64,000 nt of DNA from positions 1,682,613 through 1,746,612 of the forward strand of contig AP021856.1 in the NCBI GenBank assembly GCA_017347445.1, written 5' to 3'. Of the stretch, positions 1 to 64,000 are shown in pieces. The position numbers and the translations under genes were made by a program. The notes under the pieces were generated by a model that saw only the letters and a list, made by a program, of their open reading frames with translations, was not told the DNA's origin and did not search any database. The first letter of the stretch is position 1, and every line of letters begins with the position of its first letter. The stretch is from Candidatus Brocadia pituitae (GTDB lineage: Bacteria; Planctomycetota; Brocadiia; Brocadiales; Brocadiaceae).

Positions 1-74
1 TAAAATCTTCATACCTCATACCCTGCAATCCAAGCTGGTATCTGATTGCAGGGTTGAGGTAATACTTCTAACGG

Positions 75-299
75 TTAAATTAATTCTGCCAATTTTTCTT
101 CTTTACTCTTGTCTTTGTCCTTACCTTCATCTTTCGGCATGACCGTGCCGGCAAATGCAGTCGTTACAGCGTCAGACATCAATTTTCCAGACTTTTCCTC
201 TTTGTCCTTGTCTTTATCTTCGACTAACAAACGCACTATTTACGACACCAGCACTAATGCCCCTACAACAGTAAGACTACAACCTAACTTCGTTAACAT
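75..299 (-). pseudogene. small membrane-anchored protein with an in-frame stop
   Basis: Reading the minus strand from an ATG at 299 gives a hydrophobic segment (LGCSLTVVGALVLVS), then TAA at 242-240. The same frame continues without a break as IVRLLVEDKDKDKEEK and on to a second stop at 77-75. The tail is rich in Lys, Asp and Glu and lacks the stop-codon density of random sequence, so the two halves look like one former gene of about 74 codons with a nonsense mutation inside or just after the membrane helix. An AAGGA sits just upstream of the ATG. I recognise no family. Alternatives are a sequencing error at the TAA, or two independent tiny ORFs. Confidence 0.4.
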
Positions 300-330
300 T
301 TCCTTGTCGGTTATTACAGAGGAAAAGACG

Positions 331-531
331 GGTACCGCAAAAAGCCGGAGATGTTGCATGTACCTTTTAAAGGAACACAGCGGATTGGCGAATAAGAGGT
401 CTGGGGAAGTATTTGGTGTAAGTTTAAGTGCGGTAACAAAAGCTGCCCTGCGGATAAGCGAAAAAATGAAAACACAAAGAAGATTTAAACAGGAGATGGA
501 ACAGATTTTATATTCTATTTTCAAGGTCTGA
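331..531 (+). pseudogene. C-terminal HTH remnant of a transposase
   Basis: The plus-strand frame ending at the TGA at 529-531 encodes MYLLKEHSGLANKRSGEVFG followed by SLSAVTKAALRISEKMK. This matches the DnaA-like helix-turn-helix tail found at the C terminus of long Y1 (HUH) REP-associated transposases, whose usual form is a YLLKE-x-SGL-x-N-x-E-I-GE-x-FG core followed by SAVSK or SAVTK. The catalytic part upstream is missing and the frame before about 331 is unrelated sequence, so this is a 3' stub left by deletion. Recognition is from memory of the family; a profile search would settle it. Confidence 0.5.
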
Positions 532-840
532 TAATCATACGGGTTCGACCGGGTTCTGAATTTACTGGCTTAGCGGCTTACCTACCCCTAGAATTGCGAA
601 GGTCGGGCTAACACACCCGTGAAGACAACTTACTTTTGGCATCCACAATACACAGCGCTGCAAAGTTGCAATCAAACATATTCTGCTTATCATCAACAAT
701 TCGACAGGCGTTCGACCGATCTTGTGTCTAAGGCCTGTCGAAGGATAAATATATTGACTTAGTTTTTACGATATGATAGTGTACATTAGGGTTGTTTGGA
801 TCTGGCGGTAAAAACACAAATGAGGTTATCAAATACCTTT
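532..840. other. intergenic region with a 10-bp perfect inverted repeat
   Basis: No gene is visible. TTCGACAGGC at 700-709 pairs exactly with GCCTGTCGAA at 733-742, giving a stem with a 23-nt loop about 100 bases before the receptor gene. TTGACT at about 754 followed by an AT-rich stretch could be part of the receptor promoter, but no well-spaced -10 is clear. TGATAATCAT at 530-539 resembles half of a Fur box. I found no convincing cobalamin riboswitch motif. Confidence 0.35.
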
Positions 841-3072
841 ATGCGTCAATCCACCTTTATAACAACAAAGAGAGCGAGAGCAGTTTTATTCTTCCTTTAC
901 TTAAGCCTTTCAACAGGCCTTATCCCCTCTTTTATCTTTGCCGAAGGCACCGATACTGCCTCGGCTTCCGTTGAAGATGCGATCACGCCATCTGAGACGT
1001 CTTCCAGAAACGGTAAGAAAAATACGCAATACCAGGAGACTTCCTTGTCGGAAGAACTTGTAACAGAGGCCATCTGGTTCGGACTTGAAGGAGAAGTCAC
1101 CATTGCGACACGACATAAAGCTCCTATCAGTAAGGCGCCGAGCATAGTTACCGTTATTACGGCAGAGGAGATTAAGAATTTAGGGTATCGCACCTTCGTG
1201 GAAGTTTTAAGGACTGTGCCTGGATTTGAAATCGCAAAGGGTGGTATCTTTGGAACTACCTTACCCAACGCACGAGGTCTCGATTTTGCCGGGCAAATAA
1301 GGCTGATGATCGATGGACATCTTGTAAATAATCCATTCAGGGGAGATGCCTTCACAAATTTTGACAATTTTCCCGTAGAAAACATAAAAAGAATAGAAAT
1401 CATCCGCGGACCCGGTTCTGCCGTGTACGGCGAAAACGCATTTTCAGCAGTCATTAATATTATTACCTTTGATGCAAAGGATATCAACGGGGTAAGGGTT
1501 AGCAGTGGGTACGGGAGTTTTGAGACCTATGATGAAAATGTTGTTTTCGGACAGAGCTGCGGAAAGGTTGATATTTCTGGGATAGCCCATTACAGACAAA
1601 CGGTTGGCTTCGATGGTATTGTGGAAAGTGATTTCCAAACAATAAACGATAAAATTCTTTCTCCTTTTGGATTTCCTGCGGTCTCGGAGGCCCCAGGGCC
1701 TGTGCAGGACTGGGGGCAGGAATATGACCTGAACCTGAAAGCAGTTTACAAAGATTTTTACGTTGAAGGCTTTTATATGAATAAAAATTGTGGACCTTTT
1801 ATCGGTATCCAGAGCGCTCTCAATGACGAGTCTGATATAGAAAACAACTACGTATTTGTTGAGGCTGGATATAAAAAAACCCTTAATGAAAATTTTGGAT
1901 TAAAACCCCGGATCTATTATGATCAATTCGATATTAATCTTCTCTTTGAAGCCCTGCCAGAAGGTGCGACGATAACGAATACCAGTGGCATACTACAAAC
2001 CCATCCGGACGGACTTATTAGCAATAACGGGGTGACTGAAAAGGTAGTTGGTACGGAAATACCATTTGATTATAAAGTGTTCGATGGAAATGTAATTACC
2101 CTGGGTCTTGAATATCGTCTGATTAATCAAACCAATGTTCGCAATTCAAGCAACTTTGATCCCATTACACTGGACACTCTCGAAGGCATGCAGGACTTTT
2201 CAGATACGAAACCTTTTATAAAAGAAGTTACACGAAGGATAGAATCAGTTTATCTGCAGGACACGTGGGATATTACCGATACGATAAACCTAGCCTTGGG
2301 GATACGGTATGATCATTACAGTGATTTCGGCGGCGCACTCAGTCCGCGAGCGGGTTTAACGTGGGCATTCATTAAAAATGCATCGCTAAAACTGCTTTAC
2401 GGAGAGGCGTTCAGGGCGCCCAGTTTTCAAGAGATGCACACCACGAATCAACCGGCAATTCAGGGAAATCCTGATTTGGATCCGGAAACTATCAGGACTT
2501 ATGAAGCTGGATTAAGTTACCAGTTTAACAAATATATCACAAGTTCTATTAATTATTTCTATAATAACGTGGAAGATATTATTGGTCTTGGTGTTATCGA
2601 TATCGAACGGAATACACGACGTTTTGAGAATGAAAAGAGCGCACATGTTCAAGGGATTGAGATGGAAACCAAAGTAAAGATAATGAAAGATAATTACGTC
2701 TTTATGAATTATACCTTCCAGAATCCGGAGGATAACCATGGGGACGATTTGCCTTTCGTTGCGCAGCACAAGGGCAACTTTGGCATAAACGTACATTACT
2801 GGAAATATATAAATACCAACCTGAGTACCTTTGTCAGTGGAAGGCGTTCCCGGGACAGGACAGATGAAAGGGAAACCCGTGACGATTTACCCGCTTACGC
2901 CTTGCTCAATCTGTCTATTATTGGAAAGGAATTCTTCAAAACCATGGAGGTGCAGGGAACGGTGTTCAACCTGCTCGACAAAGACTATAGTGATCCTGGC
3001 TCTGTTTCAATACCGGATGATCTGCCCAGACCGGGAAGGACATATTTTGTCGGGTTAAGCTATAAATTTTAG
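841..3072 (+). CDS. TonB-dependent outer-membrane receptor
   Basis: This is an outer-membrane beta-barrel transporter of about 743 residues for TonB-driven uptake of a scarce nutrient such as a siderophore or cobalamin. The N terminus has basic residues and a hydrophobic stretch (FFLYLSLSTGLIPSFIFA) typical of a signal peptide. The plug domain (roughly residues 90-215) contains APSIVTVITAEEI, LRTVPGFEIAKG and the closing RIEIIRGPGSAVYGENAFS. The rest is alternating barrel strands ending in a terminal aromatic residue (FVGLSYKF), as the BAM signal requires. I chose the ATG at 841, which has GAGGT about 13 bases upstream; an in-frame ATG at 820 and a TTG at 796 are alternatives. The substrate cannot be read from sequence, and no TonB/ExbB or ABC importer genes are adjacent. 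Confidence 0.9.
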   Translation: MRQSTFITTKRARAVLFFLYLSLSTGLIPSFIFAEGTDTASASVEDAITPSETSSRNGKKNTQYQETSLSEELVTEAIWFGLEGEVTIATRHKAPISKAPSIVTVITAEEIKNLGYRTFVEVLRTVPGFEIAKGGIFGTTLPNARGLDFAGQIRLMIDGHLVNNPFRGDAFTNFDNFPVENIKRIEIIRGPGSAVYGENAFSAVINIITFDAKDINGVRVSSGYGSFETYDENVVFGQSCGKVDISGIAHYRQTVGFDGIVESDFQTINDKILSPFGFPAVSEAPGPVQDWGQEYDLNLKAVYKDFYVEGFYMNKNCGPFIGIQSALNDESDIENNYVFVEAGYKKTLNENFGLKPRIYYDQFDINLLFEALPEGATITNTSGILQTHPDGLISNNGVTEKVVGTEIPFDYKVFDGNVITLGLEYRLINQTNVRNSSNFDPITLDTLEGMQDFSDTKPFIKEVTRRIESVYLQDTWDITDTINLALGIRYDHYSDFGGALSPRAGLTWAFIKNASLKLLYGEAFRAPSFQEMHTTNQPAIQGNPDLDPETIRTYEAGLSYQFNKYITSSINYFYNNVEDIIGLGVIDIERNTRRFENEKSAHVQGIEMETKVKIMKDNYVFMNYTFQNPEDNHGDDLPFVAQHKGNFGINVHYWKYINTNLSTFVSGRRSRDRTDERETRDDLPAYALLNLSIIGKEFFKTMEVQGTVFNLLDKDYSDPGSVSIPDDLPRPGRTYFVGLSYKF

Positions 3073-3652
3073 CGCCAGTAAGGTAATTGTTTCCCGGCGG
3101 TAAGTTCCGATATGAGTTTTCCAGTTCAAAGATAGACCCGCGGGAGAAGATTTTCTATCACCATTTCATACAAATCGGACTGCGGATTTCCTTAACCATC
3201 ACTGTTAGGGAATCTCTCCCAAGATGTATGTTCTCTCACGGTCATATGGATTACCCCTTTTTCCCTTCGTGATGTATGTTCAAACACAGTATCCAGAGAG
3301 GTATTCATCTGATCTCTTTCGGTGTCTCCAGCAAGGACATTACTTGTGCTTTGTCAGGGATGGACGGTTGGCGCGAATAACACGCCATACCCATACACTC
3401 CAAAATGTTATTTCTCTCTCGTCATTCCGTTCCATCGGCAACCTCAGAACAGACTCTCCACCTCACGATGATTTCCTGTATTCTGCTCATACGGATTGCT
3501 CCCTTGCATGAATATAGGTGCAAACTTCTCCGCGGGGATTAAGCTTGCAGAGATGGTATTTTCAACCACTCAGGTATTCCATACTTCAAGGCAATCTAAC
3601 CCGACTTTCGTAAGGTAAAACAGAGGTCATTTTTAAAAAATATTAAAAATTG
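3073..3652. other. non-coding or decayed stretch
   Basis: About 580 bases lie between the receptor and the CRP-type operator. The short open frames at 3087-3272 and 3224-3511 have no plausible ribosome-binding site, membrane segment or recognisable motif, and I regard them as chance. I see no RNA gene or strong repeat here. Confidence 0.4.
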
Positions 3653-3695
3653 TGTGACATATGTCACAGACAGTCTTGGAGATGCGTAGTATTAT
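3653..3695 (+). promoter_or_regulatory. CRP-type operator plus -10 element
   Basis: TGTGACATATGTCACA at 3653-3668 is a perfect palindrome matching the CRP consensus TGTGA-N6-TCACA. TATTAT at 3690-3695 is a fair -10; a start site 6-7 bases downstream (about 3702) would place the operator centre near -41.5, the class II activation position. The next gene starts at 3849, giving a 5' leader of about 147 bases. A regulator of the CRP/FNR superfamily with CRP-like specificity is inferred; the decayed family member at 4358 may be its former local partner. Confidence 0.55.
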
Positions 3696-3848
3696 TATTT
3701 CAGAAAATGAAGGTAACGGACTTTGATAATCATATAAATAAAAGACTTATTATCTACAGAAAAGAAAAACTTAGTAAATAGATAACTTTACCGGAATGTT
3801 TCCGGAAGATTAAGTATCTGAGTAATTCAAAAATAGGAGGATAGTACC

Positions 3849-4145
3849 ATGTTAGGGAAATATTGTGTAGGTAGATTTATTTTGACAGCCGGGATTATAA
3901 ATGCTTTATTTATAGGCTCTGCTCTGGCATTTCAGCACAGTCAGCCATCTGAGAATACCGTTACATACGAGAATGACACTCAGGTAAAACCAACAAGAAA
4001 TTCGTGGTCGCGTGGAGGAAGTCAGCAGGAAGTTGCGAACAATCGAAAGCCGGATACCGCGATAACAACAAAGAAAGGAACGTGGTCCCGTGGTGGTGTT
4101 CTCCACGACGCTGGGAAAAAAGAGAGAGCGCTTGTAAATAAATAG
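3849..4145 (+). CDS. small secreted protein with paired WSRGG motifs
   Basis: A 98-residue protein with an excellent ribosome-binding site (AGGAGG about 10 bases before the ATG). Residues 1-28 form a signal peptide ending in SALAF, after which the mature part is polar and Lys/Arg rich. It contains the motif NSWSRGG and, about 29 residues later, GTWSRGG, suggesting a short tandem duplication. No known domain is recognised. Because it is exported and sits behind a CRP-type operator with a 147-base leader, I infer a regulated periplasmic or surface role. A small secreted peptide of unknown function is the safest call. Confidence 0.7.
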   Translation: MLGKYCVGRFILTAGIINALFIGSALAFQHSQPSENTVTYENDTQVKPTRNSWSRGGSQQEVANNRKPDTAITTKKGTWSRGGVLHDAGKKERALVNK

Positions 4146-4200
4146 GAACAAAGAGAGTGCTTTGCTATAAATCCTGGTCAAATATATGAAATTGTGTGTG

Positions 4201-4239
4201 CCATGACATACAAAGCCGTGATTGCAAAGTATGTCATGG
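4201..4239. terminator. hairpin downstream of the small secreted protein gene
   Basis: CCATGACATAC at 4201-4211 pairs perfectly with GTATGTCATGG at 4229-4239 across a 17-nt loop, 55 bases after the stop codon at 4145. There is no clean T-run, so it may be a transcript-stabilising hairpin rather than a factor-independent terminator. Confidence 0.4.
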
Positions 4240-4357
4240 TACATATTATGTTTTTGTAAACAATTTATTTTGACGTTTTTTCTTATTTATACCGTTCTCT
4301 GACGTACCTGGTAGGAATTTGACCTTTAAGCGACTTTCATGTGCTGGGTAAACAACC

Positions 4358-4809
4358 GTGAGCCAGAGGCTCACAAAGGCAGAAACAAACGAGAGAGGGG
4401 AGAAAGGTATTTTTGTGCCAGGCATTCTGGAATTGAGAGACGTATCACCATCACCCGACCGGGGAAAGAGGGTTTTTCGTGTTTCCGACTTCATATCTGA
4501 AAAAATTCCGTTATTTAGCAACTTCAACAGCGACCAGATTGATCTGCTTTACAAGGCAGGTCTTACGAGAAACTTCCGAAGGGTAGTACCATCGTATCAC
4601 AGCATAGTCCAGGAGATGCTTTTTACATTGTGATTTCCGGCCGTGTAAAAATAATTTCCTATCATCTCATTGCATCGAGTAAGGATGTGGTCAACGTACT
4701 GCGTAACCCGCTTATCATTGCCTCATCGTCAGGCATTGGGGACCGAGCGTACATGAAAAGCTATCCCGATTTCTATCCGAAAGGCCTGCATTACGTGACG
4801 TTTCTTTGA
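4358..4809 (+). pseudogene. frameshifted cyclic-nucleotide-binding (Crp/Fnr-like) gene
   Basis: The first frame ends in FISEKIPLFSNFNSDQIDLL and KAGLTRNFRR, typical of the start of a cNMP-binding domain. At about 4578 the homology moves to another frame, which continues as KGSTIVSQHSPGDAFYIVIS and GRVKII, the beta-roll core with the usual PGD-x-FYI motif. That frame runs into unrelated sequence and stops at 4809. Neither the rest of the beta roll nor a DNA-binding helix-turn-helix follows. The gene is therefore broken by both a frameshift and loss of its 3' part. It lies 660 bases from a CRP-type operator, which suggests the remains of a local regulator. Confidence 0.6.
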
Positions 4810-4987
4810 GGCGATGTCTTGACGACCGCTGAGGTAACAGGCCTCAGCATCGAAGAAGCCAAGCTGGTGGCCTCGATAGTTGCGCCGCGTTTCCCGCCTC
4901 CGCTATTGAACCTCCGCCACACCGCACACTCCAAAGGCGAGCGGTAGGCTGGACTCCTCACTTATTGGATCATGGCTCCTAACGGAG

Positions 4988-5227
4988 GTGAACGGCGGTC
5001 GCCTCGCCACTCTTTACGTTAACCGCAACGAAACTTTCTCTATCACGCTGCTTGCCGGGGAAAGATGCAGAAAGGTGCGATTGACGGGGAGAATGGTGTC
5101 CTGCATCTATACTCCGCTAAGTGATAGCGGTCCCGAGGAAATCCACTACCGGGTCCTTAATAAGAACGAAATGGAATGGACCGACCAGAAGGGCAATGTG
5201 AAGATCTCGCAACGTCAGTACCAATGA
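4988..5227 (+). CDS. hypothetical ORF in a GC-rich patch
   Basis: A 79-codon open frame with GTG at 4988 and weak GGAG just before it. The sequence is polar with no signal peptide or known motif. The surrounding stretch (about 4780-5230) is visibly more GC-rich than its neighbours. A preceding frame at about 4810-4947 (starting GDVLTTAEVTGLSIEEAKLV) also looks like a fragment of a coding region. The whole stretch could be a decayed horizontally acquired gene. The present ORF may be just its tail. Confidence 0.25.
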   Translation: MNGGRLATLYVNRNETFSITLLAGERCRKVRLTGRMVSCIYTPLSDSGPEEIHYRVLNKNEMEWTDQKGNVKISQRQYQ

Positions 5228-5364
5228 GCATCGTGCATTACGAATACCGTGCAAAGTTGCGTTCATGTACTATCTTCGTCCTGGCCTTCGGTCACACGTA
5301 GCAGTGGTGGTTTATTTAAAGGCACTTTTCAAACGGATAAAATAGTACCATATGTTACAAACTT

Positions 5365-6984
5365 TTAAACCTTTCTCAAAGTGTGTCTGGCCAGGTATCC
5401 GAACTCTTCTGATTTAAGCAGAAGAGAACTCACGGCAAATGCTGCAAACGCGGAAAGCATGGGGATGAAAAGCCGAAGCCCTTTAAAATAAAGACTTCCG
5501 CCGCCGTTTACCTCAGGAAACATCCCGAGGACGAACCAACCGGTACCTGCCATTGCTAATGAGGCAACAAGCGTTTTTTGCAATGAGATAAAAACTTCTT
5601 TCCTTATCTTTATACAGAGCCTTTTTTGTAAGATCAGGGTTAAAATAACAATTTGTATCATAGAACTGATGGCCGTCGAGAGTGCAAGGCCGCCTTCCTG
5701 CAATACCCAGATAAGCGAAAGATTCAACACAAGGTTTAACCCGACACAGGCTGCACCAACCTTTACCGGGGTAACGGTGTCTTTCACTGAGTAAAATGCC
5801 CGGATTAGGACATGCAAACCGCAATACGCCCATATTCCGGAGGCATAGAAGAGGATAACGCGCGATGTCCGGTAAGCCGATTCCGCATCAAACTGATGCC
5901 GCCGGTAAAGGAGATCGATAATCGGTTCCCGCAGGATAATGATAGCCAGCGATGCAGGAATTCCAATAAAAAGAATAAATTTTAGCGCCATATTGAATGC
6001 CGTAGAAAAATTGCCCCAATCTTCCCTGACCGCATGGGTGGAAAAGAGTGGAAACACTGCGGTAGCCATGGCGATGCCGAATACCCCCAAGGGGAACTGG
6101 ATTAGTCTGTCGCTATAATAGAGCACGGATGCGGCGCCGGCCTTCATGGGAAAAGGGACGGTCATCCCTGCAAAGGTGAAGCTGTTTGGTCCACCTTGCG
6201 GTGAGGAAAAACCAAAGGCAATAATGCTGTCCAGCAGGACATTGACCTGAACAATACCAAGTCCAAAGACAATGGGGGCCATGCGAGTCAATACCAGTTT
6301 CAAGCCCGGATGGGAAAACCTGGGAATAAACCGGTAGTAGAGCTCTTTTTTTCGCAAAATAGGAAAATGGATGATCACCTGAACAAGACCTGAAAGAAAG
6401 GTTGAGATGGCAACGGCGTAAATCATGGTATCCAACGTATTCCCGGTATATGGTGCAACAACTGCCCCTGTGATCCAGCAGAGATTCATAATAACCGGCG
6501 CAAAGGCAGGCATAAAAAAATGACGAAGGGTATTCAGTACCGCACCCATAAAAGCAACAAGGCAGATGAAGAAAACATAGGGAAACATGATAACGAGCAG
6601 ATTCATAATGAGTTGCCATTTTTCCTGTATATGCAATAGCCGTGGAATAAGAAAAAAAGACCCTTCGCCCAACAAGACAATACCGCCGAGAATAATAACG
6701 AGCGCGGTAGCCACTATGTTAAAAAAGACTAAGGCATCTTCCCGTCCACGCTTTTCGATTTGTTCGGTAAAGATAGGGATGAAGGCCGCACTAAGAGCGC
6801 CTTCACCAAAGAGCCGGCGAAATAAATTCGGGATCTTAAAGGCAACCGTAAAGGCGTCCCATACCATGCTTGTCCCAAAAATGCTGGCGCAGATCATGTC
6901 CCTTGCCAGGCCAAGGATGCGGCTTAAAAAGGTACAGACACTGATTATCCTTACGGAGCGGAATAGATTTTTTGATTCAGACAT
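5365..6984 (-). CDS. murJ: MurJ lipid II flippase
   Basis: A 539-residue polytopic inner-membrane protein of the MurJ/MviN family, which moves the peptidoglycan precursor lipid II across the cytoplasmic membrane. The N terminus has the family pattern (SFLSRILGLARDMICASIFG), followed by FRRLFGEGALSAAFIPIF with conserved Arg and Glu residues of the lipid-binding cavity, then about 14 hydrophobic helices. Length is normal for the family (510-540). The ATG at 6984 is the first in-frame start; the ribosome-binding site is weak (AAAGAAA). It is transcribed away from gap and has no same-strand neighbour, so it appears monocistronic. Confidence 0.95.
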   Translation of the reverse strand: MSESKNLFRSVRIISVCTFLSRILGLARDMICASIFGTSMVWDAFTVAFKIPNLFRRLFGEGALSAAFIPIFTEQIEKRGREDALVFFNIVATALVIILGGIVLLGEGSFFLIPRLLHIQEKWQLIMNLLVIMFPYVFFICLVAFMGAVLNTLRHFFMPAFAPVIMNLCWITGAVVAPYTGNTLDTMIYAVAISTFLSGLVQVIIHFPILRKKELYYRFIPRFSHPGLKLVLTRMAPIVFGLGIVQVNVLLDSIIAFGFSSPQGGPNSFTFAGMTVPFPMKAGAASVLYYSDRLIQFPLGVFGIAMATAVFPLFSTHAVREDWGNFSTAFNMALKFILFIGIPASLAIIILREPIIDLLYRRHQFDAESAYRTSRVILFYASGIWAYCGLHVLIRAFYSVKDTVTPVKVGAACVGLNLVLNLSLIWVLQEGGLALSTAISSMIQIVILTLILQKRLCIKIRKEVFISLQKTLVASLAMAGTGWFVLGMFPEVNGGGSLYFKGLRLFIPMLSAFAAFAVSSLLLKSEEFGYLARHTLRKV

Positions 6985-7159
6985 AAATTTCTTTTGGCAT
7001 TTTTCAAAAATTTACCTTGTTACCATTCTTTTCTTTATCAGATTTTAATTATATTTTTACTATTTGCAAAGCAATTTGCATTCTTTTTAACAACTTGATT
7101 ATCTCTTTGAGCCAGAGGTTGTGGATGTTTCATGATGAAACCATTGTCCATGAAATTGC

Positions 7160-7187
7160 TTGACAAATTATGCCTATTTGCTAAAAT
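7160..7187 (+). promoter_or_regulatory. sigma70-type promoter of gap
   Basis: TTGACA at 7160-7165, a 16-bp spacer, then TAAAAT at 7182-7187. The element is about 98 bases upstream of the gap start codon, in the otherwise empty 300-base divergent region between murJ and gap. It points toward gap-pgk-rpe. Confidence 0.55.
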
Positions 7188-7260
7188 ACTTCGTCTTTTA
7201 TTCATTATTTCCCGATAACAGATCCTTCTGCGGGATGCTGTTTTAATTCCCTTGTATTAA

Positions 7261-8286
<1,026 letters not shown>

Positions 8287-8333
8287 TGCTGTAAAACATT
8301 ATCCATTAGCCATTATAAACGAACTAATACGGT

Positions 8334-9560
8334 ATGCATAAATTATTCATTAAAGACATCGAAGTGCGAAGAAAAAGAGTGATGGTCCGAACGGACTATA
8401 ACGTCCCCTTAGACGAAGAAGGAAATATTACCGACGATACCAGGATTAGGGCAACCTTACCAACGATCAACTATTTGCTGGATGAAGATGCAAAGGTGAT
8501 TATCGCTTCGCATCTGGGCAGGCCTGAGGGAAAAGCGAATCCTAAATACAGCCTCAAACCCGTAGTACGGCGGTTGCAACGCTTTCTTGGTGAAAAGGTA
8601 AAGGTAGTTCTGGCAGATGATTGTATCGGTGCGGCGGTTAAAAAGCAAATCGAAGAAATGCAAAGCGGCGGCGTGATCATGCTTGAAAATTTGAGGTTTC
8701 ATCCTGGTGAAGAAAAAAACGATCCGTCATTTGCAAAAGAACTGGCCGGCCTGTGTGATGTATTTATTCAGGACGCCTTTGGGAACTGTCACCGAAAACA
8801 TGCCTCCATGGTCGGTGTCGATAGTTATGTACCGTCAGCAGCAGGATTCCTGCTCAAAAAAGAGATGGATTATTTTGAGAAGGCCGTTAACAACCCGATG
8901 CGTCCGGTGGTAGCGCTGTTAGGAGGCGCAAAGGTCTCTGACAAGATAAAGATCGTTGAAAATCTGTCCAAAAAGATGGACAAGGTGCTTATTGGAGGGG
9001 CAATGGCCTTTACCTTCCTCAAGGCACAGGGGTTTTGTGTTGGGAAATCCCTTGTTGAGGACAGCATGCTCGACGTGGTGAAAAATTTGATGGACATCTC
9101 CAGAAAGAATGGTACCAAGCTGTATTTGCCGGTTGACTTTGTTGTTGCAGAGAAATTTGATGGCCAGGCGGAAACGAAGGTCGTTCCTTATCAGGAGATT
9201 CCGGAGAAATGGATTGCCCTTGATATTGGCCCTGCCACGACGAAGTTATTTATAGAAGCGCTCCAGGATGCAAAGACGATTGTCTGGAACGGCCCTATGG
9301 GTGCGTTTGAATTCGATGCCTTCAGTCGCGGAACGTATGCCATGGTGGATGCGGTAACAAGCTCTCATGCCTCAACGATCGTAGGAGGTGGTGACACCGA
9401 TATGGCATTTCATAAATCAGGAAAAATGCATGAAGTGTCTTTTATCTCCACGGGAGGCGGGGCATTTCTGAAATTATTAGAAGGAGGCGAACTCCCCGGA
9501 ATTGCATCTTTATCAGACCGGAGAAAGAGTCCAAGGGACATACCTCCTTCATTATCATGA
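8334..9560 (+). CDS. pgk: phosphoglycerate kinase
   Basis: Cytoplasmic enzyme that transfers phosphate between 1,3-bisphosphoglycerate and ADP, the step after Gap. Family motifs are present: VMVRTDYNVPLDEEGNI near the N terminus, HLGRPEGK, GGAKVSDKI in the hinge region, and GGGDTDMAF with STGGGAFLKLLEGGELPGI at the C-terminal nucleotide site. The 408 residues include a short extra tail after LPGI (about 18 residues) compared with typical proteins of about 395. The gene lies 47 bases after gap and 80 bases before rpe on the same strand. Confidence 0.97.
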   Translation: MHKLFIKDIEVRRKRVMVRTDYNVPLDEEGNITDDTRIRATLPTINYLLDEDAKVIIASHLGRPEGKANPKYSLKPVVRRLQRFLGEKVKVVLADDCIGAAVKKQIEEMQSGGVIMLENLRFHPGEEKNDPSFAKELAGLCDVFIQDAFGNCHRKHASMVGVDSYVPSAAGFLLKKEMDYFEKAVNNPMRPVVALLGGAKVSDKIKIVENLSKKMDKVLIGGAMAFTFLKAQGFCVGKSLVEDSMLDVVKNLMDISRKNGTKLYLPVDFVVAEKFDGQAETKVVPYQEIPEKWIALDIGPATTKLFIEALQDAKTIVWNGPMGAFEFDAFSRGTYAMVDAVTSSHASTIVGGGDTDMAFHKSGKMHEVSFISTGGGAFLKLLEGGELPGIASLSDRRKSPRDIPPSLS

Positions 9561-9640
9561 GCAGCACCGGGGCAGGAAAAAACCACGTAAAGTATTTCTC
9601 TGTATTTTTGAATAGTGAAAAAGGTTAAGCACGAAGGGAT

Positions 9641-10330
9641 ATGCGACCGGCAATCAAAATTGCAGCATCAATTCTTGGCGCCAATCCGGTCCGATTGGAA
9701 GAAGAGATCAAAAAGATAGAACTGGCGGGCATTGATTTAATACACATCGACGTAATGGATGGCCATTTTGTCCCCAATATTACGATGGGACCCTTCATTG
9801 TTGAGGGGATCCGGCGTATTACCGACGTGCCTTTAGACATTCACCTGATGATTGAACATCCTGAACGTTATGTGAATGCCTTTGCTGCAGCGGCGCGGGC
9901 TGGTGACCTGATAACCTTCCATAGAGAGACTACAGAAAAGCCCAAAGAGATTATTGCACTCATTAAAAAGACAGGATTAAAAGCCGGCGTATCGCTGAAT
10001 CCGGACACACCTGCCGGGATGGTTGAAGACCTTTTGGATGCACTCGATATGGTGCTTGTCATGTCGGTAAATCCTGGTTTTGCCGGACAGCAGTTCATTC
10101 CGGAGGTTTTACCGAAGATTGCGAGGCTACGGAGCATAGCGCCGGATGAATTGGATATCGAAGTGGACGGTGGCATCACGACAGAAACCATTTCCCAGGC
10201 GGTACAGCAGGGTGCAAATGTGATCGTTGCCGCCTCTGCCATTTTTAAGACACGCGACACGGGTAACGCAATAAAAACCCTCAGACAAGTAGCAGAACAA
10301 GCGGCGGAAAGGAATGTCCTCAGAGGATAA
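9641..10330 (+). CDS. rpe: ribulose-phosphate 3-epimerase
   Basis: Interconverts ribulose 5-phosphate and xylulose 5-phosphate in the pentose phosphate pathway. The TIM-barrel signatures are complete: KIAASILGANPVRLEEEI with the N-terminal Ser/Leu pair, DLIHIDVMDGHFVPNIT with catalytic Asp, DIHLMIEHPERY, VLVMSVNPGFAGQQFIP, and EVDGGIT followed by GANVIVAASAIF. The 229 residues are standard. The ATG at 9641 follows GAAGGGAT. The gene is the third in the gap-pgk-rpe row, linking lower glycolysis and pentose metabolism. Confidence 0.96.
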   Translation: MRPAIKIAASILGANPVRLEEEIKKIELAGIDLIHIDVMDGHFVPNITMGPFIVEGIRRITDVPLDIHLMIEHPERYVNAFAAAARAGDLITFHRETTEKPKEIIALIKKTGLKAGVSLNPDTPAGMVEDLLDALDMVLVMSVNPGFAGQQFIPEVLPKIARLRSIAPDELDIEVDGGITTETISQAVQQGANVIVAASAIFKTRDTGNAIKTLRQVAEQAAERNVLRG

Positions 10331-10388
10331 GCACCTGAGTTACGTGCCCTTGTCTGAATCTGAAATTATCGGTATACATCAATATCTA

Positions 10389-10410
10389 TAAAAAAACACC
10401 TTGTTTTTTT
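10389..10410 (+). terminator. A/T-rich hairpin after rpe
   Basis: A run of A followed by CACC and TTG with a run of T can fold into a short A-U stem with a T-tract. It lies 60 bases after the rpe stop. The stem contains almost no G-C pairs, so it would be a weak terminator. Confidence 0.3.
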
Positions 10411-10431
10411 GTGAAAAGCATATAAACTAGA

Positions 10432-10446
10432 TGATAATGATTATCG
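10432..10446 (+). promoter_or_regulatory. Fur-box-like operator upstream of accD
   Basis: TGATAATGATTATCG matches the 7-1-7 Fur inverted repeat (TGATAAT-N-ATTATCA) with one mismatch at the last base. It is 73 bases before the accD start. Iron control of accD would be unusual, so it may instead act on an unseen short transcript or be fortuitous. Confidence 0.4.
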
Positions 10447-10518
10447 TACCAGGGATTCAGAAACATGGGCAAATGGCATCAAAGTGGTATGGAGTTATGT
10501 CAAAAACAGGTTTAAAAA

Positions 10519-11331
10519 ATGGTGTTTTTTAGAAAAAAGAAGGACATGCCGAATGGTTTGTGGGTGCGCTGTGATGGTTGCAGCAGCATGCTCTTTAAAA
10601 AAACCGTTGAAGATGCGATGTTCGTGTGTCCTGAATGCAACTACCACTTCCGGATATTTTGCAGGGACCGGTTGAATCTCCTGGTCGACGAGAACAGCTT
10701 TGAAGAGATGTGGCCGAATATGACACCATGCGACCCGCTAAACTTTAAAGACCGGATAACGTACCCTGAGAGAGTAAGCGAAGAACAACAAAAAACTGGA
10801 CTAAAAGAGGCTGCAATCGTAGGAAAAGGTACAATCAACGGCAAGGAGGTAATGCTGGGGATTACCGATCCCGGCTTCATCATGGGAAGCATGGGCTCCG
10901 TTGTGGGAGAAAAAATAGCCCGTGTTACAGAAAAGGCGATGGAATTGAGGTTGCCGCTTATTCTAGTTTCAGGTTCTGGTGGCGGTGCCAGGATGCAGGA
11001 GGGGGTGTTTTCCCTTATGCAAATGGCAAAAACCAGTGCTGCTATTGCCCGGTTTCAGGATGCCGGAGGACTGTATATCTCGGTATTAACCGACCCGTCT
11101 TTGGGCGGGGTCATGGCCAGCTTTGCATCCCTGGCTGATATTACGATAGCCGAGCCAAAGGCACTGATCGGTTTTGCCGGCCCCAGGGTCATTCAGGAAA
11201 CAATCAGGCGCGCACTTCCGAAAGGTTTCCAGACCGCGGAGTTTTTGTTAGAGCACGGCTTTTTGGATATGATTGTTCCTCGTCAGGACATGAAAAAAGA
11301 ATTGTTCAGGTTGATTGCTTATTTACAATAA
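10519..11331 (+). CDS. accD: acetyl-CoA carboxylase carboxyltransferase subunit beta
   Basis: Beta half of the carboxyltransferase that moves the biotin-bound carboxyl to acetyl-CoA, the first committed step of fatty acid synthesis; it works with AccA. The N-terminal zinc ribbon is visible as CDGCSSMLF and CPECNYHF, that is two CxxC pairs. The crotonase-fold core contains MGSMGSVVGEKIARVTEKA, SGSGGGARMQEG and DPSLGGVMASFASLAD. The 270 residues are short but complete for the family. accA is not in the window. The next feature is tRNA-Asn, 21 bases downstream on the same strand. Confidence 0.96.
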   Translation: MVFFRKKKDMPNGLWVRCDGCSSMLFKKTVEDAMFVCPECNYHFRIFCRDRLNLLVDENSFEEMWPNMTPCDPLNFKDRITYPERVSEEQQKTGLKEAAIVGKGTINGKEVMLGITDPGFIMGSMGSVVGEKIARVTEKAMELRLPLILVSGSGGGARMQEGVFSLMQMAKTSAAIARFQDAGGLYISVLTDPSLGGVMASFASLADITIAEPKALIGFAGPRVIQETIRRALPKGFQTAEFLLEHGFLDMIVPRQDMKKELFRLIAYLQ

Positions 11332-11352
11332 ATTTTAGAGAAAACAAAAGGT

Positions 11353-11427
11353 TCCCCTGTAGCTCAATGGTAGAGTAGCCGGCTGTTAACCGGTTGGTTG
11401 TAGGTTCGAATCCTACCGGGGGAGCCA
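11353..11427 (+). tRNA. tRNA-Asn (GTT)
   Basis: The acceptor stem TCCCCTG pairs with CGGGGGA. The D-arm starts TAGCTCAATGGTAGAG, the anticodon stem GCCGG/CCGGT closes a CTGTTAA loop with anticodon GTT, and the T-arm contains GGTTCGAATCC. A discriminator G and an encoded CCA complete the gene. A truncated acetyltransferase gene abuts its 3' end, the side at which integrative elements recombine. Confidence 0.95.
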
Positions 11428-11598
11428 ATTTTTATACACAACAAAGGTATGAACAGGAGAAGACATCCATAAGGTTTTACAATCCTCTTTGCCGGCCTGT
11501 GGATCAAATGCAAAGGTATCCCCATTTTTCACTACCTGATGAAAAACATTCCATATATCTTCAAAATCAGAACCCTTTGCTTTCCGTATCTTAATCAT
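11428..11598 (-). pseudogene. N-terminal stub of a GNAT acetyltransferase, cut at tRNA-Asn
   Basis: The minus-strand frame from ATG 11598 encodes MIKIRKAKGSDFEDIW, then VVKNGDTFAFDP, and ends HTFVVYKN just before the tRNA sequence. This is the first third of a GNAT N-acetyltransferase of the MnaT/phosphinothricin acetyltransferase type; the acetyl-CoA-binding motif that should follow is absent. The coding homology stops exactly where the 3' end of the tRNA begins, so the rest was lost or replaced at that junction. Its start overlaps the last codons of the upstream histidine kinase gene by 8 bases, so the two were once translationally coupled. Confidence 0.65.
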
Positions 11599-13213
11599 TG
11601 TTCTCTCGAAGTTTTACGGGTAATGTAAAGGTGAAGGTACTCCCTTTCCCCTGTTTACTTTCTACCCAAATTTTTCCTCCATGTAATTCCACCAGATGCT
11701 TTGTAAGGACCAAGCCAAGTCCTGTTCCTTCGTAACGGCGTGAATATGAGCTGTCTAATTGAAAAAATGGTTTAAATAATTTATCAATGTCTTCAGATTT
11801 AATACCAATACCCGTATCGCTTACCCCAATTTGAACATATTGTTCCACCAGTTTTGCGTTGATTGTAATCGTGCCATTTTTTGCCGTAAACTTAACGGCA
11901 TTGGATAAGAGATTAAACATGATTTGTTTAAATTTTATTTTGTCAGCAACTATGTGAGGTATGTTCGCATGGATATGCGTGTGTATGCTGATGCCTTTCT
12001 TGTCAGAAAATTCGGAAATCGCATGTAATACCTCAGCAATAACCGTTTCTAAGGAAAACTCTTCATAGTTGAGCTCAAATTTTCCTGCCTCAATTTTTGT
12101 GAAGTCAAGGATGTTATTAATCATGCTGAGCAGGTGTTGTCCGCTACTATGGATATCATCTAGACACCCTTTTTGATCTCCGTTGAGAGGACCGATAACT
12201 TCGTCCCTTAATACTTCGGCAAAACCGATAATTGCATTCAACGGAGTACGCAACTCGTGTGACATGGTTGCTAAAAATTCTGATTTCAGTCTGTTGGCCT
12301 TTTCAAGTGCAATATTTGCCTGGCGAAGCTCCTTTGTTCTTTCTTCCACTTTTTTTTCAAGATTCAAGTACAAACTTTCCAAATGCTTTGATTGTTCAAC
12401 CGCAGTTTTTTTGTATACGTCCAATAAATTTATTTGAGTTGCTATCAAAGACCTGAGCCTTTCCTCTTCTTTAATCGTGGTTTTATCGCTGACAAATATC
12501 TTTTCTGTTACAAAAGGCAACACCGCCAACCTTACATGCAAGGCAATGTTTCTGAACATATTTGCTGTCTCGCGAGGAATTTCCGTTCTGGAGAATATAA
12601 TGAGCGATAATAAATTTCCCGTTGGCAATATGCTCCCAAATCCTAAAACAGACGTAATTCCAAAAGGGATTACAAATTTGTCCTGAGCTGGAATATAAGG
12701 GCTTCCAAGGGCATCGGGTACGTGGAATATATTGAAGACTTTGCTTCCCAACTCTACGATAAGTTCCGGGCCGGGATTTAGAACATTGCTGATATCAATT
12801 CCTAATTGGTATATCATTTGGGAAATCATGGGAATTTGTTCCACGGTATGTTCACTCACCAAAGGAATAACCCGGTGTTCTTTGGAAAGCTTCGTCGAAT
12901 TCCACTCCGGTCGTATTCCTACCGTAGCTAATTGAATTAAACACGTCATCCCCTGCCGTACTGGCTGCCCAACTAATATTTCGTTAGCCAATTGACGTAA
13001 TTCCGGGTCAAGACTTGCATAAGGATATGTCATGAAAAAACGAACCAGGACACACGATCTTTCCCCTGTTTGTTTATCAGTAAGATTATCATAAAAATAG
13101 TGAACCATCAGATTTGCCAACTCTGCCAGGTTTCCTGCTTTAAACCCAAATTGCTGTAAAGCGTCTCCGCAGCGGGTCATGTCTTCTAAAGTAAATTTTG
13201 TTAAATCATACAT
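11591..13213 (-). CDS. soluble sensor histidine kinase
   Basis: A 540-residue kinase without membrane helices, so probably cytoplasmic. Residues 1 to about 250 form an input domain starting YDLTKFTLEDMTRCGDALQQ and including NIFHVPDALGSPYIPAQDKF. I recall this domain in other bacterial kinases, but it has no assigned ligand. A coiled coil (about 255-310) leads to the HisKA phosphoacceptor ATMSHELRTPLNAIIGFAE with His near residue 318. The HATPase_c part follows with N, G1 and G2 boxes (FNLLSNAVKFT, DTGIGI, GTGLGL). No response regulator is adjacent. The start lacks a clear ribosome-binding site; ATG at 13213 is the first possible. Confidence 0.88.
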   Translation of the reverse strand: MYDLTKFTLEDMTRCGDALQQFGFKAGNLAELANLMVHYFYDNLTDKQTGERSCVLVRFFMTYPYASLDPELRQLANEILVGQPVRQGMTCLIQLATVGIRPEWNSTKLSKEHRVIPLVSEHTVEQIPMISQMIYQLGIDISNVLNPGPELIVELGSKVFNIFHVPDALGSPYIPAQDKFVIPFGITSVLGFGSILPTGNLLSLIIFSRTEIPRETANMFRNIALHVRLAVLPFVTEKIFVSDKTTIKEEERLRSLIATQINLLDVYKKTAVEQSKHLESLYLNLEKKVEERTKELRQANIALEKANRLKSEFLATMSHELRTPLNAIIGFAEVLRDEVIGPLNGDQKGCLDDIHSSGQHLLSMINNILDFTKIEAGKFELNYEEFSLETVIAEVLHAISEFSDKKGISIHTHIHANIPHIVADKIKFKQIMFNLLSNAVKFTAKNGTITINAKLVEQYVQIGVSDTGIGIKSEDIDKLFKPFFQLDSSYSRRYEGTGLGLVLTKHLVELHGGKIWVESKQGKGSTFTFTLPVKLRENND

Positions 13214-13295
13214 TGTTTTGCAAATCTACCCTATGTAAGGGACGGGTACGGAATAGACTTTTTACAAGCTGCAAACAGGAAAAAGATATCCAAAG

Positions 13296-14273
13296 CTAGG
13301 TAAGCGCTTCCGGGTTTACACAGTTTGGCGGTCTCTGGTTATTCAATACGGCGATGATATTTTCAACCGCCATAAGAGACATTTTCGCCCTCGTTCCCAC
13401 CGTGGCACTGCCAAGATGGGGAGCGAGCACCACATTATCCAGCTCTGCAAGTCCGGGCTTTAATTTCGGTTCTTCCTCATAGACGTCGAGTCCTGCCCCC
13501 GCAATCTGCCTGTTTTTTAAAGCACACACCAAAGCCTCTTCATCAATTACCGCACCTCGTCCGGTATTGATAAGATACGCCGTCTGTTTCATCTGGGAGA
13601 GTTCCGTGGCACCGATCAGGTGTCTGGTCTTTTCGGAAAGCGGTGTATGAAGAGAAAGGAAATCCGACTCCCTGAGTAACGCCTTTAAATCTACCCTTTG
13701 AGCGCCAAGCATCTCTTCCATCACATCATTTCTGCTTGTCTGTGTGGTATAAAGAACCTTCATACACCATCCCCGCGACCGCATGGCCATGGCCGTCCCA
13801 ATCCTTCCTGCTCCAATAATACCCAGGGTCTTTCCCACGAGGTCACCCCCCAGCAGCATCATGGGCGCCCAACCGGTAAATTTGCCTGCACGGGTAAGCT
13901 TATCGCCCTCCACAATTCTCCGGGTTATGGAAAAAAGCAATGCCCAGGCCATATCGGCGGTGCTGTCCGTCAATACACCTGGTGTATTCGTTACGACAAT
14001 GCCCCTGGCAGTGGCAGCCTTGACATCGATATTGTCATATCCTACGGCATAATTGGCAACAATCTTCAGATTTGTTGCCTCTTGCATCAAGCGTGCATCA
14101 ATCCTGTCTGAAAGCATCGTGATGATCGCATCCCTGCCTTTTGTCTCCTTCAGCAGTTCATCATAGGTCAGTGGCCTGTCATGCGGATTTATCTCCATCT
14201 TTTGGCAAGCCTTTTTAAGAAGATTAATACCATCTTCGGGAATCTTTCGGGTAATAAAGACATTGAACGCCAT
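13296..14273 (-). CDS. D-2-hydroxyacid dehydrogenase (glyoxylate/hydroxypyruvate reductase type)
   Basis: An NAD(P)-dependent oxidoreductase acting on 2-keto acids such as glyoxylate or hydroxypyruvate. The 325-residue chain has the nucleotide-binding motif GIIGAGRIGTAMAMR, the catalytic Arg in INTGRGAVIDEEAL, Glu in LDVYEEEP and His in LAPHLGSA, all in order. AAAGGA precedes the ATG at 14273 with good spacing. It lies 23 bases downstream of the 14297-14917 gene and is probably co-transcribed with it. Exact substrate is uncertain; glyoxylate reductase fits best by resemblance. Confidence 0.92.
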   Translation of the reverse strand: MAFNVFITRKIPEDGINLLKKACQKMEINPHDRPLTYDELLKETKGRDAIITMLSDRIDARLMQEATNLKIVANYAVGYDNIDVKAATARGIVVTNTPGVLTDSTADMAWALLFSITRRIVEGDKLTRAGKFTGWAPMMLLGGDLVGKTLGIIGAGRIGTAMAMRSRGWCMKVLYTTQTSRNDVMEEMLGAQRVDLKALLRESDFLSLHTPLSEKTRHLIGATELSQMKQTAYLINTGRGAVIDEEALVCALKNRQIAGAGLDVYEEEPKLKPGLAELDNVVLAPHLGSATVGTRAKMSLMAVENIIAVLNNQRPPNCVNPEALT

Positions 14274-14296
14274 TTGTTATTTCCTTTAATAACGAA

Positions 14297-14917
14297 TTAT
14301 TTACAATACGCCCTGTACAAAATCATGTAATTTACAATAATTTTCTTCGCCTCAGGACGCAAGTCCTGTTTGAGATCCGCATTTTGTAAGACCCGTTCTA
14401 TGATTTTCCAGGCCTCACACCAATCTTGTTCAAAGGCTATTTGTGCCTTTGCCAGGGCCAACACCACTGACACGGTAAAACTGTCATTTGCCGCCTTGTA
14501 CGCTTCTTCGAGCAATATGATCGCATTTTCAGGATGAAAATAGTCATCCATGGCGATAAGATATCCAAGACAAAATATCTCATCGGCACTGAGAAAATCG
14601 GTATTCAGCTCGACAACCGGCATATGATATAATAATCCCAGATAGTACGTATACAGCTCTGCATTATTCTTTCCTTCGAATCTCCATGAAAGAGCATTAA
14701 TTACCGCTGCCTTATGATCGACAGGATTTTCCGGGGATGAAAGAAACTCAGCAATTTCTAGCCCCATTACGCCTTCCAGATGCGCACGCTGAACCATCCT
14801 GACATCCAGATATGCCTTGTAAAAATCGGTAGCAGTAATCGGCGAATCTGCTCTGCTTACTCCCGGAAATACAAACAGCAGTTTTAATAAAGTGATCAAA
14901 ACCAGTATCTTTTTCAT
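14297..14917 (-). CDS. secreted protein with helical repeats, function unknown
   Basis: A 206-residue protein with an N-terminal signal peptide (LVLITLLKLLFVFPGVSRA). The mature part is helical and contains TPR-like segments such as ENAIILLEEAYKAANDSFTV and the following VVLALAKAQIAFEQDWCEAW. I do not recognise a named family. It probably sits in the periplasm as a small scaffold or binding protein. It precedes the dehydrogenase gene by 23 bases, but the cellular compartments differ, so the shared transcript may not imply shared function. Confidence 0.7.
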   Translation of the reverse strand: MKKILVLITLLKLLFVFPGVSRADSPITATDFYKAYLDVRMVQRAHLEGVMGLEIAEFLSSPENPVDHKAAVINALSWRFEGKNNAELYTYYLGLLYHMPVVELNTDFLSADEIFCLGYLIAMDDYFHPENAIILLEEAYKAANDSFTVSVVLALAKAQIAFEQDWCEAWKIIERVLQNADLKQDLRPEAKKIIVNYMILYRAYCK

Positions 14918-14990
14918 CTCAATCCTTTTCTCTTAGTAAATATTGGGGAGATAGACCTGTCGTAACCGTTTAGGGCAGAAGCGATTTGGT

Positions 14991-15212
14991 TTAAGTTTTG
15001 CTTTTTGCATGTAGTATTGTAAGCCCAACAAGTTCTCCGTTGTGATAATGATAAACAAAGTCATCTTCCATGATACTATCATTTGCCTGTTGTGGCTTTC
15101 TGAAGCTTATGTAGAGTACCTCTGCCTCGTCGTCATAATCAACCCAGATACGTTTTGATGGCATCTTCAATAGATAAGGGACGGCTTCTTTTATCTCCTT
15201 TACCTCTTCCAT
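14991..15212 (-). CDS. DUF2283 family protein
   Basis: A 73-residue protein containing the DUF2283 signature WVDYDDEAEVLYISFRKP, then DDFVYHYHNGELVGLTILHA. Members are small cytoplasmic proteins of unknown role, often beside a toxin-like gene. Its start overlaps the upstream gene 15200-15526 by 13 bases, so the two are translationally coupled. In analogous pairs the DUF2283 protein is proposed to act as the partner or antitoxin; that role is inferred here. Confidence 0.8.
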   Translation of the reverse strand: MEEVKEIKEAVPYLLKMPSKRIWVDYDDEAEVLYISFRKPQQANDSIMEDDFVYHYHNGELVGLTILHAKSKT

Positions 15213-15526
15213 TCAACCCCCTTTCTGGTTATTTTTTCTGGTTTAGAAGTCATAAAAGCCGTTATCACAAATCCGTCAATTTCTTGTTCTTTATAGATTA
15301 CAACAGCGTGTTTCTCGGAAATGAAGGTTTTCGCATAATGCTTTATTGCGATAAGTCCATCCTTTGTACCACCCACGATGATATCCGGACTTTCAAGAGT
15401 TTCGGGGACTACGTCGTGGTTTCCTGCCATATAATCGTGAGACTCTACAATATGAGCCCATCTCTCCGCTGTAAGACGTATTTCTTTATTATGTTTTGAG
15501 GTAACGGTTCCTATTATCGCATCCAC
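15200..15526 (-). CDS. toxin-like protein with a BECR-type nuclease appearance
   Basis: A 108-residue protein with the pattern IRLTAERWAHIVESHDYM, PETLESPDIIVGG, then a strand-rich second half HAVVIYKEQEIDGFVITAFM. This arrangement resembles small phage-type BECR (Barnase-EndoU-ColicinE5-RelE) fold proteins, with a conserved W-x-H-I-x-x-x-H motif near the start. It is coupled to a DUF2283 partner with a 13-base overlap, as in toxin-antitoxin operons. The nuclease assignment is from general resemblance only; toxicity is not shown. Confidence 0.55.
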   Translation of the reverse strand: MDAIIGTVTSKHNKEIRLTAERWAHIVESHDYMAGNHDVVPETLESPDIIVGGTKDGLIAIKHYAKTFISEKHAVVIYKEQEIDGFVITAFMTSKPEKITRKGVEWKR

Positions 15527-15588
15527 TATTATTTTAAGTCAACTATTAAACCTCTAAATTTTCTCGTGGGATGATTCAATCTTGTTTG

Positions 15589-15699
15589 CTACCACGCAAT
15601 AGCCTGGATTGATTTTTGCGCCCAATGCGCAGGAATCTTTCCTATCCAGGGCAAACCAGCATCTTTATATCCAGGATAAGGCTTCAGCTTTTGACTCAT
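15589..15699 (-). pseudogene. hsdS: N-terminal stub of a type I restriction specificity subunit (HsdS)
   Basis: A 36-codon frame with a good ribosome-binding site (GGAAAG) encodes KPYPGYKDAGLPWIGKIPAH followed by W. This is the standard opening of HsdS proteins (YP-x-YKDSG-x-x-W-L/I-G-x-IP-x-HW). It then stops and no target-recognition domain follows. It is on the same strand as the frameshifted hsdM and about 1.45 kb downstream of it, with a REP-transposase gene in between. It is the remains of the specificity gene of that system. Confidence 0.7.
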
Positions 15700-15792
15700 C
15701 TGCTTTCCGTAATTATTTTAAATGTTAAAGCATTCGTAACAATTTAACATTTTGAAAAATTCCAATAATAAAGATGCTTGTCAAACAGTGCT

Positions 15793-15858
15793 GGGGCGAA
15801 GCATTTGCCAAATTGAGCATAAACATACGCATACCAGTTATGGCAAATGCTTCGCCCC
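15793..15858. repeat. palindromic element, copy 1
   Basis: GGGGCGAAGCATTTGCC at the left pairs with GGCAAATGCTTCGCCCC at the right across about 32 bases. A closely similar copy lies at 52050-52114. Both are intergenic. The intervening loop also shares bases (ATGCCAGTTAT-like), so this is a dispersed element and not two unrelated hairpins. Confidence 0.75.
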
Positions 15859-15976
15859 TACTCACACCGAGCTACAAAGAATTAAGGCAAAAAAGCAAAA
15901 TCATCAATTTTTAACCAATAGTTTTAATCCCGAAGGGATGGTATTATTATAGTATATCATTACGCGACTGTTTTTT

Positions 15977-16034
15977 AACCCCGAAGGGGTGATATATCCT
16001 CATCATTGCCATGATATTTCACCCCTTCAGGGTT
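15977..16034. repeat. inverted repeat of CCCCGAAGGGG type
   Basis: AACCCCGAAGGGGTGATAT is mirrored by ATATTTCACCCCTTCAGGGTT. It belongs to the REP-like palindromes crowding 15900-17040. The nearby CCCGAAGGGATGGTATTATT at about 15932 and its mirror at about 16070 may be outer arms of the same element. Confidence 0.6.
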
Positions 16035-16111
16035 GGGTGATGTATTACGGTTTTTTTCCTATAATCATATCATCCCTTCGAGATTTCTTTCACATTCCAA
16101 CCTTCAAAACT

Positions 16112-16153
16112 GAGGCATGAAATGCCGTCAGCATATAGCAGGGGGTGAAGCCC
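16112..16153 (+). repeat. REP element copy 1 (plus orientation)
   Basis: Contains ATATAGCAGGGGGTGAAGCC preceded by a small palindrome (GGCATGAAATGCC). The same unit recurs at 16398 and, inverted, at 16998, around the REP-associated transposase. Confidence 0.65.
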
Positions 16154-16397
16154 ATATGCATCAAGCTAAGGATTTTGTGTACTGAAGAGCTTCGTTACCG
16201 ATTCTTCCTTTCGCCCCTTTGGGGCTATTATGATGTTATTCCTCATTTCCAGGGCCTTCAGCCCTGGCTAGAGACTTCCAGCCATTCTGGCCTGTATCTT
16301 AGCTTAATGATAGGAGAAGCAATGTCCACCCTATCCGGATGTCTTATGCCCGAAGGGCAACAAGGATATAGCCAGGGCTGAATGCCCTGGTTACTTT

Positions 16398-16440
16398 GAG
16401 GCCTGAAAGGCCGTTAGCATATAGCAGGGGGTGAAGCCCC
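16398..16440 (+). repeat. REP element copy 2, left of the transposase
   Basis: Nearly identical to copy 1: GGCCTGAAAGGCC then the ATATAGCAGGGGGTGAAGCC unit. It lies 54 bases before the end of the transposase gene and is in inverted orientation to copy 3 on the other side. Confidence 0.7.
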
Positions 16441-16493
16441 CTGACCTTGAATAACAACAACAATAAGCCCCAAAGGGGCGAAAGGACATCTTC

Positions 16494-16991
16494 TTATCTC
16501 CAAATATAATTTTCATCGTATTCGATGCCATGCCTATTGAGAAACTCGACAAATTCCTCCTGAAATGATTTTTTGCGATGGTGCTCCTGTTGGTTTCGGA
16601 TATATTGAATTACCGTATCTTCTGCTGACTTGCTTACGGAGAATGCACCATACCCATCCTGCCATCCAAATTTGTCTTTGTCTGGAAACGAATCGTGAAC
16701 CCATTTCGAGGAATTTGTCTTTACAATCTCCATAAATTTCGAAACAGAAACGGTCTTGGGCATATACGCATAAAAATGGATATGCTCTGGCATAGAGTTG
16801 ATTTCAATGAGTTTTCCACCAAGCTCTCTGATTATGCCGCCAATATATGAGAAAAGCCTTTCATGGATGGTGCTATCTAACAAGGGAACTCTGTTTTTTG
16901 TGCTAAACACAAAATGCATCCCTATAAACGTGAATGTGCCAGCCAGGTAAATTCCTTTCGCCCTTTCAGGGCTAACCAATGTATTACTCAT
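16494..16991 (-). CDS. REP-associated tyrosine transposase (Y1, IS200/IS605-like)
   Basis: A single-strand HUH transposase of the RAYT type, which mobilises REP palindromes. Visible motifs: HFVFSTKNRVPLL, the metal-binding HUH pair in MPEHIHFYAYMPK, KTNSSKWVHDSFPDK, GWQDGYGAFSVSKS, the catalytic Tyr in VIQYIRNQQEHHRKK, and the C-terminal SFQEEFVEFLNRHGIEYDE. The full 165 codons start at ATG 16991, but the first dozen residues fall inside a REP palindrome and do not match the family. The real start is probably nearer AGTFTFIGMHFVF. It separates hsdM from the hsdS stub. Confidence 0.9.
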   Translation of the reverse strand: MSNTLVSPERAKGIYLAGTFTFIGMHFVFSTKNRVPLLDSTIHERLFSYIGGIIRELGGKLIEINSMPEHIHFYAYMPKTVSVSKFMEIVKTNSSKWVHDSFPDKDKFGWQDGYGAFSVSKSAEDTVIQYIRNQQEHHRKKSFQEEFVEFLNRHGIEYDENYIWR

Positions 16992-16997
16992 TTTCAG

Positions 16998-17038
16998 GGG
17001 GCTTCACCCCCTGCTATACACTATCCGCCCTTCGGGCA
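16998..17038 (-). repeat. REP element copy 3 (inverted), right of the transposase
   Basis: On the minus strand it reads GCCCGAAGGGCGGATAGTG followed by TATAGCAGGGGGTGAAGCC. It is the mirror of copy 2, so the transposase gene is bracketed by inverted REPs, the expected layout for a RAYT unit. Confidence 0.7.
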
Positions 17039-17152
17039 TAAAAAGTACTTTATTGGGCAAAATTGATACTTCATCATAGTCATACTCACAGACTCAGACG
17101 GATTCCACGGATTTCAACTCGATTACCACCTTATGCTTAACTATAAATTTAT

Positions 17153-19275
17153 TTAATCTAATATGTCTTCCAGCAATCCCTCTGTCTCGCGCTCAAGGGC
17201 AAGTATATCTGCCTTAATCTCCTCCAGAGTTCGCATCGGCTCTGGTTTGTAAAAATATCGGGTAAATGATATTTCATAACCAATTTGTGTCTTTGATTCA
17301 TCAACCCATGCGTCAGGCATATAGGGAAGGACTTCACGCTTAAAAAACGGCTCAATGCCGCCATCTTCGAGCAGTGGCACTTGTTCAGTGTCACGAAGTT
17401 CAGGGTCTGGCTCATATTCGATTACACATTTCTTGCCGTTGATTTCCCTTTCATATTTGCCGTACAAGGGATTTGCCCTGATCTTGCCTGGCTTATGGAC
17501 TTTGCTGATGATTGGCTGAGCCGTTTCATCCTTGTGTCCCAGTGATGCCTGTAAGAAATTGACGCGCTGCGGCGTCAATTTCACGCTATTTTCTTTAGCA
17601 TCAGTCTCTACCGCCGTCAGAAAGGCATTGAAATCCAAATGAGGACCAGGCCCGAGTTTCTTTGCAACGCTTTCAATCACACCAATAAGCGCACCTTCTT
17701 TTTCTTTCTTGCATACCTGCCGAAAACTCCCCAAAGATGCTTCAGACAGGTCAACACGAAGACGCAGGGGACGCTCAACCGTAATCTTCCAGTATCCAAA
17801 CGCCTCGTTGGGAAGGCATTTTGATTGTTCATTTTCTACGAAAGAAATGACAAGATCGCAAATCTTCCTGATATGTTCACTCGAAAATTCGCAGTTCTTT
17901 TTGCCAAGATTTTTGCGCAAGGGGGCATACCATTTCGTGGCGTCAATGAGCTGAACCTTACCCTTGCGATGCTCCTGCTTACGATTGGTCAAGACCCAGA
18001 TATATGTGGCTATACCCGTGTTGTAAAACATGTTTTCCGGTAATGCAATAATTGCCCCAGCCAGTCGTTTTCGATAATCCATCGGCGTATATTACTTTCA
18101 CCCTGACCTGCATCACCGGTAAAAAGCGAGGAACCGTTATGCACTTCGGCAATCCGGCTGCCCAGCCGGGTCTTGTGCTTCATCTTGCTCAGCTTATTCA
18201 CCAGGAACATGAGCTGCCCATCACTGGAACGAGGGATCATCCTGAATTCCGGGTCTCCGTCATGTTCAACAATATACCGGGGATCTTTGATATCCCCTTT
18301 TCCACCCATGCGTTCAAGATCAGTCTTCCAACTCTTCCCATACGGTGGATTGGAGAGCATAAAATCAAACTCATGCGAAGGAAACGCATCGGCTGATAAT
18401 GTCGAGCCGAACTTTATGTTTTCTACAGCCTCGCCTTCGCCCTTGAGCAGGAGGTCAGCCTTGGCGATTGCGTAGGTTTCGGCATTAATTTCCTGTCCGA
18501 AAAGGTGAATAGCTACATCCTTTCCATGTGCCGTTGCCAATTCGGAGAGCGTTTCCTCAGCAACGGTCAGCATACCGCCCGTTCCACTGGCGCCGTCATA
18601 AACTAAATACGTGGTTGATTCAATCTGATCCGCAACAGGAAGAAAGATGAGATTCGCCATTAACTTTACCACGTCGCGCGGCGTGAAATGTTCGCCGGCC
18701 TCTTCGTTGTTCTCTTCACTAAATCTGCGTATGAGTTCTTCAAAGATAGTGCCCATCGCATGATTATCAAGGGCTGGCAATCTGATATTCCCGTTTGCAT
18801 CATAAACAGGATTCGGACTCAGGTTCATAGCAGTGTCGAGATACTTCTCAATAACATGTCCAAGGATATCGGCTTCTATCATAGTTGGAATCTGATTGCG
18901 GAATTTGAACTTATCAAGAATCTCTTGCACGTTTGGTGAGAAACCTTCGAGATAAGCTTCAAAGTCGGCCTTCAATTGCTGCTGTTTTGTTCGTGAACGT
19001 AAATCATGGAGGGTAAACGGTGAAGTGTTATAGAAAGCCTGGCCGGATGCCTTGCAAAGGGCCGCATGTTGATTAGAGATTCCTGCATCATCAAGTTGTC
19101 TCTTCATCCTGAGAACGGCTTCCTTTGTTGGCTCAAGAACGGCGTCAAGCCTTCGAATAACGGTCATCGGGAGGATTACATCCCGATATTTCCCCCGGAC
19201 ATAAACATCCCGAAGCACATCATCAGCAATTCCCCAAATGAAATTAACGATTGCAGTATGCTGGTTATGATTCAT
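17153..19275 (-). pseudogene. hsdM: type I restriction-modification DNA methyltransferase subunit, frameshifted
   Basis: N6-adenine methyltransferase subunit of a type I system. The 5' part has the HsdM N-terminal helical domain (MNHNQHTAIVNFIWGIADDV), SAM-binding YDGASGTGGMLTVAEE and catalytic LSNPPYGKSWK. At about 18055 the frame is lost: the first frame reads NDWLGQLLHYR, while the expected AGAIIALPENMFYNTGIATY continues in the next frame to 17153. The run GCTGGGGC is one base short of an intact reading, so a single deletion or a homopolymer error is likely. The 3' frame carries the remaining methyltransferase core and tail. No hsdR is present and hsdS is a stub, so the system is probably inactive. 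Confidence 0.85.
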
Positions 19276-19324
19276 ATCCCATCCTTATTCTTTTTACAAA
19301 GCCCAAAGGGCTTTCCTATGAGGG

Positions 19325-19347
19325 CCCAGGGTAATTTTTACCCTGGG
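19325..19347. repeat. perfect 10-bp hairpin upstream of hsdM
   Basis: CCCAGGGTAA at 19325-19334 pairs with TTACCCTGGG at 19338-19347 with a 3-nt loop. It belongs with a second small palindrome (AGCCCAAAGGGCT at about 19297), resembling the REP sequences on the other side of hsdM. Confidence 0.6.
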
Positions 19348-19397
19348 ACAATGAAAAAACAAAAGAATTAACCCTGAAAGAGTGGTATAAAGTCACA

Positions 19398-19484
19398 TTA
19401 ATCCCATAGGTACCGTTCACCATATTGAATATGGTATTTATGCAAAAACATCAGAAATTCTTCCTGAAAGCTTTTGTTTCTGCA
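19398..19484 (-). pseudogene. C-terminal remnant of a second REP-associated transposase
   Basis: On the minus strand the frame ending at TAA (19400-19398) reads RNKSFQEEFLMFLHKYHIQY followed by GERYLWD. This aligns with the tail of the intact RAYT at 16494 (KKSFQEEFVEFLNRHGIEYD). Nothing of the catalytic part is left. It shows that at least two RAYT copies have visited this locus. The rest of the 19276-19691 gap holds the palindromes described above and no gene. Confidence 0.6.
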
Positions 19485-19691
19485 GGCTTTATCCCGAAAC
19501 AATTATTATGACAATAAAAACACCTTGCACGAAGAAGCGAGAGGCATTAATTATCCATTTTATATCTTAACCGATTTTTATTGTCAAGGAGTATAATGAT
19601 TTATAAAATTAGTTTGTGAATTATGGCAAAATGTTGCTTTATATATCCTTTGCGTCCATTGCATCTTTGCTGTGTATTTATAGTAAAATCT

Positions 19692-20414
19692 ATGTCAAAC
19701 TTCAAAACCTTATTTGGTATAGAACCGTCAGCATTTCAAGAGACCTGCGTAATCGTTCCTTTCCTGGTGCCAGGACTTCTCAAGGCGCTGGCGATAGCAT
19801 CCTTAAAAAAAGGCAAACTCTTTGCAACGGCAAATACCGATACCTTTACCTTTGTTAAGGCAGGTATTGGTACCTTGTTTGTCGGTGACGCCGTTTTGTA
19901 TCTTCAAGAAACAGCTTGCCAGGAGATGATCTATTTTGGCGCATGCGGGCTGGTGCGGGAGACTGATCGGTTGACGATTGGTGGTCTCGTTAGCCCCGCC
20001 AAATGTATCGCCTTCGAAAGTTTTACCGACGTACTCTTAAAACAAACGGATAAGATTACCGTTCACTATCCTGACCAGGAATTATTTCAATCTTTTTTGA
20101 ATACCGGGCCGGGATACAATATTCAGCCTGTTACCGGGATGAGCATCGGTTCACTGAAGTGTGAGGAATCCTACAGAGAATTTTTTGATAAAAGAAGTAT
20201 TGATGTGGTCGACATGGAATGCTCGGCTCTTTTTAGTGCAGCCAATTATACCAAAAGAAGGGCGATCGCCCTTTTCTATATAACCGATATCATTGGCAAA
20301 AAATCCTTTTTTGATCCATGGGAGCCGGAGGACAAATCACGAATTGATTACGCAATTCAGACCGCCTGTTCTGCCATACAAGTATTTTGCAGACGGCAGA
20401 ATGGTTCTTGCTGA
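19692..20414 (+). CDS. nucleoside phosphorylase/nucleosidase superfamily protein
   Basis: A 240-residue PNP/UDP-family protein, related to MTA/SAH nucleosidase and other purine nucleosidases that split N-glycosidic bonds. Visible features: the glycine-rich VKAGIGTLFVGDAVLYLQE, IYFGACGLVRETDRLTIGGL, and the substrate-binding VDMECSALFSAANYTKR with the conserved Met-Glu pair that contacts the ribose. I chose the ATG at 19692 (MSNFKTLFGI); the upstream ATG at 19623 would add 23 Cys-rich residues of poor quality. It stands alone on its strand. Specific substrate is uncertain. Confidence 0.8.
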   Translation: MSNFKTLFGIEPSAFQETCVIVPFLVPGLLKALAIASLKKGKLFATANTDTFTFVKAGIGTLFVGDAVLYLQETACQEMIYFGACGLVRETDRLTIGGLVSPAKCIAFESFTDVLLKQTDKITVHYPDQELFQSFLNTGPGYNIQPVTGMSIGSLKCEESYREFFDKRSIDVVDMECSALFSAANYTKRRAIALFYITDIIGKKSFFDPWEPEDKSRIDYAIQTACSAIQVFCRRQNGSC

Positions 20415-20603
20415 CGACAATTGACAAACAACCACCGGGTGTGCGATGAATTACCTTGCATGGCGGATAATGCTGGTGGCGTTCATGAAACGATAGATGT
20501 CGGAATTGCCGCGTGTGGTACTGTTTTTGGTGAGAGAGGTTGAGGTTAGTTTTTTAGCAATATACTATAGTAAATGCTGTAAATAAGTATCCATGTACCT
20601 GTC

Positions 20604-20630
20604 ATTGCAAGGGCGATAGCCCGAAGCAAT
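20604..20630. repeat. small REP-like palindrome
   Basis: ATTGCAAGGGCGATAGCCCG followed by AAGCAAT folds as ATTGC/GCAAT outside GGGC/GCCC. It is of the ATTGCGAGG...GAAGCAAT class common in bacterial intergenic DNA. The rest of the 20415-20728 gap between convergent genes shows no gene. Confidence 0.55.
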
Positions 20631-20728
20631 CTGTACGGTTTGGATTGTTTCGGGGAATTTACACTGAGCAAAGAGAATGTGCTTGCATGGCAACTTTTTG
20701 CTTTTACTATTGATTTCTGTACGATCGT

Positions 20729-22759
20729 TTACTTGATCTTAAATGTTCCCGTTTTCGTTTTCACTTTTCCGGTGCCACCTAATCGTACCTTTATCTTTAC
20801 CTGTATTTTCCCTTGTGCAATATTTGATGTAATCAGTGCCATTTGATACTCCTGTATGCCGTCCAATGCCTCCTGGTATAATAAAAAACCATCAAAGGTA
20901 TTTGAACCCTTCCCGGAAAGGAATAAGCCTTCAGGAAGAATATTATAGGCTGGAGTCAGGTTTGCAATATTCGCCTTTATTGCAACTACGATATAATCCC
21001 CCCTTTGAAATGTCTTCTGTTGTGTGAGATTTCCGGTAAATGGATCAAGCTTATAAAAAACCAGCTTCTTTAATTTCAGGGTTGCATCCGTATTCTCTGG
21101 GTTATTACCTTCAATACCGTGGTCGGCAAATGCCGATTCTATGATCGCACTATTTACCCCGTTGTTTAAATTATCATTCGCAGTCAGACAGGCATCCCTC
21201 ACATCAAAAAATGTAGCATCACCGGCAAGCAAATAGAGGGCGGAAAAGAATATCCCGAATGCAGTATCTGCTCCCGCAGTTTCCTTTATGTCCCAATAAA
21301 TCCCGTTGAGTATTTCGCCGGTATAGTGGACTTCCGATACGCCCAAAAAAGGCTCATATACGTCATCAGGGTAGGTTCGTGTATTGTTCATATTCCGGGA
21401 AAAACTCTGTGAGCCATCTTTTGTGGTCAGTCCCCATTCTCCAATGATTCCGTTGCCATTAAAATAAGAGGCCATAATATCTGCCACGGATTCATGAATT
21501 GCCCCACCGTAATTATGTTCAATATTCTCAAGTAATTCTGGCTGGATGTGATCCAGAACAGCATGTCCATACTCATGGGTAATCACATCGGCATCCAAGC
21601 CAAGATTATTGAGGATATTTCCACAGCCAAACGCCAGAAAACCTGTTGACGAAAAGTTTTCGTCTCGTGTGTAAAATGCGTTATCCAAACCGCTAAATGG
21701 ATTATTTGAATCCTGGACATTCACAAATATGGGAATCTGGTTGTCCAGGCTGCCGAAGCCGAAAGCCGATTTTAACACGCCGTGCATATTGGTCTGATGA
21801 TAATATGTCATTACCTCTTCCAGCCGGATATCGTTGCCCGTATAACGATAATCCCTGGAAGCGGAAGATGCGGTAGAAAATCCGGAAAGGTCTGAAGTGT
21901 CGTCCACAACCTCGAAACATTCGGCATTATAAGGTTTTCCAAAAGTGCCTCCCAGCAAAGAAGAACTATTTGTCAGGTTATTTAAAGTCATCGTGGTTAA
22001 TTCAGGGGTGGTAAGAGGATTCTCCCGGTATACATCCCCCGTTCCCGTTGCAGAAATCTGAAGTTTCTTCTTGTAGATCACCCATCCTTTCTTTGCATCA
22101 ACATACACCAGCCACGTCTTATCGATGAGTTCCTTTTTCGAAATAACCGTCCTCCATGCCAAATTTTGTTCACTCCCTCTGGGCAGGATTACTAGTTCTG
22201 CCGATACCTTTTCAATCATGGATGCATCAGCCGATAATGCATTTATCGCTGTTTGTACCGCTGCGTCTTTTTCGATGAGCGGATGCGTGTCTATCTCAAT
22301 ATAGGGAATACAACGATTTTCTGCATAAAAGACACAGTTTTTTTCTGATACATGAATGGCAACCTCGGCTCCCACCACGGGTATCCCATTGTGGTGTTGC
22401 CTGAAGATGACCCGTTCTCCCAAAGGCGTCTTTAAGCTCTCCCTTATCTCTATATTGTTCAGATCGGGAGGCAACCCAAAGAGACCATGGTATGATGATA
22501 AAAACTCCTTTGCCGCATCCTGTGGTTTTCCGGTAAAGGGCTTGCTTTTTGCGTTACAGAGGCGTTTTACCACTCCGGTTTTTCTGTCCCATACCACCTT
22601 CCAGCCCGGATTATCCTCTGCGCGCAGCTTTGCTACGAAAGACTCAGGCAACCCTTGTCCCTCAGCAAAAATCTGACATACGGGGAAGACTGCCATAATG
22701 CACAGTATTAAGAGTAGCGTGCCGTTAAAAATGCTGTAATATTTCATCTTATCGATCAC
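20729..22759 (-). CDS. secreted M4-family (thermolysin-like) metalloprotease
   Basis: An exported zinc endopeptidase of about 676 residues. After a signal peptide (NGTLLLILCIMAVFPVCQIFA) comes a propeptide of FTP/PepSY type (residues about 35-250, including FRQHHNGIPVVGAEVAIHVS). The catalytic domain has zinc motif HExxH in DVITHEYGHAVLDHI and the third ligand Glu in GGAIHESVADIMASY. A C-terminal stretch of about 110 residues is strand-rich and may aid secretion. I chose GTG at 22759 because GGAGG lies 7 bases upstream; a longer ATG start at 22876 would overlap fba. It follows fba by 49 bases, so it may share its transcript. Confidence 0.9.
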   Translation of the reverse strand: MIDKMKYYSIFNGTLLLILCIMAVFPVCQIFAEGQGLPESFVAKLRAEDNPGWKVVWDRKTGVVKRLCNAKSKPFTGKPQDAAKEFLSSYHGLFGLPPDLNNIEIRESLKTPLGERVIFRQHHNGIPVVGAEVAIHVSEKNCVFYAENRCIPYIEIDTHPLIEKDAAVQTAINALSADASMIEKVSAELVILPRGSEQNLAWRTVISKKELIDKTWLVYVDAKKGWVIYKKKLQISATGTGDVYRENPLTTPELTTMTLNNLTNSSSLLGGTFGKPYNAECFEVVDDTSDLSGFSTASSASRDYRYTGNDIRLEEVMTYYHQTNMHGVLKSAFGFGSLDNQIPIFVNVQDSNNPFSGLDNAFYTRDENFSSTGFLAFGCGNILNNLGLDADVITHEYGHAVLDHIQPELLENIEHNYGGAIHESVADIMASYFNGNGIIGEWGLTTKDGSQSFSRNMNNTRTYPDDVYEPFLGVSEVHYTGEILNGIYWDIKETAGADTAFGIFFSALYLLAGDATFFDVRDACLTANDNLNNGVNSAIIESAFADHGIEGNNPENTDATLKLKKLVFYKLDPFTGNLTQQKTFQRGDYIVVAIKANIANLTPAYNILPEGLFLSGKGSNTFDGFLLYQEALDGIQEYQMALITSNIAQGKIQVKIKVRLGGTGKVKTKTGTFKIK

Positions 22760-22808
22760 AAGCGCCTCCTTTTGTTCTCCCCTCAGGAATTCTTTTCCGT
22801 TTTGAGGA

Positions 22809-24194
22809 TTAGTTGGGGAGTATAACCTCAACGGGTTTGATAGTTTTGTGGATAATTTCTTTTGAATGGACAACATTTAATTTCTTGAAAAGGAAATCAA
22901 ATTTGGCCTCAAGTTCTTCGCCTATCTTCTGCTTTACATCAGCAGGAAGATTCCAGAACCTCTCCTTAAATGGCCCAAAACCATTTTTCCGGACTTTGTA
23001 AATAAATTGATCCTCGGTGTCGCCCTCTTTCCAATCTTTCTTTATATCGGGATGGTTCTTGAGAAAATCATAGATTTCTTTCTTGAAATCTTGTGGAAAT
23101 ACCTTGTTCTCATATATCATATTCTGGAATTCTGTGGCAAGATGAACTTCAGCAGTGCCGGTCTCCGGGAACTTATCGAACGCATCAGGAGGAAGGGTAG
23201 AAGCACCGTGCTGCACTGCCCCACTCAGGCCATATTCGTCCCGTGCAGCTCGTGATAAATTTCTCAAGGTTTCAAAATCCAGCTTTACTTTGGCAACGGT
23301 TCCGTCTGGTAAAGGCACACCGCCGTGGCTCGTGCCCGTTTGGACACTCAGCTTACTGATACCTTTCAAACCCTTGCCTTTCATAGCCAGCGAAGTATTA
23401 TAGCCATCCATGAATGCCCTTAACTCTTCAATGGTACTATTCTTTTTCCCTACCTCTCCGATTTCACCGCCAACGGATATGGTAATCCCCTTTGGTTCTA
23501 ACGTCCTGATGTACGCAGTCAATTCAGCTGCAAACCCAAAATTGAGACGCTGCTGTTCAGTCAGGTCTGGCTTGTTTAAATCCACAAGGGTAGAGGTGTC
23601 AATGTCGATATTGTAAAAGCCGGCATCGATGGCTTCTTTGATGAGTTTTTTCACGGTGTTTATCTCTGCGTCTTTGTCTTTTTCATATTTCTTTGCATTA
23701 ATCTGAAAATGGTCTCCCTGAATAAATACGGGGCATTCAAACCCTTCTCTGATGGCGGCGGCAAGGATCACCGCTGCATACTCCGCAGGTCTCTGGTCTG
23801 TATACCCTATCTCTGACCGTGCAATTTCAAAGATAAAGGCACCAACGTGGTTCTTTTTAGCAGCCCTGAAGATGGAGCGTGATACATCGTACGTTAAACC
23901 CCGGATATTGATAGCGGGCACGGTAAACCCCTTGTACTCTTTTTTGCCCATAGCCTCATAAAGAGATTGAATGGAAGAAGAAACGGCGCCAAGCGTATTG
24001 CCGGTATTACGGATCAGTGACCGTGCGGCATCCTTCACAGCTCCATCCTTATTGAATACTGCATTGTAAACAAGGGTGTCAATTATTTTATTGCGGAACG
24101 AATCCTTATCAAGGATCGTTAAAACACCATTTTTCTGAATATCAATAACACCTTTCAGGTCATTAAAAAAATCATCTTTTGTCCTATAAAGCAT
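22809..24194 (-). CDS. fba: class II fructose-bisphosphate aldolase-like protein
   Basis: A zinc-dependent aldolase cleaving or forming fructose 1,6-bisphosphate. At 461 residues it is longer than the usual 300-360, with an N-terminal extension of about 90 residues. The barrel motifs are visible: FTVPAINIRG, FIQGDHFQIN (zinc ligand His), NIDIDTSTLVDL, TISVGGEIGEVG, SVQTGTSHGGVPLPDG and SGAVQHGASTLPPDAFDKFP with two further ligand and phosphate-binding positions. It lies 20 bases after fbp, whose product uses its substrate, and the pair suits gluconeogenesis in an autotroph. Confidence 0.85.
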   Translation of the reverse strand: MLYRTKDDFFNDLKGVIDIQKNGVLTILDKDSFRNKIIDTLVYNAVFNKDGAVKDAARSLIRNTGNTLGAVSSSIQSLYEAMGKKEYKGFTVPAINIRGLTYDVSRSIFRAAKKNHVGAFIFEIARSEIGYTDQRPAEYAAVILAAAIREGFECPVFIQGDHFQINAKKYEKDKDAEINTVKKLIKEAIDAGFYNIDIDTSTLVDLNKPDLTEQQRLNFGFAAELTAYIRTLEPKGITISVGGEIGEVGKKNSTIEELRAFMDGYNTSLAMKGKGLKGISKLSVQTGTSHGGVPLPDGTVAKVKLDFETLRNLSRAARDEYGLSGAVQHGASTLPPDAFDKFPETGTAEVHLATEFQNMIYENKVFPQDFKKEIYDFLKNHPDIKKDWKEGDTEDQFIYKVRKNGFGPFKERFWNLPADVKQKIGEELEAKFDFLFKKLNVVHSKEIIHKTIKPVEVILPN

Positions 24195-24214
24195 GTGCTG
24201 CTTGCCCCTTAGAT

Positions 24215-25231
24215 TTATTGTTTTTGTAAGAAAAATTTTTCATAAGCCAACACATCATCTTTGCTTCCGATAATAAGCGGCACTTTCTGGTGTAATTCTG
24301 ATGCCTGTATCTCTAAAATGCGATCATTCCCGGTGGTTGCCATACCGCCAGCTTGTTCCACAATAAAAGCAAGGGGATTTGCCTCGTATAGTAATCGTAA
24401 CTTTGGCTTTGGTTTTTTTGGGTCTTTATAATCCGCCGGATACAGGAAGATCCCGCCGTAGAGGAGATTTCTGTGGAAATCTGCCACTAACGACCCAATA
24501 TATCTCAGCGAGTACGGACGGCCTGTTGATGAATCGCTTTCTTTCAGATACCCGATGTATCGCCGCGTCCCCTCATCCCATGTATGGGTGTTCCCCTCGT
24601 TAATACTGTAGGTCTTGCCTTTCGCAGGAATTTTTATATTTTCATGAGAAAGTAAAAACTCTCCAATGCTGGGGTCTAACGTAAAACCATATACCCCTTG
24701 TCCCGTCGTATATACCATCATGGTGCTTGAACCATACACAATGTACCCCGCGGCAACCTGTTCCGTCCCTTTTCTCAGGCAATCTTCAACCGTAGCCTCT
24801 TTCCCGGTCGTTTTCCTGCGATAAATAGAAAAGATCGTTCCTACACTGACATTTGCATCGATATTCGACGATCCGTCCAGCGGGTCAAACATCAGGACGT
24901 ACTTACCCTTGGGAAACTCATCAGGTATGGTGATAACATCTTCATTTTCCTCGGATGCCATAATACAGAGGTGACCGCTGTGGTTCATCGATTTACATAT
25001 TCTTTCATTGGCATAAACGTCCAGCTTTTTTACCGCTTCACCGTGGATGTTTACTTCGCCCGTGAGTCCTAATATTTCCGCCAGGCCTGCCTTGTTTACC
25101 TCCCGTGAAATGATTTTTGCAGCTATTGATAAATCCCATAAGAGTCCGGTAAAATCTCCGGTTGCCTGCGGGAATAACCTCTCCTGTTCAACAATATGCC
25201 GTTGAATGGTAATGCCCTTATTTTTTTGCAT
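24215..25231 (-). CDS. fbp: fructose-1,6-bisphosphatase class I
   Basis: Cytoplasmic phosphatase that converts fructose 1,6-bisphosphate to fructose 6-phosphate, the irreversible gluconeogenic step. The 338-residue protein carries the metal site [20 protein letters not shown], upstream [10 protein letters not shown], and the C-terminal substrate-binding region [21 protein letters not shown] strong AAGGAG precedes the ATG by 7 bases. It heads a likely fbp-fba-protease operon. The 207 bases upstream are empty apart from a small unsupported frame. Confidence 0.96.
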
Positions 25232-25438
25232 ACTGAAGCTCCTTCATCTCTTGATTTTGTGATATAGTGTTTTATTTTACCTTTCCAACTACCAATGTCA
25301 ATGATTATTCAGGCGCTATGCACCAGCGATATCAACGGGAGAAAAGCCGTTTTTCAGCGATTGTATCGTTGTCGTAGCCTTATCGACATTCTCATCCTTT
25401 TTTCCAAAGAGGGAGGGACGTTTGCAAAAATCCAACCT

Positions 25439-26035
25439 TCATCGCATTTCCTTAAGATGGAAGACAAATCTCCGTTCCTTGTTCAGGGGATTCAGGATTA
25501 CCAGACAGACCTCTTCATCGGGTTCTACATAATAATTCGGGAAGTCATACTGGCAGGTGGCACGATAGCTTGCCGGCAATCTGATTCCAAGATTGGTCGG
25601 TCTGGCATGGGTGTCATTTTGTTCATTGACTGGCTGGATGGGTTTGTTTTTGTATAATAGTACCGCATGATAATCCTGAGAAAAATCAGGAGAATTGCCG
25701 TACATCACCACATGAAAGGACAAAAGATCCTCGGCTTCAGACAGGGATTGATATATTTCAGCCTCCGTTAATTTCCTGGCAGCCAGGGATGCCTGTTTTG
25801 ATTTGTACGCCAGGATGCTGAATTTCGTGTTTAAGGCAGCCCATTCGTATCCCTCTTCTGATACCACTACCCATTCATCCAAAAAAGCAATGTAGTCTAA
25901 ATCGCGGTTCTTTTCGCCATACGCTATAGCTTGTCTGATCTGTTCATCGGACAGGCTGTAGAATAGAGCGGTTGCATCATAAGAGAGGGTAAAAAAGAGA
26001 ATGATCACCCAGAGGAAAATAAATTTGTGCTGCAT
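25439..26035 (-). CDS. secreted hypothetical protein
   Basis: A 198-residue protein with a signal peptide (FIFLWVIILFFTLSYDATA). The mature part contains YSLSDEQIRQAIAYGEKNRD near its start and ends with a beta-rich segment (ATCQYDFPNYYVEPDEEVCL) that would suit an outer-membrane or periplasmic role. I do not recognise a family. It is on the minus strand, with about 170 empty bases to the divergent hydrolase at 26204. Confidence 0.7.
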   Translation of the reverse strand: MQHKFIFLWVIILFFTLSYDATALFYSLSDEQIRQAIAYGEKNRDLDYIAFLDEWVVVSEEGYEWAALNTKFSILAYKSKQASLAARKLTEAEIYQSLSEAEDLLSFHVVMYGNSPDFSQDYHAVLLYKNKPIQPVNEQNDTHARPTNLGIRLPASYRATCQYDFPNYYVEPDEEVCLVILNPLNKERRFVFHLKEMR

Positions 26036-26203
26036 CGTGGCTCACCAATACTTGAAAGATTCCTTGCAATCATGACAAAAACTTCCCTATAATAATACCA
26101 GAGTTTGGTTCATAGAGTACAGGAGAAAAGCTGCCGGAACCGCTTCTTTTTTGAGCGGGGCTCGGCAGGAGACAGTCTCATTCGCCGAGGAGTTCAAGAG
26201 TTT

Positions 26204-26968
26204 ATGAAGGTAACCTTTCTGGGAACCGGCACTTCACACGGTATTCCCATGATCGCCTGTAATTGCAAGGTGTGTACCTCTGAAAATCCTAAAAACAAAC
26301 GGATGCGCACATCCGTTCTTGTGAGTGCGAACGGGTGCAATGTTCTTATTGATGCCACACCGGAACTAAGGCTCCAGTGCATTAAAAATAAGGTTACGAA
26401 ACTGGACGCCGTGCTCATTACCCATCCCCACGCAGACCACATTTTTGGCCTTGATGACCTGAGGCGATTCAATATCATTCAGCGCATGGATATCCCCATT
26501 TATGGCACTCCGAAAACCCTTGATACCATACGGAACACGTTTTCCTATGTCTTCAATAATCATCCTGAACCTGGTGGTTGTAAACCCCGTTTTTCATTGA
26601 GGACCATTGACGGCGATTTGACCATAGAAGGATTTCCTGTTGTGCCGGTTAAGGCTGTCCATGGTGACGGAGAAGTAACGGGTTACCGGTTTGACAAATT
26701 TGCATATATTACCGATGCCAGTGAGATTCCTGATGGGTCATTGGAAAAATTAAAAGGCCTGGAGGTGCTTGTCTTAGGTGCACTTCGCTATACACCGCAT
26801 ATAAAACATTTTAGTATCGACCAGGCGCTTAGCATTGTCAAACAACTGAAACCAAAGAAGGCATACTTTACCCACATGTGTCACGATATCGAGCACGAAG
26901 AAGACAACAAAAAACTTCCGGGCGGCGTGGAATTTGCTTTTGATGGACTAATGATCGATCTGTCCTGA
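26204..26968 (+). CDS. MBL-fold metallohydrolase (PhnP/RNase Z-like)
   Basis: A 254-residue metallo-beta-lactamase-fold hydrolase. It begins KVTFLGTGTSHGIPMIACNC, with GTSHGIP and the CNCKVC pair typical of the PhnP-like subgroup of phosphodiesterases. The zinc motif is ITHPHADHIFGLDDLRRFN, with further ligands in YITDASEIPDG and FTHMCHDIEHEED. The ATG at 26204 is preferred because homology begins there; the 33 residues before it, from 26105, are not conserved-looking. Cyclic phosphate phosphodiesterase activity is the family expectation; the substrate is unknown. Confidence 0.88.
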   Translation: MKVTFLGTGTSHGIPMIACNCKVCTSENPKNKRMRTSVLVSANGCNVLIDATPELRLQCIKNKVTKLDAVLITHPHADHIFGLDDLRRFNIIQRMDIPIYGTPKTLDTIRNTFSYVFNNHPEPGGCKPRFSLRTIDGDLTIEGFPVVPVKAVHGDGEVTGYRFDKFAYITDASEIPDGSLEKLKGLEVLVLGALRYTPHIKHFSIDQALSIVKQLKPKKAYFTHMCHDIEHEEDNKKLPGGVEFAFDGLMIDLS

Positions 26969-26998
26969 AAATAGATTGACCTCCCTTTTTGCCCCTTT

Positions 26999-27592
26999 CT
27001 ACCAACCAAACCAACTGCGTTTTGCTATTTTCCGTATTTCTTTTTCGTCCGCCCATTCGATAATTCCGGTTTCCAGTTCCATGAGGTTGAGGGTAAACTT
27101 GTAATAAACGTCTTTCACGGTATCAGTTTTCTTGACAATACTTGCAAAATTGCCGTACAGCATATATTCAGCTCCGATGTGTCGGCCAAAGGCCGCTGCT
27201 GTCGCCCGATCCACCGTACCGCTTTCGTTCTGAAACTCAAACTGTTTCTTCACAGCATTTACCTTTGTCATGTCAACAAAACGAAACTTGCCTGAACGTA
27301 AAATCTTCGTCCTGATTGAATCCGTAATTGACTCTGTGTCGATGTGTTCCAGCGTCTTATTTTTGATGGTATCCACAAAAATAACCGGGCTCCGTTCGTT
27401 TGTTGCTTGGATCATCGGAGGAAAAGAAAGGAGGGAATCAACCATTTTGTTGGCAATCTGCTGTAAATCAGTCGAACCAAAATCTGCGGTGGTTGTTTCA
27501 ACCTTCGTGGCATCTTCATACTTTACGTTCGTAGCGCATCCGGCACCCATTGCAATGCATAAACTCCATATCAGTTTCTTAAAACCGTACAT
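26999..27592 (-). CDS. LpoB-like penicillin-binding protein activator
   Basis: A 197-residue protein with N-terminal signal and Cys (IAMGAGCATNVKYEDA), suggesting a lipoprotein though the -3 residue is atypical. The LpoB fold is indicated by PVIFVDTIKNKTLEHIDTES, RTKILRSGKFRFVD and AAFGRHIGAEYMLYGNFASI, then LNLMELETGIIEWADEKEIRK. LpoB binds PBP1B and stimulates peptidoglycan polymerisation in Proteobacteria; homologues elsewhere occur with YcfL and COG3014, as here. I chose the ATG at 27592 with AGGAGG 10 bases upstream. Confidence 0.85.
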   Translation of the reverse strand: MYGFKKLIWSLCIAMGAGCATNVKYEDATKVETTTADFGSTDLQQIANKMVDSLLSFPPMIQATNERSPVIFVDTIKNKTLEHIDTESITDSIRTKILRSGKFRFVDMTKVNAVKKQFEFQNESGTVDRATAAAFGRHIGAEYMLYGNFASIVKKTDTVKDVYYKFTLNLMELETGIIEWADEKEIRKIAKRSWFGW

Positions 27593-27650
27593 TATCTGTA
27601 TCCTCCTTATGATAAAAATATTGGTATGAAAATACTTCTCACGCGGGTCC

Positions 27651-27830
27651 TCTCCCGCAAGGGGTGCATTCCCAATTTTTTGTAAATACTCGCACCTGCC
27701 TGTCGGCTGAGATATTGTATTGCAAATGTCTTGCATGATTAACCCTGACAGGGTTTGGAACCCTGTCAGGGTTGTTTTTTCCAGATCCCATCACGGTTGT
27801 AAAAAACGGGAATGCTCCCCTCACAAGGGG
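27651..27830. repeat. MITE-like element with imperfect terminal repeats and an inner hairpin
   Basis: The left end (AAGGGGTGCATTCCC then an A/T run) is mirrored at the right end (GGGAATGCTCCCCT). Inside, AACCCTGACAGGGTT at 27741-27755 and AACCCTGTCAGGGTT at 27759-27773 form a perfect 15-bp hairpin followed by GTTTTTT, so the centre would act as a terminator on the plus strand. It fills part of the 431-base gap between the LpoB-like and YcfL-like genes; 27831-28023 is A/T-rich without a gene. Confidence 0.55.
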
Positions 27831-28023
27831 CACAAGCGTTAATTTAAGAAATTAATTCAATTTGCATGCAATAAAATATCGAATATCGAACAGAAAATGT
27901 CGAATTATTCAGTTATCTCCCCTTTGAAATTCAATATTCCTTGTTCTGCATTCTATAGCTCAGGAATGTTTCCTCTCCGATACATGTCCGATACCTGGGC
28001 ATTGAATAGATCGCCCTTCCGTT

Positions 28024-28485
28024 CTAGTTCGTGGATAATTTTCTAATCTTTATCTTAAATTCTTTCGCGTCCGGTGCAGGAGCAATCGCTTGCAAAGCCC
28101 TGGACTCATTGCCATATATGATAAGAGGTGTCCATGCGTCTGTGTCAGAATCGATCTCACGTCCGTTTTCGTCGAACCATGAAAACCGGTACTGGAAATG
28201 CAGGGTATCATTGTCTCTATTGAGCAAGGAAACATGCGCCCTGAGCAAGGATCCCGTAAAATCCGCCTTCAGATCGGTAATGTGGAGATTCCCCAGTTTA
28301 AGATCGTTGTTTCTGGTTATCTGGTTTTTGGCAACCGTTTGATCTCCCTGTCCGGAGACTGCGGAAGCCGACCCTTCGATACCCGCAGTAGAACAGCCGG
28401 CAAGCGTTACCGTCATTAAACCAACTGCAATCCAAAGACGGCTTGATCTGACGTCCATCGTTTTTCTTATAGTACGATCAGGCAT
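28024..28485 (-). CDS. YcfL-like (DUF1425) lipoprotein
   Basis: A 153-residue protein whose lipobox is LAGCSTAG after a hydrophobic segment. The C-terminal beta-sandwich matches DUF1425: KLGNLHITDLKADFTGSLLR, HFQYRFSWFDENGREID and TPLIIYGNESRALQAIAPAP. In other genomes this gene is next to lpoB and a COG3014 gene, and the same order is seen here, 22 bases after the COG3014 gene. It is a putative outer-membrane lipoprotein in cell-wall synthesis control; no direct function is known. Confidence 0.85.
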   Translation of the reverse strand: MPDRTIRKTMDVRSSRLWIAVGLMTVTLAGCSTAGIEGSASAVSGQGDQTVAKNQITRNNDLKLGNLHITDLKADFTGSLLRAHVSLLNRDNDTLHFQYRFSWFDENGREIDSDTDAWTPLIIYGNESRALQAIAPAPDAKEFKIKIRKLSTN

Positions 28486-28507
28486 GACCCTTCCACCTCG
28501 CCTTTCT

Positions 28508-29950
28508 TTAAAAAGTTATTGCTGTAGTATACAATACCGAACCTGTCCGTATAACCCTGAGTATTGTTTTTCCATGCTGATTCACGGAGACATCGACATC
28601 CGAGAATGCGCCTGAGGCCTTATGCTCCAAATGTAAATGGTGTATCCCTGCTGAAAGATGATTACGCATGATCTGTACATCACGTGGCAGCGTTAACCAG
28701 CTTCTCAGATCAGCCCTTTCGGAAATAATATTATAGAGCGAAGAAAGAATGGTTCCTGCAATTCCAGCGGAATCTTTTGCTTGGTACTGAAATGCTGTCT
28801 TAGCCGCAGACCTGAGCAGGTGTCTGACGACCATGCCGGGTACTTTTTCCTTCAGGGATTTTACCGCCAGCGACTGCACGTAGCACAGAGGTTCCGTCTC
28901 ACCCAAAGCGTCTTTCCTGTCGGGTTCAGACAGGGCAAGTGGCTCTACGTCCGGCAATTTTGCCGTATACACAGGAAATGCGACCGCCAAAAATCCATTC
29001 GGAGTAGGGATAGGTACTTTGATCTCTCTTTTTTGAGGGACAAAACCATTTTCAAAGAGAACGATCAATTCTCCCGTATTGGTATCCACGCCACCATTTG
29101 CAACCTCAGCCCGGATCGCAGCATATCTGGAGGTGTATTCGTTCAATTCCTGGTTCATTCCGAGTTCTTTGGCCATACGTATGATATCCCGTTGCAAGTA
29201 CGTATTGTCAGGGAAAATCTCAATGGCCTTTTTATAATCAATGTATGCGTCGTTGGGTTGATTGAGCAATTCATAGACGATGCCGGACAGGTAAAAGGTG
29301 TAGGCATTTTGGAAAGAGTTCTTTACCTTGCCGGCAATATCATCCATAGTACGATACGCAGCATTCAGATTGGCATAGGCCTGTTCTGTCTCAATACTCT
29401 TTTGTCTGGCTTTTTCTTCTGCCTTTCTCACTTCTTTTTCATGCATTTCCAGCGCTAAATGCTGTTCGAGATTGGCGCGTCTGACCTCAACGCCCGCACC
29501 TTCGATATCCTTTTTTGCAAGGTAATTGAATGCCTGAAATTGATAGAGAAACACCTTTTCATATCCGTCTCCCTGATAGGGAATAGTATTGTCATTAGTA
29601 AAGAACGTGGAAGTCTGCGCTCCAACATCCGAAACGCTTATGATGGCCTTTTCTTCCCTGTCCCGAACGGCCTTTATGGTTGCCGCATAATCCATCATGC
29701 TTACCTCGATGTCATCCTTTATCTGTGCAATACGACCGCGCTCCAGGAGATAAAGAATTTTATCATTGCTATTCCGGTATTTATTGAGCGCTTTGAGCGC
29801 ATAGTCGAACTTACGAGCCTTGACCCCGTCAATCAGTGGACTCATCGTGGCGGTATAAGAAGTGAAAACGCTTGAAGTGGAGCATCCGGTGACAGACAGA
29901 ACCGAGACGGCCAAACCGGAGAAAAAAAAACGCCTTAATCGATCGGACAT
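28508..29950 (-). CDS. COG3014-family lipoprotein
   Basis: A 480-residue exported protein with lipobox VTGCSTSSVF. Residues about 30-280 are TPR-like helices (ALKALNKYRNSNDKILYLLE, then NAYTFYLSGIVYELLNQPND and AYIDYKKAIEIFPDN). The second half contains GELIVLFENGFVPQKREI and a long beta-rich tail. This matches the COG3014 family, found with LpoB and YcfL. It heads the minus-strand set and is separated from YcfL by 22 bases. A scaffold role in cell-envelope assembly is inferred from neighbourhood only. Confidence 0.85.
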   Translation of the reverse strand: MSDRLRRFFFSGLAVSVLSVTGCSTSSVFTSYTATMSPLIDGVKARKFDYALKALNKYRNSNDKILYLLERGRIAQIKDDIEVSMMDYAATIKAVRDREEKAIISVSDVGAQTSTFFTNDNTIPYQGDGYEKVFLYQFQAFNYLAKKDIEGAGVEVRRANLEQHLALEMHEKEVRKAEEKARQKSIETEQAYANLNAAYRTMDDIAGKVKNSFQNAYTFYLSGIVYELLNQPNDAYIDYKKAIEIFPDNTYLQRDIIRMAKELGMNQELNEYTSRYAAIRAEVANGGVDTNTGELIVLFENGFVPQKREIKVPIPTPNGFLAVAFPVYTAKLPDVEPLALSEPDRKDALGETEPLCYVQSLAVKSLKEKVPGMVVRHLLRSAAKTAFQYQAKDSAGIAGTILSSLYNIISERADLRSWLTLPRDVQIMRNHLSAGIHHLHLEHKASGAFSDVDVSVNQHGKTILRVIRTGSVLYTTAITF

Positions 29951-30141
29951 AGCGTTATATGGAGCAGCCCCTTGTATGTGCTTTTTTAAGCATCGGCAGT
30001 TTTCCGGTATGACAGTATCTTGTTCATATTAATTGGAATTATATAGCCGGATCGCAGCCTGTCAAGGTCATTTCCTGAAATGGAGGTCTTTTAAAATTGT
30101 CATTGCTATAACCCTCAAATTTTATTATCTTTAGTCACATT

Positions 30142-31344
30142 ATGAACAAATATCTTATTCTTGGTATTCCATGTCTCATCGCCACTATTGTCGTATCAAT
30201 CTATTTTTTTGGCAATACAGAATCGACGCAGTATAAAACAGAAAAGATCGATCGGGGTACCATCGCGAAATATGTTACGGCAACCGGCACCATAAACCCG
30301 GTAAGAACCGTAATTATTGGCAGTCAGGTGACCGGCCTTATCTCGAAATTATATGCTGATTATAATTCTGAAGTCAGGACGGGACAGATCGTTGCTCAAA
30401 TTGATCCCATCCCTTTTGAACATCAGGTGAAAAGAGCAGAAGCCGCCCTTGCCATCGCCGTCTCTTCCCTTGAAAAGGCAAAGGTAACTTCTAAAAATAA
30501 CCGGAGAAACTATCATCGTTCAAAGAAATTATATGCTAAAAAAGTCGTTTCTATAGAGGAACTGGATTCAGTCCGGACAGCTTATGAAGCAGGATTGGCA
30601 GATACAAAACTGGCAGAGGCTCAGGTGTTGCAGGCCAAAGCTGCCTTAGATATTGCAAAAACAGACCTGAAACACACGGTAATTCTTTCTCCCTTAAATG
30701 GTATTGTAATCTCAAGAAATGTAGACGTGGGACAAACGGTAGTCTCCAGCTTTCAAACCCCCACTCTCTTTAACATTGCAGAGGACCTCGTCCACATGCA
30801 GGTGAATACCAATGTTGATGAAGCCGATATTGGCATGGTGAAGGTAGGACAGGATGCAAAATTTACCGTCGATGCCTTTCCCGAAGACGTCTTTGAAGGT
30901 AAGGTCTCCGAAATTCGCATGGCGCCCATTCTTTTTCAAAATGTGGTGACCTACGATACGATTATTAGTGTTGATAACTCCTCCCTGAAATTGAAACCGG
31001 GCATGACGGCGAATACTTCCATTTTAGTTGACAGGGTGGAAGACGTTTTGCAGGTTCCCAATGCCGCCCTGCGGTATACACCGTCTGAGGTATTTAAAAG
31101 TGATACGGATAAAAAAGCGCTGATTGACCGGAAATCCTCTGCGAAAACCCGTTCGCATATCTGGGTGCTTGAGAACGGGAAATTGAGACGGTTGGAAATA
31201 AAATTAGGCAGAGGAGATGATAGTTTTACGGAAATTTTGGAAGGCGACCTGAAAGAAGGCCAGGAGGTTGTAATTGGTGAGACTGCTCCTGTAACGGCCG
31301 GAAAAGGTCAGCAAAAAGTTCCCTGGGGGAGATCCCGTTATTAA
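30142..31344 (+). CDS. macA: MacA-type periplasmic adaptor protein
   Basis: A 400-residue membrane-fusion protein of a tripartite efflux pump. One N-terminal transmembrane anchor (ILGIPCLIATIVVSIYFFG) is followed by a biotinyl-lipoyl hairpin half (GTINPVRTVIIGSQVTGLIS, AQIDPIPFEHQVKRAEAALA), a coiled-coil hairpin (about 105-175), and lipoyl and beta-barrel parts (VILSPLNGIVISRNVDVGQT, KLKPGMTANTSILVD). It overlaps nothing and is followed after 3 bases by an ABC ATPase, then by a MacB-like permease. Together they suggest export of a macrolide, lipid or peptide through an outer-membrane channel not encoded here. Confidence 0.9.
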   Translation: MNKYLILGIPCLIATIVVSIYFFGNTESTQYKTEKIDRGTIAKYVTATGTINPVRTVIIGSQVTGLISKLYADYNSEVRTGQIVAQIDPIPFEHQVKRAEAALAIAVSSLEKAKVTSKNNRRNYHRSKKLYAKKVVSIEELDSVRTAYEAGLADTKLAEAQVLQAKAALDIAKTDLKHTVILSPLNGIVISRNVDVGQTVVSSFQTPTLFNIAEDLVHMQVNTNVDEADIGMVKVGQDAKFTVDAFPEDVFEGKVSEIRMAPILFQNVVTYDTIISVDNSSLKLKPGMTANTSILVDRVEDVLQVPNAALRYTPSEVFKSDTDKKALIDRKSSAKTRSHIWVLENGKLRRLEIKLGRGDDSFTEILEGDLKEGQEVVIGETAPVTAGKGQQKVPWGRSRY

Positions 31345-31347
31345 CCC

Positions 31348-32070
31348 ATGTGTGATATTGTAGTATTGAAAGACGTATACAGGATCTATACAATGGGAGC
31401 TGTTAAGGTCTCTGCATTACAGGGGGTGTCTTTGGCAATTAAAAAAGGTGAATTTGTGGCAGTGATGGGCGCTTCCGGATCCGGCAAGTCCACCATGATG
31501 CATATCCTCGGATGCCTCGATAGTCCGACACAGGGAAGCTATTATCTGGATGGTATTGAAGTTTCACGGTTTTCAAAAAACGAATTAGCGGAAATCAGGA
31601 ACAAAAAATTGGGATTTATCTTTCAGAGCTTTAACCTTCTCAGCCGGACTACGGTGGTCGAGAATATTGAACTTCCACTCATTTATCGAAAAAAGACATC
31701 AAAAGTTGACCTTGACAAGATTCACCGGATCATGCATAGCCTGGGCCTTGGAGGATTTGACCGGCATTATCCCAATCAGTTATCCGGCGGACAGCAGCAG
31801 CGCGTTGCCATAGCGCGGGCTATTGTCAATGAGCCCACCTTACTCCTTGCCGATGAACCAACGGGAAACCTTGACAGCGCCACGAGTAAAGATGTCATGA
31901 ATATCCTCCGTGATCTTAATCAAAATATGGGTATTACCATTGTACTGGTTACTCATGAAACCGACATTGCGCTGTATGCCCGCAGGATCATTGTCCTGAA
32001 AGATGGCAAGGTATTAAGCGATTGTCCTTCTCAATCGTCTGTTCTGTCTGATCCGTCTTTTCCTGGTTAA
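31348..32070 (+). CDS. ABC transporter ATPase of MacB/LolD type
   Basis: A 240-residue nucleotide-binding subunit. Walker A is [15 protein letters not shown], the Q-loop is [11 protein letters not shown], the signature is [14 protein letters not shown], Walker B is [12 protein letters not shown] and the H-loop is [10 protein letters not shown]. These place it in the MacB/LolD subfamily, which drives mechanotransmission and not substrate passage. In Escherichia coli MacB the ATPase and permease are fused; here they are separate genes. It follows the adaptor by 3 bases. Confidence 0.93.
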
Positions 32071-32124
32071 TCTATTCAGTGCAATGAATGGTAACGAACG
32101 AACTGTTAACCCCTTTTGTAAGCA

Positions 32125-33333
32125 ATGACGGTACTTTTTAAAATAGCCTTCCGTGCAATCCAGAGGAATAAGTTACGGTCTTCCCTGACCGTTCTTGGCA
32201 TCATCATTGGCGTTGGTGCCGTCATTGTCATGGTAAGCATCGGACAGGGCGCCAAAGCCTTTGTCGAAAAACAACTGGAGAGTTTGGGTACAAACGTCCT
32301 CATTATTATTCCCATCAGTACCACACATGCCGCTGCCAGAGGTACCACAGGAACCATTACCCTAACTGCGGAGGATGCCTTTGCTATGGTAGAGGAAAGC
32401 GCCGCCGTTAGTTATGTTTCACCCGGTATCAGGACAACTACGCAGGTTGTCTACGGAAATATGAACTGGACAACCGGGGTGTCGGGGGTAGGGCCTGACT
32501 ATCAGATTATACGGAGCTGGACGTTAAAAGACGGGAGATTTATCACTCAACAGGACGTAAATACCATGGCAAAAGTTTGTGTTCTGGGGCAGACTGTTGT
32601 AATCAACCTTTTTGGAGCGCTAGATCCAATTGGCAGATGGGTTCGTGTAAACAATATACCATTTAAGGTAGTTGGTGTACTCAGCGCTAAAGGACAATCT
32701 CCTACAGGCCAGGACCAGGATGATATGGTTCTCATGCCATACACGACCGTACAGAGAAAGATTATGGGTGTTACATACATCAGCTATGTCCTTGCCTCAT
32801 CGACTACCGCAGAGTCACGATTCGAGGCAATCGATCAAATTACTTCTCTCTTAAGGCAACGTCACCGGCTGCGACCAAATGAAGAGAATGATTTTACGGT
32901 TATCAGCCAGGTAGAATTTGCTTCTACGGTAATGGAAACAAGCCATACGATGGGTATTCTCCTTGGTAGTATTGCATTGGTATCCCTGTTTGTAGGCGGA
33001 ATTGGCATTATGAATATTATGCTGGTTTCCACGACTGAAAGGACGAGAGAGATTGGTATCAGGATGGCTGTCGGCGCAAAGGAAAAGGACATCCTCTTCC
33101 AGTTTCTGATCGAATCTACGGTACTGAGTTCTCTCGGCGGGGTGATTGGAATAATTGCCGGCATCTTTACGTCAAAATTAGTCTCTTACTATGGCGGGTG
33201 GCCGTCGTTAGTATCCCCTCCGTCCATTGCTATAGCCTTTTTCTTTTCAAATATGGTGGGTATCTTCTTTGGTTATTATCCGGCAAGAAAGGCATCGAGG
33301 CTGAACCCCATTGAAGCCCTCCGGTATGAATAA
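32125..33333 (+). CDS. MacB/FtsX-family ABC permease
   Basis: A 402-residue permease with the four-helix MacB topology. An N-terminal helix (LRSSLTVLGIIIGVGAVIVM) precedes a large periplasmic MacB_PCD domain (about 50-260). The FtsX domain has three helices: IALVSLFVGGIGIMNIMLVS, followed by the conserved TERTREIGIRMAVGA; then VLSSLGGVIGIIAGIF; and IAFFFSNMVGIFFGYYPARK. It is the third gene of the set and presumably partners the ATPase at 31348. The gap from that gene is 54 bases. Confidence 0.93.
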   Translation: MTVLFKIAFRAIQRNKLRSSLTVLGIIIGVGAVIVMVSIGQGAKAFVEKQLESLGTNVLIIIPISTTHAAARGTTGTITLTAEDAFAMVEESAAVSYVSPGIRTTTQVVYGNMNWTTGVSGVGPDYQIIRSWTLKDGRFITQQDVNTMAKVCVLGQTVVINLFGALDPIGRWVRVNNIPFKVVGVLSAKGQSPTGQDQDDMVLMPYTTVQRKIMGVTYISYVLASSTTAESRFEAIDQITSLLRQRHRLRPNEENDFTVISQVEFASTVMETSHTMGILLGSIALVSLFVGGIGIMNIMLVSTTERTREIGIRMAVGAKEKDILFQFLIESTVLSSLGGVIGIIAGIFTSKLVSYYGGWPSLVSPPSIAIAFFFSNMVGIFFGYYPARKASRLNPIEALRYE

Positions 33334-33480
33334 AACCGGGATGTATCAAATGAAAAAGAAGATTGATTCTGTGGTGATTTTCATTTACATTAATACGTCT
33401 GTATATGGCAACGCATTCACAGTATGCTATTGTCATTTCATACTTATCCTGTACCAGAATAATTTGAAAGGAGCTATTTC

Positions 33481-33669
33481 ATGAAAATTTCAGTAGAAAG
33501 CAAGACAAGGATTAAAATGATTCCGGAAACCGAACACGAGAAAGAAAACCTGGAGTCATTGTGGAAGATACTGATACGCTGCGAAGCGGACAGCAAGGTG
33601 CTGTGTCCTATCGGATCATACGTGGCCGGACAGGATGATGGCGCCAACTTTGTCATACAGGATCAGTAA
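33481..33669 (+). CDS. small hypothetical protein
   Basis: A 62-residue acidic/basic protein behind a strong ribosome-binding site (GAAAGGAGC, 8 bases before the ATG). It has two Cys (IRCEADSKVLCPIGSY) and no signal peptide or known domain. The strong start and clean frame favour a real gene. No function can be assigned. Confidence 0.55.
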   Translation: MKISVESKTRIKMIPETEHEKENLESLWKILIRCEADSKVLCPIGSYVAGQDDGANFVIQDQ

Positions 33670-33741
33670 TATTGGTGAATACCGTGACAAATCACTGAGG
33701 ATGATCGGCGGTTCCTGAGGATACTATGATTACCCGCACCA

Positions 33742-33770
33742 ACCCGAATCCCAAGATAGGGGATTCGGGT
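33742..33770. terminator. perfect 11-bp hairpin after the small gene
   Basis: ACCCGAATCCC at 33742-33752 pairs with GGGATTCGGGT at 33760-33770. It stands 73 bases after the stop. There is no T-tract on either strand, so it may only stabilise a transcript end. Confidence 0.45.
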
Positions 33771-33957
33771 GTCAAAGAAAGGGTTTAACAGGTTTTTCTC
33801 TCTGCTTAGACTCACGAGCTCTTCGAAATAATTGTTTCCACCAGCAAAGACTATAATTATACATTTCCCATTCGTTCTGCAATCAAAAGTATTATCCACG
33901 CCATTTTAACAGCGAAATAAATGACTCAATGCATAAACATTATACGCTATGCATGTT

Positions 33958-34066
33958 GAATTTATATACGATTCAAGAGACCTCAATAGTAAGTGGTACA
34001 TCAGGTTTCGTACAGTACCATATATGGTAGTTTCAGAAATGGAACAAAAATAGCGTATATAAATTC
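33958..34066. repeat. 109-bp element with 13-bp perfect inverted ends
   Basis: GAATTTATATACG at 33958-33970 is exactly mirrored by CGTATATAAATTC at 34054-34066. Inside is a further palindrome, ACCATATATGGT (about 34018). This looks like a small non-autonomous element in the 567-base gap before the exporter gene. The rest of that gap shows no gene. Confidence 0.5.
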
Positions 34067-34236
34067 ATTACCTATTGGACTATTACCCTTTACATGATCC
34101 GGGACGGCATTTTCGTACTGCTTTTCCAGATGTTGTACTTTATCTTTGAGGGTTGTTTATTTCATGGTATTGTGGATTCCTATTCACCGGCGATAACATG
34201 CCATGAGTTTCCAGTCTAACAAAGACATTAATCATA

Positions 34237-35001
34237 ATGAGTTCACCAACCTATTACCTTGATCTGATAGTCCACTTCGTGCGCTGTGATTTTAGTTTGC
34301 GTTACAAAGGTTCTGTTCTGGGCATCCTCTGGTCGCTTATGCTCCCCATTGCTCAGTTATTGGTACTTGTTTTTCTCTTTCAAAGGGTCATTCCACTAAA
34401 AATCGATGACTATCCGGCCTTCGTTTTCAGTGCTTTATTACCGTGGTCATGGTTTAGCAACGGTATGAGTGCATCGGGGAACCTTTTTATCAGCAACCGC
34501 AATTTAATGTGGAGGCCTCGTTTTGCTCCAGTAACCCTGGTAATCGTCAATACCCTGTCAAACCTGTTTCTCTTTTTGGTCCAAATGCCAATTCTCGTCG
34601 GTGTCATGTTCTTCTATGGCAGGGACATGACATTCTCTCTGCTGTTTGTTCCCCTCCTGATCCTCATTCAGGGCATCTTGTTAGTCGGGTTCGGAATGAT
34701 CTTAGCTACCATGAACGTCTTCTATCGGGATGTACAACACATCGTGAGCGTAGCGCTTATGCTCCTGTTCTATCTGACCCCTGTTTTTTATTGGTCTGAA
34801 GATGTCGGCGAAAACTATCGTATTCTCTACCTGTTAAACCCAATTGCGATGCTGATCCAAAGCTACCGGGCAGTATTCTTTTACGGTACAGTTCCGGAGT
34901 GGCACTCATTATTGCTTTTGAGTGGTGCAAGTGTGGCCATATGTGGTCTTGGTTATCTTATTTACAGCCGCCAGTTACACAAAGTTATTGACACCATTTA
35001 A
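34237..35001 (+). CDS. ABC-2 type polysaccharide export permease (Wzm-like)
   Basis: A 254-residue inner-membrane permease with six hydrophobic helices. It contains FSLRYKGSVLGILWSLMLPI, the family entry motif (R-Y-K-x-S-x-L-G-x-L-W), and FYRDVQHIVSVALMLLFYLT then FYWSEDV and YLLNPIAMLIQSYRAVFFYG in the second half. It exports lipid-linked polysaccharide in concert with the ATPase 42 bases downstream. First gene of the glycan cluster; no strong promoter is seen in the gap before it. Confidence 0.92.
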   Translation: MSSPTYYLDLIVHFVRCDFSLRYKGSVLGILWSLMLPIAQLLVLVFLFQRVIPLKIDDYPAFVFSALLPWSWFSNGMSASGNLFISNRNLMWRPRFAPVTLVIVNTLSNLFLFLVQMPILVGVMFFYGRDMTFSLLFVPLLILIQGILLVGFGMILATMNVFYRDVQHIVSVALMLLFYLTPVFYWSEDVGENYRILYLLNPIAMLIQSYRAVFFYGTVPEWHSLLLLSGASVAICGLGYLIYSRQLHKVIDTI

Positions 35002-35043
35002 TCTCGTGCTGGATCAAAACGTGTCTCATAGAGAGAGGTTGGT

Positions 35044-36303
35044 ATGCCTGCGGTTTTAGAAGTAGAGGCTGTCTCAAAACGATTTCGGATTCATCATAAT
35101 CGCCCTGTTACCATGAAAGAATCCATCGTGCGGCGATTCACTGGCCGTCACGATACGGGTAGCGTCCTTTGGGCATTACATGATGTAACCTTTTCAGTAG
35201 AAAAAGGCTGTACCCTGGGCGTAATTGGCCATAATGGTGCGGGCAAAAGCACCCTGTTACGCTTACTGTGCGGGCTGGGAAGGCCTACCTCCGGACGTAT
35301 TCGCTGCAGAGGCATAATCAGTGGTTTGCTCGAGCTGGGAAGTGGGTTCCATCCCGACATGACCGGGCGTGAGAATCTTATGACCGGGGGCATTTTGAGC
35401 GGACTTACCAGACGTCAGGTTGTATCAAAGCAACAGGAGATCATTGACTTTGCCGAACTGGAAGAATTCATTGACCAACCGGTTCGTACCTACTCGAATG
35501 GTATGTATTTACGGCTTGCCTTTGCAGCGGCCATCCATTTCGATCCGGACGTCCTGGTTATTGATGAAGTATTGGCGGTTGGCGATTCCCGTTTCCGGCA
35601 GAAGTGTCTCGAACGCCTGGCTGCTTTTCGTGTATCTGGCAACACCCTGATCCTGACATCACATGATACTGCTCAGATTAGCAGTTTATGCAATGAGGTA
35701 CTGGTGCTTGAAGAAGGACGGGTGGCAATGCAGGGGGATCCGGAAGAGGCAATTCAATGCTATGATGATCTTATGCGTCAACGTACAGAAAAACGGGCTG
35801 CACAACTCTCCGGAGGAATTGCCCAAACCAGTTTTACGCCTGAACACGGAAGCCGTACCGGTACACAGGAAGCATCAGTCTGTACCGTCAATCTGTATGA
35901 TAAATATGGCAGAATTACCAACACTCTCTGTGGCGGCGATAGCCTGACGGTCGAGCTTGAATACCGCCTTGCCAAACCTTTACCTGACATGGCTTCTACG
36001 TTAGCCGTTTATGGTGAGACAAATGTCAAATGTTTTGAAACCTATGTCGCTTCGGTCAGCGCAGTCTGTGGACATTTGACTAGCCACGGTAGCTTTCGCT
36101 GTCATTTGCCGGAGTTGCCACTACTCGCCGGTCGTTATTATATTAATGTTGGTCTTTATCCCGTTGATTGGAGCTATGTTTACGATTTTCATTGGGAGAT
36201 GCATGCTTTGCAAGTGGTAAACAAGGATGAGACCCCTTCTGAGGTTTCAGGGGTGGTTTTCGTACGTCCTGTTTGGTCTTCTAAAATGACGCCAGATTTA
36301 TGA
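35044..36303 (+). CDS. polysaccharide ABC exporter ATPase with Wzt_C domain
   Basis: A 419-residue ATPase for O-antigen or similar export. Walker A is GHNGAGKSTLLRLLCG, then GLLELGSGFHPDMTGREN, signature YSNGMYLRLAFAAAIHFDPD, Walker B VLVIDEVLAVGD. From about residue 275 a separate beta-rich domain follows (TVNLYDKYGRITNTLCGGDS, then TVELEYRLAKPLPDM), the Wzt_C type that recognises the non-reducing end of the finished chain. This suggests the glycan is terminated by a capping modification; the methyltransferase domain in the cluster could supply it. It precedes the next gene by 10 bases. Confidence 0.92.
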   Translation: MPAVLEVEAVSKRFRIHHNRPVTMKESIVRRFTGRHDTGSVLWALHDVTFSVEKGCTLGVIGHNGAGKSTLLRLLCGLGRPTSGRIRCRGIISGLLELGSGFHPDMTGRENLMTGGILSGLTRRQVVSKQQEIIDFAELEEFIDQPVRTYSNGMYLRLAFAAAIHFDPDVLVIDEVLAVGDSRFRQKCLERLAAFRVSGNTLILTSHDTAQISSLCNEVLVLEEGRVAMQGDPEEAIQCYDDLMRQRTEKRAAQLSGGIAQTSFTPEHGSRTGTQEASVCTVNLYDKYGRITNTLCGGDSLTVELEYRLAKPLPDMASTLAVYGETNVKCFETYVASVSAVCGHLTSHGSFRCHLPELPLLAGRYYINVGLYPVDWSYVYDFHWEMHALQVVNKDETPSEVSGVVFVRPVWSSKMTPDL

Positions 36304-36313
36304 AAAAGGAATC

Positions 36314-38740
36314 ATGTCCCGCAAGGATGATTCGATGAAGAGCAAAAGTCGCAGTCACATGGTTATTGTAGAAGCCTACGAGGGTTTTATCGAGTATCTC
36401 TCTGACGAACCAGAGGAACGCGAATCCATGCAGGGACTTGGACTTCCGGTGGAAGAAATTGCAGAATATCTTGATTGCCGAATCACTATCCTTGGATGGG
36501 ATCAGTGGTATCGGTTTGAGCAAAGAGAGACCTGGGTACCAACACCTGCTACACGGCCCGTGTTGCAACCCGATTTTAGCAATCCGCCGTCGGCGTTTAC
36601 ATCACCAAGGTTAAAACGAATTTCAATTCCCGCAAGAGATCCTGATTACGGTCTCTTATTTAACGAAAAGGGTTTGAGTCCACGATCTTACGGGCTTATT
36701 AATGACAGCGGTTTGTTATTTTTTGCTTCCTATTGTCTGAACAAGGAACTCCAGGCATTTTATAAAAAAGACCCCTTTCATATTGCCATCATGCCCATGT
36801 GGGGCGGCGTCGGGTATGTTGCACAGATGGCAAGGGCAACCCAGGTTCCCGATACTGTAAACGTTCCTTTTGTGGTTGTGGTTACGGATAAATCTATCAA
36901 CCGCCAGTTAGCCAACCAGGAGGGAGTTTGGACCAGGCATGCGATCATACGCCGTCAGATGGAAGACGTCTCACTTGCCTTAGCTGATATGTCTCTGGTT
37001 TTCGGACCGAGGGGGAAGGAGATTGCTGATGCAGGCAGGTTGCCCGGTGCTTCTGCTCCGGTTTGTGTGCCCCGTCGTATCGGAAATTCCCTACTCGATA
37101 AAATTGCTCGTGTATCGGAAACGCCCGCTGGTATTCAAATGCCTCTGCAATTCTTCCTCTACGAGCCTCAACAGGCATCATCAGGTGTGCTGACTGCCCT
37201 GGATGCCGTTACTCTTTTAGCAGGTCAGGGAATCTATTTAAAACGGCCGATGATCAGCGCCGGTACGTCGATGACCTTTGCTCCTATGAAACCGCGGGAG
37301 TTTCCTGAATACTGGTCGTCTCGTGGAGCCGTACGCGAACTTATCCGGGAACACCAATGGGAATGGAGGAAGGATTATCCACGACTTGAACAGGTCTTTC
37401 CTGTTCGTCTTTACCCCAGTTTCTTTGATCATCTCCCAAATATCTGGGCAGAGCTCGCCCGTGGCTCCCTGGTACTTCTCTCTCCGGCAGCCGCAGAAGG
37501 GTTGGCGCCGGGAGAAATTCTTCCCCGGGAGGTTTTGATTCAGGGAGACCCATTGCCAGAGAACGTGGCAGATTGTCTGAAAAAAATTGCGGGAACAGAT
37601 ATCACAAAATTGGATCAAATCAGACGGGAATTGTGTTTGCGGGTTTTAGAGGCACACCGGGAAAATCGACGAAACATCCTTGTCGGGGAAGTCAAGGAAG
37701 CCCTTGAACAGATGCTTTACTTCCGTCCCAAACCGCAAGATCTATCACGGATTGCTCTGATATTTCTCGACCGCCGCATGCCCCTTCGGACGCTTGTGCA
37801 GAAGGACGAGCCACCTTCCCTGTCAGCGTTACGGCCTGGTGCAAGAAAAGGGATGCTCTCCGTTGTCGTAACGTGCTATGAAATGGGTGTTATGATTAAG
37901 GAATCTGTGGAAAGTGTTTGGGCTTCAGAGCGTCAGCCTGGCGAGGTGTTGCTCGTCGATGATGGTTCATACGGGGAAGAAACCCTTGGGAGAATCAAGG
38001 AACTCGAACAATATGCATCTGAAAAAGGACTTCCTCTAAAAATTATTCGACAACGAAACCAGGGGTTGGCTTCGGCCAGAAATACTGGCCTAAAGGCAGC
38101 AAATGGAGAGTTCATCTCCTTCCTTGATGGTGACGATATCATAGAGCCTCAATTTTATCAGATTGCCCTGAAAATTCTGGAAGGACATCCGCGTTTAGGT
38201 GGAGTTGCTGCATGGGCATGTATCTTTGGTGCGAACATTGTTGATGGCTTTTGGAATGCCCCACAACCAGAATTTCCATTCCTGTTCATTGAGAATAGCA
38301 TAATTGTCCCCTGTGTAACACGTACGGAACTCATAAGAAGTCTTGGTGGTTATGACGCACGCCAGCGATATAACTATGAAGACTGGGAATTAGGCATTCG
38401 AATGCTCGCATCTGGTTGGCCGATTGTAACCGTTCCCATGCATCTTTTAAAGTACCGCGTCCGCAGTGATTCACTCTACCGAAGCATGACCGATGTACAG
38501 AATCAGGTCATGCGGGAATTGTTATTCAATACCCATCGGGAAACCGTTTCTAAATTTGCCATTGAAGTTGCCATGCAACTAGAGAATCAATGGAAGACTA
38601 TTGCTTATTCCAATTCAATTTCACCGCTGCCTGATCAACACCACAATAGAGACGCTTCTTTTCATAAGATACTTTTAAAAACAACCAAGAGGCTTCTTAC
38701 GTGGTTATCCAGCACCGGAAATGATATAAATCTCGTATGA
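36314..38740 (+). CDS. two-domain glycosyltransferase with C-terminal GT2
   Basis: An 808-residue cytoplasmic protein. Residues 1 to about 510 resemble a GT4-like GT-B fold, with FHIAIMPMWGGVGYVAQMAR and LADMSLVFGPRGKEIADAGR, but the usual donor-binding E-x7-E is not clear. Residues about 515-740 form a GT2 (GT-A) domain: LSVVVTCYEMGVMIKESVES, VLLVDDGSYGEET, NQGLASARNTGLKAANGEFI and the metal-binding FLDGDD, with ED in NYEDWELGIRM as likely base. The ATG at 36314 has AAGGA upstream. The last 4 bases overlap the next gene. Confidence 0.82.
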   Translation: MSRKDDSMKSKSRSHMVIVEAYEGFIEYLSDEPEERESMQGLGLPVEEIAEYLDCRITILGWDQWYRFEQRETWVPTPATRPVLQPDFSNPPSAFTSPRLKRISIPARDPDYGLLFNEKGLSPRSYGLINDSGLLFFASYCLNKELQAFYKKDPFHIAIMPMWGGVGYVAQMARATQVPDTVNVPFVVVVTDKSINRQLANQEGVWTRHAIIRRQMEDVSLALADMSLVFGPRGKEIADAGRLPGASAPVCVPRRIGNSLLDKIARVSETPAGIQMPLQFFLYEPQQASSGVLTALDAVTLLAGQGIYLKRPMISAGTSMTFAPMKPREFPEYWSSRGAVRELIREHQWEWRKDYPRLEQVFPVRLYPSFFDHLPNIWAELARGSLVLLSPAAAEGLAPGEILPREVLIQGDPLPENVADCLKKIAGTDITKLDQIRRELCLRVLEAHRENRRNILVGEVKEALEQMLYFRPKPQDLSRIALIFLDRRMPLRTLVQKDEPPSLSALRPGARKGMLSVVVTCYEMGVMIKESVESVWASERQPGEVLLVDDGSYGEETLGRIKELEQYASEKGLPLKIIRQRNQGLASARNTGLKAANGEFISFLDGDDIIEPQFYQIALKILEGHPRLGGVAAWACIFGANIVDGFWNAPQPEFPFLFIENSIIVPCVTRTELIRSLGGYDARQRYNYEDWELGIRMLASGWPIVTVPMHLLKYRVRSDSLYRSMTDVQNQVMRELLFNTHRETVSKFAIEVAMQLENQWKTIAYSNSISPLPDQHHNRDASFHKILLKTTKRLLTWLSSTGNDINLV

Positions 38741-40998
38741 AACACTTGATTATCTGTCGTGAATATCCTCCCGCCCCGGGCGGAGGTATAGGAACATATG
38801 TAGCCCATATCACTCGGCTGCTTGCCGAAAGCGGGGAGACCGTCCATGTAATTGGTCAGCTTTGGGAAGGAGCTGAAAAGAAAGTTGAGGAAAAATATCA
38901 TGGAAGGCTGATTATTCATCGTATCCATTTTAAAGATTGGCCAGCATTTATAAGCAGAAAATCCGGTTCCACTACTAAGTCCAAAGAGGAACTAGGTCTT
39001 TTGGAATCGAGTTTTCCACCTCAATATTTTTCCTGGGCGGCTTGTCACCTTGCAGAACGACTTATCGAGGAGGAAGAAATCGACGTAATTGAAGCCCAGG
39101 AATATGAGGCACCGCTGTATTACCTCCAGCTTAGACGCGTCCTTGGGTTTGGACCAAAAAGATGTCCTCCCTGCATCGTTCACCTTCATTCCCCAACCGA
39201 GTTTATAGCACAACACAATGATTGGGATATTTGTGTGCCAGATACACTGACGGCAAAACGACTCGAGGATTATAGTATTACTACTGCCGATGCGCTACTT
39301 TGTCCTAGCAGATATCTTGCACGTCAAGTAGAAACGCATTATGGATTAAAAGAAGGTATTGTTTCTGTTATTCCGTATCCAATGGGTGACACTCCTCTCC
39401 TCGAAAGGGACAAGCATACATGGGAACAGGGAACAATCTGTTATATAGGACGACTTGAAAGGCGAAAGGGAATAATAGAATGGATTGACGCTGCAGTTGC
39501 CGTTGCAAGCAATTATCCGCTGGCGCATTTTGAATTCGTAGGTGCTAATATTCTTGGCACCGAAGAAATGAGCGGTGAGGAATTTGTAAAACGCCGCATT
39601 CCTGATGATTTAATGCTAAGGTTTCACTTCCGTGGACAACAGAACCGTTCGTCCCTTTTGCAGTTCCTTGCAGGTGCCCGTATAGCAGTTGTTCCATCAC
39701 GTTGGGAAAATCTTCCCAATACCTGCATTGAGGCAATGAGCTCTGGTCTGCCCGTCCTTGCAACAGCCGAGGGTGGGATGCCAGAGATGGTCATGGACAA
39801 TCGAACCGGTTGGATCGCTGCCAATGCGAGTGTCGATGAACTAATCAAGGCTCTGCGGCGCGCACTTGATACACCACCGGTGAAAATTGCCGAAATGGGT
39901 CGTTGTGCATCATCGGATATCAAACGAATATGCGACAACAGGAAAATTGTAGAAAGTCATTTAGATTTCCGTAGTCAGGTTGTTAACAAAGGGGCAAAGC
40001 ACTCGGTACACTTTCCATTGAATTTACCATGGAACAAAAGGTCACTTTCAAGCAGCTTAACACGCCACACATCACAAAGCAAAGGCAAGACAGGAATTGC
40101 CTTTGTGGTTACTTGTTACAACACCGGGCAATTTCTTGAGGCTTGCTTGCGGAGTATCGAACAACAGACGAAGCAACCAGCTATCGTGATTATCGTAGAT
40201 GACAAATCAACGGAAGGACAGACATTAAAAGTTCTCCGTAAAGTACAGCAGGATGGATGGCAGGTTATTCATAAAAAAAATGGAGACCTCATACCCGCTA
40301 AGAATACAGGAATGAATACTATCCTTTGTTCTCAACCAGATATCCTTGGTTTTGTTTTTCTCAAGGCAGAGGATCGGTTGAACCACGGTTTTGTTGCTGC
40401 ATGTGAATCGGTCCTCCAGCAATGTCCCGAAGTTGGTCTTGTCTCCTGCTGGACTCAACATTATGGAACTGATAACAAAATATGGATCAAGCCCTGTCCA
40501 GGCTTTCCTTATCAATGGCTGACAAACGAGGCTGCTCCTTTCAGCGTTGTACGGGCCGATGCATTCCCTGAGGCCGGTTACTTTCGATCTGGGCTGAGTG
40601 AAGGATATGATGTTTGGGACCTTTTTAATGCCGTTATGGTTGCAGGATGGGTTGCTGTGACCATACCGGCGATACTGGGCAAGCAACGGGTCTGGAATAA
40701 TCAGTTGTCATGTATTACAAAATCGCGGTTCTCTGGAAAGATGCAAAGGAACCTTCTTGAAAGATTTCCGGAGATCATCACGAGAGATGCCAAGGACATC
40801 GTGTTCCTTTCACAGCCTAATTTTGAATACTCACTATGGGAAGAGGCTTTTACAATCCAAAAACATCTCAAGATATCACAAAAAGTACTCCACCTCCCTG
40901 TCGGAAATGGCTTATGGATACTGAAAAGGATAAAGAATAAAATACTTTGGTACGCACCTGGCTGGATGGCCAGATTGATTTCCCGTGTAACTAATTGA
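38737..40998 (+). CDS. GT4-GT2 fused glycosyltransferase
   Basis: A 753-residue bifunctional enzyme. Residues 1 to about 410 are a GT4 family GT-B protein: REYPPAPGGGIGTYVAHITR, YIGRLERRKGIIEWIDAAVA and the donor-binding region VPSRWENLPNTCIEAMSSGL with PVLATAEGGMPEMV. Residues about 450-690 are a GT2-like domain (IAFVVTCYNTGQFLEACLRS, IIVDDKSTEG, KNTGMNTILC), but the usual DxD is replaced by KAEDRLNHG, so this half may be weak or inactive. It starts inside the preceding gene (ATGA overlap). Confidence 0.85.
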   Translation: MKHLIICREYPPAPGGGIGTYVAHITRLLAESGETVHVIGQLWEGAEKKVEEKYHGRLIIHRIHFKDWPAFISRKSGSTTKSKEELGLLESSFPPQYFSWAACHLAERLIEEEEIDVIEAQEYEAPLYYLQLRRVLGFGPKRCPPCIVHLHSPTEFIAQHNDWDICVPDTLTAKRLEDYSITTADALLCPSRYLARQVETHYGLKEGIVSVIPYPMGDTPLLERDKHTWEQGTICYIGRLERRKGIIEWIDAAVAVASNYPLAHFEFVGANILGTEEMSGEEFVKRRIPDDLMLRFHFRGQQNRSSLLQFLAGARIAVVPSRWENLPNTCIEAMSSGLPVLATAEGGMPEMVMDNRTGWIAANASVDELIKALRRALDTPPVKIAEMGRCASSDIKRICDNRKIVESHLDFRSQVVNKGAKHSVHFPLNLPWNKRSLSSSLTRHTSQSKGKTGIAFVVTCYNTGQFLEACLRSIEQQTKQPAIVIIVDDKSTEGQTLKVLRKVQQDGWQVIHKKNGDLIPAKNTGMNTILCSQPDILGFVFLKAEDRLNHGFVAACESVLQQCPEVGLVSCWTQHYGTDNKIWIKPCPGFPYQWLTNEAAPFSVVRADAFPEAGYFRSGLSEGYDVWDLFNAVMVAGWVAVTIPAILGKQRVWNNQLSCITKSRFSGKMQRNLLERFPEIITRDAKDIVFLSQPNFEYSLWEEAFTIQKHLKISQKVLHLPVGNGLWILKRIKNKILWYAPGWMARLISRVTN

Positions 40999-41015
40999 TG
41001 TAAAACTTTATATTT

Positions 41016-41951
41016 ATGAATATCCTCATATCGGCTATCATTTGCACGCATAATCGCGCTCGGTACCTAATCAAAGCAATTCAAAGTCTGATAGATCAGT
41101 GCATACCCAAAGAAGACTATGAGATCATAATAGTAGATAACTGTTCAACGGACTTCACGAAGGAAGTGGTTGAACAATATTCTTACAGGGTTAATATAAA
41201 ATATTTTTACGAACCAGCGTTGGGGCTTTCATTTGCGCGGAATACCGGCTGGCGCAATGCAAAAGGAAAATACATTGCTTACCTTGATGATGATGCCATT
41301 GCTTGCCCAGGCTGGCTCAACAAAATTTTAGAAGTGTTTGAAACAGTAAGGCCTAGACCTGGGTGTACAGGAGGAAAGGTAATGCCAATATGGGAGACAT
41401 CCAGACCAAAATGGCTGTCGGATTGGCTTTTACACGGTCTTACTATTATCGATTGGTCAGATACTCCTCATGTCTTGCCTAATCTTTCCGAAGAATGGCT
41501 TGTTGGAGCCAATATTGCTTTTCCTGCAGATATTCTCAAAAGGGCCAATGGATTTACTCCAAGCCTTGATCGGGTGGGGAATAATCTCCTGTCAAGTGGC
41601 GACGTATTTCTTGAAAAGCAAATTGTTAAAATGGGATACTCGTGCTTTTATCATCCGGACATTGCTATCGGACATCACATATTCGCATCGCGACTTAATC
41701 AGAAATGGTTCATTCGCAGATATTACTGGCAGGGTGTGTCTGATGCAGTGATGCAGATACTCCAGGAAAGACCCGCAACAGTGCAAAGATTTCGCTATGT
41801 TATATCAAAGGTAAAAATCTTTATAAAATCTCCAAAAAAGATACAACGTCTCATATTGGCAACAGATGATCCGGAACAGTTTACACAAAAGTGTTTTGAT
41901 TTGATAGCATTGGGACATATATACGGCTTGTTAAGAATTGCCAAACTATGA
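41016..41951 (+). CDS. GT2 family glycosyltransferase
   Basis: A 311-residue enzyme of the GT-A fold. SAIICTHNRARYLIKAIQSL starts the domain, IIIVDNCSTDFT follows, then LSFARNTGWRNAKGKYIAYL with DDDA as the metal site. The second half has the acceptor-site region EEWLVGANIAFPADILKRAN and GDVFLEKQIVKMGYS. It is plainly more A/T-rich than the genes upstream, as are the next two, which may mark a later-acquired part of the cluster. ATGA overlap with the next gene suggests translational coupling. Confidence 0.9.
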   Translation: MNILISAIICTHNRARYLIKAIQSLIDQCIPKEDYEIIIVDNCSTDFTKEVVEQYSYRVNIKYFYEPALGLSFARNTGWRNAKGKYIAYLDDDAIACPGWLNKILEVFETVRPRPGCTGGKVMPIWETSRPKWLSDWLLHGLTIIDWSDTPHVLPNLSEEWLVGANIAFPADILKRANGFTPSLDRVGNNLLSSGDVFLEKQIVKMGYSCFYHPDIAIGHHIFASRLNQKWFIRRYYWQGVSDAVMQILQERPATVQRFRYVISKVKIFIKSPKKIQRLILATDDPEQFTQKCFDLIALGHIYGLLRIAKL

Positions 41952-43018
41952 GTTTAAATATTCATATAATCAGAACCCGCCGTCCTCATTGGGGTAAATT
42001 CTCTGGTATAAATCAGTTTTTGAAATATATTGATCATAACAAATACCATATGAATATTTATGTTGCTTCAGACAATGATGATGACTTTCCAATAAAAAAC
42101 ATCATAGTGCAAAGGTGGTTACGCAGTATAGTTCAACGGAATGGCATGCAATATTACAAACTGAGCGATCTCACTGCTGAAATTAAAATATTTCGTAAAT
42201 GCCTATGGAATAAAATTGACGTAATACATTTTATGGATGGTGAACACTCAGCTCAGTATTTGCCGTGGTTATGTAAACTTCCACAAAAAGTCCGGCCTAA
42301 AATTGTCGCCACGTATCATCAACCTCCGGAATTATTAGATTCGCTTATTATGAAGGATATTATTCTAAGACTTGACTGCATTACCTTAGTATCACCGGAG
42401 CAGGTATCATATTTTAAAAAATTCATAGCACCTGAGAAGATACATCTAATCTTACACGGTATAGACACTAACTTCTTTAAACCAGGAGGTGTTTCTAAAG
42501 AAAAAGACAAGTTTAAATGTATTACGGTAGGCCACTGGCTGCGCGATTTTAAGGCTATACGAGAAGTGGCAGAGAAATTGACATCGTATAAAAATATTGA
42601 ATTTCATGTTGTAACCTCTAATTTAACAGGGCCTAAAGTTACCGGATTGGAAGGTTCTACAAATATCGTGCTTTACAGGAATACTATTGATGATACGAGA
42701 TTATTAGAACTCTATCAGCAATCAGATATACTTTTTCTGCCATTATTGCAGTCCACCGCGAATAATGCACTCCTTGAAGGTATTGCCTGTGGGTTGCCTG
42801 TAATATCCACGTATTTGCCGTCAGTGAAGGCATACCTGCCGGGCAGGGAAGCAATTTTAATAAAAGACAATGAACCGGAAAAACTAGTAGAAGCAATATT
42901 ACATTTAGCTCATAGTCCTGAAGATTGTAAGGACTTGTCGTTTAAAGCGCGTAAAAGGGCGGAGGAGCTTGATTGGCGGAATATTACCCCACAATACGAG
43001 GGAGTTTATTCTAAGTAA
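41948..43018 (+). CDS. GT4 family glycosyltransferase
   Basis: A 356-residue GT-B enzyme. The N-terminal acceptor half includes RRPHWGKFSGINQFLKYIDH, the hinge LILHGIDTNFFKPGGV, and the donor half ITVGHWLRDFKAIREVAEKL, then LYQQSDILFLPLLQSTANNA, LLEGIACGLPVISTYLPSVK. The glutamate of the E-x7-E motif is present in LLEGIACG. The first four bases overlap the end of the GT2 gene. Confidence 0.9.
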   Translation: MSLNIHIIRTRRPHWGKFSGINQFLKYIDHNKYHMNIYVASDNDDDFPIKNIIVQRWLRSIVQRNGMQYYKLSDLTAEIKIFRKCLWNKIDVIHFMDGEHSAQYLPWLCKLPQKVRPKIVATYHQPPELLDSLIMKDIILRLDCITLVSPEQVSYFKKFIAPEKIHLILHGIDTNFFKPGGVSKEKDKFKCITVGHWLRDFKAIREVAEKLTSYKNIEFHVVTSNLTGPKVTGLEGSTNIVLYRNTIDDTRLLELYQQSDILFLPLLQSTANNALLEGIACGLPVISTYLPSVKAYLPGREAILIKDNEPEKLVEAILHLAHSPEDCKDLSFKARKRAEELDWRNITPQYEGVYSK

Positions 43019-43073
43019 CAAACGTTTATTTCGATATAGAGGAAACGTAACTTTCGGATAAGAAGCAGATAAA

Positions 43074-44144
43074 ATGTCAAAAAACGAGCGGTTGTTTTGT
43101 TCCAAGCCATTTACATGGTTTGAGATAACCCAAGTAAATGGAATTGGAGAAGTATATATGTGTTGCCCATCGTGGTTAGAGACGCCCATAGGAAACCTTA
43201 GATTCCAATCTGTCATGGAGATATGGAATGGTAAAAAAGCACAGGAAATCAGACATTCGATTCTAGATGGATCCTTCAGCTATTGCAATCGTTCCAGATG
43301 CCCTTTTTTACACACCATGTCGGGGCCGGTTGAGAAGGTTGAAGATGTTACAGATGAAGATTTTAAATTAATAATCAATAAAGAACTTACTATCTTGTCA
43401 TTTGGACCAAAAGAAATTAATTGCTGCTATGATAAATCTTGCAATTTGTCCTGTCCATCATGCCGTACAGAGGTGATTATCGAAAGGAAAAACAGGAAGC
43501 AGATACTGGGAGTACAAAATAAAATTTGTAAAGAAGCACTTAAAGACGCTCAACTTTTATATATCACGGGTTCAGGAGATCCTTTCGGTAGCCCTTTTTT
43601 TAGAAAATGGCTACAAACCATGAAGAAACGAGATATACCCCGGCTTAAGAAGTTACATATCCATACAAATGCGCTATTATGGACACCAAAAATGTGGAAA
43701 ACGATACCAGATGAAATTCAACAAATTGTGAAAACTGCTGAAATATCAATTGACGCAGCAAGCTCAGAAACATACTCTATGAACCGACGTGGTGGATGTT
43801 TTGAAACACTATTAGAAAACCTTGAATTTATCAGCACATTACATGAAAGTATTCCTATGGACTGGGTTGGTATAAGCATGGTAGTTCAGGAAAATAATTT
43901 TAGAGAAATGCCTGATTTTGTACGGCTCGGCAAGCGATTTGGTTTTGGCGTCTATTTCAGCAAATTAGTGGACTGGGGTACCTATTCAGCAGGGGAATTT
44001 TACCGTAGGGCAGTTCATCTTCCTCACCATCCAAGACAGTCAGAGCTTATTGGCTTACTGAAGGACGATATTTTTAATGATCCAATTGTCTGCTTGGGAA
44101 ATTTAACTGAAATGGTACGTGACGAAAACTGTGAGCAAACATAG
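43074..44144 (+). CDS. radical SAM protein with an N-terminal SPASM-like segment
   Basis: A 356-residue protein with two Cys clusters in unusual order. The first, near residues 9-80 (FCSKPF, MCCPSW, SYCNRSRCPF), together with IGNLRFQSVMEIWNGKKAQE, looks like the SPASM auxiliary-cluster domain normally found at the C terminus. The second, CNLSCPSCR (about residues 124-131), is the CxxxCxxC that binds the catalytic 4Fe-4S cluster and SAM. A TIM-barrel-like remainder contains LLYITGSGDPFGSPFFRKWL and AEISIDAASSETY. It lies among glycosyltransferases, so modification of a sugar or a small molecule of the glycan is inferred. Confidence 0.8.
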   Translation: MSKNERLFCSKPFTWFEITQVNGIGEVYMCCPSWLETPIGNLRFQSVMEIWNGKKAQEIRHSILDGSFSYCNRSRCPFLHTMSGPVEKVEDVTDEDFKLIINKELTILSFGPKEINCCYDKSCNLSCPSCRTEVIIERKNRKQILGVQNKICKEALKDAQLLYITGSGDPFGSPFFRKWLQTMKKRDIPRLKKLHIHTNALLWTPKMWKTIPDEIQQIVKTAEISIDAASSETYSMNRRGGCFETLLENLEFISTLHESIPMDWVGISMVVQENNFREMPDFVRLGKRFGFGVYFSKLVDWGTYSAGEFYRRAVHLPHHPRQSELIGLLKDDIFNDPIVCLGNLTEMVRDENCEQT

Positions 44145-44227
44145 ACTGGAAGATTGTTTTTTGTAAATAAGCGGTTGAATAGACTTGAAAAGTGCACATC
44201 AGAACATCTTTAGAACGGAAAGTATCT

Positions 44228-47200
44228 ATGAATATATCTATTATTATACCAGCCCATAATGCAGCTGGCACACTAGGTGAGACGCTTGAGTCTATCCTCA
44301 AACAGACCTTCCAGAATTGGGAGGCAATCGTTGTAGACAATGGTTCAAATGATGGAACGCAAGCGGTTGCTTCAGCTTTTGCTGAAAAAGATCATAGGAT
44401 ACGGATGGTAAGTGAACCGCAGAAGGGTGTAAGCATGGCACGCAACATGGGTATCAAAGCAGCACGATTCGAATGGCTGCTTTTTCTTGACGCCGACGAT
44501 TGGATAGTGTCACAGCATCTGGAACGGATGACGAATGTACTTGCAGCAAACCCTAATCTTGATGGCGTACATTGTGGCTGGATTAATATTGCTCCTGATG
44601 GAAGTCAATTCTGTGACGGCTCCTGCAAGGAGGAAGGGGACCTGTTTAATTCATTTGTAAGCACCTGCCTCTTTGCGATTCATGCCTGTATTATCCGTCG
44701 ATCGGTCGTTATGTCAGTTGGGGGCTTTGATACGTCACTCGTCACCTGTGAGGACTGGGATCTCTGGCAACGAATAGCCCGCACAGGTGTGAATTTTGGT
44801 GCAGTTCACGAAGCGCTTTCATTCTATCGTATGCGACAAGGTTCCGCTTCGCGGAATGGCTTTCAGCTATTTATAGACGGTCTTCGCGTAATCGAACGAG
44901 GACATTCGTCTGATCCACGTGTACCTAATCCGCGTCCAGAAAACGCGAATGGTCTGCCGGTAACACAGCTTCCAACTGCCAGGTTCAATTTTATGTGCTG
45001 GTGTGCTGGTCTCTTTATTGGAACCGGCATGGATGCCAGGCCCTTGCTCAATACCAATAACAATATTCAAGACGTAATCATTGATCCGGAAACCATCGCT
45101 AATAATATCTTCAATTCCGCGTTAATCCATGCGTGTCAAACAAAAAATGCTTGCAGTAAGTTCTGGCCTGGCATTGAGCCATCCGTTAAAGAATTTTTAT
45201 TCGCTCTCGAGAAACAGTCACAGATAATTGGGCTGGCTCATCGCACAATGTCTATGATATATGCACTACAACACGCGCCTTTTAATAATTCTTCTCCATC
45301 GTACGCGATACACGTTGAAATCACAAAACCTATTCATGATATAATGACGCCGGAAAATATAGAGCGGGTCAATTGCAATATCGAACTCGAGGGCACATTT
45401 CTTGGAAACATAGTATTGCCTGTTTATGATAAAGTGCTTCCACGGTATATATTGACAGATGCTATTGCGGAAAGATTTGCATGGCAAATCCTGGGCAGAC
45501 ACCTTGAACATTCGGTATATCCGGGTTTAAATATCGTACGAGAAAAAAATGGTTTTTCGATTTGGAGAAAAAACCGGCGTCTAACAAAAACTATTACCAA
45601 TGAGAATGCGCAAACTATTAAACAAAAAATGCACGACGAGATTGGCTGGATAGTGTTCTTGCAAGAAATTTGTGGGTGTCATAACTGGACTTTTCAAAGT
45701 TTCTATGCTCCTAATTGGAAGGTATTCTTAAAAGCAACAGGCTGGAAAGTGTTTTTGCAGGAATTTATGAAGTGCAAGATTACGACTATAATGGGTTTTC
45801 TTATTAAGGCGAAAAACGGAAAATATATCGTAGATGATGGTGGTTTTACTTTAGATATTAGTGATGAATTTACGGATATAAAGGTTTTAAGTGAAAAATT
45901 AGATCTACTGATAACAGTAGGCGGAGTACCGATCGGTGTGGTAACTATACCGGTTCATCGAAATGTTGTGCGCGCTCTTGAACTACGTTATGCTATTGTA
46001 AAAGCGAGTGGTTATGAATTATGTCGTGCTGCCGTTCGCGAAGGGTTGCTTGGCAAACCATTAACAGATAAACCACTATCACTTCGGGACCGTCTAAAAG
46101 CTGCAAAGGTATCATTACTCCAAGGTAATAAAGATACCACATTTTCAAAAACACATATAGAATTCAAATTTACTCCAGAAATAGATTGTATTCTCAATTA
46201 CATGTTATATCCAAAAGATGCATGCATAATACTTGGACGTCGCCTGCATAAAGAGTTAGGAACCAGCGTTTCACGACGTGCAATGCTTCCTCCTTCCCTT
46301 TCAAGTGAGCTTATAAATGCCGCTCGGGTTACTGGTGAGCCTGTATTTATATCCCTATCTCAGGACGAACAGCCAAAGCATATAATGTATATGCCAGAAG
46401 TGGTTTGTCATCCATTGCAGGAAAAACAGTCGTCTACCACGGCAGTAAGTAATAATACAACAACGCAAGAAGACAAATTAGTATCAAGTGGTCAGGAATA
46501 CTTTAATAATTATTTTGCAGAAAAAGAGGATCCCTGGAATTACACCAGCGCCTACGAACAGAAGAAATACGAGCAAACACTGGCGATGCTTCCGCGCCTT
46601 CGGATTAGAAATGCTTTAGAGATTGCCTGTGCTGAAGGTCATTTTACGATGCAACTTGCACCTCGTGTTGATAGCCTTATTGCTGCTGATATTTCACAGA
46701 TAGCAGTTGACCGTGCTGCAAAGCGTTGCAAGAATACAAAAAATATCCGCTTTCAGCAGCTTGATCTGGTGCGTGACCCACTCCCAGGAATCTTTGAGTT
46801 AATTGTTTGCAGTGAGGTGCTTTATTATGTTGGTGAATATGATACCCTGAAGATTGTTGCGCACAAACTTGTAGATGCTCTTCAGCCTAAAGGATACCTC
46901 TTAATGGCAAATGCAAATGTCCTTGTAGACGATCCCGATCATACAGGTTTTGACTGGGAAGTTCCTTTCGGAATTGAGACCATTAGCAAAACATTCGTAG
47001 GAATCCGTGATATTCGGCTTGTAAAGGAAATCAGGACGCCACTCTACCGTATTCAGCTTTTCCAAAAACGCACTCGTATGCGCAGGCCATTTTGTCACAA
47101 TACACCGGAAATTATTAATTTAAAGTATCAACCAACACCAATTGAGCCAAATGTTGCAGCGTATGTGAGATGGCGCAGTGGTGGTCATCCACATAGCAGC

Positions 47201-47938
47201 ATCGACAAGAATGCAGTTACCCGTCGGCTGCCGATTCTTATGTACCACCGTGTAGCCCCAACTGGCTCAGCATCAACCGCCCGATATCGCATAACTCCTG
47301 AACAATTTGAAGAACAGCTTCGTTACTTGCGGAATGAAGGATATTATAGTATCAATCTTGAGGACTGGTTTTATGCAATGAAAAGAAAAATGCCGTTGCC
47401 TGGGAAAGCGGTGATACTTACATTTGACGATGGTTATCTCGATTTTAAGACATACGCCTGGCAACTTTTGAAACAATATGGTTTTCTGGCCACTGTTTTT
47501 CTTGTGACGGATAATATTGGAAACTCGAATAGCTGGGATAGTGCATATGGAGAAGAACTGCCACTGCTTGGATGGGAAGATGTCCGACAACTTCAGAGTG
47601 AAGGAGTTGAATTTGGTTCTCATACAGCAAGCCACCCCTATCTTACGTCGCTTTCACCGGAGGAAATTGTCCGTGAAGGGGTACTCTCCAGGGCTGCACT
47701 CAGTTGTGAACTTGGAAAAACAGTGAAGACATTTGCATATCCTTATGGTGATGTTGATGAATTTGTTCAGCGTCTAATCGGGGCATGTGGTTATACTTTT
47801 GGATTATCCTGCAATCATGATTTGTGCGGTTTCCATGATCCTCTTTTAGCACTGCCACGGATTGAAGTGCTCAACTCCGATGATCTCCAAAATTTCGTTG
47901 TAAAGCTTGGGGCCAGTCCGGCACACATTCATAGTTAG
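44228..47938 (+). CDS. GT2 - duplicated unknown domain - NodS-like methyltransferase - NodB-like deacetylase fusion
   Basis: A protein of 1236 residues from the ATG at 44228 (GGAAAG upstream; a GTG at 44192 is less likely). Residues 1 to about 290 form a GT2 domain (NISIIIPAHNAAGTLGETLE, VDNGSNDGTQ, LFLDADDW). Residues about 370-680 hold two related blocks: ELEGTFLGNIVLPVYDKVLP with YILTDAIAERFAW, and TVGGVPIGVVTIPVHRNVVR with ALELRYAIVKASG. From about 755, a NodS-type SAM methyltransferase follows (YFAEKEDPWNYTSAYEQKKY, ALEIACAEGHFTMQLAPRVD). From about 1000, a polysaccharide deacetylase has LPILMYHRVAP, ILTFDDGYLDF and EFGSHTASHPYL. It would transfer, methylate and deacetylate sugars in one chain. 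Confidence 0.88.
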   Translation: MNISIIIPAHNAAGTLGETLESILKQTFQNWEAIVVDNGSNDGTQAVASAFAEKDHRIRMVSEPQKGVSMARNMGIKAARFEWLLFLDADDWIVSQHLERMTNVLAANPNLDGVHCGWINIAPDGSQFCDGSCKEEGDLFNSFVSTCLFAIHACIIRRSVVMSVGGFDTSLVTCEDWDLWQRIARTGVNFGAVHEALSFYRMRQGSASRNGFQLFIDGLRVIERGHSSDPRVPNPRPENANGLPVTQLPTARFNFMCWCAGLFIGTGMDARPLLNTNNNIQDVIIDPETIANNIFNSALIHACQTKNACSKFWPGIEPSVKEFLFALEKQSQIIGLAHRTMSMIYALQHAPFNNSSPSYAIHVEITKPIHDIMTPENIERVNCNIELEGTFLGNIVLPVYDKVLPRYILTDAIAERFAWQILGRHLEHSVYPGLNIVREKNGFSIWRKNRRLTKTITNENAQTIKQKMHDEIGWIVFLQEICGCHNWTFQSFYAPNWKVFLKATGWKVFLQEFMKCKITTIMGFLIKAKNGKYIVDDGGFTLDISDEFTDIKVLSEKLDLLITVGGVPIGVVTIPVHRNVVRALELRYAIVKASGYELCRAAVREGLLGKPLTDKPLSLRDRLKAAKVSLLQGNKDTTFSKTHIEFKFTPEIDCILNYMLYPKDACIILGRRLHKELGTSVSRRAMLPPSLSSELINAARVTGEPVFISLSQDEQPKHIMYMPEVVCHPLQEKQSSTTAVSNNTTTQEDKLVSSGQEYFNNYFAEKEDPWNYTSAYEQKKYEQTLAMLPRLRIRNALEIACAEGHFTMQLAPRVDSLIAADISQIAVDRAAKRCKNTKNIRFQQLDLVRDPLPGIFELIVCSEVLYYVGEYDTLKIVAHKLVDALQPKGYLLMANANVLVDDPDHTGFDWEVPFGIETISKTFVGIRDIRLVKEIRTPLYRIQLFQKRTRMRRPFCHNTPEIINLKYQPTPIEPNVAAYVRWRSGGHPHSSIDKNAVTRRLPILMYHRVAPTGSASTARYRITPEQFEEQLRYLRNEGYYSINLEDWFYAMKRKMPLPGKAVILTFDDGYLDFKTYAWQLLKQYGFLATVFLVTDNIGNSNSWDSAYGEELPLLGWEDVRQLQSEGVEFGSHTASHPYLTSLSPEEIVREGVLSRAALSCELGKTVKTFAYPYGDVDEFVQRLIGACGYTFGLSCNHDLCGFHDPLLALPRIEVLNSDDLQNFVVKLGASPAHIHS

Positions 47939-48125
47939 TTGTGCTTGATTTTCTCAGTGAAATGAAATCAAGCCATAATCTATGAATAACGCCCCTTGTT
48001 GTTGGTGTGGTAAGGATGATCGTTTGAGATTAACTTTGCTATGGAATTTTACCCCGATCAAAATACACCAGTGTTTAATTTACGATTATACTCAAGATGT
48101 TCAAAAAAGGTGGATTTTACATTGT

Positions 48126-48300
48126 TAACAGGGTGGCACGGACAAACTCCGTTTGTCCGTGTTGGATTTGCATGACATTGTTTACGAAGTATTCATTTTG
48201 CCATGTGGATGGACAATACAAGGCAGACCGTGCAAGCACAAGGAAGTAAGCAGTGATGCAAAAACACGGACAAGCATAGCTTGTCCATGCCACCCCGTTA
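48126..48300. mobile_element. TA-flanked MITE with 20-bp terminal inverted repeats
   Basis: The ends TAACAGGGTGGCACGGACAA and, mirrored, TAACGGGGTGGCATGGACAA differ at two positions. Each end includes TA, which fits TA target duplication by an IS630/Tc1-type transposase. The left arm continues in a small palindrome (CGGACAAACTCCGTTTGTCCG interrupted by one base pair). There is no ORF inside. An IS630-family transposase is present at 62065 but its ends do not clearly match. Confidence 0.65.
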
Positions 48301-48570
48301 GATTATGACGATCCGGTATCAAGTTTGTAAATCACAAATTGTGAGCCTCTTGAGTATAGTCAGCCCTACTGTTATCACAAATATGTTGTCTCACATATAA
48401 TAAAACTACCACATTTGTCGCGATTTTTTTATCACAGTTCCCACCTATTTTTACATAAGTCATTTATTTAAACAATTGTTTTATGCCGTCGTGGTAAAGA
48501 TGTCGCATATTTGTGCATTCATAGAATAAGAACCTAGAAAAATCAAGGGTTTTAAAGGCAGTTTTTTCTT

Positions 48571-48586
48571 TGGCATCTTCCTTGCT
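48571..48586 (+). promoter_or_regulatory. sigma54-type promoter
   Basis: TGGCATCTTCCTTGCT fits TGGCAC/T-N-N4-TTGCW with GG at -24 and GC at -12 in correct spacing. It is 154 bases before the glycosyltransferase gene at 48740 and points toward it. Sigma54 control of exopolysaccharide genes is known in other bacteria; here it rests on sequence match alone. Confidence 0.5.
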
Positions 48587-48739
48587 TCAGTTCTAATAGA
48601 AAAATAATAAAAGATACGGTTTTCTTCCGCCTTTTTTTTACAAAGGTGAGATAGAGGGGGTATCTGTTTTTCTTCAGCAGTGTCATGCTATGAAGTTAAG
48701 CAAGAATTAAGATCTCTACCTCCTTGAAGCAGGGATGCT

Positions 48740-49903
48740 ATGGACATTAAATTAGGTACTTCGACTACAAAAGGCAATCCAATTGTACCTTCTAACCCAT
48801 TTCCACCTGACCAGCCATTGGTATCGGTCATTATTCCCGCCCACAATGCAGAAGTTTATCTATTGCATACCCTGAATTCGGTGCTCTCTCAAACTTATAA
48901 AAATATTGAGATTATTGTAGTTGATGATGGTTCACACGATAGCACCGCACACCTTGTGGAATCAATTATGCAACGAGATAACCGCATTACGCTTGTATCC
49001 CAGGCAAATTCCGGGGTTGCAGCCGCGCGCAACATGGCAATCCAAAAGTCCCGGGGTGAGTATATAGCGCCTGTTGATGCCGACGATATCTGGTATCCCC
49101 AAAAAATCAAAAAACAGGTAGATTGTATGCTCCATGCAGATCAAAGCACCGGATTGGTATATGTCTGGTCGATGTGTATCGATGAAAGAGGTTTGCTGAC
49201 GGGTGGATACAGCGCTTTCGATATCGAGGGCGATGTTTTCCAGTCGTTGATAATGTGCAATATTATTGGCAATGCCAGTGCGCCGTTGATTCGCCGTGAG
49301 TGTTTTGAAAATATTGGTGGGTATTGCACCATACTTTTCGAACAAAATGCTCAGGGTTGTGAAGACCGCGACCTCTATCTTCGCATCGCCAAATTTTATA
49401 AGTTTCGTGTAGTTAAAGAGTTCCTCACAGGGTATCGCATGGTTGATGTGAGCATGTCTCATAATTATAGAACCATGGAAAAATCACAATCCATAGTAAT
49501 GGAGAGGGTAAAACAGGGTCATCCTGATCTTCCGTCGTTTCTCTTTCGCTGGTCATGGAGTCATTATTGCCTGTACCTCAGCAATCAAAGCCGAAAAGTC
49601 GCACATTATGGGGTAAGCATGCTTTACCTGTGCAAAGCGGCACGGATGTCTCCTGTCTTCCTTTTCTACCCGGATTTCTATATAAGTATGCGCAACTGTG
49701 TTTTGCCTATGCTAAAACAGGCGGTCATTTCAGTCATGCGACTGGTACATTGCACTTCAGCATGGGACGGGAAGAAGGAACAACCAGGTCAGAGAACGTT
49801 AACACTTTCTGATGTTATGCGAAAGAGTAACTGTCCGCGCTCCGGCTTGTCTAAATTGCATTACCTTCGGTTGCAATTCATTCAACGTTTTTTTGTGAAG
49901 TGA
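48740..49903 (+). CDS. GT2 family glycosyltransferase
   Basis: A 387-residue GT-A enzyme. PLVSVIIPAHNAEVYLLHTL, IIVVDDGSHDSTAHLVE, NSGVAAARNMAIQKSRGEYI and PVDADDIW define the donor site, and CEDRDLYLRIAKFYKF carries the probable catalytic base. The last 100 residues are helical and may contact the membrane. AGGGA lies about 8 bases before the ATG. It is separated from the main glycan cluster by 800 bases with its own sigma54-type promoter. Confidence 0.9.
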   Translation: MDIKLGTSTTKGNPIVPSNPFPPDQPLVSVIIPAHNAEVYLLHTLNSVLSQTYKNIEIIVVDDGSHDSTAHLVESIMQRDNRITLVSQANSGVAAARNMAIQKSRGEYIAPVDADDIWYPQKIKKQVDCMLHADQSTGLVYVWSMCIDERGLLTGGYSAFDIEGDVFQSLIMCNIIGNASAPLIRRECFENIGGYCTILFEQNAQGCEDRDLYLRIAKFYKFRVVKEFLTGYRMVDVSMSHNYRTMEKSQSIVMERVKQGHPDLPSFLFRWSWSHYCLYLSNQSRKVAHYGVSMLYLCKAARMSPVFLFYPDFYISMRNCVLPMLKQAVISVMRLVHCTSAWDGKKEQPGQRTLTLSDVMRKSNCPRSGLSKLHYLRLQFIQRFFVK

Positions 49904-50164
49904 ACGATTTGCAGAGTAGCAACAGTCCGACAACCATACCTGCATCCAACCAAGTGAGGAAGAAAAGTTGTTGTATTTATCATTATAATCATATATCATT
50001 TTTAGTATTCGTCTACCCCCACCGGACTAGAGAATGCAGAGAAAACAGACAGTAGAGAAGGTTTCGCACCGCGAGTATAACACCCTCTAACTCCCTTTTT
50101 AAGGAAAACAGTGTTGTGTGATTTTTCTCTGTGAATGCTGTGGTGGAACGTATTTGAGTGATGT

Positions 50165-52003
50165 ATGAATTATAAACCTTACGCTATCTCCTGGAATACC
50201 ACTTACCGGTGTAACCTGCGCTGCAGTCATTGCTATCTCGATACCAATGCGTTAACCAAACAATCTGCCAAAGAACTCAGCACACAAGAGGGATTGCGGC
50301 TCATAGACCAGATGGCCGAACTTAACCCCAATCTGCTTCTCATCCTTACCGGCGGAGAACCTTTATTACGAAAGGATATCTATGAACTGGCCTCGTACGC
50401 TTCTCAAAAGGGAATGATGGTGGTTTTGGGGACAAACGGCAACCTGATCGACGATGATATTGCTAAGAAACTCAAGGAAAGCGGGGTGACAGGGATAGGT
50501 ATTAGCCTTGACTCCATTGCGCCGGACAAACATGATAAATTCAGGGGAATTCCCCGTGCCTGGGACGAAACCATGAACGGGATTGAGGCATGCCGCCGGC
50601 AAGGCATCGAATTTCAAATACAGACGACGGTCACCCGGGATAATTTCTATGAAATCCCCGATATTATTGACTTCTCTTATAACGTTGGCGCAAAGGTCTT
50701 TAACCTGTTTTTTCTGATATGTACGGGCAAAGGACAGGACCTCACGGATATTACACCGCAGCAATACGATCAGGCGTTGCATCAACTCTATGAGATTCAA
50801 AAAAAATATCAGGGAAGGATGATGGTGGGGGCGAAGTGCGCACCGCACTATCGAAGAATTGTCTATGAACACGATACCGCATCTCCCCTCATCCGCGCTT
50901 ATGCGGGGGGCTGCCCGGCTGGCACTCATTACTGCAGGATTACGCCGGAAGGGGACGTTACGCCGTGTCCTTACATGCCCAATGTTTCCGGGAATGTAAG
51001 AGAGAAGACCTTTGGAGAAATCTGGAATGGTTCTGAAAATATACAGGCCTTGCGGGATGCCCATCTCCAGGGCAGGTGTGGTGTGTGTGAATTCCAATAT
51101 ATCTGCAAGGGATGCCGCGCACGTGCATTGGCGGCCACGGGAAATCAGATGGACGAGGACGCATGGTGCGATTATGTCCCCGGAAAATATGGCAACAAGG
51201 TAATCAAATTGGAAACTGCAGAGACCTTTGGTATCGAAGAAAGTTTTACGATGCCCTGGAGTAATGACGCAAAGGGCATTCTGAAACAGATCCCGTCTTT
51301 CGGGCGAGGTATGGTTATTAAAGGGGTGGAACGTTTTGCCGCAAAAAATGATTATCGTGAAATTACCCTGGAAATCATGAGGGCTGCCCGTGAGGCGATG
51401 GTGTCGGACAGAAAGACGGCATTTCCTATGAACAATGATGAAATCCCATGGACTGAGGAGGCCCGGAAAAGAGTGGCAAATGCCCCGGACTTTGTGCGGC
51501 CTGGTATTTACAAGCTGATGCAGAAAAAGGCGAGGCAGCACGGTTACCAGGAGATAACTTCAAAATTTCTTTCTGAAATACGGGATGAATCGATGCAGCT
51601 TGCCTCGAAACGCATCAGGAATATTGGCTTTGATGAACTCAGAATGGATGCGTGGGACGAGGCTAAGGAAAAGCTGAAGAATGCACGGAAAAAAGAGGTT
51701 ATTGATAAGATTAAGACATTCCTTGATGAACGGACGGTTAAAAACGAGGGGATCATTACGAAATTTCAAGCATACCTGAAAACTGCAGGCGGGGAGGAAA
51801 AAAAAGAAAGACCGGCAATACCGGTATGGACAGAGGAGGCAAAACAACGGCTCGAAAAAGCGCCGATATTCGTCAGGGGCAGGGCGAAGAAGTCGATTGA
51901 AGATTTTGCTGTTCAGAAAGGCCTTGCCGAAATAACCCCTGAACTGATGAACCAATATATGCAAAACATCCCTTCGTTTGTAAAAAAGAAATTTATGGCA
52001 TAG
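50165..52003 (+). CDS. radical SAM/SPASM protein with PCP_red-like repeats
   Basis: A 612-residue protein. The radical SAM core starts YRCNLRCSHCYLDTNAL (CxxxCxxC near residues 16-23) with GGEPLLRKDIYE and LGTNGNLI. The SPASM domain (about 255-340) has CPAGTHYC, DVTPCPYMPN and CGVCEFQYICKGCRARAL. The last 250 residues contain three copies of a segment like the PCP_red domain of light-independent protochlorophyllide reductase: PWSNDAKGILKQIPSFGRGM; PWTEEARKRVANAPDFVRPG; WTEEAKQRLEKAPIFVRGRA, each followed by a conserved helix ending in an EIT motif. The core is related to heme-d1/heme-b maturases (NirJ/AhbD type). A role in tetrapyrrole or peptide modification is possible; none is proven. Confidence 0.85.
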   Translation: MNYKPYAISWNTTYRCNLRCSHCYLDTNALTKQSAKELSTQEGLRLIDQMAELNPNLLLILTGGEPLLRKDIYELASYASQKGMMVVLGTNGNLIDDDIAKKLKESGVTGIGISLDSIAPDKHDKFRGIPRAWDETMNGIEACRRQGIEFQIQTTVTRDNFYEIPDIIDFSYNVGAKVFNLFFLICTGKGQDLTDITPQQYDQALHQLYEIQKKYQGRMMVGAKCAPHYRRIVYEHDTASPLIRAYAGGCPAGTHYCRITPEGDVTPCPYMPNVSGNVREKTFGEIWNGSENIQALRDAHLQGRCGVCEFQYICKGCRARALAATGNQMDEDAWCDYVPGKYGNKVIKLETAETFGIEESFTMPWSNDAKGILKQIPSFGRGMVIKGVERFAAKNDYREITLEIMRAAREAMVSDRKTAFPMNNDEIPWTEEARKRVANAPDFVRPGIYKLMQKKARQHGYQEITSKFLSEIRDESMQLASKRIRNIGFDELRMDAWDEAKEKLKNARKKEVIDKIKTFLDERTVKNEGIITKFQAYLKTAGGEEKKERPAIPVWTEEAKQRLEKAPIFVRGRAKKSIEDFAVQKGLAEITPELMNQYMQNIPSFVKKKFMA

Positions 52004-52049
52004 GAATAGTTATCTCATATTTTGTAACAATGTAGTTTTTTGAAAAGCA

Positions 52050-52114
52050 GGGGCGAAGCATTTGCCAGTTTGGGTATGAATAGATGTATGCCAGTTATAG
52101 CAAATGCTTCGCTC
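52050..52114. repeat. palindromic element, copy 2
   Basis: GGGGCGAAGCATTTGCC at the left and GCAAATGCTTCGCTC at the right; the loop contains ATGCCAGTTATA. It is the second copy of the element at 15793. It lies in the 190-base gap before the kinase gene. Confidence 0.75.
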
Positions 52115-52252
52115 ATACACTGCTTTGCTATTGCAGTGAGGTGGGTATCTTCCACCGGAAAATTGACAAGGTGAGCGAGTGATGTATGGTGGGCAATGCC
52201 CTCCCGGTTAACCCGATTTTGGTTACGGTGTCGTCGCGCCAGGAATATTGTC

Positions 52253-54310
52253 GTGAAAGAGACCCTGCAAAAATATCTGAAAACGATCTTTCTCTATGTT
52301 TCGGACAAGCTGCATGTCCCTTCGTACCGGTCCATTAAAACGAAGATTATCATTTCTTCCATACTTCTTTCGGTATTCCCTATTTTTATCATGCGGGTAT
52401 TCGTTTATCCGACGGAAAAAAAGGCATTACAGGACGCATTGATACAAAACCTTGAAGGTGTTGGGCATAAGCAGGCGGAGCTCATTGTAACCTGGGTAAA
52501 TGAAAGAAAGGCTGATGCCAAAATTATTGCTGAAAATCCTAATGTGCCCGGCGTGATATATAAATCAGAGGGAAGTGAAAATTTTTACCGGCTCCTGCAC
52601 CATTTAAATACCCTGAGAGAGGCATACGGATACAAGGAAATTTTCATCTGTGACCGTTTTGGTGATTTAAAAGTTACCACGTCGACAGGAAAGGTTATTA
52701 CCAATGTGGCCGGATTCGAGTTTTTCCAAATGGCAATAAGCGGCGTCACCTTTGTTTCTCCAATTATGCCTTCAGTCATTCCCCTGGAAAATGAGTACGG
52801 AAAGCTTGAGCATGGCCTGCCAACCCTTTATATTACTACCCCGGTAGTCTACGAGCATAAGGTCATCGGTGCCGTATGTCTCAGGGTTGACGTGATGGAA
52901 ATCAGCAAACTCATGAGGAGTGTTCGTCTGGGGGAAACGGGGGAGACATATTTGATCAACAAGGACGGCTACATGCTTTCTGAGTCCAAGTATTTAAAAT
53001 ACCTTAAGGACGCAGGACTTGTTCAGCAAAGAACTACCCTTGAAATGCAAGTGGTAAACACAGAAACAAAAGAACTCACCAGCAGTGCGGGAGAGTGTAT
53101 AAAAGGAAAAAAGGGTCATGATGCAGAGGGCTACAGAGACTACCGGGGGGTAAAGGTGCTGGGCTTTTGGCAATGGATACCGGAACTGGATTGGGGTATT
53201 ATCGCTGAAATTGATGTCAATGAAGGCTACGGTCCGGTGAAACAACTGCATACCATCGTTGCTCCGATCATTATTCTCGTTACCATTGCAGTAATCTCCT
53301 TTGCCTTTTATTTTGGGAAAAAGATATCAGATCCCATTTTGTACCTGACCGAAGTAACGAAAGGTATCTCTGAAGGAGACTACAGCAGGCGGGTAAAAAT
53401 TACCTCACACGATGAGATTGGAGAATTATCGAATTCCTTCAATAAGATGGCTAGTTTTTTAGAAGAAAAGACACACATCCTGGAAGAATATACCGCTAAT
53501 TTGGAAAAAACGGTTGAGGAACGGACAAAAGACCTGACCCGCATGAATCAGGAACTGGAAAAACAGAGCAGCGATTTGGAAAAGGCATATAAGGAACTCG
53601 TCTCCCTTGATCAGATGAAGGACAAAATGATCCGGGATGTATCTCATGAATTAAAATCCCCTGTTGCACAGGTACAAATGGCCATCGACCTTTGGTCTGC
53701 GACGGTCAAAAAACAGCATATTGACCGCTCAAAGGAAGAAAAATATTGCATGATCATTCAGACCAGCTTGCAGCGTCTGCGAAAGACTATCGGCAGTATC
53801 CTCGATCTCTCTGTTTTAGAATCCGGGAGGCTGGTATTCAAGAAGGAATATATCCACATAGACGAATTGGTTCTCCAGATTACCGCCGGTATGAGACTTC
53901 TGGCTGAAAAAAAGGGACTGGCATTAATCAATCACGTTAATCAGGGATTACCGGTGATTATTGGAGACAAAGACGAAATCCAACGGGTAGTGATCAACCT
54001 CATAGATAATGCAATAAAATATACGGAGAAGGGAGAAATTCACGTTTTTTTGGAGCAGAAAGATGCATACATTGAATTCGGGGTGAAAGATACGGGGGTT
54101 GGTATCGGTTTACCGAAAGACCAGTTTGGGAAATTATTTGAAAGGTTTTTTCAGGAACGGCCAAGGATTGATGGTGCCGGCGTTGGCCTTGCAATCTGTA
54201 AAAATATTATTGATAGCCACAAAGGCAATCTCTGGGCTGAGAGTGAAGGCAGTGGCAAAGGTTCTACCTTTAAATTTGTCCTGCCAATAGCCCGTCAGGA
54301 TGCCGCATAA
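52253..54310 (+). CDS. membrane sensor histidine kinase (Cache-HAMP-HisKA)
   Basis: About 685 residues. A first membrane helix (IIISSILLSVFPIFIMRVFV) and a second near residues 335-357 (IVAPIIILVTIAVISFAFYF) flank a periplasmic dCache-like sensor domain of about 280 residues. A HAMP linker (ISDPILYLTEVTKGISEGDY), a coiled coil (about 405-455), the HisKA site RDVSHELKSPVAQVQMAIDL and a HATPase_c domain (NLIDNAIKYT, DTGVGIGLPKD, GVGLAI) follow. I chose the GTG at 52253 with AGGA 8 bases before it; ATG at 52196 is an alternative. The response regulator gene follows after 29 bases. Confidence 0.9.
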   Translation: MKETLQKYLKTIFLYVSDKLHVPSYRSIKTKIIISSILLSVFPIFIMRVFVYPTEKKALQDALIQNLEGVGHKQAELIVTWVNERKADAKIIAENPNVPGVIYKSEGSENFYRLLHHLNTLREAYGYKEIFICDRFGDLKVTTSTGKVITNVAGFEFFQMAISGVTFVSPIMPSVIPLENEYGKLEHGLPTLYITTPVVYEHKVIGAVCLRVDVMEISKLMRSVRLGETGETYLINKDGYMLSESKYLKYLKDAGLVQQRTTLEMQVVNTETKELTSSAGECIKGKKGHDAEGYRDYRGVKVLGFWQWIPELDWGIIAEIDVNEGYGPVKQLHTIVAPIIILVTIAVISFAFYFGKKISDPILYLTEVTKGISEGDYSRRVKITSHDEIGELSNSFNKMASFLEEKTHILEEYTANLEKTVEERTKDLTRMNQELEKQSSDLEKAYKELVSLDQMKDKMIRDVSHELKSPVAQVQMAIDLWSATVKKQHIDRSKEEKYCMIIQTSLQRLRKTIGSILDLSVLESGRLVFKKEYIHIDELVLQITAGMRLLAEKKGLALINHVNQGLPVIIGDKDEIQRVVINLIDNAIKYTEKGEIHVFLEQKDAYIEFGVKDTGVGIGLPKDQFGKLFERFFQERPRIDGAGVGLAICKNIIDSHKGNLWAESEGSGKGSTFKFVLPIARQDAA

Positions 54311-54339
54311 CCATCTGATGACCATAAGGAGCCAACACC

Positions 54340-54705
54340 TTGGGTAAAAAATTGCTCATTATCGAAGATGAGGATGAATTTTTCTTTTTTTACGAGACGA
54401 TGCTGGAAGATACGGACTATGCTGTTCGGCGCGCTATCGATGGGGTGCAGGCGTTTGAAATGATAAACAATGAAAAACCCGATCTTATCATACTGGATTT
54501 GCTGCTAGATCAGATGAAAGGAGAAGACTTCCTGAAACAATTAAAATCGAATCCGGGATATGTCAATATCCCGATTATTATCTCCAGCAGTTTTTCGCCC
54601 CGTGCATATAAGTCGATATTTGATGTGGATCCCAGCCTCACCTTTTTGGAAAAGCCATTTAGCCAGGATACATTGCTTGCTGAGATTAAAGCCAGGATAG
54701 GATAA
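54340..54705 (+). CDS. single-domain response regulator
   Basis: A 121-residue receiver-only protein. LLIIEDEDEFFFFYETML carries the acidic pocket, the phosphoacceptor Asp is in PDLIILDLLLDQMKGEDF, and the conserved Thr/Ser and Lys are in IPIIISSSFSPRA and FLEKPFSQDTLLAEIKARI. It begins with TTG, eight bases after AAGGAG. No output domain is attached, so it relays by protein contact. It is probably the partner of the upstream kinase and its stop is adjacent to the next ATG. Confidence 0.9.
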   Translation: MGKKLLIIEDEDEFFFFYETMLEDTDYAVRRAIDGVQAFEMINNEKPDLIILDLLLDQMKGEDFLKQLKSNPGYVNIPIIISSSFSPRAYKSIFDVDPSLTFLEKPFSQDTLLAEIKARIG

Positions 54706-55590
54706 ATGGTGAAATATTATCCACTGATTGCAGGATTTTTCATGCTCATCTTTGTGTCTCTTGCCGGTTGCCATTTCATGCAGGAACAGAAACAGGGCGC
54801 AAAAGGAAACAACCATGACCTTGAAGTACTGCTCATAAATGATATTCAGGACGGACGGTTAGATATGCCGTTTGATCAGGCAAGTCTTATTGCATCGGGT
54901 GTGAATACGGATAAAAAGATGCAGTCGTACCTGAAAAAAATCGATCTCCTTATCTCCCGGATTAAGCAGGAAACAGATATCAATACCACAAATGACCCTA
55001 TAAAAAAAGCGGAGATTATCTTCGGCTGGCTCCATACGAGTACCAATGAAGGGACATACAACGATTGTTACGATTTCCGTGACACCCTTAATCTCAAGGT
55101 GGGTAACTGCCTGTCCTATGCAATACGGTTTACCATCGTATGCCGGTATTTTGGAGTTGACATAAAAAACATTTTTATTCCAGGACATATTTATAATATG
55201 CTGGTGTTTAATGGTCAGACACGTTACTTCGAACATACTCACAGCGATGGCATCGTAAAGAAAAAGGATTTGTATCACCCTGATAAAAAGGTCATGAAGG
55301 ATGAAGAACTGATTGCAGAGATATTTTTATACAAAGCCCGCAACGCAAATATTGATCTGAAATACGAAGAGTCCTGCTCATACTGTCAGCGGGCACTAAT
55401 GTTCAATCCCCAGGATAATCGTCCTGTTATTTTGCTCCTGGATAATTATATCGCAAGGAAGCGCTACGAAGAGGCGTTTCGATATTTGAGTGACCATCTC
55501 TCCCGGCACCCCGATGACATGAAATCATTTAAACATACTTTTGTGCTCCTGCAAAGATTATGTAAGAAAGAAGATGGAAAAACCAGGTAA
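54706..55590 (+). CDS. transglutaminase-like lipoprotein with TPR tail
   Basis: A 294-residue exported protein with lipobox SLAGCHFMQE. Residues about 100-190 have the SirB1/transglutaminase-like pattern: a reactive Cys in LKVGNCLSYAIRFTIVCRYF, His in FIPGHIYNMLV and HTHSDG. The C-terminal 90 residues form TPR-like helices (SYCQRALMFNPQDNRP, then YEEAFRYLSDHLSRHPDD). It starts immediately after the response regulator stop codon, so it is co-translated with the two-component system. A periplasmic, signalling-linked role is inferred. Confidence 0.75.
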   Translation: MVKYYPLIAGFFMLIFVSLAGCHFMQEQKQGAKGNNHDLEVLLINDIQDGRLDMPFDQASLIASGVNTDKKMQSYLKKIDLLISRIKQETDINTTNDPIKKAEIIFGWLHTSTNEGTYNDCYDFRDTLNLKVGNCLSYAIRFTIVCRYFGVDIKNIFIPGHIYNMLVFNGQTRYFEHTHSDGIVKKKDLYHPDKKVMKDEELIAEIFLYKARNANIDLKYEESCSYCQRALMFNPQDNRPVILLLDNYIARKRYEEAFRYLSDHLSRHPDDMKSFKHTFVLLQRLCKKEDGKTR

Positions 55591-56611
55591 AATGCACACG
55601 GTATATCTTTTCCTTGTCATTATTTTTATGACACACCTATTTTCTCCTGTAAAAACACTCTTTGCGGCAGATGAGTGGAAGCTGGATGATGACAGCCCAA
55701 AAATAGAATGGGGCTTAGAAGAACAATCGATAAAATACGAATGGGGCTTAGAAAAACAGACGGTATCACACAAGAAAAGCGATAGTATAGTATTACACTA
55801 TGACGGGAAGACGTGGAATTGTATTTATAACGGATACAGCATTTGGCTGAATAGTATTTACGGATTCGATTCCAGCAATATTTTTGCTGCCGGTGATAAG
55901 GGTATAGTGCTCCATTACAATGGTAATTCCTGGATAAAACAGGAAACACATGTTAATTCCCGGTTAAACAGAATTTGGGGTATCAGCCACAAAAATGTCT
56001 ATATCTCTGGAGAGTATGGCACGATTCTTCATTACAACGGTACGGAATGGAAAAAATACACCATGATGAATGCAACCTGGTTTAGCAGTACGTGGGGACT
56101 GAATGCGAAATACCTGTTTACGGTTGGTGCATTGGGGAAGATATTACATTACAATGGCAAAAAATGGATTGAGCAGGCGAGTGGTACCATCAATTGGCTT
56201 TATGGTGTCAAAGGGAATAGTACGGATAACGTGTATGCGGTCGGGGATTATGGCACCGTACTTCGTTACAATGGGAAAGAATGGGAAAAGATTATGCTCA
56301 ATACCAACAAAAGGCTCATGAGTGTTTGTGTCCCCGATGCAAACAATGTCTTTGTTGTGGGAGCCGACGGCTTGATACTTCATTATGATGGGATTCAATG
56401 GACGCGACAGAGAAGTGGTACGGATAACTGGTTAAGGAAAATGTGGGCTATTGATAACAACAATATCTTCGCCGTGGGTGATAATGGCACAATACTGTAT
56501 TACGATGGTAAAAAATGGAATAAGCAGAAAAGTGACACGGATTATTTATTGCTGGGGATATGGGCAAATAAGAATGACAATGTATATGTGGTAGGGATTA
56601 AACCGAAATAG
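55574..56611 (+). CDS. secreted repeat protein (beta-propeller type)
   Basis: About 345 residues after ATG 55574 (an ATG at 55592 is equally possible). After a signal peptide (MHTVYLFLVIIFMTHLFSPV) come about seven repeats of 40 residues with the pattern W-x-x-x-x-x-x-x-x-L-x-x-I/V-x-G-x-x-x-x-x-x-F/V-x-x-G-x-x-G-x-I/V-L-H-Y-x-G-x-x-W. Examples are SIYGFDSSNIFAAGDKGIVL and NVYAVGDYGTVLRYNGKEW. The periodicity predicts a seven-bladed propeller. It overlaps the end of the preceding gene by 17 bases. Confidence 0.8.
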   Translation: MEKPGKMHTVYLFLVIIFMTHLFSPVKTLFAADEWKLDDDSPKIEWGLEEQSIKYEWGLEKQTVSHKKSDSIVLHYDGKTWNCIYNGYSIWLNSIYGFDSSNIFAAGDKGIVLHYNGNSWIKQETHVNSRLNRIWGISHKNVYISGEYGTILHYNGTEWKKYTMMNATWFSSTWGLNAKYLFTVGALGKILHYNGKKWIEQASGTINWLYGVKGNSTDNVYAVGDYGTVLRYNGKEWEKIMLNTNKRLMSVCVPDANNVFVVGADGLILHYDGIQWTRQRSGTDNWLRKMWAIDNNNIFAVGDNGTILYYDGKKWNKQKSDTDYLLLGIWANKNDNVYVVGIKPK

Positions 56612-56655
56612 TTACTAAATTCAGACCTTTTTTCCTGCGCAGAGGAGGAACAATT

Positions 56656-57258
56656 GTGGCTACTTATAAATTTGTGGCAAAAGATTTAATGACAGAAAAA
56701 GTGGTGTGTGTAACTCCGGAAACTCCTATTCATGATCTTATAAAACTCCTTGTCAAAACCAACATTACAGGAGCGCCCGTTGTGAATAAAGAAGGGAGTC
56801 TGGTTGGGGTAGTTTCAAAGACGGATATCGTTAAATACGACGAAAAGACAACCAAGAAAAGAGGCGAGACTCCCCACAAATCGTTTTACGATGATACCAA
56901 TGGGAAACTGAAAAAAGAGCTGGATAAACTCTTAAAGACAAAAACCTTTGAGAAGACCCTGGTAAAAGACATCATGACAACCCGCGTCATTACGGCGCAG
57001 GCAGATGACACGATAGACCGTCTTGCAAAGATCATGCATGATAAAAAAATCCATAGGGTTATCATCCAGGATCAGGGGCAGGTCGTCGGTGTGGTGAGTA
57101 CCCTCGATATCCTCTATGCCGTAAGCACCATGGGCTACGGCAGCAGCGCCTTTGTTACGGAAGAGGCGATTCTTGACCTTCAGGAGCGATTGGAAGCTGC
57201 GGAAAAGTCGATTCAGACCCTGCGTGATATCCTGGATAAAATTCACGGTGGGAAATGA
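56656..57258 (+). CDS. CBS-domain pair protein
   Basis: A 200-residue cytoplasmic protein with two CBS domains. The first is LMTEKVVCVTPETPIHDLIK with NITGAPVVNKEGSLVGVVSK TDI; the second is DIMTTRVITAQADDTIDRLA with VVGVVSTLDIL. Such tandem pairs bind adenine nucleotides and act as energy sensors. A coiled coil ends the chain. The GTG start follows AGGAGG with good spacing. It overlaps the next gene by 4 bases (ATGA). Confidence 0.9.
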   Translation: MATYKFVAKDLMTEKVVCVTPETPIHDLIKLLVKTNITGAPVVNKEGSLVGVVSKTDIVKYDEKTTKKRGETPHKSFYDDTNGKLKKELDKLLKTKTFEKTLVKDIMTTRVITAQADDTIDRLAKIMHDKKIHRVIIQDQGQVVGVVSTLDILYAVSTMGYGSSAFVTEEAILDLQERLEAAEKSIQTLRDILDKIHGGK

Positions 57259-57587
57259 ATAAAAAAGCCGTTGTCGGTTTGAGTGTCCTTCTTTGCTTAA
57301 CGCTTGCTGTAATTGCCTTTCTCATTGTGGAATCTTTGCACAGAAGAGAAGAGACGCTTGCCAGAGAAAACAACTTTCAGCAGTTAGTGCATGGCGTGGG
57401 TCTGGGCGCCACAACAAAACCGACCTGGTGCTATATCAATTTCGACCCGCGGATTGACCCCCGCTGCTCGTGCATCGAATGGCCTATTCCGGGCGGTTAT
57501 TGTTATTGCCCTGACCATACGGGCACGGTATCGTATATAGAGGGCAATAGGGAAATGGGCATGGCGATTGAAATCGTAAAAAAGTAA
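57255..57587 (+). CDS. small membrane-anchored Cys-rich protein
   Basis: A 110-residue protein with one N-terminal membrane segment (VVGLSVLLCLTLAVIAFLIV). The outside part has five Cys in a short region (WCYINFDPRIDPRCSCIEWP and then YCYCPD), which suggests disulfides, metal or heme binding; there is no CxxCH. No family recognised. It is co-translated with the CBS protein. Confidence 0.7.
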   Translation: MNKKAVVGLSVLLCLTLAVIAFLIVESLHRREETLARENNFQQLVHGVGLGATTKPTWCYINFDPRIDPRCSCIEWPIPGGYCYCPDHTGTVSYIEGNREMGMAIEIVKK

Positions 57588-57981
57588 GCAGTTCACCATG
57601 AACTATCCGCCCCTTTTACAGGCTGAAGACAGAAGAATTTGAAAAATATCCTGCCGAAGAGTAATGAATTAGGCCTTCGGCGACTTTCCCCCCTGTTTCC
57701 CCCCGTAAACGGGGGGATTATGGGGGGTAATTGAAATTCCTATACATTGAATTTGGCCGCCTTCGGAAGCGACTTTCAAGCTCCCCTCATTGTAAAGCGA
57801 CCAGCCTGGCCGCTCTACATGGGCCGGGGGGTGTGTTGCGACCGATTTACACACCTTTATCCCATAAGGTAGGTCAACCGTCCTCGGTTGACATCACAAT
57901 GACAAGCGGGGACGCTTGTCCCACCGATAGAGGGGAATTACAAAAGATTGAAATTCCTGTACATTGAATTACAATATCTCT
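57588..57981. repeat. repeat-rich gap with a near-identical direct repeat
   Basis: TTGAAATTCCTATACATTGA at about 57731 recurs with one change at about 57949. Between are nested palindromes: GTCAACCGTCCTCGGTTGAC and GACAAGCGGGGACGCTTGTC. Upstream is a palindromic tract of C and G runs around 57688-57726. The layout suggests an insertion of about 218 bases. Confidence 0.5.
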
Positions 57982-58650
57982 TCACACCTTATATCCCGAT
58001 ATGACAATATGTCGATCCCCTACTGCCTTTACTGACAGATGAGCTAATTTTGTACCTTGCAATTGCTCACGAATCTCTTCAATGGTATATGCAGCAAGGA
58101 GTGAATTGTAAAAATCCCGCTTTAAAATTTCCGGTTCATGAGCTGCGTAGGTCTGCACCAGGGAGTCCGCCTCGCCGGTAGATTGCGGTCTCCTTAAGTC
58201 CATGATAAACACCGGGGCGCCTGAAACGGCATACCGCTCAATACATTGGTATAGCGTATGGGGCATGGCGAGGTGATGAATCAGGCTGTTGCTGATAACA
58301 ATATCGTATTTCCTGTATGGCAGAACCGATGCCGACAGCATCCCCCGGATGAGGACCACACGGTCTTGAATGTCATGTGCCTCTTTGAGAATTCCCTTTC
58401 CACAACGAATCATGGCCTCTGATCCATCAATGCCGTGGACAATACATTTTGGATAAGCGCGGGCAAAGCGCATGGTTATATCCCCATGGCCGCATCCGAG
58501 ATCAAGGACATAACCGCAGAGATCTTTCTGCCCAAAGGTAGCCTGAAAGAGCGTGATAAAATTACGGTGGGCGTCCGCAAAATCTGCCCCTGCATAGGCA
58601 CGTACCTGATCTTCATCCTCCATCAATTCCGGCTCTGGTATGCGTTTCAT
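57982..58650 (-). CDS. class I SAM-dependent methyltransferase
   Basis: A 222-residue enzyme with SAM-binding motif I in YVLDLGCGHGDITMRFARAY, motif II in IVHGIDGSEAMI, motif post-I in DIVISNSLIHHL. The ATG at 58650 has GAGGA 8 bases upstream; the longer frame from 58845 passes through a repeat region and is not used. The substrate is not evident. It is on the minus strand, transcribed toward the repeat-rich region. Confidence 0.88.
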   Translation of the reverse strand: MKRIPEPELMEDEDQVRAYAGADFADAHRNFITLFQATFGQKDLCGYVLDLGCGHGDITMRFARAYPKCIVHGIDGSEAMIRCGKGILKEAHDIQDRVVLIRGMLSASVLPYRKYDIVISNSLIHHLAMPHTLYQCIERYAVSGAPVFIMDLRRPQSTGEADSLVQTYAAHEPEILKRDFYNSLLAAYTIEEIREQLQGTKLAHLSVKAVGDRHIVISGYKV

Positions 58651-59257
58651 GAAATGATCCTCATTCCTTAATTGCTGTAAAACGGGTAATATACTATAGT
58701 AACACTTTAGCTTTTTGAAAAGCACTTTTCTCTGTAGGTGCGACGTACCTGAAGGTGTTCTCATGCAATAAAAACAAAATCCGCTCTGCGGTAAAAAGCC
58801 CGAAGGGCTGAAATGTTTATAGAACCATGGGTAGATAAAATACACAACCTTGAAGGGGGTGAAATAAAATTACCCATTATACCAGCATAAAAAAGCTGTC
58901 ACCCCTGCGGGGTTGATAGGCAAAAATGCATCAATTGGCTATAATCATGACATCCTTTCAGGATTTGAAAATTGCAAACACATGTTTTGAAAGACGATCG
59001 AACGGAAGACATTGCTCTTGTTTTGATTCTGATTCGCGTGCTCCTTGCTTTATCAAAGAATTCTATCACGTCTGACGACAGTTTTGGGTGCCACGCAATG
59101 TCCAAGTCAGACTAACCCCCCGGGCTCAACGCTCCACTGAAATATCGACTTTATTCCGCTGCCCAATACAAAAGGAGTATAGTATGGTAAGAATGATTAT
59201 TCAAGTCCCAGACACTTTTTCATCGTTTCTGAGTGCCGTTAAAGTGGCATGATGACT
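58651..59257. other. intergenic region with palindromes and a truncated ORF
   Basis: Contains REP-like palindromes at 58797-58813 (AAGCCCGAAGGGCTGAAAT) and about 58855-58915 (TTGAAGGGGGTGAAATAA and its mirror CACCCCTGCGGGG). A 22-codon frame at 59184-59252 has a strong AAAAGGAG but ends in FLSAVKVA and looks truncated. A 68-codon minus-strand frame at 58899-59105 is not supported. Confidence 0.4.
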
Positions 59258-59417
59258 ACCCACAATCTGATTATACGAAAAATCTATATCCTTCACCCTG
59301 AGCCCCAGGCATTTCATCAACCTTGAGACCCGCGCCGTATAAAAGACTGGCCATAAGCCACTTCGTTCCCTCCAGCCTGAGCAATACGGCCATTGCTTCC
59401 TCTTTGGTAGGAGTTCC
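59258..59417 (-). pseudogene. intI: fragment of an integron integrase (IntI-type tyrosine recombinase)
   Basis: Minus-strand translation gives GTPTKEEAMAVLLRLEGTKW then LMASLLYGAGLK, which matches the TKEE-x-x-x-VL-x-x-LEGT-x-WLMASLLYGAGLRLMEC block of integron integrases around the first catalytic Arg. The frame then shifts at one base (CTCAAGGTTGATG), and the second frame continues as LMKCLGLRVKDIDFSYNQIV, exactly the next IntI block. Both ends are missing. It lies on the strand opposite to the cassettes with its N-terminal side facing them, as in true integrons. Confidence 0.7.
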
Positions 59418-59444
59418 TTTTCGTTATGGAAAAGATAAAAAGTA

Positions 59445-59474
59445 TTGCACTATTCTGGTAAATTAAGGTATATT
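59445..59474 (+). promoter_or_regulatory. candidate cassette promoter
   Basis: TTGCAC (59445-59450), 18-bp spacer and TATATT (59469-59474), pointing toward the cassettes, as a Pc promoter should. Strength unknown. Confidence 0.4.
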
Positions 59475-59543
59475 ATTGGCGCAATATGCGTGAATTATAT
59501 GCCCAAATAGCCGAATAATAAGTCACCAGTAAACGTATTATAT

Positions 59544-59579
59544 GTACGAATAGCCGTAAAATAAGACGGCTATTCGTAC
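59544..59579. repeat. perfect 14-bp inverted repeat in the attI region
   Basis: GTACGAATAGCCGT at 59544-59557 mirrored by ACGGCTATTCGTAC at 59566-59579. A partly matching copy of one arm (AATAGCCGAATAATAAG, about 59507) precedes it. The repeated units could be integrase-binding sites beside attI. Confidence 0.6.
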
Positions 59580-59590
59580 GGATATTTCAT

Positions 59591-59597
59591 GTTAAGC
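59591..59597 (+). other. putative attI recombination core
   Basis: GTTAAGC fits the integron core GTTRRRY; recombination would occur after the G. It lies between the intI remnant and the first cassette. The next core, GTTGGGC, closes the first attC 1 kb downstream. Confidence 0.5.
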
Positions 59598-59628
59598 CGC
59601 CAACGAGTGCTACGTTCGGGATGTACAG

Positions 59629-60023
59629 ATGGGACCCAAGCCGATTTCAAAGAGCAAGTTGCTCCTGTTTGGATTCTTGATGTGGCTGATTCCCTTCGTG
59701 GTTTCCGTGCCACTGGTGGGGAGGGATGGCCAATCCATACTGCCAACCGGCATGTTCAAGAGCCTGATGATCGTTGTCGGCTCAGGAGTCGGGGCGTGGC
59801 CCTCGTGCGTGTGTTTCGCCAACGGCCAGCGTTCAGGCCCAGGGCTGGTCGTCGGCCTCCTCTGGCTTGGCACAACGTTGTCCTCGACTTACTGATCCTG
59901 GTGCCAATGACGAACATGGGTCTAGGGGACTATGCCGGCGAGATCGCGCTTCGGTACCTCGTGATTCCCATCATGGCTGTCGCTATCGGTGCAGCGGCTG
60001 GCCCTTCAGGTGATGCTGGGTGA
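59629..60023 (+). pseudogene. frameshifted GC-rich membrane protein gene in cassette 1
   Basis: From ATG 59629 the first frame reads LLLFGFLMWLIPFVVSVPLV, then MFKSLMIVVGSGVGAW and GLVVGLLWLG, three membrane segments, before it drifts. The continuation (NVVLDLLILVPMTNMGLGDY, then LRYLVIPIMAVAIGAA) is in another frame, so at least one base was lost near 59872. The product was a small multi-pass membrane protein of unknown function. GC content here is much higher than in the rest of the window, as expected of a captured cassette. Confidence 0.65.
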
Positions 60024-60627
60024 AAGACTTCTTCGACAGCTTAAGGGCGGTGACCGCCGCTCAATACGCGGTGTTCCAGCAGTCGTGGACCAGGTTGTTG
60101 CCGATCCTAGCCTCTTTCGGGTCGTGTTCGACGGAAAGAACGATCCTGATCCGCTGGTCCGAATGCGGTGTGCCGATGCCGTCGAGAAGGTCACTGCTGT
60201 CCGCCCGGAGTACCTGACCCCGTACAAGAAGCGCGTTCTTCGGCTCGCAGCTCAAGCTGAACAACAGGAGATCCGCTGGCACTTGGCACAATTGCTCTCT
60301 CGTCTCGAATTGAGCGCACCGGAGCGTCGGCGGGTCGCAGAGATTCTGACCGAGTATCTCACTGATACAAGTAGGATCGTGAAGACCTGTGCTATGCAGG
60401 CGCTGGCAGACGTTGCGGTTCGTGATTCTGAGCTGCGCGCTCCGATCGTGGAGCGGCTGAAGGAGCTGACCCGAACAGGAAGCCCGGCGATGAAGAGTCG
60501 CGGGCGGAAACTGCTTGCGCGGCTCGCGTGGCGGCCTAACAAGCCGATGAATCTGATGGTCGCCTGCGGCGCCAGCAGCTTATCGACAGGACGTTGGGCG
60601 TTTCCTTTCCAAGATGAAAAGTGTTAA
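60013..60627 (+). CDS. HEAT-repeat protein of cassette 1
   Basis: From ATG 60013 (GLGERLL-type start: MLGERLLRQLKGGDRRSI) the protein has alpha-solenoid repeats: VRMRCADAVEKVTAVRPEYL, WHLAQLLSRLELSAPERRRV, RIVKTCAMQALADVAVRDSE, LKELTRTGSPAMKSRGRKLL. The last 27 residues are encoded by the attC site and beyond, so an original stop at the attC edge was probably removed by a frameshift. GC-rich. Function unknown; similar solenoid genes occur in diverse bacteria. Confidence 0.65.
   Translation: MLGERLLRQLKGGDRRSIRGVPAVVDQVVADPSLFRVVFDGKNDPDPLVRMRCADAVEKVTAVRPEYLTPYKKRVLRLAAQAEQQEIRWHLAQLLSRLELSAPERRRVAEILTEYLTDTSRIVKTCAMQALADVAVRDSELRAPIVERLKELTRTGSPAMKSRGRKLLARLAWRPNKPMNLMVACGASSLSTGRWAFPFQDEKC
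60534..60599 (+). other. attC site of cassette 1
   Basis: Begins GCCTAAC (RYYYAAC) and ends GTTGGGC (GTTRRRY), which pair as R sites. The inner arms pair imperfectly (GATGAATCTGATGG against CCAGCAGCTTATCG) with extrahelical bases, as in 59-base elements. Length 66. Confidence 0.75.
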
Positions 60628-60636
60628 AATAACTGC

Positions 60637-61077
60637 ATGAAAATTTACCTTGATTTATGCGCTATTCAACGACCCCTTGACACTGCAAATCAAGTTCGGA
60701 TTGCTATAGAATCGGAAGCAGTTCTAGGTATTATCGCTTTTTGCGGAAGTGGACAGGCAGATTTGCTTTCGTCAGAAGCGTTGATTTATGAAGGTAAGCA
60801 GAGTTCAATACCGATACGGGAAGAACATACGCTTGCTGTTTTAACAAATGCAAAAGAAGTTATCAAAGTTACTGAAAAAGAAGCAGACCGAGCCATAAAT
60901 TTAACGGCTTTCGGAATTAAGTCGCTCGACGCTCTTCATCTGGCTTTAGCGGAAACAGGAAAAGCCGATTATTTCTGTACATGCGATGACAAATTATTGC
61001 GAAACTCGAAAAAAGTCAAAGACTTGGCGGTAAAAGTGGTAAATCCTGTTGATTTGGTTCTGGAGATTGAAAAATGA
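60637..61077 (+). CDS. PIN-domain toxin
   Basis: A 146-residue ribonuclease-like protein of the VapC/PIN superfamily. The acidic residues are in MKIYLDLCAIQRP, the central KSLDALHLALAETGKADYF and CTCDDKLLRN, in the usual order of four. The start is 37 bases after attC1, as expected of the first gene in a cassette. It overlaps the next gene by 4 bases (ATGA). PIN proteins cleave RNA; their activity is blocked by a partner. Confidence 0.8.
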   Translation: MKIYLDLCAIQRPLDTANQVRIAIESEAVLGIIAFCGSGQADLLSSEALIYEGKQSSIPIREEHTLAVLTNAKEVIKVTEKEADRAINLTAFGIKSLDALHLALAETGKADYFCTCDDKLLRNSKKVKDLAVKVVNPVDLVLEIEK

Positions 61078-61286
61078 TTACTGATGTAAGGCCATTAATT
61101 GAGATTAATCAACAAGCAATTAGCCTGCTTTACAAAGAATTAGGCGTTGTTGACGCAGTTCGTTTTCTAAAACAATTTACTCAAGGTTTTGGAGACTACA
61201 CAAGAGAACGAGAAGTCATTTTTGCGAACAAATCTGTTCAGGATATTGTAAGCGAAATCGAGAAAATGAGAAAAACAGCAAAGTAA
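61074..61286 (+). CDS. antitoxin-like partner of the PIN toxin
   Basis: A 70-residue helical protein (MITDVRPLIEINQQAISLLY, then KELGVVDAVRFLKQFTQGFG). It has no obvious DNA-binding motif but its overlap with a PIN gene and cassette location indicate an antitoxin. The order toxin-antitoxin is the reverse of the common one. Confidence 0.65.
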   Translation: MITDVRPLIEINQQAISLLYKELGVVDAVRFLKQFTQGFGDYTREREVIFANKSVQDIVSEIEKMRKTAK

Positions 61287-61291
61287 CTTAT

Positions 61292-61325
61292 GGGCGTATG
61301 CATCTTTAATGCTTGCGCCCTTTTT
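61292..61325 (+). terminator. factor-independent terminator after the toxin-antitoxin pair
   Basis: GGGCGTATGCAT pairs with ATGCTTGCGCCC (one mismatch and one G-U) followed by TTTTT, five bases after the stop codon. Confidence 0.75.
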
Positions 61326-61342
61326 AATAGCAAAAGAAAAAC

Positions 61343-61471
61343 GCCCGATAAAGCGTGCAGTGGACGGCGGGGATTCTGCGGCATTTTCAGGCATTTTCCT
61401 CGCTTTGGCATTTTCCTGTTCTCGAAGTGAATCCCAGCCCGTCCCATCGCCACTAACGCATACCGTTCGGC
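61343..61471 (+). other. attC-like site of cassette 2 (about 129 nt)
   Basis: GCCCGATAA at the left and GTTCGGC at the right are degenerate R sites. The adjoining arms GCGTGCAGTGG and CCACTAACGC pair with a two-base bulge, then GGCGGG with CCC. The centre is a long GC/AT-rich variable loop. The long form recalls large attC variants; the core deviates from GTTRRRY by one base. Confidence 0.5.
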
Positions 61472-61507
61472 GGCTTAATGCAAAGTTTCGTGAAATTCAA
61501 AAGATAG

Positions 61508-61807
61508 AAACATGAGACAACTTTCCCAATTCGGGGACATCATACTTATTTAAAGAGCATTCAAAGTGCCCGGCTCATCATCGCAGACCTTACAGGCAGA
61601 AACCCGAACGTGTTCTACGAGGTCGGTATCGCCCACGCGCTCAACAAGCAGGTATTGTTGATGACGCAGTCAATCGGCGATGTTCCGTTCGATTTGAGAC
61701 ACCGGCGCGCGCTTGTGTACGAGTACTCGCCGCGTGGCTGCAAGAAACTTGAGAAGAATCTCTATGACAACGTGCAGAACATGCTTGCGCATCGTAACGA
61801 GGCATAG
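61508..61807 (+). pseudogene. C-terminal part of a TIR-like/nucleotide-processing protein in cassette 3
   Basis: The open frame has no start; it begins just after an in-frame TAG at 61505. It reads SARLIIADLTGRNPNVFYEV, GIAHALNKQVLLMTQS, then DVPFDLRHRRALVYEYSP. This is the second half of the family related to nucleoside 2-deoxyribosyltransferases and TIR-like NAD hydrolases (conserved ADLTG-x-NPNV-YE-x-G-x-AHA). The N-terminal half with the nucleotide loop is lost. Confidence 0.65.
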
Positions 61808-61861
61808 CAACAGTATGCAGCGGACGGCACTGCGCGTCGCCGCTGATGCTGAGCGTTATTT
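61805..61861 (+). other. attC-like site of cassette 3
   Basis: Overlaps the stop codon of the fragment. AAC near 61809 and GTT at 61855 mark the ends; GCAGCGG pairs with CCGCTG and the outer arms AGTATG/ATGCT imperfectly. The right core is GTTATTT, a degenerate form. Confidence 0.5.
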
Positions 61862-61954
61862 GCGACCCGAGGTTGCATAATTGATTGTATAACAAGGAGT
61901 TATCTTCTTGGTCATACCTGATGTATTCCCATCAGTACCCTAGAGAGGCATGCT

Positions 61955-62058
61955 ACCATTGCGCAGATGATGGGGTGTGGAGCCCTCTCGACAATGTACC
62001 GAAAGGGGTAGAAACCGTGAGGTGAAAACCCATCCGGAAATCCCGTCCGGTTAAGGGC
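61955..62058 (+). ncRNA. possible group II intron or other structured-RNA remnant
   Basis: Contains GGGTGTGGAGCCCTCTCGAC, a stem-loop TACCGAAAGGGGTA, GAAACCGTGAGGTGAAAACC and a stem CCGGAAATCCCGTCCGG. This compact set of GAAA-type loops and short stems is reminiscent of group II intron domain I, and IIC introns do insert next to attC. No reverse transcriptase is present, and I am not certain of the match. Confidence 0.3.
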
Positions 62059-62064
62059 TAGTGC

Positions 62065-63138
62065 TTAATTGCATAAATTCATTATAGTATTTCTTAATTG
62101 CGAACCCTTAACCTCTCTCTTACGCCACACGAGAGGTTTTGCATTCGGTTGATAAGCTTCTATGAATGCCTCGATTGCACACCTCAATTGCTCAACACTT
62201 TTAAAGCTGGCGTTCTTCAAAGCTTTTCTCGAAAGAATACCAAACCATATTTCCACCTGATTGAGCCAACTTGCAGAAGTAGGTGTAAAATGGATTTTAA
62301 CATTCGGGTGTGCTGCCAACCATTCCCCGTTTCGCTTGTGAATACAGTAGTTGTCGAGAATAACATGGATTTCCTTCTTGTCGCTATCCGGTAAATCCAA
62401 AAGCAGTTGATCCATGAATGCCAGAAATTCCACTCGTCTTTTTAATTCTGTTGTTTGCGTATGAATAGTTCCTGTTGCCACGTTGAGAGCTGCAAACAGG
62501 TTCAGCGTCCCATGACGCTTATAGGTACTTTTAAGACCATGTACGATTTTTCTGTTGCTTGTACATACATAGCCTTTGGTTCGCTCTAAAGCTTGTATAC
62601 TTGGCTTTTCGTCAACAGAAATCACTATGGCATTCTCTGGCGGGGACAGGTATAAACCTGCGATATCGGCCGCCTTGGTCGTAAATTCCGGGTCAGTACT
62701 CACACACCAGCTTCTTTGCCGCGCAAGGCAAATGCCTTCCTTTCGAAGAATACGCCAGACGGCATCGTCTGATGCCCCCAAATGCTTTGCAAGGGAGGGA
62801 CCATCCCAACTTGCCTGTCCTTTTGGCGGCTCAAGCTCCAATGTCTTCAAAACCTGATTGCGAAACTCCTTATCATATTTCGCAGGTTTGCCGGAACGAG
62901 GCAGATCGTACAAGCCTTTGATCCCGTTTGTACTAAAGCGACCACGCCACTCAATAACAGTTTTCTGGGATGTCCCAAGGGCTGTGGCCACCTTATTCAC
63001 CTGCTCTCCGGCAAGCAGCATGTTCATGATTTTAGCTCGTCCAACAAGCCTCCACTCTGCACTCCGACTATTAGCCCATTCGGCAAGAATCTGCCGATCT
63101 TGCTCCGAACAACAAGGTATTGGTGCTTTTCTTGGCAT
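62065..63138 (-). mobile_element. IS630-family transposase gene
   Basis: A 357-residue DDE transposase. The N-terminal helix-turn-helix (QVNKVATALGTSQKTVIEWR) precedes a winged part (SLAKHLGASDDAVWRILRKE). The catalytic residues are in IVISVDEKPSIQ, HVILDNYCIHK and WLNQVEIWFGILSRK (the NQVE-x-WF motif). A perfect AAGGAGG lies before the ATG at 63138. Ends are uncertain: GCTTAATTGCATAAA (62063) and CTTTTGCAAAATAGC (63165) agree at 10 of 15 positions when mirrored. No frameshift. It is the only intact DDE transposase here. Confidence 0.9.
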
Positions 63139-63350
63139 GGCAGACCTCCTTCATATAGAAAAGACTTTTGCAAAATAGCTTTTGTTGGTGAGGGATGAAT
63201 GAGTGCAGGCCGGTTGAGCAGGGAATTGTCTGGCCAGGAATGGATTTGGTGGGTTGTTGGGGAGGGAAAAGTCAAAAAGAACTGGGACTAAGGAAAATGT
63301 GGGCGTACCGATTCTGTGGCAGTGCTTTGAAAGGTGAGTTTTACGATACT

Positions 63351-64000
63351 TTAAGCGCTTTGCTTGAGAAGAGGCCGTTGTGAGAATGTTCTAAAACACC
63401 TGATTTTGTCAGGTTGTTTGAGAAGGAGAGCCGCAGCCGAGGCAACAAGGCTCATCGATAAATGGGCAATAGCCATCTGGTTTTGAACAATCTGTAGTTT
63501 GTAATGGGTGGTTTGTTCAGCCTCCCGGTCACCAAGACGGCTGAAATACTGTTCAACCGCAATGCGGAGCTTATGAGTTTCTTTGAAAAAGTCTGTGTCT
63601 CGTGGTACCTGAGAGCGTGCATCATGGGTAATGTCGAGATATTGTGTGCAGCCGTAGGCCTTGCCTTGAGTCAAGCGGGGATGTTGAATGGGACAACCCT
63701 TGGGGTAGTTCGCAGCGACCTTGCTGTCGGCCTTGAGCGGGCATCGGAATTTGAGGCGGGTTCGTGGCCCTTCAGTCCATGAACCAGAGGATTTCATCTC
63801 CAGCCCGGCATCGCACAAAGGGCATCCATGATGCCCAAGGGTTTTGTCTGGTTGCCGGTTCCTGGGATTCAGGGGTATGAAGGCCTGGCTTTTCATGGTA
63901 TTGACGATGAGGTTATAGAGCTCCCGGACATCATAGGCGGCATCAGCGATAAAGAGGGCTCCTTTTTTGAATTTGAAAAGCCGTTTGAGTTTTTTGATAA
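63351..64000 (-). CDS. DDE transposase, cut by the window edge
   Basis: The C-terminal portion of a second transposase, open to the window end. It contains ALFIADAAYDVRELYNLIVN, SQAFIPLNPRNRQPDKTL, a Cys-rich insertion (GCPLCDAGLEM, RFRCPLKAD-like), EQYFSRLGDREAEQTTHYKL with a likely catalytic Glu region, and a hydrophobic end (HLSMSLVASAAALLLKQP). This pattern is that of IS4/IS1182-type DDE_Tnp_1 proteins. The N-terminal part lies beyond base 64000. The 63139-63350 gap holds only the likely end of the IS630 element. Confidence 0.75.
   Translation of the reverse strand, partial: IKKLKRLFKFKKGALFIADAAYDVRELYNLIVNTMKSQAFIPLNPRNRQPDKTLGHHGCPLCDAGLEMKSSGSWTEGPRTRLKFRCPLKADSKVAANYPKGCPIQHPRLTQGKAYGCTQYLDITHDARSQVPRDTDFFKETHKLRIAVEQYFSRLGDREAEQTTHYKLQIVQNQMAIAHLSMSLVASAAALLLKQPDKIRCFRTFSQRPLLKQSA

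What the first reader, a model, noticed from the sequence alone, without database searches (positions are those of the whole stretch)
44228..47938. Single-chain GT2 - duplicated unknown domain - NodS - NodB enzyme
A GT2 transferase, a NodS-type methyltransferase (EDPWNYTSAYEQKKY) and a NodB-type deacetylase (TFDDGY, SHTASH) are fused, recalling NodC-NodS-NodB of Nod-factor synthesis. This would give N-deacetylated, N-methylated amino sugars in a polysaccharide. Together with a Wzt with a cap-recognising domain it suggests methylation-based termination. The bridge consists of two diverged copies of a domain I cannot name (residues about 370-680).
Basis: partly seen in the sequence, partly recalled or inferred. 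Interest (0 to 1): 0.75.

Follow-up and report, generated by a model that had tools for sequence, protein, structure and literature searches.

The report
Fused sugar-adding, deacetylating, methylating enzyme
One long anammox-bacterium protein joins three sugar-modifying enzymes through two copies of an unnamed domain; the fusion is already named in databases but uncharacterised, and its linker domain is a widespread, unstudied building block of bacterial surface-sugar factories.

Summary
Window 44228-47938 (+) encodes one intact 1236-residue protein: GT2 glycosyltransferase, a ~380-residue bridge, NodS-type methyltransferase, NodB/CE4 deacetylase. Motifs of all three enzymes are intact and every part is under purifying selection. 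The bridge holds two diverged copies of a ~72-residue domain (profile-profile E 1.2e-8). It matches no Pfam, NCBIfam or solved-structure family; one copy alone is modelled confidently (pLDDT 91). The architecture is not new: RefSeq already calls it 'trifunctional glycosyltransferase/class I SAM-dependent methyltransferase/polysaccharide deacetylase', and it occurs in cyanobacteria, Chloroflexota, Verrucomicrobiota, Ignavibacteriota and Alphaproteobacteria. I found no paper on it. New here: the bridge domain is mobile. It also precedes other GT2s and joins sulfotransferase or another methyltransferase to the deacetylase, mostly beside Wzm-Wzt exporters. Fusions with the NodS-type methyltransferase always keep the deacetylase metal site (17 of 17); it was lost twice, independently, where glycosyltransferase and NodS-type methyltransferase are both absent. 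Best reading: a cytoplasmic enzyme adds a HexNAc, removes its acetyl and N-methylates the amine before export. The GT2 is not NodC-like. N-methylation is inferred; termination is untested.

The parts
44228..47938 (+). whole fusion gene, GT2 - bridge - NodS-type methyltransferase - CE4 deacetylase, 1236 aa
   Evidence: relatives; dN/dS 0.15-0.27 in all four parts against Ca. B. carolinensis
44228..45247 (+). GT2 module with its C-terminal extension (aa 1-340); DAD at 88-90, EDW at 175-177
   Evidence: Pfam; motif conservation; solved-structure relatives
45296..45514 (+). bridge domain copy 1 (aa 357-429)
   Evidence: HMM and profile-profile; predicted alone at mean pLDDT 91
45515..45811 (+). 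inter-copy segment (aa 430-528) with the conserved GWxxFLQEIxG element
   Evidence: alignments A2/A3; bridge model
45812..46060 (+). bridge domain copy 2 (aa 529-611), ends in GYELCRAAVREGLL
   Evidence: bridge model
46061..46432 (+). third bridge segment (aa 612-735), LGRR...GTSxSRRAxLP element, less confident model
46505..47182 (+). NodS-type class I SAM methyltransferase module (aa 760-985)
   Evidence: PF05401; NodS structure 3ofj E 1.8e-17; motifs conserved
47201..47917 (+). NodB/CE4 deacetylase module (aa 992-1230)
   Evidence: PF01522; 6dq3 1.5e-25, PgaB 3vus 1.2e-12
47420..47434 (+). CE4 motif 1 TFDDG (base D1067, metal ligand D1068)
   Evidence: motif roles PMC6415152
47618..47635 (+). 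CE4 motif 2 SHTASH (metal ligands H1132, H1136)
   Evidence: motif roles PMC6415152
34237..35001 (+). Wzm-type ABC permease of the same gene run
   Evidence: frame; named by homology to ABC-2 polysaccharide exporters and by the following Wzt; homologues beside bridge proteins
35044..36303 (+). Wzt ATPase with Wzt_C (putative cap-binding) domain
   Evidence: PF14524 1.7e-14
36314..43018 (+). four glycosyltransferase genes (808, 753, 311, 356 aa) that travel with the fusion
43074..44144 (+). radical SAM/SPASM protein immediately upstream, conserved in anammox and Nitrospinae loci

Best explanation
A cytoplasmic glycan-assembly enzyme of an ABC-transporter (Wzm-Wzt) surface-polysaccharide operon. 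The GT2 module adds an N-acetylhexosamine to the lipid-linked acceptor; the CE4 module removes its N-acetyl group; the NodS-type module methylates the freed amine; the product is then exported by Wzm-Wzt. The two bridge domains are non-catalytic modules that hold the catalytic parts together and probably contact the shared glycan acceptor. Shown: the modules, their intact motifs, purifying selection, the duplication, and the pairing of the NodS-type module with a metal-competent deacetylase. Inferred: the sugar, the order of reactions, N- rather than O-methylation, and what the bridge binds.
For: Domains and intact motifs. All 17 examined proteins with the NodS-type module (window included) keep DD and HxxxH in the deacetylase; the metal site is lost in the two lineages that lack both the GT2 and the NodS-type module (7 Oscillatoriales sulfotransferase fusions, TFDGG with SMSATY/H or similar; 2 Brocadia MT23 fusions, TFDNG), two separate events on the tree. 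No long hydrophobic segment of membrane-helix kind and no signal peptide seen, so cytoplasmic. Wzm at E<1e-30 within the held DNA in 13 of 23 relatives. In Nod-factor synthesis NodB deacetylates the non-reducing end and NodS is the N-methyltransferase (PMC6415152). The bridge is kept whatever the first enzyme is.
Against: No biochemistry and no glycan structure from this organism. The NodS-type module is far below the NodS equivalog cut-off (87 of 300 bits) and could be an O-methyltransferase. A live deacetylase also goes with the GT2 module, including three loci without the NodS-type module (L037-L039), so the pairing may reflect GT2 plus deacetylase rather than methylation. Only two independent losses. 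The published anammox glycan (Kuenenia) has methylated HexNAc read as O-methyl, and among 38 relatives searched the full or partial fusion was found only in the window's genus and one Scalindua.
Confidence: 0.55

Rival explanations
1. [quoted passage not shown] (A special case of the main reading, not exclusive of it.)
For: Wzt_C in the same operon; caps in ABC-type pathways are methyl, (methyl)phosphate or Kdo and are read by the Wzt domain (PMC9445017); in relatives modifying enzymes are fused to the exporter itself (Wzt-sulfotransferase; apparent methyltransferase-Wzm).
Against: Klebsiella O4/O7-type terminators carry a coiled-coil ruler (PMC11231755); the longest bridge helix is about 24 residues. 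The NodS-type module is missing in relatives that keep the operon. No Wzt_C structure relative was found by sequence.
Confidence: 0.25
2. Internal decorator: each repeat unit receives the modified sugar, with no role in chain length. (Also compatible with the main reading.)
For: Non-processive GT2 type; module make-up varies between related loci (GT-BR-MT-DAC, GT-BR-DAC, GT alone) while the other glycosyltransferases stay.
Against: Not distinguishable from sequence; Wzt_C suggests a cap-dependent pathway.
Confidence: 0.35
3. The NodS-type module is an O-methyltransferase and merely co-resides with a deacetylase.
For: The NodS-like family is broader than NodS (4isc, annotated only as methyltransferase); anammox S-layer glycan methyls were read as O-methyl (PMC5088730).
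Against: The NodS-type module never occurs with a metal-less deacetylase (0 of 17), whereas other modules do.
Confidence: 0.25
4. The bridge is itself an unrecognised enzyme rather than a scaffold or binding module.
For: Several polar residues are nearly invariant (R31, D62, Q130, E248, C250, R255 in bridge numbering).
Against: Single copies occur in front of other GT2s and lack most of these residues; no convincing fold match to an enzyme.
Confidence: 0.12

Closest known systems
RefSeq 'trifunctional glycosyltransferase/class I SAM-dependent methyltransferase/polysaccharide deacetylase' (e.g. WP_013334356.1, Gloeothece)
   Same: same four parts in the same order, 45.5% identity over 99%
   Different: only an annotation name: no paper in the library holds 'trifunctional glycosyltransferase'; the alphaproteobacterial members have a shorter bridge, with one detectable repeat copy in Sulfitobacter and none detected in the others
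NodC-NodB-NodS of Nod-factor synthesis
   Same: CE4 deacetylase and NodS-type methyltransferase families
   Different: GT2 lacks QxxRW and membrane helices, so not NodC-like; one chain; NodS equivalog score not reached
Multi-module polymerases/terminators of ABC-dependent O antigens (WbdD; Klebsiella O4, O7)
   Same: catalytic modules variably distributed in single and multi-module proteins (PMC11231755); Wzt with carbohydrate-binding domain (PMC9445017)
   Different: no kinase and no long coiled coil seen; deacetylase present; bridge domain unmatched
PgaB/IcaB poly-GlcNAc deacetylases
   Same: closest named CE4 relatives by NCBIfam and among the best by solved structure
   Different: PgaB and IcaB are extracytoplasmic (established knowledge); here the domain sits in a fusion without signal peptide

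Membership tests
RefSeq trifunctional GT/MT/deacetylase | GT2, class I MT and polysaccharide deacetylase on one chain, in that order | tested here: met
CE4 deacetylase (NodB homology) | Pfam PF01522 above cut-off | tested here: met
   96.4 bits against 23.1
CE4 deacetylase (NodB homology) | TFDD base and metal Asp, H(S/T)xxH zinc ligands | tested here: met
   D1067, D1068, H1132, H1136
NodS methyltransferase | Pfam PF05401 above cut-off | tested here: met
   78.2 bits against 24
NodS methyltransferase | NCBIfam equivalog NF041650 cut-off | tested here: not met
   87 bits against 300
NodS methyltransferase | N-methylates a deacetylated chitooligosaccharide | not testable with these tools
   needs biochemistry; indirect support only
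NodC chitin oligosaccharide synthase | processive GT2 with QxxRW and membrane helices | tested here: not met
   motif absent; best hydrophobic windows of the chain are 1.9 (inside bridge copy 2) and 1.57 (inside the GT2 domain), none a clear membrane helix
WbdD-like chain terminator | methyltransferase (with or without kinase) plus long coiled-coil ruler | tested here: inconclusive
   no long helix in the bridge model; other parts not modelled
PgaB deacetylase | NCBIfam equivalog TIGR03938 cut-off | tested here: not met
   94.1 bits against 321.9
Known domain family for the bridge | match in Pfam, NCBIfam or solved structures | tested here: inconclusive
   no family at E up to 10 for the window bridge; no solved structure by sequence; Foldseek best E 0.34 and 0.24; VIA best Z 5.2 and 4.2

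The most novel reading that the evidence does not exclude
The bridge repeat is an unnamed, mobile domain of bacterial glycan-assembly enzymes, possibly a new small fold, that docks catalytic modules onto a common lipid-linked glycan acceptor. Around it, lineages swap the first enzyme (glycosyltransferase, sulfotransferase, methyltransferase) and can keep the deacetylase as a metal-free, presumably sugar-binding pseudoenzyme. The live version makes N-methylated amino sugars in anammox and cyanobacterial surface polysaccharides.
Probability: 0.35. Interest if true: 0.7.

Novelty: new variant of a known kind. Interest (0 to 1): 0.5.

Why it matters
It turns an automatic database label into a testable mechanism and exposes an unannotated domain family, found here in eight bacterial phyla, in surface-glycan loci. 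If the N-methyl amino sugar is real, it would be an unusual cationic sugar on anammox and cyanobacterial surfaces, relevant to granule and biofilm formation. The pseudo-deacetylase fusions give a natural test of whether the modules work as an assembly line or a scaffold.

Tried and rejected
BLASTP between the two copies sees nothing; only profiles do. tblastn of one 67-aa repeat against plasmids: no match; with the GT2 attached, homologues reaching into the repeat appear, but the plasmid hits in Actinomycetota and Rhizobium are weak by HMM (E about 6e-4 and 4.5e-4). Viral contigs: no bridge. Solved structures by sequence: none for the bridge or for Wzt_C. Fold searches of the bridge and of one repeat: no convincing match; best rows are unrelated nucleic-acid proteins (Sau3AI, LeuRS, dsRBD-like) with Z below 6. 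I do not claim a new fold. Literature: nothing on the fusion; the Kuenenia S-layer glycan paper concerns another genus, and I do not attribute its methyl groups to this enzyme. DNA tandem repeats: none. Rejected: sequencing artefact (83% and 51-54% full-length relatives), NodC homologue (no QxxRW). Docking between different proteins through the bridge domain is not required here, since this genome has no other detectable copy.

Full report
WHAT IS THERE. From ATG 44228 to the stop at 47938 one frame encodes 1236 aa. Pfam places a GT2 domain at aa 4-110 (4-218 with PF10111), a NodS domain at 766-896 and a CE4 polysaccharide deacetylase at 1056-1191, all above curated cut-offs. The middle (about 355-735) has no match in Pfam or NCBIfam even at E 10, and none among solved structures by sequence. 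The gene ends a run Wzm - Wzt (with Wzt_C) - four glycosyltransferase genes - radical SAM.

THE DUPLICATION. Direct BLASTP of the two copies gives nothing. With 25 rows of homologous bridges aligned (A3), profile-profile comparison of aa 357-429 with 529-611 gives probability 94.8%, E 1.2e-8, 71 columns; the segment between and the segment after give no signal. AlphaFold2 models the bridge at mean pLDDT 81, pTM 0.84, with the same strand-strand-strand-helix pattern in both copies, and one copy alone, with 22 rows, at pLDDT 91. So each copy looks like an autonomous domain. Foldseek and VIA-align found no convincing relative, which does not prove a new fold.

THE FUSION IS ALREADY NAMED. RefSeq calls the Gloeothece relative (45.5% over 99%) 'trifunctional glycosyltransferase/class I SAM-dependent methyltransferase/polysaccharide deacetylase'; the Sulfitobacter and Rhizobium members carry the same name. 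No paper in the library holds the phrase 'trifunctional glycosyltransferase'. Full GT-bridge-MT-DAC proteins also occur in Westiellopsis, Nodosilinea and another cyanobacterium, Chloroflexi, Haloferula, Chthoniobacterales and Ignavibacteriales. In an even draw of 149 Planctomycetota genomes the repeat was found in only four, all of the window's own genus or family; Scalindua (L031/L038) adds one from the wider order.

THE BRIDGE IS MOBILE. The same bridge joins other partners: sulfotransferase-bridge-DAC in seven Oscillatoriales-type cyanobacteria; an unrelated Methyltransf_23-bridge-DAC in two Brocadia genomes; GT-bridge-DAC without methyltransferase in Scalindua; GT-bridge alone or with a separate DAC gene in an Anaerolineaceae bacterium, Nitrospinae and planctomycete H5. 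Single copies of the repeat lie in front of other GT2 domains, sometimes twice in one protein (L034 5732-8485; L052 3-2801; L061; L060). 13 of 23 loci have Wzm homologues at E below 1e-30 in the held DNA. The domain is thus a component of glycan-assembly proteins, with support in Planctomycetota, Nitrospinota, Cyanobacteriota, Chloroflexota, Verrucomicrobiota, Ignavibacteriota, Deinococcota and Pseudomonadota; Actinomycetota is weak (E about 2e-4 to 6e-4).

A TEST OF THE CHEMISTRY. If the NodS-type module methylates the amine that the deacetylase frees, it should need a live deacetylase. I read the CE4 metal ligands across 29 deacetylase domains. All 17 proteins with a NodS-type module, window included, have D, D, H, H. 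The three deacetylases that go with a GT2-bridge but no NodS-type module (L037, L038, L039; in L037 and L039 the deacetylase is a separate, overlapping gene) are intact too. The nine proteins in which both the GT2 and the NodS-type module are absent have lost at least one ligand: TFDGG with SMSATY/H or similar in the sulfotransferase fusions, TFDNG in the Brocadia methyltransferase-23 fusions. The tree shows two separate losses. These metal-less domains are still under purifying selection (dN/dS 0.13-0.20 in most pairs; one close pair, L049/L050, gives an unreliable 0.66 with dS 0.03), like the live one (0.15). So deacetylation goes with the GT2/NodS-type chemistry, and the dead domain keeps another role, perhaps sugar binding. 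Caveats: two events only, and GT2 presence is confounded with a live site.

NOT NODC. The GT2 module has DAD and EDW motifs conserved in most relatives, no QxxRW, and no clear membrane helix; named relatives are TuaG/EpsD-type and chondroitin/heparosan synthase modules. The analogy with Nod-factor synthesis therefore holds for NodB and NodS only. NodB deacetylates the non-reducing end and NodS is the N-methyltransferase of that pathway (PMC6415152).

MECHANISM. Most likely (0.55): in the cytoplasm the GT2 adds HexNAc to a lipid-linked glycan, the CE4 module frees the amine, the NodS-type module methylates it, and Wzm-Wzt exports the product. Whether this is a cap read by Wzt_C (0.25) or an internal decoration (0.35) cannot be told from sequence; these two are special cases of the main reading, so the numbers overlap. 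Caps in such pathways are methyl, (methyl)phosphate or Kdo groups read by the Wzt carbohydrate-binding domain (PMC9445017); the Klebsiella terminators carry a coiled-coil ruler (PMC11231755), for which the bridge model shows no long helix.

VARIABLE SLOT. In anammox and relatives the genes GT808, GT753, GT311, GT4 and the radical SAM protein are conserved (about 57-80%) while the slot of the fusion varies: two separate methyltransferase genes follow the Scalindua fusion that lacks the NodS-type module; a sulfotransferase and a DUF6473 gene sit beside two others. A cyanobacterium (L044) has the same order without the radical SAM gene at 55-64% identity, which suggests horizontal transfer of the whole cassette.

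VERDICT. Observation confirmed; interpretation partly supported; the architecture is a known but uncharacterised annotation class; the unnamed mobile bridge domain and the twice-lost deacetylase site are the new content. Interest 0.5.

Noticed in passing
window 48120-48310: A ~190-bp element with inverted ends (GGGTGGCACGGACAA...TTGTCCATGCCACCCC) just after the fusion gene; roughly 35 near-full-length or partial copies at 73-93% identity across the genome, MITE-like.
   Followed up: partly
L046:3952-6054 (similar-length Wzt frames in L049, L050, L052-L055, L058): Cyanobacterial Wzt carries Wzt_C and then a sulfotransferase domain on the same chain (tested in L046 only), suggesting a sulfated cap or coupled modification and export.
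   Followed up: partly
L042:9274-11160 and L047:9524-11002: In Chloroflexi the frame of Wzm begins with a ~300-aa methyltransferase-like part (FkbM-like by eye): an apparent methyltransferase-permease fusion. L057:7714-10890 has a long multi-membrane N-terminal part before Wzm. Frames were read stop to stop and not tested against Pfam.
   Followed up: no
window 36314-38740: 808-aa protein: GT2 only at aa 516-630; the N-terminal ~500 aa have no Pfam match yet the protein is conserved at 63-78% in anammox and a cyanobacterium.
   Followed up: no
window 50165-52003: Radical SAM/SPASM protein followed by three protochlorophyllide-reductase 57 kD subunit (PCP_red) domains.
   Followed up: no
L044 (cyanobacterium FACHB-471) and L037 (Nitrospinae): Same glycosyltransferase cassette as the window, 55-79% identical, in unrelated phyla: likely horizontal transfer.
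   Followed up: partly
L034:5732-8485, L052:3-2801: About 920-aa proteins with the order bridge repeat - GT2 - bridge repeat - GT2.
   Followed up: partly
window 17153-19275 (- strand): Type I restriction methylase-like sequence in two overlapping frames (18010-19275 and 17153-18082), as if frame-shifted (named by eye).
   Followed up: no
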